Assembly (NCBI GenBank): GCA_014377535.1
Contig: JACMPK010000149.1
Span: forward strand, 1-43,367
Source of the DNA: Gemmatimonadaceae bacterium
GTDB taxonomy: Bacteria; Gemmatimonadota; Gemmatimonadetes; Gemmatimonadales; Gemmatimonadaceae
Direction: 5' to 3'
DNA: 43,367 nucleotides
The translations under genes and the position numbers were made by a program. Below the pieces are notes generated by a model. It had not been told where the DNA came from. It worked only from the letters and a program-made list of their open reading frames with translations, and searched no databases. Position 1 is the stretch's first letter. Every line of letters begins with the position of its first letter. This document shows, in pieces, positions 1 through 43,367 of this stretch.

Positions 1-313
1 CATCGGGCGCGAAGGCATCGAACGCCTCGTCGTACGCCGGATGCACGGCCACCAGCTGCCCTTGCAGGTGCGTGCCAAGCTCGGTGATCTCGACGCCGTT
101 CTGTCGTGCGACGCCGGCCAGTTCGTCGCAATACGTCTTCGACGTCGCAGCCTTCTTCAGGTCGATGAAGCGCGCGTCCCACGCCGGCAGCTGCACGCCG
201 GTGAAACCCAGGCTTGCGGCCCACTTTGTGATGCCATCCCAGGTGTCGAACGGTGCGGCGTCGCCCGCAAACTGTGCGAGAAAGATGCCCGGGCCCTTGA
301 TGTTCGTCGGCAC
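1..313 (-). CDS. Sugar phosphate isomerase/epimerase (TIM-barrel), partial
   Basis: N-terminal ~104 residues of a leftward gene; the rest lies beyond the window's left edge. The protein starts MPTNIKGPGIFLAQF, followed by a stretch in which a 'W-x-x-I-T-K-W-A-A-S-L-G-F-T-G-V-Q-L-P' segment gives the first beta-strand and helix of a xylose-isomerase-like TIM barrel (AP endonuclease family 2 / IolE-like). Such enzymes isomerise or epimerise sugars or sugar phosphates, usually with a divalent metal; the metal ligands would lie in the missing part. I chose a GTG start at 313 because an AGGAG lies 8-9 bases upstream and the reading frame matches the family from the first residues. It begins 22 bases after the xylA stop, so it is probably the last visible gene of the glgA-xylB-xylA transcript. 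The exact substrate cannot be told from this fragment. Confidence 0.8.
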   Translation of the reverse strand, partial: MPTNIKGPGIFLAQFAGDAAPFDTWDGITKWAASLGFTGVQLPAWDARFIDLKKAATSKTYCDELAGVARQNGVEITELGTHLQGQLVAVHPAYDEAFDAFAPD

Positions 314-335
314 GTATCGCGTCTCCTGTACTGTG

Positions 336-1700
336 TCAGAGGTAGCTGTTGATCAGGTTCTCCAGGCGTTCCTGGCGGCCCGACACAGGCTGCGGTTCAA
401 TACCCTTCCGCTCCACCATCGCGGCGAGACTTGCGAGACTGCGCCGGCCCTTCAGGATAGCGGTCCCCTCCTTCGCATCCCACCCGGCATACCGCGCATC
501 CACGTGCGCGGCGAGCACGCCATCGTCGATCATCCGTTCGGCCACGAGCAAACCGCGTGCACACAGGTCGATCGCACCGGCATGCGCGGCGACCAGGTCG
601 TCCGGATCGATGGATTGACGCCGCAGCTTCGCATCGAAGTTGATGCCGCCCGTGCTGAAGCCGCCGCCCAGCATGATCTGGTACATCGCCAGCGCCACAT
701 GCGGCAGGTTGTTCGGGAACTGGTCGGTGTCCCAACCCAGCAGCTCGTCGCCACGATTCATGTCGATGGATCCGAAGATGCCAAGCGCCTGTGCCTGCGC
801 AATCTCGTGCTCGAACGAGTGACCGGCGAGCAGTGCATGATTCTGCTCGATGTTCACCTGCACCTCATGCTCCAGGCCATGTGCCTGCAGGAACGCGAAT
901 ACGCTCGCCACGTCGTAGTCGTACTGATGCTTCGTGGGCTCGCAGGGCTTCGGCTCGATCAGGATCGCGCCCGTGAAGCCGATCGCGTGCTTGTGCTCGA
1001 CGACAAGATTCAGGAACCGGCCCAGCTGCGCCCACTCGCGCGTCAGGTTCGTGTTGAGTAGCGTGTCGTACCCTTCGCGACCGCCCCAGAGCACGTAGTT
1101 CGCGCCGCGCAGTTCGTGCGTGAGTTCCAGCGCCGTCTTCACCTGTGCCGCGGCGTAGGCAAACACCATCGGGTCGGGATTCGTGGCGGCACCCGCCATG
1201 TAGCGACGGTTGCTGAACAGGTTCGCCGTGCCCCAGAGCAGCGCGATACCCGTGTCGTCCATGCGGCGTGCGAGGCGCTCGCCGATGCGATGCAGATTTG
1301 CGTTCGACTCGCGCAACGTCGTGCCTTCGGGTGCGATGTCGCGATCATGGAACGTGAAGAACGGCACGTCGAGCAGCTGGAACAGCTCGAACGCGACGTC
1401 GACCTTCGCATGCGCCTGCTGCATCGCATCGGCGCCAATTGCATGCCACGGACGGTTGAAGGTTTCGCCGCCGAATGGATCGGTGCCCGGCCAGACGAAG
1501 CTGTGCCACCAGCAGACGGCGAAGCGCAGCTGATCTTCCATGCGCCTGCCCAGCACCATGCGATCGGCATCGTAGTAGCGATACCCCAGCGGACGGCGCG
1601 CGCTCGGCTTGAACTTCGGACCCTCGAACTGCAGCGGCTCCGTCAGCGTGAAGAACTGTCCCGGTGCGGCGGCTGGCGTAGAAACGCGGGATGCGGCCAT
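336..1700 (-). CDS. xylA: Xylose isomerase
   Basis: Converts D-xylose to D-xylulose (also glucose/fructose) in the cytoplasm, the first step of isomerase-type xylose catabolism. The 454-residue product has the length of the class II (long N-terminus) enzymes. Visible active-site signatures: the catalytic His in FTFHDRD (about residue 118), the metal-binding Glu in ILIEPKP (about 249), and the VNIEQNH block (about 283-288) with a second Glu and His ligand. The start at ATG 1700 (MAASRVSTP) fits the family; the open frame continues upstream but into the xylB tail, so the longer form is unlikely. No strong Shine-Dalgarno is visible before it. It follows xylB by 58 bases and precedes an isomerase/epimerase gene by 22, an arrangement expected for co-transcription. 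Confidence 0.96.
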
Positions 1701-1758
1701 GTCTCGGTCGGGTCCGTGGTCGAGTGTAAGTGTTCGTGGGTGTGCGATGGTCGATGCG

Positions 1759-3243
1759 TCAGGTCTTCGCGCGCTGGAACTCGTGCGACAGCTGGTACAG
1801 CGACTGCCAGTGCGCATGGCGCACGGCATGGTCTGCAACCGCATCGGGGCGAGGCTCGAACGTGCGGAGCCGCTCCGGCTTCGTCGCCACCTGAGCCACG
1901 GCATCGGCCGCACCGCCCAGCAGCGCCATTGCAGCCAGTCGTGCGGCGCCCAGTGCGCATCCAATCTCGCTCTGTGTCACCACGTGCAGCGGCATCGCGA
2001 GCACGTCGGCCATGAGCTGGCACCAGAACGGCGAGCGCGCGCCACCGCCAAGCAGGTCGGCTTCGCGCAGATGTGTGCCGGCGGCGGCGAGTGCCTGTTG
2101 CGCGTCGCGCATGGCATACGACACACCCTGCAGCACGGCGAGCGTCATGTCGGAGCGCGTGTGCGACGCGTCGAGTCCGGCAAAGCCTGCGCGGACGGCG
2201 ACATCGTTGTGCGGCGTGCGCTCGCCGTTCAGGTACGGCGCGAAGCTCGCCGCGGTACGTGCGTCAGGCGCGAGTTCCGACAGCAGCGCTGCTTCCGGCT
2301 GTCCGCTGATGCCGGCCCACCAGCTGAGGCAGGACGCGGCGTTGAGCAGCACGCCCATCTGATGCCAGGTATCCGGCACGGCGTGACAGAATGCGTGCAC
2401 GGCGCTCGTGGTATTCGGCGCGAACGACGCCGTGGTGCACCAGAGCACGCCCGAGGTGCCGAGTGAAACGAATGCGTCGCCGGCATGCACGGCGCCGGTG
2501 GCGACCGCACCCGCGGCATTGTCGCCCGCGCCACCGGCAATGATCGGAGGTGTGCGCATTCCCCACCGCGTGGCCAGCACGCGGTGCAGCGTGCCGGCGG
2601 AGGCACTGCCTTCCACGAGCCGCGGCATCTGCGCCGCGCTCAGGCCGCAGGTCGCGAGCGCGTCGTCACTCCAGCGCCTGTTCGCCACGTCCAGCCAGAG
2701 CGTACCTGACGCATCCGACATGTCCTCGATCATCTCGCCGCAGAGCCGCATGCGCAGGTAGGCCTTGGGCAGCAGCACCATGACGACGCGTGCAAAAAGC
2801 TCCGGCTCGTGCCGGCGGACCCAGAGAAGCTTGGGCGCGGTGAATCCCGGCATCGCGAGATTGCCCGTCACGCGTCGCGAGTCGGGCCAGCTTGCCTCGA
2901 ACACCGCGCACTCGGCCTCGCTTCGGCCGTCGTTCCACAGGATGCAGGGCCTGAGCGCCGCGCTGCGCGCGTCGAGCAGCGTGGCGCCATGCATCTGCCC
3001 CGAGAGCCCGATCGCGCTGCAGGCTGCCATGGCGCCGGGGTGGCTGGTCCGAAGCGCATCGCCACACTGGAGCGTGGCGTCATACCACGATTCGGGGTTC
3101 TGCTCGCTCCATCCGGGGTGCGTGCGCTGCACCGTGAGCGGTGAGCTGGCGCTGCCGATCACGCGCTCGCGGCCAACGATCGCATGGTCCACGAGGACCA
3201 GCTTCACGCCGGAGGTGCCGAGGTCGATGCCGAGTGTGATCAC
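1759..3243 (-). CDS. xylB: Xylulokinase (FGGY family)
   Basis: Phosphorylates D-xylulose to xylulose 5-phosphate with ATP, feeding the pentose phosphate pathway. The 494-residue protein opens with the FGGY N-domain phosphate-binding loop ([11 protein letters not shown]), has the substrate region with GLSGQMHG and the 'ILWNDGR' strand typical of xylulokinases, and a C-domain ATP-binding loop [11 protein letters not shown] near residue 420. The start is read as GTG at 3243, giving [12 protein letters not shown]; this is 7 bases after the glgA stop codon, so translation is probably coupled to glgA. No separate promoter is possible in that gap. Function is secure from the domain signatures and from the adjacent xylA. 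Confidence 0.95.
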
Positions 3244-3250
3244 GCGTTGA

Positions 3251-4696
3251 TCAGCCCGCCGTCCGCAGTCCGCGTGCCCAGTCGTAGACACCCGTGTACT
3301 GCTGCGCCGCGCGCACCCACGAGTTGTCCTCGCGCATGCCGCGCTCGCGCAGGATCGCCCAGCTGGCCGACTCGCGATACGCAAGCAACGCCCGTTCGAT
3401 CGCCTCGATGAAGTGACGCGCCTCGTACTGATGAAACACGAAGCCGTTGCCGTCCCACCCTTCACGCACGGTGTCGTTCAGGCCACCCGTCGCGCGTACG
3501 ATCGGCACGCTGCCGTAGCGCAACGCGATCATCTGCCCCAGTCCGCACGGCTCGAAGCGCGACGGCATCAGGAACGCATCGCTGCCGGCGTAGATCCGCT
3601 GCGCAAGTCCCGCATCGAAGCCCAGGCGTACCGCGATGCGGCCCGGATGCGCCCGCGCATGACGCAGCAGCGCGTCCTGCAGGAATGGCTGGCCCGAGCC
3701 CAGCACCACCAGCTGCGCATCGGTCTGCAGCATCAGCCACGGTATCGCCGCATCGAGCAGGTCGAGGCCCTTCTGCTCCACGAGCCGCGACACGAGGCCC
3801 AGCAGTGGACGCGTGTCGGACGGCGCGAGGCCCATCTCGGCCTGCAGTTCGCGCTTGCAGGTCTGCTTGCCGGAAATCGCGCCTGCGCTGAAGCCTTCGG
3901 GCAGGTTCACGTCCGTTGCCGGATCGAAGGCCGCGCTGTCGATGCCGTTCAGGATGCCCGTGACGCGATCACGTTTGGACAGAAGCAGTCCGTCCAGCCG
4001 CTCGCCGTACTCCGACGTCATGATCTCCTGCGCGTACGTCGGGCTGACCGTGGTGACAACGTCGCTGTGCACGATGCCGCGCGCCATGAAGTTGAAAGTG
4101 CCCGCGGTGCCCGGCCCCATGCCATTCTCGATCAGGCCACGCTCGCTGAGACCCGACGCGCCGAGCGTCGCGGTACTGAACTGGCCCTGATACGCGAGGT
4201 TGTGAATCGTGAACACCGTCGCCACATGGCCGAAGGTGTAGGCATGCGTGGTACGGATGTAGTTCGACACCAGCGCGGCATGCCAGTCGTGTGCATGTAC
4301 CACGTCGGGCTGCCAGCCGGCGACCTCGCGCAGCTGCTGCATCAGTGCCAGCACGCCGCGCGAGAAGAGGATGAAGCGGCGATCGTCGTCGCCATCGCCG
4401 TAGATGCTCGCCCGTTCGAACGCCGCCGGGATGTCCAGCAGGTAGGTCGGCGTCACCGCGTCCACCGCTCGCCAGATGCGCAGCTCCTCGTCGCGCTCAC
4501 CGAGCGGCAGGAAGCTGGCGGCGATCGGTCCCTCGGTGGCAATGCCCCGATCGCGCAGTTGCCGGTAGTAGGGCATCACCACGCGCACATCATGACCCAG
4601 CGCGCGAAGCGACGCGGGCAGCGCACCGGCCACATCGGCGAGACCGCCGGTCTTGATGAGCGGGGCGACTTCGGCAGCGACAAACAGGACGTTCAT
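3251..4696 (-). CDS. glgA: Glycogen synthase (ADP-glucose type, GT5)
   Basis: Transfers glucose from ADP-glucose to the growing alpha-1,4-glucan. The 481-residue product starts [22 protein letters not shown]; the KTGGL motif binds the ADP-glucose phosphates and is diagnostic for bacterial GlgA. Other visible family blocks are DVVHAHDWH, the glucan-contact NGID segment ([12 protein letters not shown]), [10 protein letters not shown], and the C-domain [13 protein letters not shown] with the catalytic Glu of the E-X7-E pattern. ATG 4696 puts the KTGGL motif at residues 15-19, as in known enzymes. The gene diverges from glgC (which makes ADP-glucose) across 199 bases and leads directly into xylB with 7 bases between stop and start. 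No clear Shine-Dalgarno precedes it. Confidence 0.96.
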
Positions 4697-4895
4697 GCGA
4701 GGCGAGGAAGAGGTCCGGAGTGCGGCGGCATGGCGCTCGTCGCCTCGGGGCGCAATGTACCGGATGCACCACACGCTGCCGGCCGTCCCGGCAGGGCACG
4801 CAGGACCGGATCACCGGTGCCCTACCGCAGGGCTGGACCCGCGGCGAATATCACGCACCTCCAGTCACGCCCCTCCCGCTGAAAACGACCCCGTC
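4697..4895. promoter_or_regulatory. Divergent glgA / glgC promoter region
   Basis: This 199-base gap separates the start codons of glgA (leftward) and glgC (rightward), so both promoters must lie here or in the gene ends. It contains a GC-rich hairpin at 4776-4794 (CTGCCGG, 5-base loop, CCGGCAG). No convincing sigma-70 -35/-10 pair is visible. An upstream open frame in phase with glgC crosses the region but has no family similarity and is taken as non-coding. Confidence 0.5.
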
Positions 4896-6164
4896 ATGAC
4901 GGCTCCACACCACCGCTCCGGTACGATCGCACGCACCGCGATGGCGTACGTGCTCGCAGGTGGCCGCGGTTCGCGGCTCTTCGAGCTCACCGATCGACGT
5001 GCGAAGCCTGCGGTCTATTTCGGTGGCAAGACACGCATCATCGACTTCGCCCTCTCGAATGCGCTGAACTCCGGCATCCGTCGCATCGGCGTGGCCACGC
5101 AATACAAGGCGCACAGCCTGATCCGCCATCTGCAGCGCGGCTGGAATTTCCTGCGCCCCGAGCGCAACGAAAGCTTCGACATCCTGCCGGCCAGCCAGCG
5201 CGTCTCCGAGACGCAGTGGTACGACGGCACCGCCGACGCCGTCTTCCAGAACATCGACATCATCGAGGCGTACGGCCCCGAGTACATGGTGATCCTGGCG
5301 GGTGATCACATCTACAAGATGGACTACGAGCTGATGCTGCAGCAGCACGTCGACCAGGACGCCGACGTGACCGTGGGGTGCCTGGAGGTGCCGCGCATGG
5401 ACGCCTCCGGTTTCGGCGTGATGCATGTCGATGCGAGCGATCGTATCGTCTCGTTTCTGGAAAAGCCGGCTGACCCGCCGGGCATCCCGGGCAACGAGCA
5501 GATGGCGCTGGCGAGCATGGGCATCTACGTCTTCAAGACCAACTTTCTGTTCGAGCTGCTGCGCCGCGATGCGGCCGACCCGACGTCGAGCCGCGACTTC
5601 GGCAAGGACATCATTCCCTACGTCGTGGAGCATGGAAAGGCCGTAGCGCACCGCTTCAGCACCAGCTGCGTCAAGGCCGACACCGAGAGCGAGGCGTACT
5701 GGCGTGATGCCGGCACCATCGACGCCTACTGGGAGGCGAATGTGGATCTCACGAGCGTCGTGCCGTCGCTGGACCTGTACGACCACAACTGGCCGATCTG
5801 GACCTACAGCGAAATCACCGCTGCCGCCAAGTTCGTGCACTTCGACGAGACACGACGTGGCATGGCGTTGAACTCGTTGGTGGCTGGAGGCTGCATCGTG
5901 TCCGGGGCCCAGGTGCACGACTCGCTGCTCTTCACTGGCGTGAAGGTCCACTCCTACGCGCACCTGGTTGGTGCGGTGGTGCAACCGTACGTGGACATCG
6001 GACGCGGCGCCCGGCTACGCAATGTCGTGATCGACCGTGGCGTCGTGATACCGGCTGGCCTGGTGGTCGGTGAAGACGCTGCGCTGGATGCACTGCGCTT
6101 CCGTCGCTCCGAGAAGGGCCGCGTGCTGATCACGCAGCCGATGCTCGACAAGCTGCCGCAGTAA
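4896..6164 (+). CDS. glgC: Glucose-1-phosphate adenylyltransferase (ADP-glucose pyrophosphorylase)
   Basis: Makes ADP-glucose from glucose 1-phosphate and ATP, the committed step of bacterial glycogen synthesis. The 422-residue protein has the nucleotidyl-transferase signature [17 protein letters not shown], the substrate-binding KPAVYFGGK block with its conserved lysine, [12 protein letters not shown], the catalytic-site [10 protein letters not shown], and a C-terminal left-handed beta-helix ending in a short tail, which matches the GlgC length. ATG 4896 starts [23 protein letters not shown]; the frame is open further upstream but the family begins here. It diverges from glgA, its pathway partner. 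A strong hairpin 45 bases after the stop ends the transcript. Confidence 0.96.
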
Positions 6165-6209
6165 TTCACGTCGGCAGTTCATACCGCTGCCATCGTTCGC
6201 CAGCATGCA

Positions 6210-6247
6210 GAACGCCCGGCCCCCGCTGCATGGCGGGCCGGGCGTTC
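6210..6247. terminator. Bidirectional hairpin terminator between glgC and the PRC-barrel gene
   Basis: A perfect 13-base inverted repeat (GAACGCCCGGCCC at 6210-6222 and its complement at 6235-6247) with a 12-base loop lies between the convergent ends of glgC and the gene at 6270. There is no long T-tract, but the stem is very stable and the position is right for ending both transcripts. Confidence 0.8.
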
Positions 6248-6269
6248 AGTACGACAGGGTCGTCGTCGA

Positions 6270-7181
6270 TCAGTGATCCGCGCGGTCGTCCACGCTCTCA
6301 CGATTACGCTGACGCTCGCGGATCTGCTCGTCGGTCAAGGCCATCTGGCTCATGTCATCGATGCCAGCCGCGCGATTGCCGGTGGCGCTCTGTGTACGAT
6401 CACGCTGCTCGGCACGCGCGAAATACGAGTCGTCGTCGCGACCGTGACGGCGGCTGCCGAAAAAGGAGCGCTCATCGAAGCTGCGATCAGCATAGAACGC
6501 ATCCGACGACCGGGTGGACTGATTTCGCGTGTCGTCTGTCGCCTTGAGATCGGAATGATCATGCTGCATCCGCTCCGGCGGCACATCCGACGGACGCGCC
6601 GCATTCATGACGTCGCTCGACGCAATGCCACCGGTACTCGCGCCAGCATTCGCGCCGTAGCTCCGCACGATGTCCGTTTCGCGATCACGCGTCAGCGGCT
6701 CACGGTCGTATGCCGGAATACCAACCATCTGCGTGGCATGCGCATCCAGCAGCACGTCGTCCTTATCCTCATCGAGGCGAGCAATGCCGATGGGCACCAA
6801 CATGTAGCGCGCAGCGTCAGGATCGCTCGTTCGATCATCTTCCGTCATCAACTGGTCCGCGAGGCGGCCGACCTGCGGAACATGATGCGCCGACATATCG
6901 GCGTTCTGTGCGACCTGGCGCGCAATTTCCTTGTCGAGACGAACCTCGATGTAGCGAACTTTCATCGCCGCGGTGTCGACCAGAAGATCCTCGACCTTGC
7001 CGATCTTCTGTCCATCGGTGCCTCGCACATCCCAGCCGCGGATGTCAGGCTCGCCCTCCGCAATCTTGAAATCGTCCAGGTCGTCGAAGTGCACCAGCTG
7101 GCCGGCAGCCACGGTGTTCAGCGAATCGGTGTCACCAAGCGAGACGTGCTCGTTCAGCTTGGAATGATCGTCATGATGCAT
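6270..7181 (-). CDS. PRC-barrel domain protein
   Basis: A 303-residue soluble, strongly acidic protein. Residues ~25-110 form a PRC-barrel: HFDDLDDFKIAEGEPDIRGW leads into GWDVRGTDGQKIGKVEDLLVD, the typical beta-hairpin of the family, and a second half (YMLVPIGIARLDED) repeats the fold. PRC-barrels occur in the photosynthetic reaction-centre H subunit, in RimM and in many stress proteins, where they bind other proteins; no enzymatic motif is seen. Residues ~190-303 are low-complexity, rich in Asp, Arg and Ser, and probably disordered. ATG 7181 is supported by a GCGAGGA about 10 bases upstream. The small membrane protein and YihY gene that follow on the same strand further right may belong to the same stress-type group, but the gaps are large enough for separate promoters. 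Confidence 0.85.
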   Translation of the reverse strand: MHHDDHSKLNEHVSLGDTDSLNTVAAGQLVHFDDLDDFKIAEGEPDIRGWDVRGTDGQKIGKVEDLLVDTAAMKVRYIEVRLDKEIARQVAQNADMSAHHVPQVGRLADQLMTEDDRTSDPDAARYMLVPIGIARLDEDKDDVLLDAHATQMVGIPAYDREPLTRDRETDIVRSYGANAGASTGGIASSDVMNAARPSDVPPERMQHDHSDLKATDDTRNQSTRSSDAFYADRSFDERSFFGSRRHGRDDDSYFARAEQRDRTQSATGNRAAGIDDMSQMALTDEQIRERQRNRESVDDRADH

Positions 7182-7376
7182 CAGAAATGTCCTCGCAACC
7201 TGTCGGGGTATGCTGCACTGCAGTATCAGTCAGCACCGTACGCGCGGCATTGACGCGAATGAGTCGAATACATGCAGTCGTCATCGTGCACAAATCATCC
7301 GTGCACGAGCCGTACCAGTCAACGTGACTACTCGACCAACCGCCCTCGAGCGCTGACAGGCTCGAAGAACCGAACT

Positions 7377-7607
7377 TCAGCCTGGCGTAATCAGGTGATG
7401 CTGGTTTGAACGCACGAGCGCCGCGAATACTGTAGCGTCGACAAAGGGCAGCGACCCGGTCGTCGTGCCGCTCGTTGCACCGCGAGTGCGCGACGCATCA
7501 TCACTGTTGCCCATTGCCATCCACGCGATGAGCGCGGCGACGATCACGCCGATGACGATCCACATGGTGTTCGACTTCCGCTTCTTCTCGACATGAAGCT
7601 CTGCCAT
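7377..7607 (-). CDS. Small single-span membrane protein
   Basis: 76 residues: a charged N-terminus (MAELHVEKKRKSN), one hydrophobic segment at ~14-33 (TMWIVIGVIVAALIAWMAMG) and a hydrophilic Ser/Thr/Gly-rich tail. The AGAGGAG 7 bases before ATG 7607 is a strong ribosome binding site, which is the main reason to accept so short a gene. By the positive-inside rule the N-terminus would face the cytoplasm and the tail the periplasm. No family is recognised. It lies 195 bases upstream of the PRC-barrel gene on the same strand. Confidence 0.7.
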   Translation of the reverse strand: MAELHVEKKRKSNTMWIVIGVIVAALIAWMAMGNSDDASRTRGATSGTTTGSLPFVDATVFAALVRSNQHHLITPG

Positions 7608-7752
7608 TGTCAGCTCCTCTCACACATGAGATGATGATTCGACCAACGAACGCGCATCACAGCGACAGAACGCGCCCGCAATGTTCAGCCATTGCATGAT
7701 GAATGCCGTGGTCACCAGTTGAGATCGCACGAATGACTGACACATCAGCAAT

Positions 7753-8688
7753 TCACTTCTTCGCCGGCGTCGCACCGGCAAGGGTGCCATGCTGTTCGGA
7801 TTCCGGCAGCGTTTCCGTCGTCCGCGATACTCGAACGGCGTGAGACGTTGGCCGGATGTCGCGTCCTCGGGCGCGCGCGTGCACCTGCGTGAATTCGGCG
7901 CCGAGCAGCATGATCAATGATGTGTAGTACACCCACAGCAGAACGAGCACGAGCGACCCGGCGGATCCGTACACCGACGTCGTGGCCTCCCGGCCGAGAT
8001 ACCATCCCAGCAGGACCTTGCCGGCCACGAACAGCGCCGCGGTGAGCACGGCGCCGAATCGCACGTCGCTCCACTCGAGGTGTGCGTCGGGAAGCAGCTT
8101 GAAGATCGCCGCGAACAGTGCTGCCACGACCACGAATGCGAACGCCGCGTTGAGTATCGTCCAGACTGCCCCCGGCACGGGCAGGATGTTGGAGATGGTG
8201 TCCACCGTGGCCTGCAGCACTGTCGTGAGGATCAGCGACGTGAGCAGCATGAACCCCGTGCCAAGCACCATCGAAAACGAGAGAAAGCGTTCGCGGAGCA
8301 CCGTCTTGAGCACGCGGCCGGGCTTCGGCATCACGCCCCACACCGTATTCAGCGCATCCTGTAACTGACCGAACACGCCGCCGGCGCCGATGAGCAGCAC
8401 CACGAGGCCGATGAGCGTCGCCAGGATGTTGTCCGATGGCTTCCGCGTGCGCATCACCATGTCCTGCACAGCCTCGGCCGCATTCGCGCCAATGGCGGAG
8501 CGGAGTTGGTGGGCCAGCAGCCCGCTCGCGGCCTCTTCGCCGAAAACGGCGCCGGCGATCGAGATGGCGATCAGGATCAGCGGGGCGAGCGAGAATATGG
8601 AGTAATACGAGAGCGCCGCACTGAGCCGCGGCACCTTGTCGTCAATGGCCTTGTTGATCGTATCCTTTGTCTGTTCCCACGCCTGCAT
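7753..8688 (-). CDS. YihY/BrkB family inner-membrane protein
   Basis: 311 residues with about six membrane spans and the family hallmark segment RLSAALSYYSIFSLAPLILIAI at residues ~20-42. Further blocks include GVFGQLQDALNTVWGV and the C-terminal LGWYLGREATTSVYGSAGSLVLVLLWVYYTSLIMLLGAEFTQV, all typical of the YihY/BrkB family. Members were once called ribonuclease BN; that activity was later assigned to a different protein, so the true role is unknown, with transport or envelope functions suggested. ATG 8688 (MQAWEQTKDT) fits the family N-terminus; the longer frame upstream adds unrelated sequence. GAGGG lies only 3 bases before it, a close but possible Shine-Dalgarno. The last ~35 residues are a hydrophilic cytoplasmic tail. 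Confidence 0.9.
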   Translation of the reverse strand: MQAWEQTKDTINKAIDDKVPRLSAALSYYSIFSLAPLILIAISIAGAVFGEEAASGLLAHQLRSAIGANAAEAVQDMVMRTRKPSDNILATLIGLVVLLIGAGGVFGQLQDALNTVWGVMPKPGRVLKTVLRERFLSFSMVLGTGFMLLTSLILTTVLQATVDTISNILPVPGAVWTILNAAFAFVVVAALFAAIFKLLPDAHLEWSDVRFGAVLTAALFVAGKVLLGWYLGREATTSVYGSAGSLVLVLLWVYYTSLIMLLGAEFTQVHARARGRDIRPTSHAVRVSRTTETLPESEQHGTLAGATPAKK

Positions 8689-8779
8689 GTGCCCTCGCGC
8701 GATGATGGTGTCTCCTCGACTGCGGGCGCCATAAGCACGTTGCACGCCGTGCGCATCGTGTGCGCCAGCAACGCGAGAC

Positions 8780-10066
8780 TCAACGCCGGCCGCTGATCCC
8801 GTACTTCGCCAGAATCGCACGCACCTCATCGATCGGCAGTGCCTCGACGCGCGAGAATGCACCGACCTGCGTGGTCGCACGGAAGAGCGAGTTGTAGATC
8901 GCCTCGACCGTCGCATCCACCGTGGGCTCGAACAGCGAGCCTGCAAGCTCGTTGCCCAACTCCACGGAGCGGATCGAGTCTGGCGGCGTGCCCGACGAAC
9001 CGCTCACGCCCACCCGTCGCACACTGGCATGCGTGGAGAACGCGATGGCGTAGTCGCCCGAGCCGTTGGACGCGTAGCCGCCCGTGCGGCTGATGCCGAG
9101 CAATGCGCGCGAGGCAAGGCGGCGCAGGCTGCGATCCGAGAGCGGGGCGTCGGTCGCGATGACGACCACGATGGAACCACTCGCGCCCTTTCCCTGATTC
9201 CGTGTCACGCCGCCGCGACCCAGCTCGCGGCCCACAGGCACGCCCTGCACCGTGAGGTCGCCCCAATCGCCGAAGTTCGACTGTACCAGCACGCCGACCG
9301 TCCAGCCACCGCGTGGCACCACGCGCGAACTGGTGCCGATGCCGCCCTTCCATTCGAATGCCACCGTGCCGGTGCCCGCGCCGACCGACCCTTCCGCGAC
9401 CGGTCCGGTGGTGGCACCGGCCAACGCCTGCACCACGTCGGCGTCGGTCACCGGCATGGTACGGATCGCGTTCAGCGCCCAGCCGTCGTTGGTCTCGCCG
9501 ACCACCGGGTTGATCGAGCGCACCCGGTCCATGCGCGGCTGGGCAAGCATCCACTTCGCGGTGCTCTCCGCCACCCGCCAGACGCAGAGCGTGCAGGTGA
9601 GCATGACGGGCGTCTCCAGTTCACCGAGTTCCGCGAGCTGCGTGGAGCCGATGAACTTGCCGAAACCGTTGCCGACCACCGCCGCCGCCGGCACGCGACT
9701 CTCGAACGGGTTGCCGGCGTGGGGGAAGATGGCCGTGACGCCGGTGCGCACCGAGTCACCACGAATGACCGTCGCGTGCCCGATCCGCACACCCGGCACA
9801 TCGGTGATCGCGTTCAGCGGACCGGGGGCGTACGTCCCGATAGTGATGCCCAGGTCGCGGGCGCGGGGACGAGCCTGCGCGTCCGCCGTCGCCACGAGCA
9901 GTGCCATGCAGAGCGGAAAAACGAGCGCCGGACGGACGGGCGACCGACTGATTTCCGGTCCGCCCGCCGGCGCGAGCGCCACGCGGGGGCGTTGATCGCG
10001 CCACGCCGCGTCCGGCACGCCGCAGTCACGGGCCGTACTGACGGGCGGGCTCACGACGCGCGTCAT
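8780..10066 (-). CDS. P1 family peptidase (DmpA-like aminopeptidase, S58)
   Basis: Self-processing N-terminal-nucleophile-type hydrolase related to L-aminopeptidase/D-esterase DmpA and beta-peptidyl aminopeptidases. Visible family blocks: ITDVPGVRIGHATV (~87-100), GETNDGW (~190-196), VAEGSVGAGTGTVAFEWKGGIGTSSR (~223-248), and the cleavage site GASGSIVVVIATDAPL, where autocleavage would fall between Gly297 and Ser298 and free the catalytic Ser. The start at ATG 10066 overlaps the stop of the upstream gene as ATGA, which implies translational coupling. This start gives an unusual ~45-residue N-terminal extension before a hydrophobic segment ending ADAQA, a likely export signal; the internal Met54 is the alternative but has too short a hydrophobic run. 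Probably periplasmic. Confidence 0.92.
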   Translation of the reverse strand: MTRVVSPPVSTARDCGVPDAAWRDQRPRVALAPAGGPEISRSPVRPALVFPLCMALLVATADAQARPRARDLGITIGTYAPGPLNAITDVPGVRIGHATVIRGDSVRTGVTAIFPHAGNPFESRVPAAAVVGNGFGKFIGSTQLAELGELETPVMLTCTLCVWRVAESTAKWMLAQPRMDRVRSINPVVGETNDGWALNAIRTMPVTDADVVQALAGATTGPVAEGSVGAGTGTVAFEWKGGIGTSSRVVPRGGWTVGVLVQSNFGDWGDLTVQGVPVGRELGRGGVTRNQGKGASGSIVVVIATDAPLSDRSLRRLASRALLGISRTGGYASNGSGDYAIAFSTHASVRRVGVSGSSGTPPDSIRSVELGNELAGSLFEPTVDATVEAIYNSLFRATTQVGAFSRVEALPIDEVRAILAKYGISGRR

Positions 10067-11115
10067 GTCACAGCCCCGAGCACCACGTCACACTCAGGCA
10101 GTGACTCCAGGAACCCAGACCCGAAGGCACTCGATGGCGTGTGATAGCCCGGCCCAGGCGGGTTGGTCAGCACACGATGCGCACTCTCGACCGCGGCGAT
10201 GGCGGTGAGCCGGTAGCCTTCCGGCGTCTCCGCGGTGCCCTGCACCGTCCGGCCATCGGCATGCGTCACCCGCCCCCAGACATGCATGCGTGTGGAGTTG
10301 CGGCGCCGCTCGCTGGGCCCGCTCACGCGTGCGTCAATCTGGGCCTCGATCAACTGCCGGACCATCGGCATCGCCATCAGCGAGTCCAGGTGCCGCATCA
10401 GTTTCATGATCATCACCGCGTTCTTCGGCAGCACGAGATATGTGTGGATGTTCGGAATGCGGGTGGACCAGAACGCGGTGGAGACGTCACCCCACGGAAT
10501 CGTCGTGGCGAGACGTGCGCGATCGCGGAATGGAATGATCTGCTGCTTCCAGCCGGCGGGCACGCGCGTGATGCGTCCGTCCTTCCTGATCGCACCCCCC
10601 TGCGGAGCGCCCAGCACCATCGTCTTGAGCGTCCCAGGGCTCACGCCGCCGCCGCCGGTGAAGGCCAGCCCCAGCAGCTGTCCGCCCGTGAGCGCCTCGT
10701 GCAACCGTGCCGCGAGACAGTCGGTCGGCACCACGTCGAAGCCCACACCAGGCATCACGATGACCCCAGCCGCCTTCGCGGCGGCGTGCCCCGCGCGACA
10801 CGCCTCGAACACCACGATCTCACCGGTGATGTCCAGATAGTGCGCTCCATTGGCTAGGCATGCCGCCACCATCGGCGCACTCGTCCTAAAGAACGGCCCC
10901 GCCGCATGAAGGACCACCGTCACACCGGACAGGGCGGCGGCCAGCGACGCTGGATCGTCCAGCGTCGCGATGCGCGTCTCGAGCCCGTACATCGCAGCAA
11001 GCGACGCGAGCGACGCGGCACGACGCGCGGACAGGATCGGACGCATGCCGCGTCGCACGCACTCGGCCACGATCAACTGACCGGTGTATCCATTCGCACC
11101 GTAGATCAGCAGCAT
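10063..11115 (-). CDS. Saccharopine dehydrogenase-like NAD(P)-binding oxidoreductase
   Basis: 350 residues. The N-terminus MLLIYGANGYTGQLIVAECVRRG is a Rossmann fold with the GANGYTG loop typical of the saccharopine dehydrogenase / trans-acting enoyl reductase family (COG3268). PGVGFDVVPTDCLAARLHEAL (~132-152) is a second conserved block of that family. Members of this subgroup reduce double bonds in lipids or act on unknown substrates; true saccharopine dehydrogenase activity is unlikely because the C-terminal domain differs. No signal peptide, so cytoplasmic. It overlaps the downstream P1 peptidase gene by four bases (ATGA). It diverges from the PAS gene across 265 bases in which I see no clear promoter. 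Confidence 0.87.
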   Translation of the reverse strand: MLLIYGANGYTGQLIVAECVRRGMRPILSARRAASLASLAAMYGLETRIATLDDPASLAAALSGVTVVLHAAGPFFRTSAPMVAACLANGAHYLDITGEIVVFEACRAGHAAAKAAGVIVMPGVGFDVVPTDCLAARLHEALTGGQLLGLAFTGGGGVSPGTLKTMVLGAPQGGAIRKDGRITRVPAGWKQQIIPFRDRARLATTIPWGDVSTAFWSTRIPNIHTYLVLPKNAVMIMKLMRHLDSLMAMPMVRQLIEAQIDARVSGPSERRRNSTRMHVWGRVTHADGRTVQGTAETPEGYRLTAIAAVESAHRVLTNPPGPGYHTPSSAFGSGFLESLPECDVVLGAVT

Positions 11116-11380
11116 GTCAGGGCAGGTCGGAGATGAGGGACTACGGCGCGAGGTTCACGCAGTATCACGGTGCAGCCCACGTGGGGAGCAGCCGTATCGT
11201 TCGTCAGCGCATGTCACGGTGACTCGCACCACCGCCGTCACGATCCGTGCATCACCAAACGTTTCACGACTTGCGAACGTATCGCATGCGTCGAGACCAC
11301 GTCCCTTCGGACAGCAGACCACGCATGCGCTCCCTGACGTTGCCACGCGCGCCGACCCGTCGAAATTGCGAGCGCACGCC

Positions 11381-12019
11381 ATGATTACCGGCGAGACTCC
11401 CGCGCATGCGGACACACCGGAGCTGCCCGGCCTCGCCGATCTCGAGCAACGCTTTTTTGCGCTCTCCGTCGACCTGCTCTGCTGCCTGGACTTCAGCGGT
11501 CACTTTCGTCTGCTGAGTCCGTCGTGGGAGCGCGTGCTGGGGTTCACGCGCGAAGAATTGATGTCGCGGCCCTTCATCGAGTTCGTGCATCCTGACGATC
11601 GTGACCGGACCATGAATCAGAACCGCGGCGTGCGCGGAGGCGACACCGCCCTGATGTTCGAGAACCGCTATCTCTGCAAGGATGGCACGTTCCGCTGGTT
11701 GCGCTGGAACGCAGCACCTGACGCAGAGCGGAGCGTGATCTACTCCGTCGCTCAGGACGTCACGGAATCCAGACGACTCGAGGCGGTGCGCGAACTTCTG
11801 GTGCACGAACTTCAGACCGCGCTGACCGAGGTGCAGGCGCTGCGCGGAATTCTGCCCATCTGCTCGTACTGCCGCAGGATCCGGGACGACGAAAATTACT
11901 GGCACACCGTCGAGACCTACGTCGCCCGCTACACCACGACGCGCTTCAGCCACGGCATCTGTCCCAGCTGCATGACGAGCGAGGTCGAGCCGCAGCTCCG
12001 TCAGCTCGAAGACGAGTGA
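11381..12019 (+). CDS. PAS-domain protein with C-terminal four-cysteine module
   Basis: 212 residues, cytoplasmic. Residues ~23-130 form a PAS/PAC sensor (FRLLSPSWERVLGFTREELMSRPFIEFVHPDD ... YSVAQDVTESRRLE). A short coiled segment follows (~131-157), then a C-terminal module with C161-x2-C164 (LPICSYCRRIRDD), YWHTVETYV, and FSHGIC194PSC197. This Cys pattern is known at the end of many PAS and response-regulator proteins and probably binds zinc or acts as a redox switch. There is no kinase, cyclase or DNA-binding domain, so the protein must signal through a partner. ATG 11381 is chosen as the start just before the PAS domain; the frame is open upstream but that part shows no family features. 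The stop codon lies inside a heptamer repeat array. Confidence 0.88.
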   Translation: MITGETPAHADTPELPGLADLEQRFFALSVDLLCCLDFSGHFRLLSPSWERVLGFTREELMSRPFIEFVHPDDRDRTMNQNRGVRGGDTALMFENRYLCKDGTFRWLRWNAAPDAERSVIYSVAQDVTESRRLEAVRELLVHELQTALTEVQALRGILPICSYCRRIRDDENYWHTVETYVARYTTTRFSHGICPSCMTSEVEPQLRQLEDE

Positions 12020-12094
12020 CGAGTGACGAGTGACGAGCGGCGAGCGGCGAGTGACGAGCGACGAGTGACGAGCGGCGAGTGACGAGCGACGATT
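12011..12094. repeat. Heptanucleotide tandem array (12 units of GACGAGT-type)
   Basis: Twelve consecutive 7-base units, GACGAGT/GACGAGC/GGCGAGC/GGCGAGT, with a last degenerate GACGATT. The array starts inside the PAS gene: the last two codons and the TGA stop are part of unit 1. Because 7 is not a multiple of 3, the array supplies TGA in every forward frame. It resembles in style the short tandem repeats with heptamer units known from cyanobacteria, but the sequence is different. Confidence 0.9.
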
Positions 12095-12184
12095 GACGCC
12101 TTTCGTGACGCGTGACCTGCACCACGTGACGATGCCGGATGCTCGGGAACCCACGAAATGCCCCGACCGCATTAGTATGCCGTC

Positions 12185-12943
12185 ATGACACCATGGGTCA
12201 CTCGGCTGATCATCGCAAACGTCATTGTTTTTCTGCTCCAGATGACATTCCCGTTCGTTACGGGGTGGCTGGCGCTGGTGCCGGTCGCGCTGCCTACGCA
12301 CCCGTGGACGATTCTGACGTACATGTTCACGCACAGCACGGGCAGGCTGACGCACATCCTGTTCAACATGCTGGCGCTCTACATCTTCGGTCCGCGGGTC
12401 GAGTTGCGGCTGGGTGGCACACGCTTCATCCGCATGTATCTCATAGCCGGCTTCACGGGTGGGCTGCTGTCCCTGCTCTTCACGCCATATGCAGCGATCG
12501 TGGGCGCGTCGGGCGCGGTTTTCGGCGTGCAGCTCGCCTTCGCGAAGTTCTTCCCCCGCGACAAGATCTACATCTGGGGCGTGATCCCGATCGAGGCGCG
12601 CGTGCTGGTGGTGATCATGACCGTCATCACACTCTACGGCGGTCTCTCCGGCGGAGGCGGCGTGGCCCACTTTGCCCACCTCGGCGGGTACATCGGCGCC
12701 GGGCTTTACCTGTGGCGCGTGGACAAGAATCTCCCCGCTGCCAAGTGGCAGGAGAAACTCGCCGGACCGACAGCCAGCTCCATCGCACTGGGCGACTGGC
12801 GCAACGTCAACATGAGCGCTGTCCACGAGCTCAATCGTGACGAGGTGCAGCGGATCGTGTCCAAGATCGAACGACAGGGCGAGGAGAGTCTCACGTCGCA
12901 GGAACGCGTGTTTCTGGGCCACTTCACGCCAAAACAGTCGTAG
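12185..12943 (+). CDS. Rhomboid family intramembrane serine protease
   Basis: 252 residues with six predicted membrane spans. The catalytic dyad is visible: Ser109 in GASGAVFG and His165 in AHFAHLGGYIGA; the conserved HILFNMLALYIFGP segment (~57-70) supplies the oxyanion-hole residues of the second span, and the ELRLGG loop follows. Rhomboids cut single-pass membrane proteins near their ends. The ~75-residue cytoplasmic tail after the last span carries no recognised domain but ends in a helical segment (HELNRDEVQRIVSKIERQGEESLT...) similar to tails of other rhomboids of this subgroup. ATG 12185 places the first span at the N-terminus. Followed by a perfect 10-base hairpin. Confidence 0.94.
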   Translation: MTPWVTRLIIANVIVFLLQMTFPFVTGWLALVPVALPTHPWTILTYMFTHSTGRLTHILFNMLALYIFGPRVELRLGGTRFIRMYLIAGFTGGLLSLLFTPYAAIVGASGAVFGVQLAFAKFFPRDKIYIWGVIPIEARVLVVIMTVITLYGGLSGGGGVAHFAHLGGYIGAGLYLWRVDKNLPAAKWQEKLAGPTASSIALGDWRNVNMSAVHELNRDEVQRIVSKIERQGEESLTSQERVFLGHFTPKQS

Positions 12944-12965
12944 CGCCGCTGAGGCTTCTTACATC

Positions 12966-12998
12966 AGCAGCTGAGCGTTACTGCTGGCCTCAGCTGCT
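12966..12998. terminator. Hairpin after the rhomboid gene
   Basis: AGCAGCTGAG at 12966-12975 is perfectly complementary to CTCAGCTGCT at 12989-12998, with a 13-base loop. It starts 23 bases after the rhomboid stop. There is no clear T-tract, so intrinsic termination is likely but not certain. Confidence 0.6.
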
Positions 12999-13038
12999 AT
13001 CCATAGCTGTTAACGCAACTGATGACAGCAGCGGCTTT

Positions 13039-13083
13039 GACGCAGAACTGTTCGACGCAGAACTACCCGACGCACAACAGCAA
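13039..13083. repeat. Three-unit 15-base tandem repeat
   Basis: Units GACGCAGAACTGTTC, GACGCAGAACTACCC and GACGCACAACAGCAA lie head to tail between the rhomboid gene and the convergent DksA-like gene. The first ten bases are almost invariant. No coding frame of interest crosses it. Confidence 0.75.
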
Positions 13084-13135
13084 TGTTCGAGACTGAGGCA
13101 CAAGAAGTCGCCGTACGCGAAACCACCCAGAAACG

Positions 13136-13543
13136 TCAGAGCTCCGAGGTCGACGCCTCCGCCCCGTGCTCTGTCGACGGCTTCTGATCGACACCAACCC
13201 GCGCATACGGAATGATGTCCAGCCGCTCGAACGGGATCGGCTCACCCGACTGCTCATCCATCCCGAACGTCTCCGGCGTCGTCGCCATACGCGCCAGCGC
13301 TGCGTCGATCTCGCCCAGCTCCTGCGATACGCGTGAACCGATCGAGAGCTCGATGTCCTCGTTGCTCACGTCGGTGCCCAGGTCTGCCGGGTGCGTCGGA
13401 TACTTGGACAAGTCACCCGAACTGTCCTGCATGCTTTCGGGTGACGTGGTCTCCTCGAATCCGTGCAGCTGATCTAGCAGCCGGGCTCGCTCTTCGTGCA
13501 GGCGCTTCTCCAGATGCTCAAGTTGTGTGGGTGTCAACGCCAT
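13136..13543 (-). CDS. DksA/TraR-like protein lacking the zinc-finger cysteines
   Basis: 135 residues. The layout matches small DksA/TraR proteins: an N-terminal coiled-coil (TPTQLEHLEKRLHEERARLLDQLHGFEE, ~3-30), the acidic turn, a second helix (ELGEIDAALARMATTPETFGMDEQSGEPIPFERLDIIPYAR). In zinc-binding relatives the 'YG-x-C-x2-C-G-x-x-I-x-x-x-R-L' block contains two cysteines and a second pair follows; here FGMDEQSGEPIPFERL has Met/Glu-Gln in their place and the protein has no cysteine at all. Such zinc-free forms exist in the family. Likely role: binding in the RNA polymerase secondary channel, unproven. ATG 13543 is preferred over ATG 13555 because GGAG lies 6 bases before it. Confidence 0.82.
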   Translation of the reverse strand: MALTPTQLEHLEKRLHEERARLLDQLHGFEETTSPESMQDSSGDLSKYPTHPADLGTDVSNEDIELSIGSRVSQELGEIDAALARMATTPETFGMDEQSGEPIPFERLDIIPYARVGVDQKPSTEHGAEASTSEL

Positions 13544-13668
13544 CTCATTCTCCATGCGTCCATTGATCAGCGACCAGTCGGGACCGAGTGTCACGGCGGC
13601 GGTCTGCTGCATCATACGTCATGCACGGACTGTTCCGTAGCGTGACGCCTGGCGGCGCCAGACTACCG

Positions 13669-14028
13669 TCAGTGCCGACGGAGCCAGTCCAGCGTCACGC
13701 CCATCGCCTCTTCCCACGGTGCCATTGATGTCAGGTGCCCGGCACCACGTAGCTCGTAGCTCGTGATGGTGGTGGCGAGGCGAACCGCAGGTGTGGCGCA
13801 GCGATTCGTAAAACGGGCGCACTGGCAGCGCGCGAGCGGCTCACGGCATCGATGCCGAACGCCACGAATCCCGCCGCGGCAGCACATTTAAACTCGGCCG
13901 CATCCGCAAGCGAATCAGAGGAAGCCGTGGCACCAGAGCACGGCCGGGCGGGGCACAAGCGCGTCGTGCGGAACCGCGAGGCGGCAGGGGACACCGGCCC
14001 GCACATGCGCTGTGGTCGTGATACGCAT
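13669..14028 (-). pseudogene. Decayed alpha/beta-hydrolase gene
   Basis: Pieces of one alpha/beta-hydrolase (dienelactone-hydrolase-like) lie in three different leftward frames. The N-terminal piece (from ATG 14028) ends at a stop just after AVLWCHGFL, the oxyanion strand. The next frame carries ADAAEFKCAAAAGFVAFGID, the second beta-strand block. Then a third frame gives PFYESLRHT and a fourth segment gives the family C-terminus with the catalytic His, ELRGAGHLTSMAPWEEAM, ending at 13669. The whole spans 360 bases against ~750 for an intact member, and the central part with the catalytic Ser is absent. So the gene has a large internal deletion and at least two frameshifts. The flanks (13544-13668 and 14029-14133) hold nothing I can identify. 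Confidence 0.75.
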
Positions 14029-14133
14029 CAGGAAAGTGTACGCCATCGCCGATGCGCGAAATTGAGGTTGCGCTGTGCCGGCCCATGACGAGCGACGCTG
14101 CACTGACGCGCCTTACAAGCAAATCGAGTGCAA

Positions 14134-14565
14134 TTATTGAAGCGCGATCTCCCCCTCATCCTCGCCCTGCCAGTACGCAACGACACTTGGCGTGACCTTG
14201 ATCAGCACCACATCCTCGCTCTCCGGCCCGTCTTTGAACCAGCGTGCAAGATCGTCGATCCAGAGTTCACGCTTTTTGTCCACGTCGCGCACGATGGTCG
14301 CCGTGCCGCTCATCGACACGAAGCGGAAGGTCTGGGTGTCGGCGTAATTCAGCTCGACGCGTGCTTCCGTTTCGATGTCAGCGACCTTTCTGGTGTCGGC
14401 ACCGCTGAAGAACCAGACGTCGCCATCGAACTCGACTTCGCCATTGTTCGACATCGGACGTGACCGAAGCTGCCCGTCGTCTGCGTGTGTGGTGAGCATG
14501 CAGAAATCGAGGTCGCGCATCATGTCCGCAACCTTCTTGAGCGACGCGGTGTTTTGTGAAGCCAT
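14134..14565 (-). CDS. Pyridoxamine 5'-phosphate oxidase-like, general stress protein 26 family
   Basis: 143 residues forming a split beta-barrel flavin-binding fold: KVADMMRDLDFCMLTTHADDGQLRSRPMS (~11-39), then DGDVWFFSGADTRKVADI, NYADTQTFRFVSMSGTATIV and the C-terminal VVLIKVTPSVVAYWQ. These blocks are typical of the 'general stress protein 26' branch, which bind FMN or F420 and probably reduce an unknown substrate; they are not the PLP-synthesis enzyme. ATG 14565 is backed by GGAGA 8 bases upstream; the longer open frame lacks such a site. It stands alone, diverging from the antiporter gene across 278 bases without other recognisable content. Confidence 0.88.
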   Translation of the reverse strand: MASQNTASLKKVADMMRDLDFCMLTTHADDGQLRSRPMSNNGEVEFDGDVWFFSGADTRKVADIETEARVELNYADTQTFRFVSMSGTATIVRDVDKKRELWIDDLARWFKDGPESEDVVLIKVTPSVVAYWQGEDEGEIALQ

Positions 14566-14843
14566 TCGCACTCTCCGGGTGGTGTCCGCCCCTGTGTGAC
14601 GAGTAGTCGAGGACACTGCCCGACCAGCATCGTACCTGCCAGCCGCAGGATGCAGTCACCTCCACATTCAAGTTCCGTGCTCACCAGCGCAGGTACGCCA
14701 TCGCGATGGTCTCGATTGTGCCGGAATGAGCGCGCATCGTACAGTCCTGTGCCCACTCGTCATCCAAAGTTTCACGGCCGGTGTGGCCTGCGTCGGGCAG
14801 GAGTTGCGACAGTCCCCCAGCGACGATTTCACCCGCGGATGCG

Positions 14844-16217
14844 ATGAGCTCACTTGGATGGATGACGGCAGGCGGCGCGCTCCTGCTCGTCATGGCGCTC
14901 AGCTCGTCGCAGGTCGAGCGCCTGCCGATTTCGACGTCGTTCATCTACCTGCTCATCGGCCTCGCGGTTGGCCCGCTGGGACTTGGACTGCTGCGCATCG
15001 ACTTGGTCGCGCAGCGCGAGATGCTGGAACGCCTGTGTGAGTTCGCCGTGATCGTATCGCTGTTCGTTGGCGGACTGCGGCTTCGCCTGCCCCTCCGCCA
15101 CAGTTCGTGGCGACCGGCGCTGCTGCTCGCAGGTCCCGTGATGGTCGCATCCATCGCGGGCGCCACGATCGTGGCCGCATGGTTGCTGCAGCTACCCATT
15201 TTGCTCGCCATCCTGCTCGCCGCCATGCTGGCGCCAACGGATCCCGTACTGGCGTCGGCCGTGTCGGTAAATGATGCCGAGGATCATGATCAGGTGCGTT
15301 TCGCGCTTTCCGGTGAGGCAGGCCTGAACGATGGCGCCGCGTTTCCCTTCGTCGTGTTCGCGCTGGAAGGGCTGCGTGCCGGCGGCATCGGCGAATGGGT
15401 CGGGCCATGGTTCATCTCGCGCCTCCTGTGGGCTGTGCCGGCTGGACTGGGCCTGGGGTATCTGATGGGCCTTGGCCTGGGCCTCGTCGCGATCAGGATC
15501 CGTGTGCGCCAGCCGCAGAGCAGTGCGCCGAACGACTTTCTGGCGTTGGCGCTGATTGCGCTGTCGTACGCGGCCGCGGAAGGCGTGCATGCCTGGGGAT
15601 TCCTGTCGGTGTTTGCCGCGGGTGTCGGCTTGCGGCACGCGGAGGTCCGCGTGGTGCGCGCGTCGCCGCATCCCGACGCAGTGGTGCGCGACGGCGCCGC
15701 GCACTCACCCACGCGCGGCGACGACGTCATTGCACATCCCCCATCGGAAACGCTGCTGCCCCTGCGCGTCAATGATGCCGCGCTCAAACAGCCGAGCATC
15801 GCAGCGGGCGTGCTGATATCCGAGGCGATCTCGTTCGGCGAAACCGTCGAACGTTCGCTCGAGGTTCTGCTGGTGATACTCATCGGCATCGTGCTCAATC
15901 AGGCCTGGTCGTTCCGTGCCGCGCTGCTGGCGCTCGTGCTGTTCTGCGTCATCCGGCCCCTTGCGACGATCACCCTTCTTCGGGGCACGCGCACCACGTC
16001 CAGCCAGCGACGCCTGCTTGGGTGGTTTGGCATCCGCGGCATCGGGAGCATGTACTACCTGAGTTACGCGCTCACACACGGTCTGCACGATGAGCGCGGC
16101 TATCTGCTGGTGCAGGCCGTGGTCACGGTGATTGCGTGCAGCATCGTGCTCCACGGTGTTTCCGTGACACCAGTGCTTCGCCATTACGAGCAAACGCTGG
16201 CGACGCGCCGAGCGTAG
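14844..16217 (+). CDS. Na+/H+ antiporter, CPA1 (NhaP-like) family
   Basis: 457 residues with about 12 membrane spans. Diagnostic sites: AAMLAPTDPVLAS (span with the Thr-Asp ion-site motif) and FALSGEAGLNDGAAFPFVVF (the Asn-Asp motif of CPA1 electroneutral exchangers). Exchanges cytoplasmic Na+ (or K+) for external H+, for pH and salt balance. A hydrophilic ~75-residue insertion (VRASPHPDAVVRD ... DAALKQPSIAAG) separates the last spans, probably a cytoplasmic loop. The start at ATG 14844 (MSSLGWMTAGGALLLVM) puts the first span at the N-terminus; ATG 14862 is an alternative six codons later. No C-terminal regulatory TrkA-C domain is present. Confidence 0.92.
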   Translation: MSSLGWMTAGGALLLVMALSSSQVERLPISTSFIYLLIGLAVGPLGLGLLRIDLVAQREMLERLCEFAVIVSLFVGGLRLRLPLRHSSWRPALLLAGPVMVASIAGATIVAAWLLQLPILLAILLAAMLAPTDPVLASAVSVNDAEDHDQVRFALSGEAGLNDGAAFPFVVFALEGLRAGGIGEWVGPWFISRLLWAVPAGLGLGYLMGLGLGLVAIRIRVRQPQSSAPNDFLALALIALSYAAAEGVHAWGFLSVFAAGVGLRHAEVRVVRASPHPDAVVRDGAAHSPTRGDDVIAHPPSETLLPLRVNDAALKQPSIAAGVLISEAISFGETVERSLEVLLVILIGIVLNQAWSFRAALLALVLFCVIRPLATITLLRGTRTTSSQRRLLGWFGIRGIGSMYYLSYALTHGLHDERGYLLVQAVVTVIACSIVLHGVSVTPVLRHYEQTLATRRA

Positions 16218-16365
16218 GCAGGAATCGCGGTGGTCGGATTCAGCGGGCGTTTGCGCCTCGCACTACGCCACAAAGTCACGCAGAAAACGCGAAACTTTCT
16301 CGAGGAGACCAAAGCAGCCATAACAGCATCGTTACCGCAAACACGCAAGTCTGCTACAAAATAAA

Positions 16366-16451
16366 GCAAATTTGCAGTTGCAAAGAGAAGCTGGAGTCGT
16401 TTTACTATAGCAAGTAAGACTTGCTGCACTGTAACCTGTTATAACAATTGT
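16366..16451. promoter_or_regulatory. AT-rich palindromic promoter/operator region
   Basis: Within an AT-rich island (~16310-16455) in otherwise GC-rich DNA lie five palindromes: GCAAATTTGC (16366-16375), TTTGCA-gt-TGCAAA (16371-16384), AGCAAGT-aag-ACTTGCT (16409-16425), TGTTATAACA (16437-16446) and ACAATTGT (16444-16451). TATAAC at 16440 could be a -10 box placing a start ~30 bases before ATG 16480. The 17-base palindrome has the look of an operator for a dimeric GntR/LacI-type regulator, and one is encoded two genes' distance downstream at 16937. Regulation by that protein is an inference. Confidence 0.6.
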
Positions 16452-16479
16452 CCGACTCACCGTTTCCAGGATTTCGACC

Positions 16480-16890
16480 ATGGACTCACGCCCGCTCCTC
16501 GCCGCCATCGCCTCAATCGTCACGCTCACCATTGCCGCCAGCCCGCTCGCAGCACAGCAGGTGCCTGTCGCACCCGAACCGCTTGCCCGCGTCGTGGCCA
16601 GCTACGATCTGCGGAACGGCCCGCGCGAACTGGATTTCCCCCGCAGCGTGACCGTCGCCGACTCGGCCGGTACCATCCTCGCCCGTGTGAACGTCGCAGG
16701 CAGCGCGCGCTCGATCCCGATGACTGTCACCGTCATCGAGTCCGACCTCGTGCTGCAGGGTCTGACGTCGGCTGGTGTGCTGACGCTGGTGCTCGACCGG
16801 CAGAACGAAGGCGGCGAGACGCGCCTCGCGACGGGCAGCTGGACACTTGGCCGCACTCAGGGCCTGCTGCGAGCGAAGAACGCGCGCTGA
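16480..16890 (+). CDS. Small exported protein of unknown function
   Basis: 136 residues starting with a clear signal peptide (MDSRPLLAAIASIVTLTIAASPLAAQQ, cleavage expected near AAQ, residue ~25). The mature ~110 residues are predicted mostly beta (VTVADSAGTILARVNVAG, IPMTVTVIESDLVLQGLT, GVLTLVLDRQNEG, LATGSWTLGRTQG). No catalytic or metal motif and no cysteine. No family is recognised. It follows the palindrome-rich AT island and lies 46 bases before the GntR-LacI regulator gene on the same strand, so the two may form one operon. Confidence 0.75.
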   Translation: MDSRPLLAAIASIVTLTIAASPLAAQQVPVAPEPLARVVASYDLRNGPRELDFPRSVTVADSAGTILARVNVAGSARSIPMTVTVIESDLVLQGLTSAGVLTLVLDRQNEGGETRLATGSWTLGRTQGLLRAKNAR

Positions 16891-16936
16891 CCTGCAGGTG
16901 AGCACGGTGTAGCTTGCGAGGTCATCCCTGTCTCTC

Positions 16937-18508
16937 ATGCTGAGTACCGTGTCCCGCTCGAGCCCCGCCGCCAGCAAGCATCACGAAGTCTTTGCCACGC
17001 TCCTGCGAGAGATCCAGAGCGGGCAATGGAAGGAAGGTCAGCGGCTGCCCAGCGAGGCGGTGCTCGTCGACCGGTTCGGGCATTCGCGCATCACCGTGGG
17101 TCGTGCGCTGCGTGACCTGCAGGCGGCTGGCGTCATCAGCCGCCGCGCAGGATCAGGAAGCTTCGTCAGTCGCTCTCGTGAAGGGGCCGCCCGGTCATTC
17201 GGGTTGCTGATTGCGGATCTTGGCGAAACCGACATCTACGAGACGATCTGTCGCGGCATGATGTCATCCCCCTTGGCGCTGGACAACGCGCTGGTCTGGG
17301 GCAGCGCACCGGCTGACACGACGCCCGGCAAAGTGGGACGTCGCGGCGAACGTGCCTGGCAGCTCTGTCGGCAGTACATCGAGCGACATGTCGACGGCGT
17401 GTTCTTCGCGCCGGTGGGCATGTCGCCCGCACCGGACGATGTGAATCACCGCATCGTTCGCGCGCTCGACGAGGCAGGCATTCCCGTGGTCCTGCTCGAC
17501 CGCCCGGTGACGCCGTATCCCGATCCGGGCCGCCACGATCTCGTCGGAATCGACAACCGTCGTGCAGGCCACGTCATGACGGAACACCTGCTGCAGAGCG
17601 GCGCGCGACGCGTGATCTTCGCGCGGCAGCACGAGAGCGCACCAACGGTCGACGCGCGCGAGTCGGGCTACCGGCGCGCGATGCTGGCCAGTCATGAACC
17701 CGTGGAAGGCGTGCGCCTGGATCCGGGTGACAGTGATGCGGTGCAGTCCATGCTGCGCACGCACACACCGGATGCCATCGTCTGCGCGAACGACCGCATC
17801 GCCGGTCGGCTCATGCACACATTGATGCGCCTTGGCGTGAAGGTGCCGGATGACCTGCGACTCGTCGGCATCGACGACGTGGATTACGCCACGCTCCTGC
17901 CCGTGCCGCTCACGACCTATCGCCAGCCCACGCTGCAGATCGGCGAGGTCGCACTGTCCATGATGCTGACACGCGTCGCGAATCCCGACCTCCCCGCGCA
18001 CGACATTCGGCTCCGCTGCGAGCTGGTGGTTCGTGATTCCTGCGGCAGCCGGCGCTGGCGTGCCGCCGGCAGCCGCAGCGTCACGCGCTCACTGCATCGG
18101 TCGGCGATGCACCACGGTGTCTGTGTATTGCTGGAACTTCACGACCTTGCCGTCGGCCAGGGTCCACGCGTGGGCAAACGGGGCGGTGAAGCTCTTGCCC
18201 GTCGCCTTGTAGGTCGCGCTGTAGTTGCCCAGTGCAACGATCGTCTCCGTCGTGCCCACGATCTGTTCCGGCACGGCCGCGAAGCCATCCCACTCGGTGC
18301 CAAGCTTCATGAATACACCATCGAGCACCGCTGCCGGTCCGACATAGACACCGCCATATGGTCCGCCCTCGGCCTCGGTCCAATGCACATCGGCCGTCAT
18401 CGCACCGAGCACATCTGGCACGTTTCCAGCGGCAAAGGCGGCGTAAAGGCCACGAATGATTGCGGCGTCGTCGTGCATGTGGAGCGCTCCGGCAAAGAGG
18501 TGATCTGA
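16937..18508 (+). CDS. GntR-LacI-type transcription regulator with read-through C-terminal extension
   Basis: Residues ~14-80 are a GntR winged helix (EVFATLLREIQSGQWKEGQRLPSEAVLVDRFGHSRITVGRALRDLQAAGVI...GSGSFV). Residues ~88-370 are a LacI-type sugar-binding domain (RSFGLLIADLGE, DGVFFAPVGM, IPVVLLDRPV, VGIDNRRAGHVMTEHLL, PDAIVCANDRIAGRLM, VPDDLRLVGIDDVDYA), as in the arabinose regulator AraR; it probably binds a sugar and releases DNA. The family normally ends near ELVVRDSCG (about base 18050). Here no stop occurs and the frame runs ~150 codons further to 18508, fully antisense to the SnoaL-like gene; that extension looks like non-coding sequence. Either a stop was lost or an indel disrupts the end. 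ATG 16937 is the family start. Confidence 0.85.
   Translation: MLSTVSRSSPAASKHHEVFATLLREIQSGQWKEGQRLPSEAVLVDRFGHSRITVGRALRDLQAAGVISRRAGSGSFVSRSREGAARSFGLLIADLGETDIYETICRGMMSSPLALDNALVWGSAPADTTPGKVGRRGERAWQLCRQYIERHVDGVFFAPVGMSPAPDDVNHRIVRALDEAGIPVVLLDRPVTPYPDPGRHDLVGIDNRRAGHVMTEHLLQSGARRVIFARQHESAPTVDARESGYRRAMLASHEPVEGVRLDPGDSDAVQSMLRTHTPDAIVCANDRIAGRLMHTLMRLGVKVPDDLRLVGIDDVDYATLLPVPLTTYRQPTLQIGEVALSMMLTRVANPDLPAHDIRLRCELVVRDSCGSRRWRAAGSRSVTRSLHRSAMHHGVCVLLELHDLAVGQGPRVGKRGGEALARRLVGRAVVAQCNDRLRRAHDLFRHGREAIPLGAKLHEYTIEHRCRSDIDTAIWSALGLGPMHIGRHRTEHIWHVSSGKGGVKATNDCGVVVHVERSGKEVI
18089..18478 (-). CDS. SnoaL-like / NTF2-like polyketide cyclase-fold protein
   Basis: 129 residues with the NTF2/SnoaL cone fold: IIRGLYAAFAAGNVPDVLGAMTADVHWTEAEGGPYGGVYVGPAAV (~7-51), then EWDGFAAVPEQIVGTTETIVALGNYSATYKATGKSFTAPFAHAWTLADGKVVKFQQYTDT. 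Members act as ketosteroid-isomerase-type enzymes, cyclases or simple ligand binders; no function can be assigned. ATG 18478 has GGAG 8 bases upstream. The entire gene lies antisense to the extended 3' end of the GntR-LacI gene, which identifies this strand as the true coding strand here because only this frame has family features. Confidence 0.88.
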   Translation of the reverse strand: MHDDAAIIRGLYAAFAAGNVPDVLGAMTADVHWTEAEGGPYGGVYVGPAAVLDGVFMKLGTEWDGFAAVPEQIVGTTETIVALGNYSATYKATGKSFTAPFAHAWTLADGKVVKFQQYTDTVVHRRPMQ

Positions 18509-18719
18509 TGACGATCGTCCGGCGGGCGCCATGCATCGCTCTGGCGAGACATGCCTCACCGGTGGGTCAATGCTAGCAGAGCGACACCATTCGGGCCTGT
18601 CGCCTGGTCAGATTACCCGAACGATGACCTGCCGAGATGTACCGGTACGCCACGGTGCGGCGAGCGGCCACACGCAGTGGAACACGATCGCTTCGACTGG
18701 CGCGAATAACGCCTGATGC

Positions 18720-19781
18720 TCATCGCGCGACTGCAACGCCCAGCGAGACCAGCGCCGCAGCCAGCGCGATCGCGGCCAGCCCGAACGTCACCGCCGTTCC
18801 GGTGCGCCACTGCGACTCGGCGCGCTGCAGCGCCTGCGCAAGCGGCTCCACGGCAGCTGCCTGCGCGGGTTCGTCACCGCTGAACAGCGACTGCTGCATG
18901 ACCGACTTCGCCGCGACGACTTCCTCCATCGCACCTGAGAAATGCCGCTGGTGGATGCGCTTGGCCTGGTCGGGGCCAGGTTCCGCCGCTGCCGCGACTG
19001 CCGCCTTCAATACTGCATTCTTGATGTCGCCTCCGCTCGCCGGAAAACGCTCGGCCAGCGCTCGGAAGTCCACATCCTCGGCCAGCGGCGTGTATTGCGG
19101 ATGGATCTGCACGGTCCAGATGCGTTCACGCTCGTCCACACCCGGCATCTCGAAGCGGACATGCGTGCGGATGCGTCGCTCGAATGCCGGGTCGAAGTTC
19201 ACGGCGAGATTGGTCGCGAAGATCACCACGCCGTTGAAGCCTTCCAACTCGCGCAGCAGCACGTTCACCGTGGTGTTGGACTCGCGCTGCATCGGCAACC
19301 CGACGCCGACGGAGCGACGCGCGGCAATGGCGTCGGCCTCGTCGAAGAACAGCACCGCATCCTGCTCCGCGGCGTTGCGGAACAGCGCCGCGACGTTCTT
19401 CGGCGTCTCGCCAGCCCACATCGACTCGACCTCGGCGTAGTTCACCGAGAGCAGCTTTTTCCCCAGCGCACCGGCAATCGCCTCGGCGCAGATCGTCTTG
19501 CCCGTGCCCGGCGGCCCCGCGAAGTTGAACGCAAGGCCCAGTCCGGTGCTGTGGCGCTCGCCCAGCCCCCACCGCCCGAAGATCAGCGCATGATTGCGCA
19601 CCTGCGCCAACGCGCCATCCAGCATTTGACGCGTTGCCACTGGCAGGATGACGTCGGCGAACGAGCGGACCGGTGTGATGGTCTCGACTGCGGGACGCGC
19701 TCGAAACCGGCCGAAGAACGAGAGCATTGGCGGCGTGGGCATGCGCGCCGGGAGTGCACGAGTCGCGCCAGTGGACGACAC
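18720..19781 (-). CDS. AAA+ ATPase with C-terminal transmembrane segment
   Basis: About 340-353 residues. Single AAA+ module: Walker A GPPGTGKT, Walker B VLFFDEADAIAARR, sensor-1 region GVVIFATNLAVNFDPAFERRIRTHVRFEMP with the arginine-finger pair, resembling the Vps4/FtsH/BCS1 class. The C-terminus ends with a hydrophobic helix (TAVTFGLAAIALAAALVSLGVAVAR), so the enzyme is probably tail-anchored in the membrane with the ATPase in the cytoplasm. No protease domain follows. Start is uncertain: GTG 19781 gives the longest frame; ATG 19742 (MPTPPMLSFFGRF) is the likelier alternative. It diverges from a small gene at 19890, with a decamer array just upstream. Substrate unknown. Confidence 0.87.
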   Translation of the reverse strand: MSSTGATRALPARMPTPPMLSFFGRFRARPAVETITPVRSFADVILPVATRQMLDGALAQVRNHALIFGRWGLGERHSTGLGLAFNFAGPPGTGKTICAEAIAGALGKKLLSVNYAEVESMWAGETPKNVAALFRNAAEQDAVLFFDEADAIAARRSVGVGLPMQRESNTTVNVLLRELEGFNGVVIFATNLAVNFDPAFERRIRTHVRFEMPGVDERERIWTVQIHPQYTPLAEDVDFRALAERFPASGGDIKNAVLKAAVAAAAEPGPDQAKRIHQRHFSGAMEEVVAAKSVMQQSLFSGDEPAQAAAVEPLAQALQRAESQWRTGTAVTFGLAAIALAAALVSLGVAVAR

Positions 19782-19784
19782 CCC

Positions 19785-19829
19785 GAACGATCACGAATCA
19801 TCACGAACGATCACGAACGATCACGAACG
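19785..19829. repeat. Decanucleotide tandem array (GAACGATCAC)
   Basis: Four and a half 10-base units: GAACGATCAC, GAATCATCAC, GAACGATCAC, GAACGATCAC, GAACG. It lies immediately upstream of the AAA+ gene's possible GTG start and 60 bases before the divergent small gene, so it sits in their shared control region. Confidence 0.9.
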
Positions 19830-19889
19830 GCCCATGGTAGCTTGCATCACGCGGCACGATCCGTTGTCGCGCAGCATGGAGCGTCGCGC

Positions 19890-20165
19890 ATGTCGATGGC
19901 ATTTCTGAGGGACGATGCGGAAGGGGAAATGCCCCGCCGCCATTACGGTCTTCCGGCTCGTGACGATCCGGACTACGACAGGGTCTGTGCACGCGCGCTG
20001 CTCGAGGCCGCGCGCGTGGACGAGACGCAGCTGGCCGAACGTGCCACCGGGTACTACTGGGGCGAGCCGTGCCTGCGGCCGCATGTCGAGGTGATCCGAC
20101 TGGAGGCCGAAGCCGCGAACGACGAGCGTCTGGAACAGCTCGCACGTCGCTTTCAGCGGACCTGA
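19890..20165 (+). CDS. Conserved-looking 91-residue soluble protein, unknown function
   Basis: 91 residues, charged, no signal peptide or membrane span, predicted helical (PDYDRVCARALLEAARVDETQLAERATGYYWGEPCLRPHVEVIRLEAEAANDERLEQLARRF). The Met-Ser start at ATG 19890 has GGAG 8 bases upstream. Two cysteines (in VCAR and EPCLRP) do not form a known motif. It diverges from the AAA+ gene, and its end is convergent with the alpha/beta-hydrolase at 20203, 37 bases away. Family not recognised. Confidence 0.7.
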   Translation: MSMAFLRDDAEGEMPRRHYGLPARDDPDYDRVCARALLEAARVDETQLAERATGYYWGEPCLRPHVEVIRLEAEAANDERLEQLARRFQRT

Positions 20166-20202
20166 CCACGCGGCGTCGACATCAGCCCGTGGCGTCGCGA
20201 CG

Positions 20203-21036
20203 TCACCCAGCCTGATGTTCCACCGCTGCACGGGGCGACGGCGCAAGACGCTGTAGCAGCCAGCCCGCAGCGTCATCGAGCGCATGCGGCGGCAGATGAT
20301 GCCCCGCCTCGTACCAGCGCAACTCCTTCGGCTCCGTCGCCGCATCGAAGAGTCGCTGTGCCCGATCCGGGCGCACGGTCAAGTCGCGGCGACCGTGCAG
20401 CATGAGCAGCGGTCGTCCGTCCAGCTTGCGCACGGCGCGCACCGGATTCGAGAGCAGCCGCAACGCACGCGCATACGGCATGGCATCGGGAAGATCACCG
20501 CCGGCCGCGAGCACCAGCGCACGGACTGCGGATTCGTCAGCCGCCGTCTGCACCCCCAGGAAACTGCCCATGCTGTAGCCCACCACGGCGAGTCGTGCGC
20601 GATCCACCTCCCTGCGTGCGCCGATGTACGCCAACGCGAGCTTCGCATCACGCTGCGCCGTGCGCCACGCGCCGGCAATCGCGAGCGGGCTGCGCATGGC
20701 GCGTGAATCGAACGAGCGCTCGTAGCCGCCCACGATGCCCCACGACGTCTCGTTTCCTTCCTCGATGCGCGCGCCATGCAGCGGCAGGTCTATCGACAGC
20801 GATGCGATTCCCTTTGCGAGCAACGCCACACCAACCGTCTCGGCCATCTGCTCCTTGCGCGAGCTGAAGCCATGCAGCAGCAACGCAGCGGGCGCGGGCA
20901 TCGCGTCGGATGCGGGCAGCAGCAGTACTGCCGGCAGGCGAGCGTCGTGACCGTCACGCCCGAACGCCAGCTCGATGCGGCGACCATGTGCGATCTCGTA
21001 CGTGGCGTTGACGGTCTGCGCGAGGCGGATGGGCAT
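20203..21036 (-). CDS. Alpha/beta-hydrolase, dienelactone hydrolase-like
   Basis: 277 residues, no signal peptide. Catalytic layout visible: oxyanion strand ALLLHGFSS (~51-59), nucleophile elbow VVGYSMGS with Ser155, acid in MLHGRRDLTV (Asp218) and His in YEAGHHLPP (~246). This is the esterase/dienelactone hydrolase or acyl-thioesterase type; substrate unknown. ATG 21036 starts 19 bases after the M20 amidohydrolase stop on the same strand, so the two are probably co-transcribed. The decayed hydrolase gene at 13669 belongs to the same superfamily. Confidence 0.9.
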   Translation of the reverse strand: MPIRLAQTVNATYEIAHGRRIELAFGRDGHDARLPAVLLLPASDAMPAPAALLLHGFSSRKEQMAETVGVALLAKGIASLSIDLPLHGARIEEGNETSWGIVGGYERSFDSRAMRSPLAIAGAWRTAQRDAKLALAYIGARREVDRARLAVVGYSMGSFLGVQTAADESAVRALVLAAGGDLPDAMPYARALRLLSNPVRAVRKLDGRPLLMLHGRRDLTVRPDRAQRLFDAATEPKELRWYEAGHHLPPHALDDAAGWLLQRLAPSPRAAVEHQAG

Positions 21037-21055
21037 GTGGCGACGGCTGGTGCGC

Positions 21056-22498
21056 TCAGGGCGCAGGCTCGCGAACCACCGGCTGCTCGTACGTCCTGCT
21101 CAGCGCCTGCTGGTATTCGGAGTACAACCCCTTCAATCCCGCGAACTCCGCCTTCACTGCAGCGCGGAAGTCTGCCTTGGTGGTGAAGTCGTACAGCAGC
21201 GCGGCCATTGCCTGCGCATCGACCACGAATCCGCCGTGACCAACGGGGCCGAGCGCATCGGCTTCCATCTCGTAGGTATGGAATCCTCCGTTCGACGTCC
21301 AGGCGCTGAATCCCACACCCGGCACGGCGCTGGAAACGCTGCCCGTCTCCTCCCATCCCTGCGGCTTGCCCGGCTCAGCTTGGATCCTGCCGCCACCATA
21401 CCGCTTCACGTGCACGAACGCCGCCTCGTTCAGCGTGCCGAGCGAGATGCCGTCGCGCATGGAGCCATAGGTCTCGATCTTCACCTTGGTGCCCGTCGCG
21501 AGTGCGGCGCCCCGTGCCGCGTCGTCGATCAGCTGCCGCATCTGGCGCAGGTATACCTCGTCCGGATAGCGCACGTAGAAGTCGGCAACGGCGCGATCAG
21601 GCACCACGTTCGGTGCCTTCCCACCTTCCGGGATGATGCCCTGGATGCGCGCTTCAGGACGGAACGTGCCGCGCAGTGCGTCGATGCTGCTGAACAGCTG
21701 ACGCACCGCCGTCAGCGCATTGCGACCATCCCACGGCGTCATCTGGTGCGCCGGCGCACCGCTGAACGTGTAGCGTACGCCGTCGATGTTCAGGCAGCAG
21801 CTGCCGAAGCCTGCGCCGGCACGCTGCGTGGCCAGGCTCGAGTGGCTGCGCACCGCGATGTCGAGGCCATTGAACACGCCTTTCTCGTGCATCACCGTCT
21901 TCGCCGGCGGCGGCATCATCTCCTCGGCCGGCGTGCCGATCACGACGACCGAGCCGGGCGTCTTCGAGGCGACGAGCCATTCCGCGATCGCCTGCGCCGC
22001 AGCGAGGCCCACGGGCCCTTGCGTGGAATGCTGGTCGCCGTGGAAGTCGCCGTTCGTGCCACGCAGCGCGTCGTACTCCACGACGATGCCAAGCACTGGC
22101 CCGGTGTTGGCCTTCCGGTGACGCGCGGTGAACGCCGTCGCAAAACCGCCCGATCCCATCGTCACGTCAAAGTCATGCGCCGTGAGCCAGTCGGTGATGA
22201 TCTTCACCGAGCGCTCCTCCTTGAATCCGATCTCCGGATGCTTCGTGATGTCGTCGGCCATGGCCAGCAGCTCGCCATCCATCAGCGCCTTCGCACGCGC
22301 AGCGATGCGATCACGCGTGGCATCGGGCATGGAGAGTCGTGCGGTCCACCCGCTCACGTCGACCGTGCGCTGCAATACCGCCAGTTTCTGGATCACGTCG
22401 CGTGCGGCGGTGCGCTCGGTCGGTGTGTCCTGCGCAGCAAGCGGACGTGCGCTGCAGGCAACCAATGCCACAAGCGCGATGGTGCGGGGGATTCGCAT
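21056..22498 (-). CDS. Exported M20-family amidohydrolase (aminobenzoyl-glutamate hydrolase-like)
   Basis: 480 residues with a signal peptide (MRIPRTIALVALVACSARPLAAQ; cleavage after ~22). The mature part follows the AbgB/M20D layout: ITKHPEIGFKEERSVKII (~85-102), GIVVEYDALRG, the metal site GHGDQHSTQG-like segment FHGDQHSTQGPVG, VVIGTPAEEMMPPPAKTVM with the catalytic Glu pair, the dimerisation-domain SGAPAHQMTPWDGRNALTAV, and C-terminal VGHGGFVVDAQAMAALLYD. It would cleave an amide bond of an acyl-amino acid in the periplasm, using one or two metal ions. ATG 22498 fits the signal peptide; no obvious Shine-Dalgarno. A heptamer array lies directly upstream. Confidence 0.92.
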   Translation of the reverse strand: MRIPRTIALVALVACSARPLAAQDTPTERTAARDVIQKLAVLQRTVDVSGWTARLSMPDATRDRIAARAKALMDGELLAMADDITKHPEIGFKEERSVKIITDWLTAHDFDVTMGSGGFATAFTARHRKANTGPVLGIVVEYDALRGTNGDFHGDQHSTQGPVGLAAAQAIAEWLVASKTPGSVVVIGTPAEEMMPPPAKTVMHEKGVFNGLDIAVRSHSSLATQRAGAGFGSCCLNIDGVRYTFSGAPAHQMTPWDGRNALTAVRQLFSSIDALRGTFRPEARIQGIIPEGGKAPNVVPDRAVADFYVRYPDEVYLRQMRQLIDDAARGAALATGTKVKIETYGSMRDGISLGTLNEAAFVHVKRYGGGRIQAEPGKPQGWEETGSVSSAVPGVGFSAWTSNGGFHTYEMEADALGPVGHGGFVVDAQAMAALLYDFTTKADFRAAVKAEFAGLKGLYSEYQQALSRTYEQPVVREPAP

Positions 22499-22524
22499 GA
22501 CGGGGAAGGTGAATGGAGAAAGCG

Positions 22525-22573
22525 GTGCGTCGTGCATCGAGCGTCGAGCGTCGTGCATCGTACGTCATACGTG
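22525..22573. repeat. Heptamer tandem array upstream of the M20 gene
   Basis: Seven 7-base units: GTGCGTC, GTGCATC, GAGCGTC, GAGCGTC, GTGCATC, GTACGTC, ATACGTG. The last three bases of most units are identical (GTC/ATC). It lies 27 bases before the M20 start codon, inside the expected 5' leader. Confidence 0.75.
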
Positions 22574-22636
22574 TCGTGCATTCTTGCAGATCGTGCGTCT
22601 GCGTCGCGCCTCGTTCGTTCGGTGCGTGCCGTGTGT

Positions 22637-23797
22637 TTACTGATACTGAATGTACGACAGCGCCGGGCTGAGCTTCAGCAGTTCGCGCGGCGTGAGCAGC
22701 GCATCGCCTTTCTTCGTATCGTTGTGGTAGAACAGCTTGAAGCCGGTGAACTGCACCGGATGGTTCACGATGTACGCCGCGTACGAATCGAACTTGAGCC
22801 ATGGCGGACCCCAGCCGTCCATGTGCATCACGACCTGCACGTTGCGGGTGGGTCGGATGCTCTCCGCATCGGGCACCATCAGGCGCGTGAATCGATGTAC
22901 GACGAGCACCTTGGGCGGCAGCTTCCTGTCGGTGACGAGCTTGTCGAGCGTCCGGATGACGTAGTTGATGTCGCTGGCCATCATCTGGCCGATCCGGCTG
23001 CTCGGGCGCGCGCCTTCCTTGTCATAGTGCATGTAGAACTCGGGATCCACGCCGAGGTGCACGTCGGGGCGCTCGAGGTATGTGAGCAGCGGGGGAAGCT
23101 CCTTCTGCAGCGTGCTGTGCGACGCCTGGATATCCAGGAACAGCACGCCCTTGCGGCTTTTGGCCCACGCATACGTCTTCTCGATCATCGACGCATCCTC
23201 GCGACGGCGCCACATGCCGTCGGCGCCTGGCGCGCCCTGCGCGACGACGGTCACCAGGTGAATGGCCGGCACGACTGGCGTTGCGGGATCTGCGGCGTTC
23301 CACTCGCGAACCGTGCGATCCAGCATGCCGAGCATCTGCGCCTCGGGATATTCACCGATCACACCCATCTTCTTCGAGTGCGGATTGCCGTAGTACGCCA
23401 CGATGCGCTTGCCCGGCAGCAGTGCACCCGGCGCAGCAGCCGGGCCATTCGGCCAGCTCGCAGTGCGTGCGCGGCCAGCGCGGATCGCGGCGTTGTACGA
23501 GGTCTGGTCGCGCGGCTTGCGACCGACGGGCAACCTGGGCATCTCACCCTGCACGGGCGCGACTGCGGCACTGTCAGACGTAACCCTCGATGTGTCGGCG
23601 CTCGCGGTGGAACTGGGGGGCGCTGCGGCATCGCGGTCGCTGCCAGCCAACGGCGCGCGGGAAGCTGCTGACGTGATGATGCTGGTATCGGTGACCGACG
23701 GCGCGGGTCCGGCACGCGCGACATCGTTACTGCAGGCGCCGAGTGCGAACGACGCACCGGCAAGAAACATGGCGGAATTGCAAACCTTCAGCAGCAT
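22637..23797 (-). CDS. Lipoprotein of unknown function
   Basis: 386 residues. The N-terminus MLLKVCNSAMFLAGASFALGAC is a lipoprotein signal with the lipobox L-G-A-C22, followed by a ~85-residue Ser/Ala/Pro-rich linker. From ~125 a folded domain begins: RIVAYYGNPHSKKMGVIGEY, VPAIHLVTVVAQGAPGADG, GVLFLDIQASHSTLQKELPPLL, RPDVHLGVDPEFYMHYDKEG, KVLVVHRFTRLMVP and VQVVMHMDGWGPPW. The alternating strands with Asp, Glu and His at their ends look like a TIM-barrel of the glycoside-hydrolase type; that is inference only. ATG 23797 gives the lipobox at the right distance; GTG 23815 is possible. It diverges from the TPP-riboswitch-controlled receptor. Confidence 0.8.
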   Translation of the reverse strand: MLLKVCNSAMFLAGASFALGACSNDVARAGPAPSVTDTSIITSAASRAPLAGSDRDAAAPPSSTASADTSRVTSDSAAVAPVQGEMPRLPVGRKPRDQTSYNAAIRAGRARTASWPNGPAAAPGALLPGKRIVAYYGNPHSKKMGVIGEYPEAQMLGMLDRTVREWNAADPATPVVPAIHLVTVVAQGAPGADGMWRRREDASMIEKTYAWAKSRKGVLFLDIQASHSTLQKELPPLLTYLERPDVHLGVDPEFYMHYDKEGARPSSRIGQMMASDINYVIRTLDKLVTDRKLPPKVLVVHRFTRLMVPDAESIRPTRNVQVVMHMDGWGPPWLKFDSYAAYIVNHPVQFTGFKLFYHNDTKKGDALLTPRELLKLSPALSYIQYQ

Positions 23798-24042
23798 GAT
23801 GGGAAGTGGCGTCACATGAGGCGGTTGCGTCCGCGTGCGTGCACCGAAGTGCGACGCTCGTGAAACGAGTATGGAGGAAATCGAAAGCTAGCCGCACGGT
23901 TGCTCCCGCTGCGCGCAGCACGTGACGCTCCCGGCGGCGGCAGCCCGCGCGCGGCATCGACCGAACGCATGCACATCGCGCTGCGCACCCTGACAGGACT
24001 GCACGGGAGTATTGCCCGACGGATTAGCTTGCGATGGACATA

Positions 24043-24127
24043 GACCGGGGTGCCCCGTGCCGCTTCTGGCGCGATGGCTGAGAGAGTCCCGCAGAACCTG
24101 ATCCGGATCATACCGGCGTAGGGAGTC
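24043..24127 (+). promoter_or_regulatory. TPP riboswitch (THI-box)
   Basis: The leader contains the conserved THI-box parts in order: CCGGGGTGCCC (24045-24055), GGCTGAGAG (24076-24084), AACCTGATCCGG (24094-24105), the P5 partner CCGG (24113-24116) and GCGTAGGGAG (24116-24125). This is the thiamin-pyrophosphate aptamer. The AGGGAG at its 3' end is also the ribosome binding site, 6 bases before ATG 24132, so ligand binding should hide it and stop translation initiation. The gene so controlled is a TonB-dependent receptor. Confidence 0.95.
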
Positions 24128-24131
24128 ACGC

Positions 24132-26237
24132 ATGACCAGTCACGCCTCCGCGGCTTTTGTCGCGCTCGCGTTTGCCGTCGGCACCGCCGACGCCCAGCAA
24201 TCCACCTCACCCGCTCGTCGCGACAGTACCCGTCGCGACAGCCTCGCGCGCGCCGGCTCGCTCGAAGGGGTCATCGTTCGCGCGGTGCGCGCGAACGGCA
24301 ACGCACCCATCGCACAGACCACCATCACGACGCGCACCATCGAGCGCCGCAGCTTCGCGCAGGACGTACCGATGATGCTGCAAGGCACGACCCCGTCGCT
24401 CACGGCGCATGCGGAATCGGGCTCCAATTGGGGCTACAGCTACCTTCGCCTGCGCGGCATCGACCAGTCGCGCATCAATCTCTCGCTGGACGGCATTCCG
24501 CTGAACGACCCGGAAGACCAGGTGTTCTACTTCGCGAATCTGGCCGACCTCGGCGCCAGCATGCAGTCGGTGCAGGTGCAGCGGGGCGCGGGCACCACGG
24601 GCACGGGCACGGCGTCGTTCGCGGGCTCCATCAATTTCGAGACGAAGCGCGTGCTCGGCGTGCCGCGGCAGGCGGCGGCGGAGATCCAGGTCGGCTCGTT
24701 CGGCGCGCAGCGCCTGATGCTCGAAGCCAACAGCGGCGCGCTGCCGCATGGCTTTGCCTCATCGGTGCGCATTTCCGCGTTGCGCAGCAACAGCTTTCGA
24801 CGCAACGCGGGTGTGGAAGGCATTTCCGGACTCGCGCAGCTGGCCTGGCTCGGCACGCGCGACGTGGTGAAGCTCATGGCGCTGAGCGGCCGGTTGCGCG
24901 ACACATTGTCGTATCTCGCCGTGCCGGTGCAGGACCTGCAGCGTGATCGACGCATCAACCCACTGACGCCGGAGGAACAGGATCGCTTCAGCCAGCACCT
25001 GCTGGCCCTGTCGCACACGCGGCAGCTGGGCACTGGCGTGCAGTACGCGAGCACGCTGTACCGCATCGCGGCCCGCGGCAACTACGACGTGCGCTTCGAC
25101 AGCACGACGATCGGCAACTATGGCCTGGACTTCAACTGGTACGGGCTGACGAGCGCCGTGAATGTCGATCGAGGCGCGCTGAAGCTCACGGCCGGCCTGA
25201 ACGCGAACACCTATGCGCGCGATCACTTCTCGTTCATCCGCCCCGACCTGCAGCGCTCCGTGTATCTGAACACGGGGCACAAGCAGGACGCGGCGTTGTT
25301 CACGAAGGTTGCGTACGCGCACGGGCCAGTGACCTGGTTCGGCGACCTGCAGGTGCGGCGCGCCTTCTTCCGCTATGCGCCCGATGCGGCAGCAGGCTTC
25401 TCCGGCGACGAACCGTCGATCGCGTGGACGTTCCTCAACCCGAAGGTCGGCGTGACGTATGCCGCGCGTTCGAACGTGGACCTGTTCGCGTCCATCGGTC
25501 GCACCACGCGCGAGCCGACACGCAGCGACGTGTTCGCCGGCAATGACGACGTGACGCGTGACGTGTTGAACGACCTGGGCGGACTGCAGCGCGTGCGCCC
25601 GGAGCAGGTGACGAACACGGAGACGGGCGTGCGCCTGCGGAGCGGGACGATGCAGCTGGAGCTGAACCTTTTCCGCATGGACTTCCGCAACGACATCGCG
25701 CGCATCGGTGCGCTGTCACCGCTTGGCGTGGAGCTGCGCAGCAACGTAGGCAAGAGCCTGCGCCAGGGTGTGGAGTTCGACCTGCGCACGCGACCGACAT
25801 CGTCGCTGGTGCTTACCACCGTCGGTGCGATCAGCCGCAACCGCATTGCCGGCTTTACCGACAGCAGCGGCACCACACCGGTGATCCGCCGGAACGTGCC
25901 GCCGCTCCTGTCGCCCGCGGTGACGGGCACGCAGCGCATCGACTGGCGTGCGGCGCGCTGGCTGGATGCAGGGCTCGAGGCGCGCTACCAGGGCCTGAGC
26001 TACCTGCGCAACGACGGCGATCGCACACTGGTGCTGCCAGCGTACTGGATGCTGGATGCGATGGTGCGTGTGCCGCTCCGGCAGCACGACATCACGGTGC
26101 GCGCAACGAACCTGGGGAACTCGCAGCAGTTCGGCAGCGGGTATGCCACGGGTGGCGTACCGAACTACTTCATCCTCGCGCCACGATCGGTGTTCGTGAC
26201 GGTGCGACTCGCGACGCCCCGGGCTTCGCGAGACTGA
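24132..26237 (+). CDS. TonB-dependent receptor under TPP control, putative thiamin importer
   Basis: 701 residues, outer-membrane beta-barrel transporter. Signal peptide at 1-22 (MTSHASAAFVALAFAVGTADAQQ). A short linker with Arg-Asp-Ser repeats follows (RRDSTRRDSLARAG), then a plausible TonB box (LEGVIVRAV), and the plug domain with DVPMMLQGTTPSL, LRLRGIDQSRINLSLDGIPLNDPE and VQVQRGAGTTGTGTASFAGSINF (~78-165). The remainder is barrel, ending in an aromatic-containing strand (FILAPRSVFVTVRLATP). No carboxypeptidase-like N-terminal domain. The TPP riboswitch upstream implies uptake of thiamin, its phosphates or its pyrimidine, energised by TonB-ExbBD. No other thiamin gene is in the window. Confidence 0.93.
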   Translation: MTSHASAAFVALAFAVGTADAQQSTSPARRDSTRRDSLARAGSLEGVIVRAVRANGNAPIAQTTITTRTIERRSFAQDVPMMLQGTTPSLTAHAESGSNWGYSYLRLRGIDQSRINLSLDGIPLNDPEDQVFYFANLADLGASMQSVQVQRGAGTTGTGTASFAGSINFETKRVLGVPRQAAAEIQVGSFGAQRLMLEANSGALPHGFASSVRISALRSNSFRRNAGVEGISGLAQLAWLGTRDVVKLMALSGRLRDTLSYLAVPVQDLQRDRRINPLTPEEQDRFSQHLLALSHTRQLGTGVQYASTLYRIAARGNYDVRFDSTTIGNYGLDFNWYGLTSAVNVDRGALKLTAGLNANTYARDHFSFIRPDLQRSVYLNTGHKQDAALFTKVAYAHGPVTWFGDLQVRRAFFRYAPDAAAGFSGDEPSIAWTFLNPKVGVTYAARSNVDLFASIGRTTREPTRSDVFAGNDDVTRDVLNDLGGLQRVRPEQVTNTETGVRLRSGTMQLELNLFRMDFRNDIARIGALSPLGVELRSNVGKSLRQGVEFDLRTRPTSSLVLTTVGAISRNRIAGFTDSSGTTPVIRRNVPPLLSPAVTGTQRIDWRAARWLDAGLEARYQGLSYLRNDGDRTLVLPAYWMLDAMVRVPLRQHDITVRATNLGNSQQFGSGYATGGVPNYFILAPRSVFVTVRLATPRASRD

Positions 26238-26253
26238 GCTGCGAGCCTGCCGT

Positions 26254-28044
26254 TCAACGCGGCGCTGTGAGCGCTGGCGTGGTGGCTGGTGGCCGGCGGT
26301 GCTTCGTAGCCTGCTCGTACGCGAAGGCGTAGCCGAGCAGCTGCGCCTCGCTGAAGGGGCGGCCGAGGAACTCGAGGCCCACAGGGAGCGTCTCGGCCGT
26401 GAAGCCGGCGGGCACCGTGAGGGCGGGAAAGCCGAGGAGGGGACTCAGGCCGCGGTTGTCGCCGCGGCCGTAGCCGTCCACGGGCTTCGGGTTCGTCAGC
26501 ACATCACTCGCGATCACAGTCGGTGGTGCGTCGTAGGTGGCGTAGACCAGCACGTCCAGATGGCGGTCCGCCATCAGCTTGAGGATCGCCACGCGGAGCG
26601 CGTCGCGACTCTTCAGCACCGTGAGGTAGCCAACATCGTCGGTCGACTTGCCCAAGTAGGGCACCAGCGAGCGCGCGCGCCATGGTGTGACCGTGCCGGC
26701 GAGGATGATCTCGCGCAGCGTGCGCACGGGTGCATTCGGATGCTGCGCGAAGTACGCGTCGGTGGCCTGCTCGGTCTCGAACGAATTGTCGACGCGACTG
26801 CCCGGCACCGTCGGCACCTTCAGCGAGTCGATCACGATCGCACCCTGCGCGCGCAGGTCGGCGAGTGCGCGTTCGAACACCGGCGTGACCTTCGCGAATT
26901 CGACCTTCAGAACCCGCTCGACCGAATCGCGACGCATGGCAGAGTCGCGACGCGCGAGCGAGTCGCGCTGCCGCGCGGTCACTGACGCCGTTGGTGAGGT
27001 GGCCACGGTGCCGGCCGCGCCACCACCTGTACGGGCGCCGGTGGTGACGGTCGCGCCGCCGGGCGGCAGACTGCCCTGCACACCAGTGCCGAATCGGAGC
27101 GTGGTACTGTCGGCCGGCAGCGTCGGTGGCGCATTGTCCGGGGCCGTGTCGCGAGGGAATCGCAGCACGCCGATGCGCGCGCCGCGCAGTGCGCCCGGCA
27201 GGAGCGCGGTGGTGTACGTCGCCGGCACATGCCCCACCGCGAAGGCGGTGATTGGATCGTTGGCGTCGTACCCGGCGATCACGTCCAGTACACGCGCAGC
27301 ATCGGCCACGGTGCGCGTCATGGGCCCCATGGTGTCCTGCGTAGGATTCGCGGGCAGCATGCCGAAGCGACTCACCAGTTGCAGCGTGGGTCGCAGGCCA
27401 ACCAGGCTGCTCACCGCGGCCGGGCCGCGCACGGAGCCACCGGTGTCCTCGCCGATGCCCACGAGCCCGAAGTTCGCCGCGACGCCGGAGGCCGAACCAC
27501 CGGACGAGCCGCTTGGATTGCGCGTGGGATCGTAGGCGTTGCGGATGATGCCGGCGGCGGAGCCCACGTAGCGCTGCGCGAACTCACCCATCGTGGTCTT
27601 TGCGAGGATGATTGCGCCCGCACCCTCCAGCCGCTTCACGATCGTCGCGTCGCGCGTCGGCGTGAAGTCCTTGTAGATGATGGATCCGTAGGTGGTCGGC
27701 ATGTCGCGCGTCTCGACCTGGTCCTTGAGCAGCACGGGCACGCAGTGCAGCGGCCCGCGCACACCTTTTGCGCGCAGCACGCCATCCAGCGAGTCCGCCT
27801 CGAGCAGTGCGCGTGCATTCACATGCTGGATCGCGTTCAGCGCAGGGCCCGTCTTGTCATACGCCGCGATCCGGTCCAGATACGCCTGCACCAGGGCGTG
27901 GCAGGTCAGCTGCCGCGCGACCATTGCCGCCTGCACCCCTGGAATCGTCGCTTCCATCACCTCGAACCGCTGCTGCGCCATCAGTCCGGCAGGCATCAGC
28001 ACTGCTGCCGCCGCGATCGTCGCGATTCTCGTCGTCCTGTGCAT
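26254..28044 (-). CDS. Exported amidase (amidase signature family)
   Basis: 596 residues, signal peptide MHRTTRIATIAAAAVLMPAGLMAQQ. Ser-cisSer-Lys triad visible: Lys107 in VLLKDQVET, cis-Ser180 in NPSGSSGGSASG, nucleophile Ser204 in EDTGGSVRGPA. Hydrolyses carboxamides in the periplasm; the specific substrate is unknown. A ~75-residue low-complexity insertion (~303-378) interrupts the domain, rich in Gly/Thr/Pro and ending in Arg-Asp-Ser repeats (RQRDSLARRDSAMRRDSVERV), similar to the linker of the adjacent TonB receptor. Convergent with that receptor, the stop codons being 16 bases apart. ATG 28044 starts the signal peptide. Confidence 0.93.
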   Translation of the reverse strand: MHRTTRIATIAAAAVLMPAGLMAQQRFEVMEATIPGVQAAMVARQLTCHALVQAYLDRIAAYDKTGPALNAIQHVNARALLEADSLDGVLRAKGVRGPLHCVPVLLKDQVETRDMPTTYGSIIYKDFTPTRDATIVKRLEGAGAIILAKTTMGEFAQRYVGSAAGIIRNAYDPTRNPSGSSGGSASGVAANFGLVGIGEDTGGSVRGPAAVSSLVGLRPTLQLVSRFGMLPANPTQDTMGPMTRTVADAARVLDVIAGYDANDPITAFAVGHVPATYTTALLPGALRGARIGVLRFPRDTAPDNAPPTLPADSTTLRFGTGVQGSLPPGGATVTTGARTGGGAAGTVATSPTASVTARQRDSLARRDSAMRRDSVERVLKVEFAKVTPVFERALADLRAQGAIVIDSLKVPTVPGSRVDNSFETEQATDAYFAQHPNAPVRTLREIILAGTVTPWRARSLVPYLGKSTDDVGYLTVLKSRDALRVAILKLMADRHLDVLVYATYDAPPTVIASDVLTNPKPVDGYGRGDNRGLSPLLGFPALTVPAGFTAETLPVGLEFLGRPFSEAQLLGYAFAYEQATKHRRPPATTPALTAPR

Positions 28045-28170
28045 CGTGGCTCTGGTGTCGTGTTGAAGGCGCCTGCATGATGGTGTTCGCGATAAAACTG
28101 CAACAGCTTCTTCACACAGTACTGAACAGCCGCAGAACAGATTCGAGCAGAATCGCGAAGCCGCGGACCC

Positions 28171-31155
28171 TCACATCGCGATCTTCTTCTCGCTCTTCGC
28201 CTTCGGATCGAGCAGCAGCTTCCGCGACCGGAGATGCTCCTCCATCCTGAGCCGCGACACCCCGTTCTCCATCCAGGCCGGCGCCGGCTTGTTCTGCAGG
28301 AAGTGATCGAACCATTCCTGCATGCGCACCGCGTAGTCCTTCTGGTTGATGGGGCGCGCCAGGCCGTGGTTCTCACCGACGTACTCCAGCAGCACCACAT
28401 CCTTGCCCAGCTCGCGCAGCGTGTTGTAGTAGGTGATGCCCTGGTTGAAGTCCACGGCGCCGTCACGATCGTTGTGCAAAATCATGAACGGGATCTGCAC
28501 GTTGTTCGCGAAGCGGTTGGGCGAGTTGCGCAGGTAGGCGTCCGGATTCTTGGCGTAGCTGGAGCGAAAGCGGCCCTGGCTCGAGATGAAGATGCCCTGG
28601 TTCGTGTTGCCCGAGTTCCAGTACACGGAGCTGAACATGGACACCATGTCGGTGAGTGGCGCCCCTGCGATGGCGGTCTTGAAGATGTTCGTCTGCGTGG
28701 CGATGAAGCTCGTCTGGTATCCGCCCCAGCTGTGCCCCTGCAGGGCGACGTTGGTCGAATCCACCACGCCGCTGGCAATCGCGGCCTTCACCGCCGGCAC
28801 CACGCACCACACCGCCGAACGCCCCGGATCGTCCAGCTTGTACGCAATGTCCGGCATGAAGTAGGCATAGCCGCGCGAGGTGTACACACTCGGATTCGCA
28901 TACCGCGTCGCGTTCGGCTGCGCATACACGTTGAAGCTCTGCGACAGCCGCTCGTAGATGTACGTCAGCGTCGGGTAGCGCTTCCCTTCCTCGTAACCGG
29001 CCGGCAGGAAGAGCGCGCCCTGCAGCTTGGTGCCCGTGCTGTCGCAGGTGTACTCGATCAGCTTCGCACCGGCGCTCCACGCCACGTCCCTCTGCTGCGG
29101 GTTCGCGTCGGTCACACGTCGTGCGTTGGCCAGCCCGGCATCGGCCACGTACCAGTCCGGGAAGTGCACGAACGACTGCCGCGTGTAGGCCCAGATGTCG
29201 GCGTCGCGCGCGCGACGGTAATCCACCTTCGCATCTTCCCACGCCAGCACCCGCACACCGCCCCGCATCGCATCCACCGCGACCAGTCCTTCCTTCTTCG
29301 TGCGCTCACCGTAGGTCTCGATGAACAACGGGGTCGAGAGATCGATACCGCGCTCGCGCGGCGGCACGGCCACGCGCGCCTGATAGCGCACGCCGTCGGC
29401 CCTGCCGTTGCGCGTGACGTTCACCGGCGCGCCACCGCCCAGCGGTACGCGCCAGATGTCCCAGTTGTCGCGCAGGAACACCGTGCGTGCATCGCGCGAC
29501 CAGCCCAGCGGTGCGGCAGCCGGCGGCTTCACCTGATTGTGGTCGTCCTCGTCATCCCAGAAGCTCGTCGCAATACCGTCGGTGATCCGGCGCGAGGTGC
29601 GCGTGCCGAAGTCGTACACGCTCCAGATGCCGTTGTCGTACCAGACCGCGCGCTGCCCGTCGGGTGAGAGCAACTGCGCGAATGCACCACCCGGATTCTC
29701 GATACCCTTCGCGATGATCGTGCGCGCTCCGGTCATGGCGTCGATGGCGTAGACGTCTCGACGTGCGCGACCATCCACACTGGCCTGCCGCTCGTACGGC
29801 GACACGTCGGCACCCAGAGCCCAGCGATCACCGTAGCCCACCGTGACCGTGCGCACGGTCTCGTCACTGAGCTGCACGACCGTTGGTGACGCGAGGTGCC
29901 AGGCGGCGAGATAGCTGAAGGTGCGGTCGCTGTTCTCCTGCACCTGCTGCGCGCTCTGCAGGCGCGGATCCTTCCAGTGCCAGAGGATCAGCGACGGCGT
30001 CTCCTCGTCCTGCTTCGCCGGTGCCACCTGCCCACCGGCACCGGCACCCGGCGCCGGTGCGCTGGCACCACTGCCGACCGGGGCCGCCGTGGACGATTCC
30101 GCGGCGGGCCGCAGTTCGCGCAACCCGAAGTAGAGCACCGTCTGCGCGTCATTCCACTTCGGCGTGCGATCGGCGCTCACCACCAGTCCGGCCTTCATGC
30201 CTGCACTGTTCGCGTTCACCGACACCGCCACCGGCTTCGCCGACGACAGTCGCGCCCAGCCCATGATGGTACTCAGCGTGTCCTTCGTGGCACTGTCGGC
30301 GACCGAACGGATCACGGCCAGCGCGTCGCCGCTGTCGGCCCACGTCAGGCGACGATACATGGCCTTGTCGCCATCGAGCGCGCGCACCACACCGGTGGTC
30401 AGGTCGCGCAGCTGCACGCCGTTGCCCAACTGGTCGCGCTGCTCGATGGTGTAGGCCAGGAACCGTCCCGCCTCGTCGAAGACATACTCGCCGACACCAG
30501 CCAGCGTGACGGGTGCTCCACCGGTGAGGTCGACGAGCTGCACGACGCTGCCGCTGGTCGGGCCACTTGCAGGCGGCGCGCCGGCACCGGGCGCTGGCGC
30601 CGGTGCGTCGGGCGACATCAGCGACAGTGCCAGCACATTCGAGCGATCACCGGCGAACCGGAAACTGCGCACACGATCGAACTCGCGCGTCGTGCCCGTC
30701 GCGAGCTCGATGACGCCGACCTTCGTCGCGAGCGTCTTCCGGTCGCGACGCGCCTTCTTCGCCGCGTCGGCGGTGGGATAGATGGTGTACGCCACCCACC
30801 GGTTGTTGCCCGAGATGGCGAGTGACGGACCGGCGCCGAATCCGGCGGGAGGCTCACCGATGGCGATGCGCGTTTCCTTGGCGCCAGCTGCCGTGCCGCG
30901 CACGATGAATTCGCCGTCACCCTCGTTCGGGGCGAGAACGTACGCCATCCAGCGCCCGTCATTCGAAAGCGCCGGCGAACGGATGCCCTTCCACGACAGC
31001 AGGTCCTCCATCGAGAGGGGCCGCCTGCCGCCGATGACCGCTGGCTGTGCCGCGGGGCTGGCGACGGTCTGCGCGACCAGAGGGCCGGCCACGATGGCAA
31101 CGGCGACCAGTACGGACGCGACGCCGGACAGGGCATGCGTGGGACAGCGGAACAT
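28171..31155 (-). CDS. Exported S9 prolyl-oligopeptidase family peptidase
   Basis: 994 residues with signal peptide (MFRCPTHALSGVASVLVAVAIVAGPLVAQ). Residues ~45-680 form a WD/PD40-type beta-propeller with many repeats (GIRSPALSNDGRWMAYVLAP, PSLAISGNNRWVAYTIYP, and others); the C-terminal ~250 residues are the alpha/beta-hydrolase domain. Catalytic Ser809 in GHSWGGYQ, Asp898 in LHNDRDGAVD, His930 in GENHGL. The protein is much longer than cytoplasmic family members, partly through two Ala/Pro/Gly inserts that share the string APAPGAGA (~190 and ~430). It probably degrades peptides in the periplasm. ATG 31155 has GGAG 8 bases upstream; the frame upstream adds no signal sequence. Confidence 0.93.
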   Translation of the reverse strand: MFRCPTHALSGVASVLVAVAIVAGPLVAQTVASPAAQPAVIGGRRPLSMEDLLSWKGIRSPALSNDGRWMAYVLAPNEGDGEFIVRGTAAGAKETRIAIGEPPAGFGAGPSLAISGNNRWVAYTIYPTADAAKKARRDRKTLATKVGVIELATGTTREFDRVRSFRFAGDRSNVLALSLMSPDAPAPAPGAGAPPASGPTSGSVVQLVDLTGGAPVTLAGVGEYVFDEAGRFLAYTIEQRDQLGNGVQLRDLTTGVVRALDGDKAMYRRLTWADSGDALAVIRSVADSATKDTLSTIMGWARLSSAKPVAVSVNANSAGMKAGLVVSADRTPKWNDAQTVLYFGLRELRPAAESSTAAPVGSGASAPAPGAGAGGQVAPAKQDEETPSLILWHWKDPRLQSAQQVQENSDRTFSYLAAWHLASPTVVQLSDETVRTVTVGYGDRWALGADVSPYERQASVDGRARRDVYAIDAMTGARTIIAKGIENPGGAFAQLLSPDGQRAVWYDNGIWSVYDFGTRTSRRITDGIATSFWDDEDDHNQVKPPAAAPLGWSRDARTVFLRDNWDIWRVPLGGGAPVNVTRNGRADGVRYQARVAVPPRERGIDLSTPLFIETYGERTKKEGLVAVDAMRGGVRVLAWEDAKVDYRRARDADIWAYTRQSFVHFPDWYVADAGLANARRVTDANPQQRDVAWSAGAKLIEYTCDSTGTKLQGALFLPAGYEEGKRYPTLTYIYERLSQSFNVYAQPNATRYANPSVYTSRGYAYFMPDIAYKLDDPGRSAVWCVVPAVKAAIASGVVDSTNVALQGHSWGGYQTSFIATQTNIFKTAIAGAPLTDMVSMFSSVYWNSGNTNQGIFISSQGRFRSSYAKNPDAYLRNSPNRFANNVQIPFMILHNDRDGAVDFNQGITYYNTLRELGKDVVLLEYVGENHGLARPINQKDYAVRMQEWFDHFLQNKPAPAWMENGVSRLRMEEHLRSRKLLLDPKAKSEKKIAM

Positions 31156-31206
31156 GGCGAACTCCAAGTCTGTGATGGCGCGCCGCGCTGGCGGTACGCG
31201 GGAACC

Positions 31207-31219
31207 CGCAATCTGCGCC
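31207..31219 (-). promoter_or_regulatory. Shared 13-base upstream motif (copy 1)
   Basis: GGCGCAGATTGCG (leftward strand) lies 52 bases before the S9 peptidase start codon. The identical 13 bases occur 50 bases before the SBP56-like gene start at 32732-32744. Both genes also share the leader GGAGTTCGCC-ATG. The position would suit a promoter or activator site. Confidence 0.5.
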
Positions 31220-31350
31220 CGGAATCGGGTGGGCACCACGTCCGTCCGATCACCCACGCAGCGCCGGCAGCCGATACGCATCCCGCCCGTCACGGGGCGT
31301 GCATCACCGCCGACGTACACCTCGGGCGCTCAACGCCGACTCCGGATTCC

Positions 31351-32682
31351 CTATCGCGAAAAGACTGCTCCATGCGGCGCTGCGGTTCCGGCATAGGCGC
31401 TGCGCATCGTCCGACCGGTGAGGCTCACGCCCGCGTTCTGCGCACCCGCATCACGGAACCGCGTATCGAGCGTCAGCGCACCCGTCGCCGGATCCAGATT
31501 CACCACGTAGATCCGGCTGCCGGGAGAGGCCGAGTTCACCGTGATGCGTCGGCCACTCCGGTCGATCGCCGCCCAGTGCGGGTGCTCGGTGGAGTCGAAC
31601 GTGACGCGCGACACCTCTCTCGGGTGCTCGACATCGCTGATGTCCATCGCCACCAGCGCATGCACCTCGGGCACGGTCTGCAGCCAGTAGTGACCCGTGA
31701 GCACGGGCACGCCGCAGTCCTTGCCCTGGAATCCATGCACGAAGCTCGCGACCGGCGTCGGCTGGTCCACGCCACGCACCAGGTACAGCCCGCACATGAA
31801 AGTGTGGATGTACACGTTCCGTCCGTCGGGCAGCAGGCGCGGCTCGCCGGTGAGGCGATGCTCGTCGCCGCGCGGACCGGGCTTCAACGCAATGCTGCGC
31901 AGCAGCGTGAGATCACTGAGCGTCCAGACCTGCACCCACTCTGCCGTCGCCCTCGCGTTGCCGGCGTTCATGTCGGTGGTGGTGGATACCGCGCGATTCA
32001 TCGACGGCATCGCCAGCACACTGTACGGATAAAGCAGCCGGTCGCCGATCGTGGTGTCGGACGCGCTGCCGCGGCGGATCACGGTGCCGCGTTCGTCCAT
32101 CTCGACCAGTCCGCCGGTGCGGTGTGCAACCGTCGGTATCGACGAACGTGGCAGTTCCGACGCCGCCGGAGCCGTCGTGCCGGTCGCGCTGCTCATGCCG
32201 GTCATGCCTGCATGCTCATGCGACGACGACGCGACTGGCGCCGAGTCTGCCGCGTACTGGAATGCCGCGAGCACGTTGCCGTTCGCGAGCCGCAGGAAGC
32301 TGTGCGGATGACTGAAGCCGGCGCGGTCGTCGAAGTGCGTGAGCACCTTCGGCGCACGTGGCGTGGTGAAATCCACCAGCCATGTGCGCCCGGCACCGAA
32401 GCCATTCGCGAGCAGGTGGCCGCTCGCGGGCATCTCGGCCTCGGTGTGATGCGGGTGTGCACCGGCCTCGCCGACCTCGACCCTCGAGACGACGGCGCCA
32501 TACGTCGGCGAGTCGGGCGCCGCATCGATCACGGCCAGAAAATCGCTTGCCTTGCCCGCAGAATCGCCGGCCCAGACATACAGGTACGACGCAGCTGACT
32601 TCGCGGTGGGCTTCGGCGTGCAGGCGACGCCACCCACCAGCATCACGAGTGCGAGGCCGACGCGACGGGAACGTGCAGACAT
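31351..32682 (-). CDS. SBP56-like (selenium-binding protein/methanethiol oxidase-related) lipoprotein
   Basis: 443 residues. The N-terminus MSARSRRVGLALVMLVGGVAC looks like a lipoprotein signal (Cys21), though G at -3 is atypical. The rest matches the SBP56 seven-bladed propeller: AGAHPHHTEAEMP, AGFSHPHSFLRLANGNVLAAFQ, SVLAMPSMNRAVSTTTDM, GDEHRLTGEPRLLPDGRNVYIHTFMCGLYLV, TEHPHWAAIDRSGRRI. Human SELENBP1 and bacterial MtoX oxidise methanethiol with copper; conserved His clusters are kept here. A His/Met-rich loop (SSHEHAGMTGMSS, ~175) is inserted. ATG 32682 has GGAG 8 bases upstream. Actual substrate unknown. Divergent from the S51 gene across 99 bases. Confidence 0.87.
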   Translation of the reverse strand: MSARSRRVGLALVMLVGGVACTPKPTAKSAASYLYVWAGDSAGKASDFLAVIDAAPDSPTYGAVVSRVEVGEAGAHPHHTEAEMPASGHLLANGFGAGRTWLVDFTTPRAPKVLTHFDDRAGFSHPHSFLRLANGNVLAAFQYAADSAPVASSSHEHAGMTGMSSATGTTAPAASELPRSSIPTVAHRTGGLVEMDERGTVIRRGSASDTTIGDRLLYPYSVLAMPSMNRAVSTTTDMNAGNARATAEWVQVWTLSDLTLLRSIALKPGPRGDEHRLTGEPRLLPDGRNVYIHTFMCGLYLVRGVDQPTPVASFVHGFQGKDCGVPVLTGHYWLQTVPEVHALVAMDISDVEHPREVSRVTFDSTEHPHWAAIDRSGRRITVNSASPGSRIYVVNLDPATGALTLDTRFRDAGAQNAGVSLTGRTMRSAYAGTAAPHGAVFSR

Positions 32683-32731
32683 GGCGAACTCCGGAAGTGG
32701 TGACAGCGGATGTGTTGCCCTGCACTGACGT

Positions 32732-32744
32732 CGCAATCTGCGCC
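32732..32744 (-). promoter_or_regulatory. Shared 13-base upstream motif (copy 2)
   Basis: GGCGCAGATTGCG on the leftward strand, 50 bases before the SBP56-like start codon and identical to 31207-31219. It also lies 38 bases before the divergent S51 peptidase start at 32782. Confidence 0.5.
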
Positions 32745-32781
32745 AATGCATCACCGCGCGCGATACATCAGCTTTCACGCC

Positions 32782-33606
32782 ATGCAACGCAGAGAATTCA
32801 TCGCGGCCACCGCTGCCGGCACCGCCTCGCTCGGCGCCGCAGAGCTGCCCTTCGCTCACCTGATCCCGCGCGACATGACCGACGACGCACGCGACGCCAC
32901 CACCACCGCCACGGCGAGTACACGCAGGATCCTGATTGCGGGCGGGGGATTCAACCGCGCCTTCATTCGCTATATGGCGGCACTCACCGGTGCCAGGCGG
33001 CCACGGATCTGCTACCTGCCGACAGCATCGGCTGACGATCCCCAGGGCATCATCAACTTCTACCAGCAGTGCGCGGCACTCGACGTCGAACCACATGTGC
33101 AGCGCAGCTTCATCGAGAGCCTGAGCCAGACGCAGGGCTGGGACGAGGTGCTGCTGTCCATGCACGGCATCGTCGTCTCCGGCGGCAACACGCTGAACCA
33201 GCAAGCGATCTGGAAGGCGCAGGGCATCGACGTGGTGCTCAAGGCCGCGTGGGACAAGGGCGTGGTGCTGGGCGGTGCCAGCGCCGGCTCGCTCTGCTGG
33301 TTCGAGGAAGGCACGACGGATTCGCGACCCAAGGCACTGTCGATCGTGAAGTGCCTCGGTTTCCTGCCGGGTAGCCACTCGCCGCATTATGACGCCGAGC
33401 CTGGGCGACGACCTCTCTACCAGAAGCTGATCGGCGAGGGGACCATGAAGCCCGGCTACGCCTGCGACAACAACGCCGGCATCTACTTCGAGGGCACGTC
33501 CGTGACGCGCGTCGTCGCGACCACACCAACGGCGAAGGTCTACCACGTGAGCGTGGTGAACGTCACCGTCACCGAGCGCGTGATGGAGCCGGAGCAGATC
33601 AGCTAG
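32782..33606 (+). CDS. Exported cyanophycinase-like S51 peptidase
   Basis: 274 residues. The N-terminus MQRREFIAATAAGTASLGAAE has a twin-arginine-like R-R-E-F-I motif and a hydrophobic run, so Tat export is likely. The S51 (peptidase E / cyanophycinase) core is clear: ILIAGGGFNRAFIRYM, RICYLPTASADDPQGIINFY, VSGGNTLNQQAIW, nucleophile Ser167 in LGGASAGSLCWFEEG and LGFLPGSHSPHYD with the conserved His. Family members cleave Asp-X or beta-Asp-Arg bonds. ATG 32782 is preferred for the Tat motif; the frame opens 24 codons earlier without a signal. A strong terminator follows. Confidence 0.91.
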   Translation: MQRREFIAATAAGTASLGAAELPFAHLIPRDMTDDARDATTTATASTRRILIAGGGFNRAFIRYMAALTGARRPRICYLPTASADDPQGIINFYQQCAALDVEPHVQRSFIESLSQTQGWDEVLLSMHGIVVSGGNTLNQQAIWKAQGIDVVLKAAWDKGVVLGGASAGSLCWFEEGTTDSRPKALSIVKCLGFLPGSHSPHYDAEPGRRPLYQKLIGEGTMKPGYACDNNAGIYFEGTSVTRVVATTPTAKVYHVSVVNVTVTERVMEPEQIS

Positions 33607-33659
33607 TCGCCGCTCGTTCCGGCAGCGCATGCTGCGAGCTCAACCACACCATTGTCCTG

Positions 33660-33696
33660 CAGGCGCGACGCGGCAGCGCAGAGCGCGTCGCGCCTG
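33660..33696 (+). terminator. Hairpin terminator after the S51 gene
   Basis: A perfect 13-base stem, CAGGCGCGACGCG at 33660-33672 with its complement at 33684-33696 and an 11-base loop, lies 54 bases after the S51 stop and 127 before the S8 protease start. It separates the S51 gene from the following two-gene unit. No long T-tract is present. Confidence 0.75.
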
Positions 33697-33822
33697 TTCC
33701 GGCGGGGCCGCGTCACTCCGCATGCAACGACTGAGAAGTTGACGCGCACGACATCGTCATGACTGCCGTAGCCCCCGCGGATCACACAGCCGCGTGCGAG
33801 TTGTTCCTGAACGGAGAGAACC

Positions 33823-35631
33823 ATGCCGGAACCGAAGAAGCGAACTGGCACCAGGCGCGCCAAGGATGCGCCACCATCGGCACAGGGCGACGCGGCAGCG
33901 GCCAGCGCCGACACCGCATCGCCAACAGATGCGCCACTGAAGCCCGGGCAGCTCGAGGCACGCGAAGACCTGCGGCGCAACATGCTCCGCTCCATCATCA
34001 CCGAACCGCTGCTGTCGAAGATCCAGATGGATCCGACCGGAACGTTCGATGTGATCATCTCGCTCAACGAGCTGTTTGGTGGTGGCCTCGCGGCGGCGCT
34101 GGTGCTGGTGAAAGAGCGTGCCGAGCTCTGGGACGTGGGCTTCACCGAGGTATCGGGTTACATCTTCGGCCGCCTGCAGGCTCCGCAAATCCAGCAGCTC
34201 GCCGTGGAGTCGCAGCAGCTGAACTCGGAGAATCGTCGCAACGAGGCGGTCGTCTACCGCATCTGGGAAGACAGCGACATTGCCGTCACACTCACGCGCT
34301 CGCTCACGACGATCAAGGCGGATGCGGCCCAGCGCTCGTTCCACGCATTGGGCGAGGGCATCGTCTGGGCGGTGCTCGATTCGGGCGTCGATGGCACGCA
34401 TGTGCACTTTGCCGAGAAGCAGTCGATGCATGGCCGCATCGACACGCTCGGCGTCCGCGCCCCCGTGGAGCATCGTGACTACACGCCCGATGGTGTTGCA
34501 CAGGCGGAGGAGCTCGCCGCCACGACGATCACGCCCGACCTGAAGCGCCTTGGCGCACCGAGTGCGCTGATGGATCGCCTCGGCCATGGCTCGCACGTTG
34601 CGGGCATCATCGCCGGCTACTGGACGACCGAGGCGCCCGAGGGCCTGATGGTCATCGGCACCGAGGTTCGCGACGAGACCGCAGCGACCACCGGCCGTGA
34701 CAAGCTCCTCACCTCGCGCGAGGCGCTCAAGTCGATCAGCGGCGTGGCACCACTGGCGAAGATCATCAGCATGAAGGTGATCGCCGACGTGACGCGCTCG
34801 GATGACTACAAGCAGACCCGCGGACAGGGAAAAGTCAGCTGGGTCCTGCGCGCGCTCGACGACATTCAGCAGTGGAACCAGTATGGCAAGCGCCTGGTGG
34901 TGCATGGCGTGAACATGAGCATCGGCTACGACTTCGACCCCCGCTGGTTCGCGTGCGGCCAGAGCCCCATCTGCGTCGAGGTAAACCGGCTGGTGAAGTC
35001 CGGCGTCTCGGTGGTGGTGTCAGCGGGCAACAGTGGCTACTCGTCGTACATCACCGGCGGGGGCACGGAGGAGAGCAGCTATCGCAACCTCACCATCACC
35101 GATCCGGGGAACGCGGAATTTGCCATCACCGTGGGGTCCACACATCGCGAGATGCCGCACACGTATGGTGTGTCATACTTCTCGTCACGCGGTCCCACCG
35201 GCGACGGCCGACGCAAGCCTGACCTGCTGGCTCCCGGTGAGCGGATCCGTTCGTGTGCAGCGGGACGCGAGCAGGATCGCTACAAGATCGCAGAGACCAC
35301 ACCGGTGCCGGTGGCAGCGGCCGATGCCCTGCCCGAGGCGCCCGGCACCACGGCACATGCCACCGAGGGTGCCACGCTGACGACTCCGATCGCGCCCGGC
35401 AGTGCGCCGGAAGATGGCAGGGTGCTGTATTGCGAGCAGACCGGCACCAGCATGGCGGCGCCGCACGTTTCGGGAGCCGTCGCGGCATTTTTGTCGGTCC
35501 GCACGGAATTCATCGGGCAGCCGGAACGCGTCAAGGCGCTGTTCCTCGCCAACGCCATCGACCTCGGACGCGAACGTGCGTTTCAGGGCGAGGGCCTGCT
35601 CGATCTCATGAAGGTTCTGCAGGCCTGCTGA
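33823..35631 (+). CDS. Intracellular subtilisin-type (S8) serine protease
   Basis: 602 residues. The N-terminal ~40 residues are Lys/Arg/Ala/Pro-rich with no signal peptide; ~45-165 form an unrecognised domain (NMLRSIITEPLLSKIQMDPTGTFDVIISLNE ... EVSGYIFGRLQAPQIQQLAVE), possibly an inhibitor-type prodomain. The S8 domain has Asp186 (VLDSGVDGTH), His255 (RLGHGSHVAG), oxyanion Asn403 (VSAGNSG) and Ser543 (GTSMAAPHVSG). Between His and Ser lie insertions of ~35 (EVRDETAATTG...) and ~65 residues (RYKIAETTPVPVAAAD...). Active protease is expected in the cytoplasm. GGAGAG 7 bases before ATG 33823 fixes the start. The hydrolase gene follows after 23 bases; a terminator isolates the pair on each side. 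Confidence 0.92.
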   Translation: MPEPKKRTGTRRAKDAPPSAQGDAAAASADTASPTDAPLKPGQLEAREDLRRNMLRSIITEPLLSKIQMDPTGTFDVIISLNELFGGGLAAALVLVKERAELWDVGFTEVSGYIFGRLQAPQIQQLAVESQQLNSENRRNEAVVYRIWEDSDIAVTLTRSLTTIKADAAQRSFHALGEGIVWAVLDSGVDGTHVHFAEKQSMHGRIDTLGVRAPVEHRDYTPDGVAQAEELAATTITPDLKRLGAPSALMDRLGHGSHVAGIIAGYWTTEAPEGLMVIGTEVRDETAATTGRDKLLTSREALKSISGVAPLAKIISMKVIADVTRSDDYKQTRGQGKVSWVLRALDDIQQWNQYGKRLVVHGVNMSIGYDFDPRWFACGQSPICVEVNRLVKSGVSVVVSAGNSGYSSYITGGGTEESSYRNLTITDPGNAEFAITVGSTHREMPHTYGVSYFSSRGPTGDGRRKPDLLAPGERIRSCAAGREQDRYKIAETTPVPVAAADALPEAPGTTAHATEGATLTTPIAPGSAPEDGRVLYCEQTGTSMAAPHVSGAVAAFLSVRTEFIGQPERVKALFLANAIDLGRERAFQGEGLLDLMKVLQAC

Positions 35632-35654
35632 CCACTCATTGCACGGAGCACCAC

Positions 35655-36995
35655 ATGGACACTCTCTCGGGATTCGACTTCGTCGCGCTCGACTATGACG
35701 GTGACGGCAAGCCGACATCGACGACGCTGACGGACTTGCAGCAGCATGTCGCCAGCCACGGCACGACCGACCTGATTCTCATGGCGCACGGCTTCCGCAA
35801 CAATGCATCGGACGCACGCCGCCTGTACGGCGACTTCCTTGGCACCTTCCGCGCGAACATGGTGCGCCCGGAGCTCACGGCGCGGCTCGCACCGCGCACC
35901 TTCGCCGTCGGTGGCGTGTTCTGGCCGTCGAAGCCCTTCAACGAGGGCGACAAGATGGACGAGGGTGGTGCGCAGAGCCTGGGCGATGCGGGAGACGAGC
36001 TGGAGGCCGCGCGCGCGCAGCTGGTGGCGATGCGCGACGAGGACGTGAAGCCGGAGCAGCGCGCCATCGTGGACCAGGCCATCGCACTGCTGCCGCAGCT
36101 GGAGGACGACGCGGCGAAGCAGGACGAGTTCGTGGCCCTCCTGCTGTCGGTGATCGATGCCGACGAAGATGACCCGAACGAGGGATTCAGCGAATTGAAG
36201 TCGCAGCGTGGCTCGGAGCTCCTCGAGAAGTTGCGCGCGCCGATCATCCTGCCCACACGCCGCAGTGACGACGATGGTGGCGTGCAGGCCATCGGTGGCG
36301 GTGACGCATCGGGCGACGGACGGCCGCTCTTCATCGGCGGGCTGTTCAAGAGCATCGCCGGTCGCGTGGGCCAGTTCCTGAACATGGGACTCTGGTACAC
36401 GATGAAGAAGCGGTCCGGCATCGTCGGCGCGGAGGGCGTGGCGAAGGCCGTGCGCACGCTGAAGCAGGGCAATCCGGCGCTGCGCGTGCATCTGGTCGGT
36501 CACAGCCTTGGTGGTCGCTGCATGACCGCCTGTGCGAACGCGCTCAGCGCGAGTCCCATGATACGGCCTGATTCCGTCTCGCTGCTCGAGGCGGCATTCT
36601 CGCACTACGGGCTCAGTGCGAACAACGGCAAGGGCGGTCGCGGCTTCTTCCGCGACGTGATCGAGAAGCAGGTGGTGAAGGGCCCGTTCATCTCGACCTT
36701 CTCGTATCAGGACACCGTGGTCGGCAAGGCGTATGCGATCTCGTCACGCCTGGCAGGTGACAACACGAAAGCGATCGGCGACAAGGACGACCAGTTTGGC
36801 GGCATCGGTCGCAACGGCACGCAGAAGTGCGTCGAATCCACGACGCAGCCCATGAGCGCCGCGGGCAGACAGTACACGTATGCGCCGAACGTCGTGAACA
36901 ACATCGACGGCAGCGGTGGCTTCATCAAGGATCACGGTGACGTGACGAATGCCGACGTGACGTATGCAGTCGCCTGCGCCATCGCGACGACCTGA
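35655..36995 (+). CDS. Serine alpha/beta-hydrolase partner of the S8 protease
   Basis: 446 residues, no signal peptide or membrane span. TDLILMAHGFRNNASDARRLY (~38-58) is the oxyanion strand of an alpha/beta-hydrolase and LRVHLVGHSLGGRCMTACANAL (~277-297) the nucleophile elbow with Ser284, in lipase/esterase style. Between them is a long acidic helical insertion (~100-200, e.g. DELEAARAQLVAMRDEDVKPEQ) and a Gly/Asp-rich loop. An acidic residue and His cannot be assigned with certainty; HYGL or KDHGDV are candidates. GGAG 6 bases before ATG 35655, and only 23 bases from the S8 stop, so translation from one mRNA is expected. Substrate unknown; could be lipid, or a peptide-linked ester. Confidence 0.82.
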   Translation: MDTLSGFDFVALDYDGDGKPTSTTLTDLQQHVASHGTTDLILMAHGFRNNASDARRLYGDFLGTFRANMVRPELTARLAPRTFAVGGVFWPSKPFNEGDKMDEGGAQSLGDAGDELEAARAQLVAMRDEDVKPEQRAIVDQAIALLPQLEDDAAKQDEFVALLLSVIDADEDDPNEGFSELKSQRGSELLEKLRAPIILPTRRSDDDGGVQAIGGGDASGDGRPLFIGGLFKSIAGRVGQFLNMGLWYTMKKRSGIVGAEGVAKAVRTLKQGNPALRVHLVGHSLGGRCMTACANALSASPMIRPDSVSLLEAAFSHYGLSANNGKGGRGFFRDVIEKQVVKGPFISTFSYQDTVVGKAYAISSRLAGDNTKAIGDKDDQFGGIGRNGTQKCVESTTQPMSAAGRQYTYAPNVVNNIDGSGGFIKDHGDVTNADVTYAVACAIATT

Positions 36996-37057
36996 CGCCG
37001 CGATCGACTGGCGAGCCACGCGATGATCTGAACGACGGACCGACGACCTGCGCAGGT

Positions 37058-37093
37058 GCTGCCGGCATCACGACGGGGCCCGATGTCGGCAGC
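37058..37093. terminator. Bidirectional hairpin terminator
   Basis: GCTGCCGGCATC (37058-37069) pairs with GATGTCGGCAGC (37082-37093), 12 pairs with one G-U, and a 12-base loop. It lies between the convergent hydrolase gene and the YdjM-like gene and could stop both. Confidence 0.7.
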
Positions 37094-37105
37094 AGTTCGT
37101 CGCTG

Positions 37106-38515
37106 TCACATTGGCCAGATGTCGGCGCGCGGGCGTGACCACGGGACGTCTGACGCGGGGCACTGGGCGGGGGTGCGTGGCAGCGTGAACCGTGCGACGC
37201 TGACGCGCGCATCACGGTCGTAGCGCAGGTCGCCGACCAGCAGCGAATCCGGTCCGGCGGGGAGCACGAACGGCACGCGAGCGAACTGCAGCCATGCCGC
37301 CACCTGACAGTGTTTGCGTGCGAGGGTGGCCAGCGGCGTGCGCGGCGCGGTCCATGTCCAGGTCCAAACGATCGCGCGGGTCATGGGGGTGCGTAATCGC
37401 GTCATGGGCAGGTGCTGGGCACCGCGCATGGTGTCGGCGTGTGCGGCGCGCGAGCACCAGTGGGCGCTGACCAGCTGCGGCACCGCCGATGCCCACGCCG
37501 TGGTGAGCCGGTAGCGCGACGCGTCGGCTTCCACCGTGATCACACGCGAACAAAACGGGTTGGCCGGGTTCGCGCCCGTCACGACGTCCATCAGCTGCAT
37601 GCGCTCCGAGGCGTACGGCGGCACCGTGTCGGCGATCGCGCCGCGCGCCGGTGCCGCGACAGGCACAGCGTCGGCGATTGCGCCGCGCGTGCGCATCGCC
37701 GCGATCACGTTGGCGCGCACAGTGCCCGTGCCTGCCGCAAAGCAGGCCGTGACGGCCACCCATGCCCCGATGCCGCAACACGCCGCCCAGCGCACGGGCA
37801 GCGCGCACACGAGCAACACGGCGAGCGCGGCACCGGCGCTCACCCCGATCGCGGCCGCCGTGGACACCTGCGGCACCAGCCAGCTGAGCGCGAGGCCCAG
37901 CAGCAGGACGAGACCGAGCAAAATGCGAGTGCCGCGCGAGATCGCCGTGCGCAACAGTGGCGGAACCGCGGCGATCCAGAGCCATGGTTCGATGATGAAG
38001 ATCGCGTCGCCGTAGGACCACTGGTTGCTGAACGGCGAGAGCAGATGCACGCCGTAATCGTTCGTGAAGTCCAGCAGCAGGTGACTGCACACCGCGAGTG
38101 TCGCGAGCAGCAGCAGCGCATGCGCCTCGCGCGTCGACTCGCCCGGGGAAATGCGCAGGGCGGCGTCGCTTCGCACCCGCCATCGCCGCAGCAGCAGCGC
38201 CAATCCCCACAGCAGCGGAATCGCGACCACGCACGCCAGCAGCGTGTGCGTGCGACCGCGGTGGTGCAGCAGGACCAGGATGTCGTCGTACACGCCCAGC
38301 GCCCGCAGCAGCATGCCCCACGGAACGTCGAGGTCAGGGAGGTTGGCGCCGATCACACCGACCAATGCGGCGGTCCTGGCGAAGGACCGTGTGGTCTCAG
38401 GCACCGACTGCGGCATCGCTCCCGTGCGCGGGGGATCGGTGCGGTAACGCGCCCCGAACTGGACGACGGCGCCCGCCAGGAGGAGGCCGGCGAGGGAGTG
38501 CGTGATGTTGTCCAA
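37106..38515 (-). CDS. YdjM-like membrane-bound metal-dependent hydrolase
   Basis: 469 residues. The N-terminus MDNITHSLAGLLLAGAVV carries the family signature with the first His; further conserved sites are ANLPDLD (~59-65), the LLHHRGRTHTLL block (~83-94) and SHLLLDFTNDYGVHLLSPFSNQWSYGD (~141-168), whose His/Asp residues would bind metal. About 6-8 membrane spans. E. coli YdjM is a LexA-regulated inner-membrane protein; the substrate of the family is not known. The C-terminal ~190 residues are hydrophilic and probably periplasmic, with a 14-residue duplicated segment (RGAIADAVP / RGAIADTVP). ATG 38515 begins the signature directly. Confidence 0.9.
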   Translation of the reverse strand: MDNITHSLAGLLLAGAVVQFGARYRTDPPRTGAMPQSVPETTRSFARTAALVGVIGANLPDLDVPWGMLLRALGVYDDILVLLHHRGRTHTLLACVVAIPLLWGLALLLRRWRVRSDAALRISPGESTREAHALLLLATLAVCSHLLLDFTNDYGVHLLSPFSNQWSYGDAIFIIEPWLWIAAVPPLLRTAISRGTRILLGLVLLLGLALSWLVPQVSTAAAIGVSAGAALAVLLVCALPVRWAACCGIGAWVAVTACFAAGTGTVRANVIAAMRTRGAIADAVPVAAPARGAIADTVPPYASERMQLMDVVTGANPANPFCSRVITVEADASRYRLTTAWASAVPQLVSAHWCSRAAHADTMRGAQHLPMTRLRTPMTRAIVWTWTWTAPRTPLATLARKHCQVAAWLQFARVPFVLPAGPDSLLVGDLRYDRDARVSVARFTLPRTPAQCPASDVPWSRPRADIWPM

Positions 38516-38694
38516 GACTCGGGCGCGAGACGGTGAACGAGATGGCGAGTGTGCGGTCAGTCAGCGCACGTCACGCTGCCCACGGATCGTGCGAGCCTGC
38601 CCTCGACACGACCCCTGCGCCAAAACCCCGGGACGCGGTCCCTGCGAGCATGTCACCCGCACGCTGCAGGCCGCGTCCAGGCACACTGCGCCTG

Positions 38695-39222
38695 TCAGAA
38701 CGGCGTGTAAACCGGCGGCGTCACGCCGTTCATCCGCAGGTAGGGCACCGTCTGGCCCAGCGTCCACGGAAAGTGATCGAGCAGCTCGATGAGGAAGCGG
38801 TAGCGCGGCTTCGACATGTTCATCATCGTGATCGGCTGCGCGAGCGACGCATCCGTCACGCCCCGCAGCATGTCGAGCGTGTGGTCCATTGACGCGACGA
38901 CATACGCACGCAGCGCTGCCTTGCTGTGACGGAACACCGCCGTGTCGCCAAAGCTCGGCAACTTGTTGCTGCCCGTGATCGCGACATGCGTGATGAACAC
39001 GTCGGCGGCAGCGGCATGCTCGATCTGCTCGGCGAACGTGCGCACACCGGGCGTGGGGCGGAAGCCGAGCATCGAGTCGGGTGCGGCGTCCAGGTAGCGC
39101 AGGATCGACGCCTTGTGTGTCTCGACCACATCCACGAGCACCGACTTCGGGATCTGTGCACCTGCCGTACTCGCAATGGCGAGTGACAGGCCGAGCGTGA
39201 TGACGTGACGCATGGAACGCAT
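38695..39222 (-). CDS. Exported DinB-superfamily protein
   Basis: 175 residues with signal peptide (MRSMRHVITLGLSLAIASTAGAQ). The mature part is a four-helix DinB/YfiT-type bundle: VVETHKASILRYLDAAPDSMLGFRPTPGVRTFAEQIEHAAAADVF, then LRAYVVASMDHTLDMLRGV and a C-terminal RYRFLIELLDHFPWTLGQTVPYLRMNGVTPP. His50-type and the H of ELLDHFPWTLGQ would be metal ligands in the usual three-His site; this DinB family often acts as thiol-dependent transferases. Export of a DinB protein is less usual but occurs in this lineage. AGGAG 6 bases before ATG 39222 fixes the start. Confidence 0.9.
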   Translation of the reverse strand: MRSMRHVITLGLSLAIASTAGAQIPKSVLVDVVETHKASILRYLDAAPDSMLGFRPTPGVRTFAEQIEHAAAADVFITHVAITGSNKLPSFGDTAVFRHSKAALRAYVVASMDHTLDMLRGVTDASLAQPITMMNMSKPRYRFLIELLDHFPWTLGQTVPYLRMNGVTPPVYTPF

Positions 39223-39504
39223 GAGAACTCCTGGTCAGAAGTGATTTACGAGGAACGCTTCGATTTTTTGCGCCAAACACAAATGTCGCGCGTGCACTCG
39301 ATGCGCGCAGCCCACCTTCGCGTGGTCAACTCCGGCCGGCCGCTCGTTGGTGCAGGTCGCGCGCTCCTGGTACATCGGTAGTCGAGCTCGCGAGGCACGG
39401 GAAATGCTTTGCTTCATCACATCCCGTGCGTCGGTAATCACAGGCCCCGTGAGGTCGCGAAACGCTGGCGCATACGCACGTGTCACGCACTCGGAGATCA
39501 TTTC

Positions 39505-39711
39505 ATGACTGACCACGATAATGACGGACTCGAGAACCGCATCAAAGGTGGCGCGAAGCAGGTGAAGGGTCGCGTACGAAATGCCATCGGCGGCGTGACC
39601 GGCGATACCAGCGAGCAGTTGAAGGGCAAGGCACAGGAGCTCAAGGGCAAGGCTCAGAGCGAGCTCGGCAAAGCGCAGCAGAATCTGGATGACGCGGACC
39701 GGAAGCACTGA
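39505..39711 (+). CDS. CsbD family stress protein
   Basis: 68 residues, strongly hydrophilic. The sequence NRIKGGAKQVKGRVRNAIGGVTGD and QLKGKAQELKGKAQSELGKAQQNLDDA is the repeated Lys-Gly helix pattern of CsbD/YjbJ. In Bacillus subtilis csbD is controlled by the general stress sigma factor; the molecular role is unknown. ATG 39505 has GGAG 9 bases upstream. It diverges from the DinB-like gene across 282 bases in which no other gene was seen. Confidence 0.93.
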   Translation: MTDHDNDGLENRIKGGAKQVKGRVRNAIGGVTGDTSEQLKGKAQELKGKAQSELGKAQQNLDDADRKH

Positions 39712-39788
39712 CACGCATCACCATCAACGGCCTGATCGAGTTGATGTCTCGGTCAGGCTTGAGTCGATTCGTGCGCTGTGGACTTGTG

Positions 39789-39822
39789 GAGCGGGGCCTG
39801 CAGCACGCTGCCGGCTCCGCTC
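39789..39822 (+). terminator. Imperfect hairpin after csbD
   Basis: GAGCGG-g-GCC (39789-39798) pairs with GGC-t-CCGCTC (39813-39822), with one mismatch and a loop of about 14 bases. It lies 78 bases after the CsbD stop. The rest of 39712-39987 contains only a 27-codon frame (39857-39940) without a ribosome binding site, which I do not call. Confidence 0.45.
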
Positions 39823-39987
39823 CTCACACATGCGCGGCCCTCGGCAACCGGCGGCGATGACCGTATGTTCCATCCACGGTCTGCAAGCTCAGCTGCACGA
39901 GCATTACAACCGCATGAACATCGACCCTGACGGCGAGTAGCGCCTTTCTTAGCCTTCTCGCTGCACTGCACCGCACGGAGTGGCACG

Positions 39988-40773
39988 TTGCGCGAACTGA
40001 CATTCGGCTTTTCGCCGTGCCCGAACGACACATTCGCGTTTCATGCACTCACGCATGGGCTCGTCGAGGTGCCGTTCGCCGTACGGCCAGTGTTGCTGGA
40101 CATCGAGGAGCTCAACCGCCGCGCTCACAGCAGCGTGTTCGACATCACGAAACTCAGCGTCGGTGCGTTCGCAGACATCGGTGATCGCTATCGCCTCATC
40201 CGGAGCGGAGCGGCGCTGGGCAAGGGCGTGGGTCCGCTGGTTGTCGCACGTACCGCCATGTCAATGGTCGAGGCTGCGCGCGGCAGCATCGCGATTCCCG
40301 GCCGTGAGACGACCGCCTACCGCCTCCTCCGGCTGGCCGCGCCGGAGGTGAACGAGCCCGTGGAAATGCGCTACGACCGTATCCTTGCGGCTGTCAGCAA
40401 TGGCGAGGTGAACGCAGGCCTGATCATTCACGAGAGCCGCTTCACGTTTGCCGATCACGGGCTCGTGAAAGTGATTGACCTGGGCGACTGGTGGGAGCAC
40501 GAGACGGCGCTGCCGGTGCCACTGGCCGGCATCTGCGCCCGCGCCGACCTGGATCACGAGACCGTTGCAGGTATCGAGCAGGCCATCCGTGCGTCGGTGC
40601 AGTACGCCTTCGATCATCCGGATGCCAGCCTCGACTACGTGCGTGCGAACTCGCAGGAACTCTCCGACGAGGTGTGCGCCGCGCACATTGCGCTGTACGT
40701 GAACGAGTTCAGCCTCGACATCGGCGATGACGGGCTGCGGGCCATCGCACGACTGGTGAACGCGTCAGTCTGA
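39988..40773 (+). CDS. mqnD: 1,4-dihydroxy-6-naphthoate synthase
   Basis: Converts cyclic dehypoxanthine futalosine to 1,4-dihydroxy-6-naphthoate in the futalosine route to menaquinone. The 261-residue periplasmic-binding-protein-like fold has the MqnD signature FSPCPNDTFAFHALTHG (~8-24), followed by LDIEELNRRAH, DITKLSVGAF, GVGPLVVAR, GRETTAYRLLRL and the conserved NAGLIIHESRFT. The start is read as TTG 39988 with GGAG 8 bases upstream; no ATG or GTG lies before the signature, so TTG is needed. Low-efficiency initiation is implied. No other mqn gene is present. Its end overlaps the convergent small gene at 40765 by 9 bases. Confidence 0.94.
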   Translation: MRELTFGFSPCPNDTFAFHALTHGLVEVPFAVRPVLLDIEELNRRAHSSVFDITKLSVGAFADIGDRYRLIRSGAALGKGVGPLVVARTAMSMVEAARGSIAIPGRETTAYRLLRLAAPEVNEPVEMRYDRILAAVSNGEVNAGLIIHESRFTFADHGLVKVIDLGDWWEHETALPVPLAGICARADLDHETVAGIEQAIRASVQYAFDHPDASLDYVRANSQELSDEVCAAHIALYVNEFSLDIGDDGLRAIARLVNASV

Positions 40774-40953
40774 TGACCAGGGCGGCGGGACGTCGGAGTG
40801 TTCCTCGGGCCACCCACCGGCAGACCTGAACACGCCGAGCCAGGCGATTGACGTCGGCACGCCGGGCGCAAGACGCGGCAGGATCGTGTCGGCACCAAAC
40901 AGCAGCGCGAAGCCACCCGCGAGCAGCACACCGATGTTGAGGCGGGACATCAT
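40765..40953 (-). CDS. Short membrane protein, possibly truncated
   Basis: 62 residues with one hydrophobic segment at ~5-22 (LNIGVLLAGGFALLFGAD) and PRLAPGVPTSIAWLGVF afterwards. That pattern resembles the start of longer (~130-residue) small membrane proteins of unknown function, but after residue ~42 the sequence (RSAGGWPEEHSDVPPPWSSD) no longer looks membrane-like, so a frameshift or truncation may have shortened the gene. No Shine-Dalgarno is seen; TATTAT ends 7 bases before the tandem ATGATG, so a leaderless transcript is possible. Confidence 0.5.
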   Translation of the reverse strand: MMSRLNIGVLLAGGFALLFGADTILPRLAPGVPTSIAWLGVFRSAGGWPEEHSDVPPPWSSD

Positions 40954-41013
40954 AAACGAGATAATACGAAACGATACACGTTCAGGCGACGCGTACCACC
41001 GCAGGCCCGGGCA

Positions 41014-41184
41014 TCAGGGCTTGGCGCCCGTGCGCCGCTCGATCGCCTTCAGCCGGAGCAGGATTTCCTCTTGGCCGCGCTGAATTAGAATGAGCGTTCG
41101 AAAGATCCAGATGATACCAATCAGCGGTACGACGACGTATAACAACAGCACTGCGATCGAACTGAAAGCGAACATGTCGTACAT
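41014..41184 (-). CDS. 56-residue membrane protein
   Basis: Complete short gene: MYDMFAFSSIAVLLLYVVV then PLIGIIWIFRTLILIQRGQEE and a basic, amphipathic C-terminus (ILLRLKAIERRTGAKP). One long or two short membrane spans at ~7-35, with a charged cytoplasmic helix. GGAGG 5 bases before ATG 41184 is the best Shine-Dalgarno in this part of the window and is the main argument for the gene. No family is recognised; phage-shock-type PspC/DUF small proteins have a similar layout but no sequence match is claimed. Confidence 0.72.
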   Translation of the reverse strand: MYDMFAFSSIAVLLLYVVVPLIGIIWIFRTLILIQRGQEEILLRLKAIERRTGAKP

Positions 41185-41350
41185 TGCAGCCTCCGATGCT
41201 GAAGTGTGTCATGCGTATCCGACCTCCTGCGGCGGTACTGGCGGGAAGACGATCGTCGGTCGCATGTTAGAGTCGATGTCGACGGAGCGGGCACGTCGCT
41301 CGACGACATCCCGCCGCACGCCGCGGCAATGACGACGCAGCACGTGATGC

Positions 41351-43027
41351 TCAATAGCCCACCGCCATGCCGTCCTTCCGTGAATCGCTGCCGGCACCGT
41401 AGCCCTTGGCCAGTCGCACGATCGCCTGTGCGCCACCGAACGACACCGGACGCTCGTCGATCAACGCATGCCCCATCGACGTCAGCGTCGCGCGTATCGC
41501 ATCACCCACGGGCTGTTCGAGCGCCAGGCGCTGTCCGCTGACATGACGGAAGCGCGCGGCATCGATGGACGACTGCAGGTCCATGCCGAACAGCAGGTGA
41601 TTGAGCAGGAACTGCACATGGCCCTGTGCCTGCATGCCGCCACCCATCAGGCCGAAGCTCATGTACGCTTCCTCTCGCGAGCCCGCCGTGCGCGTCACGA
41701 AGCCCGGAATCAGCGTGTGGAACGGGCGCTTACCTGGCGCGGCGGTGTTCGGCATTCCCGGCGCGAGCGTGAACGCGGCGCCGCGATTGTGCAGTGCGAA
41801 GCCGGTGCCCGGCACCACGATGCCCGAGCCGAACGCGTCGTAGTTGGAGTTGATCAGCGAGACCATGTTTCCCTCCGCATCGGCCGTCGTGAGGTACACG
41901 GTTTCGCTGGCGGTACGCATCGGACCCGGTTCCACACGCTCCTGCGCACGCGACGCATCCAGATGGCTGCGGCGCTCGGCGATGAACGCGTCGGTCAGCA
42001 TGTTCGCCGACGGCATGTCGAGATGATCGGCGTCCGCGACGAAGCGATCGAGGTCGGCGTACGCGAGCTTCTTCGCCTCGACCAGGTGGTGCAGATATGG
42101 CGCCGAGTTGTGACCCATCGCCTTCAGGTCATACGGGTCGAGAATGCGCAGCATCTCCAGCACGGCAATGCCCTGATTGTTCGGCGGCATCTCCCAGACG
42201 CGATAGCCGCGAAACGGCACCGAGATCGGCGTGACCCAGTCCGGCCTGTTGCGGCGCATGTCGGCGAGCGTGACGAAACCATCGAGTGCCTTGAGGCGTG
42301 CGACGATCCGCTCGCCCAGCTGGCCACCGTAGAACGAACCGATGCCGTAAGTGGCGATGGTCTGCAGCGTGCGGGCGTAGTCGGCATTGCGGAACCACTC
42401 ACCGGCCTTCGGCGCGCGTCCGCCAGGGAGGAACGTCGCGGCGGCTGCGGAATCCCTGTTCAGGAATGTCGTCTCCTCAGCCCACTGCGCGGCGATAATG
42501 GGCGTGACCGGAAATCCGTCGCGCGCATACCCGATGGCCGGCTGCAGCGCTGCGGCCAGCGGCAGCCGGCCGTGCGTGCGCACCAGCATGTCCCAACCTG
42601 CCAGCGCACCCGGCACCGTGATCGACAGCACCCCCTGCTGCGACCCGGCCGTGAAGCCACGCCGCTCGAGCGCCTCACGCGTCATCAGCGCACCAGCGCG
42701 CCCGCTGGCATTCAGCGCAACCAGCCGCTGCTCCTTCGCCAGCCAGATGATGGCGAACATGTCGCCGCCGATGCCGGTCATGTGCGGCTCGGTCACGCTG
42801 AGCACCGCCGCGGCAGCAATGGCCGCGTCGATCGCGTTCCCGCCACGCCGCATAGCGTCCAGTCCCGCCGCCGATGCAAGCGGTTGGCTGGTCGCGACCA
42901 TCGCGCGGGAAGCGTAGACCGTGGAACGACCGGCCATCGTCGTGGAACGCTGCGCGTCCGCGCCAGACGGCGCGGCGAGCGTGGTCGCGAAGGCGGCGAG
43001 AGTGGTGGCCGTGGCACGACGTGACAT
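41351..43027 (-). CDS. ggt: Gamma-glutamyltransferase
   Basis: 558-residue exported N-terminal-nucleophile hydrolase of glutathione and other gamma-glutamyl compounds. Signal peptide MSRRATATTLAAFATTLAAPSGADAQ. Conserved blocks: AMVATSQPLASAAGLDAMRRGGNAIDAAIAAAAVLSVTEPHMTGIGGD, SVPGALAGWDML-type VPGALAGW, PPNNQGIAVLEML, and the C-terminal FGLMGGGMQAQGHVQFLLN and SFGGAQAIVR. The nucleophile aligns with Thr376 in ASETVYLTTADAEGN, where most members have TTHxSVVD; autocleavage would be before it. CCAGGAG 5 bases before ATG 43027 fixes the start. The decamer array lies just upstream. Confidence 0.93.
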   Translation of the reverse strand: MSRRATATTLAAFATTLAAPSGADAQRSTTMAGRSTVYASRAMVATSQPLASAAGLDAMRRGGNAIDAAIAAAAVLSVTEPHMTGIGGDMFAIIWLAKEQRLVALNASGRAGALMTREALERRGFTAGSQQGVLSITVPGALAGWDMLVRTHGRLPLAAALQPAIGYARDGFPVTPIIAAQWAEETTFLNRDSAAAATFLPGGRAPKAGEWFRNADYARTLQTIATYGIGSFYGGQLGERIVARLKALDGFVTLADMRRNRPDWVTPISVPFRGYRVWEMPPNNQGIAVLEMLRILDPYDLKAMGHNSAPYLHHLVEAKKLAYADLDRFVADADHLDMPSANMLTDAFIAERRSHLDASRAQERVEPGPMRTASETVYLTTADAEGNMVSLINSNYDAFGSGIVVPGTGFALHNRGAAFTLAPGMPNTAAPGKRPFHTLIPGFVTRTAGSREEAYMSFGLMGGGMQAQGHVQFLLNHLLFGMDLQSSIDAARFRHVSGQRLALEQPVGDAIRATLTSMGHALIDERPVSFGGAQAIVRLAKGYGAGSDSRKDGMAVGY

Positions 43028-43146
43028 GAACGCTCCTGGCGGAAGATGTGCACGGCAGAGTAGCGCGTGGGCTTCGGTCCGGCGAGTCTCCGGTTCAGGC
43101 GTTCATCCGGGGCTGCGGCATTCGCAGCGTCGTGTCTCGCTCAGGG

Positions 43147-43210
43147 ACACAAAAACACAGAACCACACAAAGCCACACAGAGCCACACAGAGCCACACAG
43201 AGCTACATAA
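43147..43210. repeat. Decamer tandem array (AGCCACACAG)
   Basis: About six 10-base units, three of them identical (AGCCACACAG at 43171-43200) with degenerate units on both sides (AACCACACAA, AGCTACATAA). It is purine/pyrimidine-biased and lies 120 bases upstream of the gamma-glutamyltransferase gene. The neighbouring bases to 43324 hold no other recognised feature. Confidence 0.9.
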
Positions 43211-43324
43211 ATGGTGCGCGCTGCACAGCGCATCACCGTGCCACATTGCCCCCACCTGATGCGGAACGCAGCTTTCGATTCCCTGACCGACGTTGCGCAA
43301 TGACAGACCAGAGAGGACTAGCTC

Positions 43325-43367
43325 ATGCTTCGCACCTCGCGTGATCGCGCCGGCACGGCGCGCCGAA
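43325..43367 (+). CDS. Possible start of a rightward gene, cut by the window end
   Basis: ATG 43325 is preceded by AGAGGA 7 bases upstream, a good ribosome binding site, and the frame MLRTSRDRAGTARR is open to the window edge. Only 14 codons are visible, so no product can be named. Confidence 0.45.
   Translation, partial: MLRTSRDRAGTARR

Follow-up and report, generated by a model that had tools for sequence, protein, structure and literature searches.

A TPP riboswitch predicted to control an OMthi-type TonB-dependent receptor in a Gemmatimonadaceae bacterium without thiamin synthesis

TonB-dependent receptors under the control of TPP riboswitches are already known in Bacteroidota, and the described system closest to the present locus is OMthi of Bacteroides (BT2390 type). 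OMthi mutants of B. thetaiotaomicron need more thiamin once biosynthesis is deleted, and the OMthi transcript does not respond to thiamin (PMC5613172). In most Bacteroides genomes the receptor, pnuT and tnr3 (TPK) form one operon; a biosynthetic operon of Bacteroides is under TPP control as well.

The window analyzed here was a stretch of 43,367 nucleotides from a soil-type Gemmatimonadaceae bacterium (assembly GCA_014377535.1, contig JACMPK010000149.1). Its receptor was homologous to Bacteroides OMthi (about 25% identity over 91%, reciprocal best match), and in both systems a TPP riboswitch stood directly on a TonB-dependent receptor. Unlike the Bacteroides gene, the window receptor stood alone; the window genome was without thiamin synthesis, and its family lacked TPK but kept ThiL. 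Much of the Gemmatimonadaceae had a PnuC-type carrier and a NadR-like kinase instead of the PnuT and TPK of Bacteroides. The OMthi-style link with PnuT and a phosphorylating enzyme was seen in relatives and not at the window locus, and the enzyme was NadR-like, not TPK.

The thiC leaders of other Gemmatimonadota offered a second comparison, as their aptamer belongs to the same riboswitch class and the bacteria to the same taxonomic class. The thiC genes of the family also showed the overlap of AGGGAG and ATG found at the window receptor. The thiC-linked riboswitch controls synthesis, whereas the window riboswitch was placed on a predicted uptake gene.

The riboswitch and receptor of the window

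Searching the 43 kb window with cmscan against all of Rfam (4,227 families) gave a single match, at 24036-24141 on the forward strand. The features of the locus were as follows.

24036..24141, + strand: TPP riboswitch aptamer (RF00059), full length, from cmscan; the 3' tail extends 10 bases into the receptor gene
24041..24045, + strand: 5' strand of P1, UAGAC, from the cmscan alignment; of these bases GAC alone is paired, to GUC at 24125-24127
24120..24125, + strand: AGGGAG, at once the Shine-Dalgarno sequence and a conserved 3' element of the aptamer, from the cmscan alignment and sequence reading
24132..26237, + strand: TonB-dependent outer-membrane receptor, OMthi type, 701 aa, from Pfam domains and the B. 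finegoldii OMthi search
24258..24284 (boundaries approximate), + strand: region downstream of the signal peptide, probably the TonB box (about SLEGVIVRA), from the family receptors aligned with OMthi

The match to RF00059, at 61.7 bits, exceeded the gathering score of 54.3 (E 7.6e-10, window against 4,227 families) and covered model positions 1-105 of 105. An earlier note, made from the letters alone, had read THI-box blocks at this site and proposed the covariance-model search; the search agreed with that reading, and by its sequence the element was confirmed as a TPP riboswitch, for which TPP binding is predicted. In the whole assembly (3.79 Mb, 90.6% complete) the window site was the sole TPP riboswitch (E 1.6e-11). 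The same search gave matches in 10 of 14 control genomes, which indicated that it works.

The cmscan alignment showed a weak P1, with three of the five modelled pairs standard and two flagged as non-standard. The AGG of AGGGAG lay on the 3' side of the helix that CCU opens, not of P1; GA lay in the junction, and the final G started P1. Six bases separated AGGGAG from the receptor ATG at 24132, so the double role of this element as aptamer part and ribosome-binding site, also proposed earlier, was borne out. Folded in isolation, the leader did not show the aptamer in its minimum-energy structure. Covariation in P1 was dropped as evidence, being register-dependent and partly broken.

The receptor contained the Plug domain (PF07715, 44.6 bits) and the TonB_dep_Rec_b-barrel domain (PF00593, 93.5 bits), both over the cut-off. 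The proposed TonB box stretch opened the plug shared by the family receptors and OMthi; its role is probable, by analogy with other TonB receptors. No solved structure near the receptor was found by sequence search at E 0.001. Its relatives in GTDB genomes were nearly all from Gemmatimonadaceae/Gemmatimonas, the nearest at 72% identity. The receptor was taken as a single-gene unit because the next gene downstream, an amidase, lay on the opposite strand. The 43 kb window held no other thiamin genes, as the note had stated. The upstream ORFs at 20975-23671 (898 aa) and 18942-20165 (407 aa), both on the forward strand, had no Pfam match at 0.001.

Among plasmid records, the best relatives of the receptor were three TPP-type receptor loci, two on Persicobacter replicons and one on a Bacteroides finegoldii plasmid, where the receptor was followed by PnuC and thiamine diphosphokinase. 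A TPP riboswitch preceded the B. finegoldii receptor and one Persicobacter receptor, and the second Persicobacter locus had no TPP riboswitch match (Rfam). When B. finegoldii OMthi was searched against the window genome, the window receptor was the best match (E 1.2e-37), followed by another receptor at 2.8e-4. The search was extended to ten family genomes: seven with the riboswitch-receptor pair, two with ThiC, and genome G108, whose receptor lies in an operon. The top match was the riboswitch-linked receptor in all seven genomes with one and the operon receptor in G108. In these eight genomes the E values for OMthi ranged from 1e-36 to 1e-47, and the next receptor was no better than 8e-5, more than 30 orders of magnitude away. 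The two ThiC genomes gave no match to B. finegoldii OMthi. Alignment of 11 receptors of both phyla revealed 66 invariant columns. Given the reciprocal searches and the published link of OMthi to thiamin uptake (PMC5613172), the window receptor was filed as OMthi type, a putative distant relative of Bacteroides OMthi.

Distribution of the pairing and of thiamin synthesis

Scanning of 295 genomes of the class Gemmatimonadetes found TPP riboswitches in 232. The gene behind the riboswitch was read for 97 riboswitches, 67 inside and 30 outside Gemmatimonadaceae. Outside the family, thiC followed 26 of the 30, tenA three and a different gene the last one, and none stood on this receptor; inside it, 55 of the 67 were on a homologue of the window receptor and the rest on thiC, thiM or PnuC. 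A sample of 89 Gemmatimonadaceae genomes held 82 TPP riboswitches, on the receptor (55; 54 read and one assigned by elimination), thiC (20), thiM (6) and PnuC (1); the two family counts (55/67 and 55/82) overlap and are not independent. A TonB receptor controlled by a TPP riboswitch is thus a conserved trait of Gemmatimonadaceae. The same pair was to be looked for in related genomes according to the earlier note, and it recurred there; the note's statement that such receptors are described mainly in Bacteroidetes was incomplete, since the trait is conserved in this family too. No earlier report of the Gemmatimonadaceae case was found in the literature searched, which left subscription journals mostly uncovered.

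Two further families of the class had TPP riboswitches on tenA (L054, L075, L081), and several genera of Gemmatimonadaceae had them on thiM(-thiE) (L038, L061, L113, L116, L165). At L068 (G024:C5:127745-127870), the gene next to the TPP riboswitch match resembled a zinc-type alcohol dehydrogenase, not a thiamin gene.

The exchange of receptor and synthesis was examined in 51 Gemmatimonadaceae genomes at least 95% complete. The riboswitch-receptor pair alone was present in 37, ThiC alone in 10, both in three and neither in one (Fisher p 2.3e-7 for the exclusion of receptor and ThiC, a value that ignores relatedness). The one genome with neither was G108, whose receptor belonged to a PnuC-kinase-receptor run with no riboswitch detected. 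All 38 genomes without ThiC therefore had the receptor, 37 of them with the riboswitch, and 10 of the 13 ThiC-bearing genomes were without the pair. The swap also occurred inside single genera: g6 (G286 versus G054, G205 and G320), g20 (G251 versus G221, G311 and G323) and g21 (G314 and G325 versus G223 and G259). Among the receptor genomes at least 95% complete, 32 of 40 lacked ThiE and 38 of 40 lacked ThiG.

The window genome had no ThiC, no ThiG and no clear ThiE; at 90.6% completeness a missing gene may be a gap, but the window species and two further species of its genus agreed in having the receptor and lacking ThiC. A TenI-like protein, a member of the ThiE fold family (L120:5183-5878, G000:C133), was kept in the window genome without ThiG. 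TPK was found in none of the 89 family genomes, and the same search was positive in seven control genomes. ThiL was over the cut-off in 79 of the 89 and was present in the window genome and its genus. According to a 2023 paper, which mentions no TonB receptor, thiamin synthesis is less widespread in Gemmatimonadales than in Palauibacterales (PMC10469786).

PnuC-type carriers and NadR-like kinases

A PnuC-family protein (PF04973) was present in 64 of the 89 family genomes. In 19 genomes it lay within 8 kb of a TPP riboswitch, and 18 of these riboswitches were on receptors, in several orientations. In 47 family genomes the gene after PnuC had the same orientation and encoded a stand-alone NadR-like P-loop kinase (PF13521), short at about 180-190 aa. 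The kinase adjoined the receptor, with PnuC elsewhere, in G234, G242 and G302. Among the genomes at least 95% complete, the stand-alone kinase was found in 35 of 38 without ThiC versus 4 of 13 with ThiC. The clearest case tying it to thiamin was in genome G311 (C23, L105:8410-9509, minus strand), where a second TPP riboswitch of that genome (109506-109607, minus strand) stood directly before the PnuC-kinase pair. In G108 (L176:2447-5869) and G310 (L178:2429-5847), PnuC, kinase and receptor formed a run on one strand with no TPP riboswitch over the threshold; either control was lost or the aptamer has diverged.

The same set was found in a different phylum, Bacteroidota, as one compact locus. 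Plasmid CP012861 of Persicobacter sp. JZB09 (L227:5346-9275, minus strand) carried PnuC, an AAA_28/NadR-like kinase, a TPP riboswitch (62.7 bits) and an OMthi-type receptor, as in many Gemmatimonadaceae; the receptor differed in having an extra N-terminal CarboxypepD_reg domain. No TPK match was found at this locus, where the kinase stands in the place of the Bacteroides TPK.

By sequence, the solved relatives of the stand-alone kinase were NadR proteins, and its main alternative function is that of a nicotinamide riboside kinase. The NMNAT motif upstream of the kinase was absent in 50 stand-alone proteins and present in nine NadR fusions of the family, including that of the window genus. The stand-alone kinases split from the NadR fusions with 95/95 support and did not group with the NadR kinases, and they had clade-specific invariant residues, several of them beside the Walker B and EY-R motifs. 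In G288 and G299 the fusion and a stand-alone paralog were both present. Since ThiL is kept in a family that lacks TPK, the stand-alone protein is read most simply as a thiamin kinase. We regard it as reasonably probable, on sequence and context, that the stand-alone protein is a new thiamin kinase that provides TMP for ThiL and replaces TPK in most Gemmatimonadaceae and in Persicobacter. No prior literature on a NadR-like thiamin kinase was found in a search that left subscription journals mostly uncovered, and an earlier prediction is possible. The Y.P.Q stretch of the solved PnuC was dropped as a discriminator between PnuC and PnuT, as E. coli PnuC also lacks it.

The window genus had no stand-alone NadR-like kinase, in contrast to Persicobacter. 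The NadR-like gene of the window genome was a true NMNAT-kinase fusion with no special reason for a thiamin role, and was rejected as the thiamin kinase. E. coli ThiK had no match in 14 genomes, a search that had no positive control and shows little. The earlier note expected an inner-membrane partner elsewhere in the genome, and here only a candidate can be named: the single PnuC-family protein of the window genome (G000:C235, L101:5006-5635, minus strand; PF04973, 141.7 bits), which was divergent from the receptor-linked group and not linked to a kinase. As the genome has a bifunctional NadR, thiamin and nicotinamide riboside are both possible substrates, and this candidate partner could be a nicotinamide riboside transporter. 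With no thiamin kinase or dedicated PnuT identified in the genus, its members may import TMP, use PnuC for thiamin or have an unrecognised gene.

Substrate and mode of control

The TPP riboswitch very probably controls translation of the OMthi-type receptor, which would import intact thiamin or thiamin monophosphate (TMP) into a Gemmatimonadaceae bacterium that does not produce thiamin. As to what is imported, in which direction and at which level control acts, and what follows uptake, we infer the following course. When TPP is plentiful, it would bind the nascent leader and the aptamer would close, hiding AGGGAG, which is part of the aptamer, from the ribosome, so that receptor synthesis stops. 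Under TPP scarcity the leader would open and the receptor would be translated, bringing intact thiamin or TMP across the outer membrane. A PnuC-family protein would then carry it across the inner membrane, a kinase would form TMP, and ThiL would convert TMP to TPP.

That TPP turns off translation of the receptor, as the earlier note held, agreed with the locus: control is most simply translational because the aptamer contains the ribosome-binding site and the stretch 23820-24180 showed no terminator-like site. Control by transcription, through Rho or a terminator, appears unlikely, as the aptamer ends at the start codon and an expression platform has no space to follow it. TPP riboswitches that act through Rho are nevertheless known in E. 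coli, and an in-frame start codon followed AGGGAG by 10-20 nt in only 33 of the 55 family receptor loci (about 60%), both of which speak for the transcriptional alternative. The unchanged OMthi transcript in B. thetaiotaomicron (PMC5613172) fits translational control and is not proof of it.

The substrates named earlier were thiamin, thiamin phosphates and the HMP pyrimidine. The family-wide context and the homology to OMthi supported an importer of B1 vitamers, and HMP fell away for the window genome, to which it would be useless alone given the absence of ThiC, ThiG and a clear ThiE. For the family, import of HMP or another precursor that is joined to thiazole in the cell is very unlikely. 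TPP riboswitches do control precursor uptake in other bacteria, the receptors replace ThiC, the enzyme that makes HMP, and a ThiE-type protein persists in 8 of the 40 receptor genomes; against this, the route needs ThiE and a thiazole source, which the above counts for ThiE and ThiG deny to most receptor genomes, and the window genome had no ThiG and only the TenI-like match. Import of intact thiamin (or TMP) is preferred on the same grounds, that most receptor genomes lack ThiE and ThiG. Whether the vitamer enters already phosphorylated bears on the window genus, which keeps ThiL and has neither TPK, a stand-alone NadR-like kinase nor a ThiK-like match (the last from the search without a positive control). 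If TMP or TPP were imported, ThiL would finish the pathway and the genus would need no thiamin kinase. This possibility is real but doubtful, since the related OMthi system is tied genetically to thiamin (PMC5613172), and in other family members PnuC/PnuT-type carriers and a kinase are linked with the receptor, as would suit the import of free thiamin. Finally, the riboswitch could be a relic of a thiC leader on a receptor that serves another nutrient. It does stand on thiC in other families of the class, and the NCBIfam names for the receptor (haem/transferrin and others) were weak and below the cut-off. This is extremely improbable, however, because an aptamer above the Rfam cut-off is retained in 55 family genomes, mostly in the same place before the same receptor, and this receptor takes over from ThiC and is specifically found by OMthi.

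The kinase swap in the relatives is a more novel lead than the window riboswitch-receptor itself: the gap at thiamin phosphorylation directs attention to an enzyme that would be labelled by automatic annotation as a kinase of NAD metabolism. With a thiamin-importing receptor, the pairing would explain how most of the Gemmatimonadaceae can live without making thiamin, and the receptor gene would be a marker of B1 dependence in metagenomes. TPP-controlled uptake of thiamin across the outer membrane would thereby turn from mainly a Bacteroidota story into a trait conserved across a soil and freshwater family that is common and hardly cultured.
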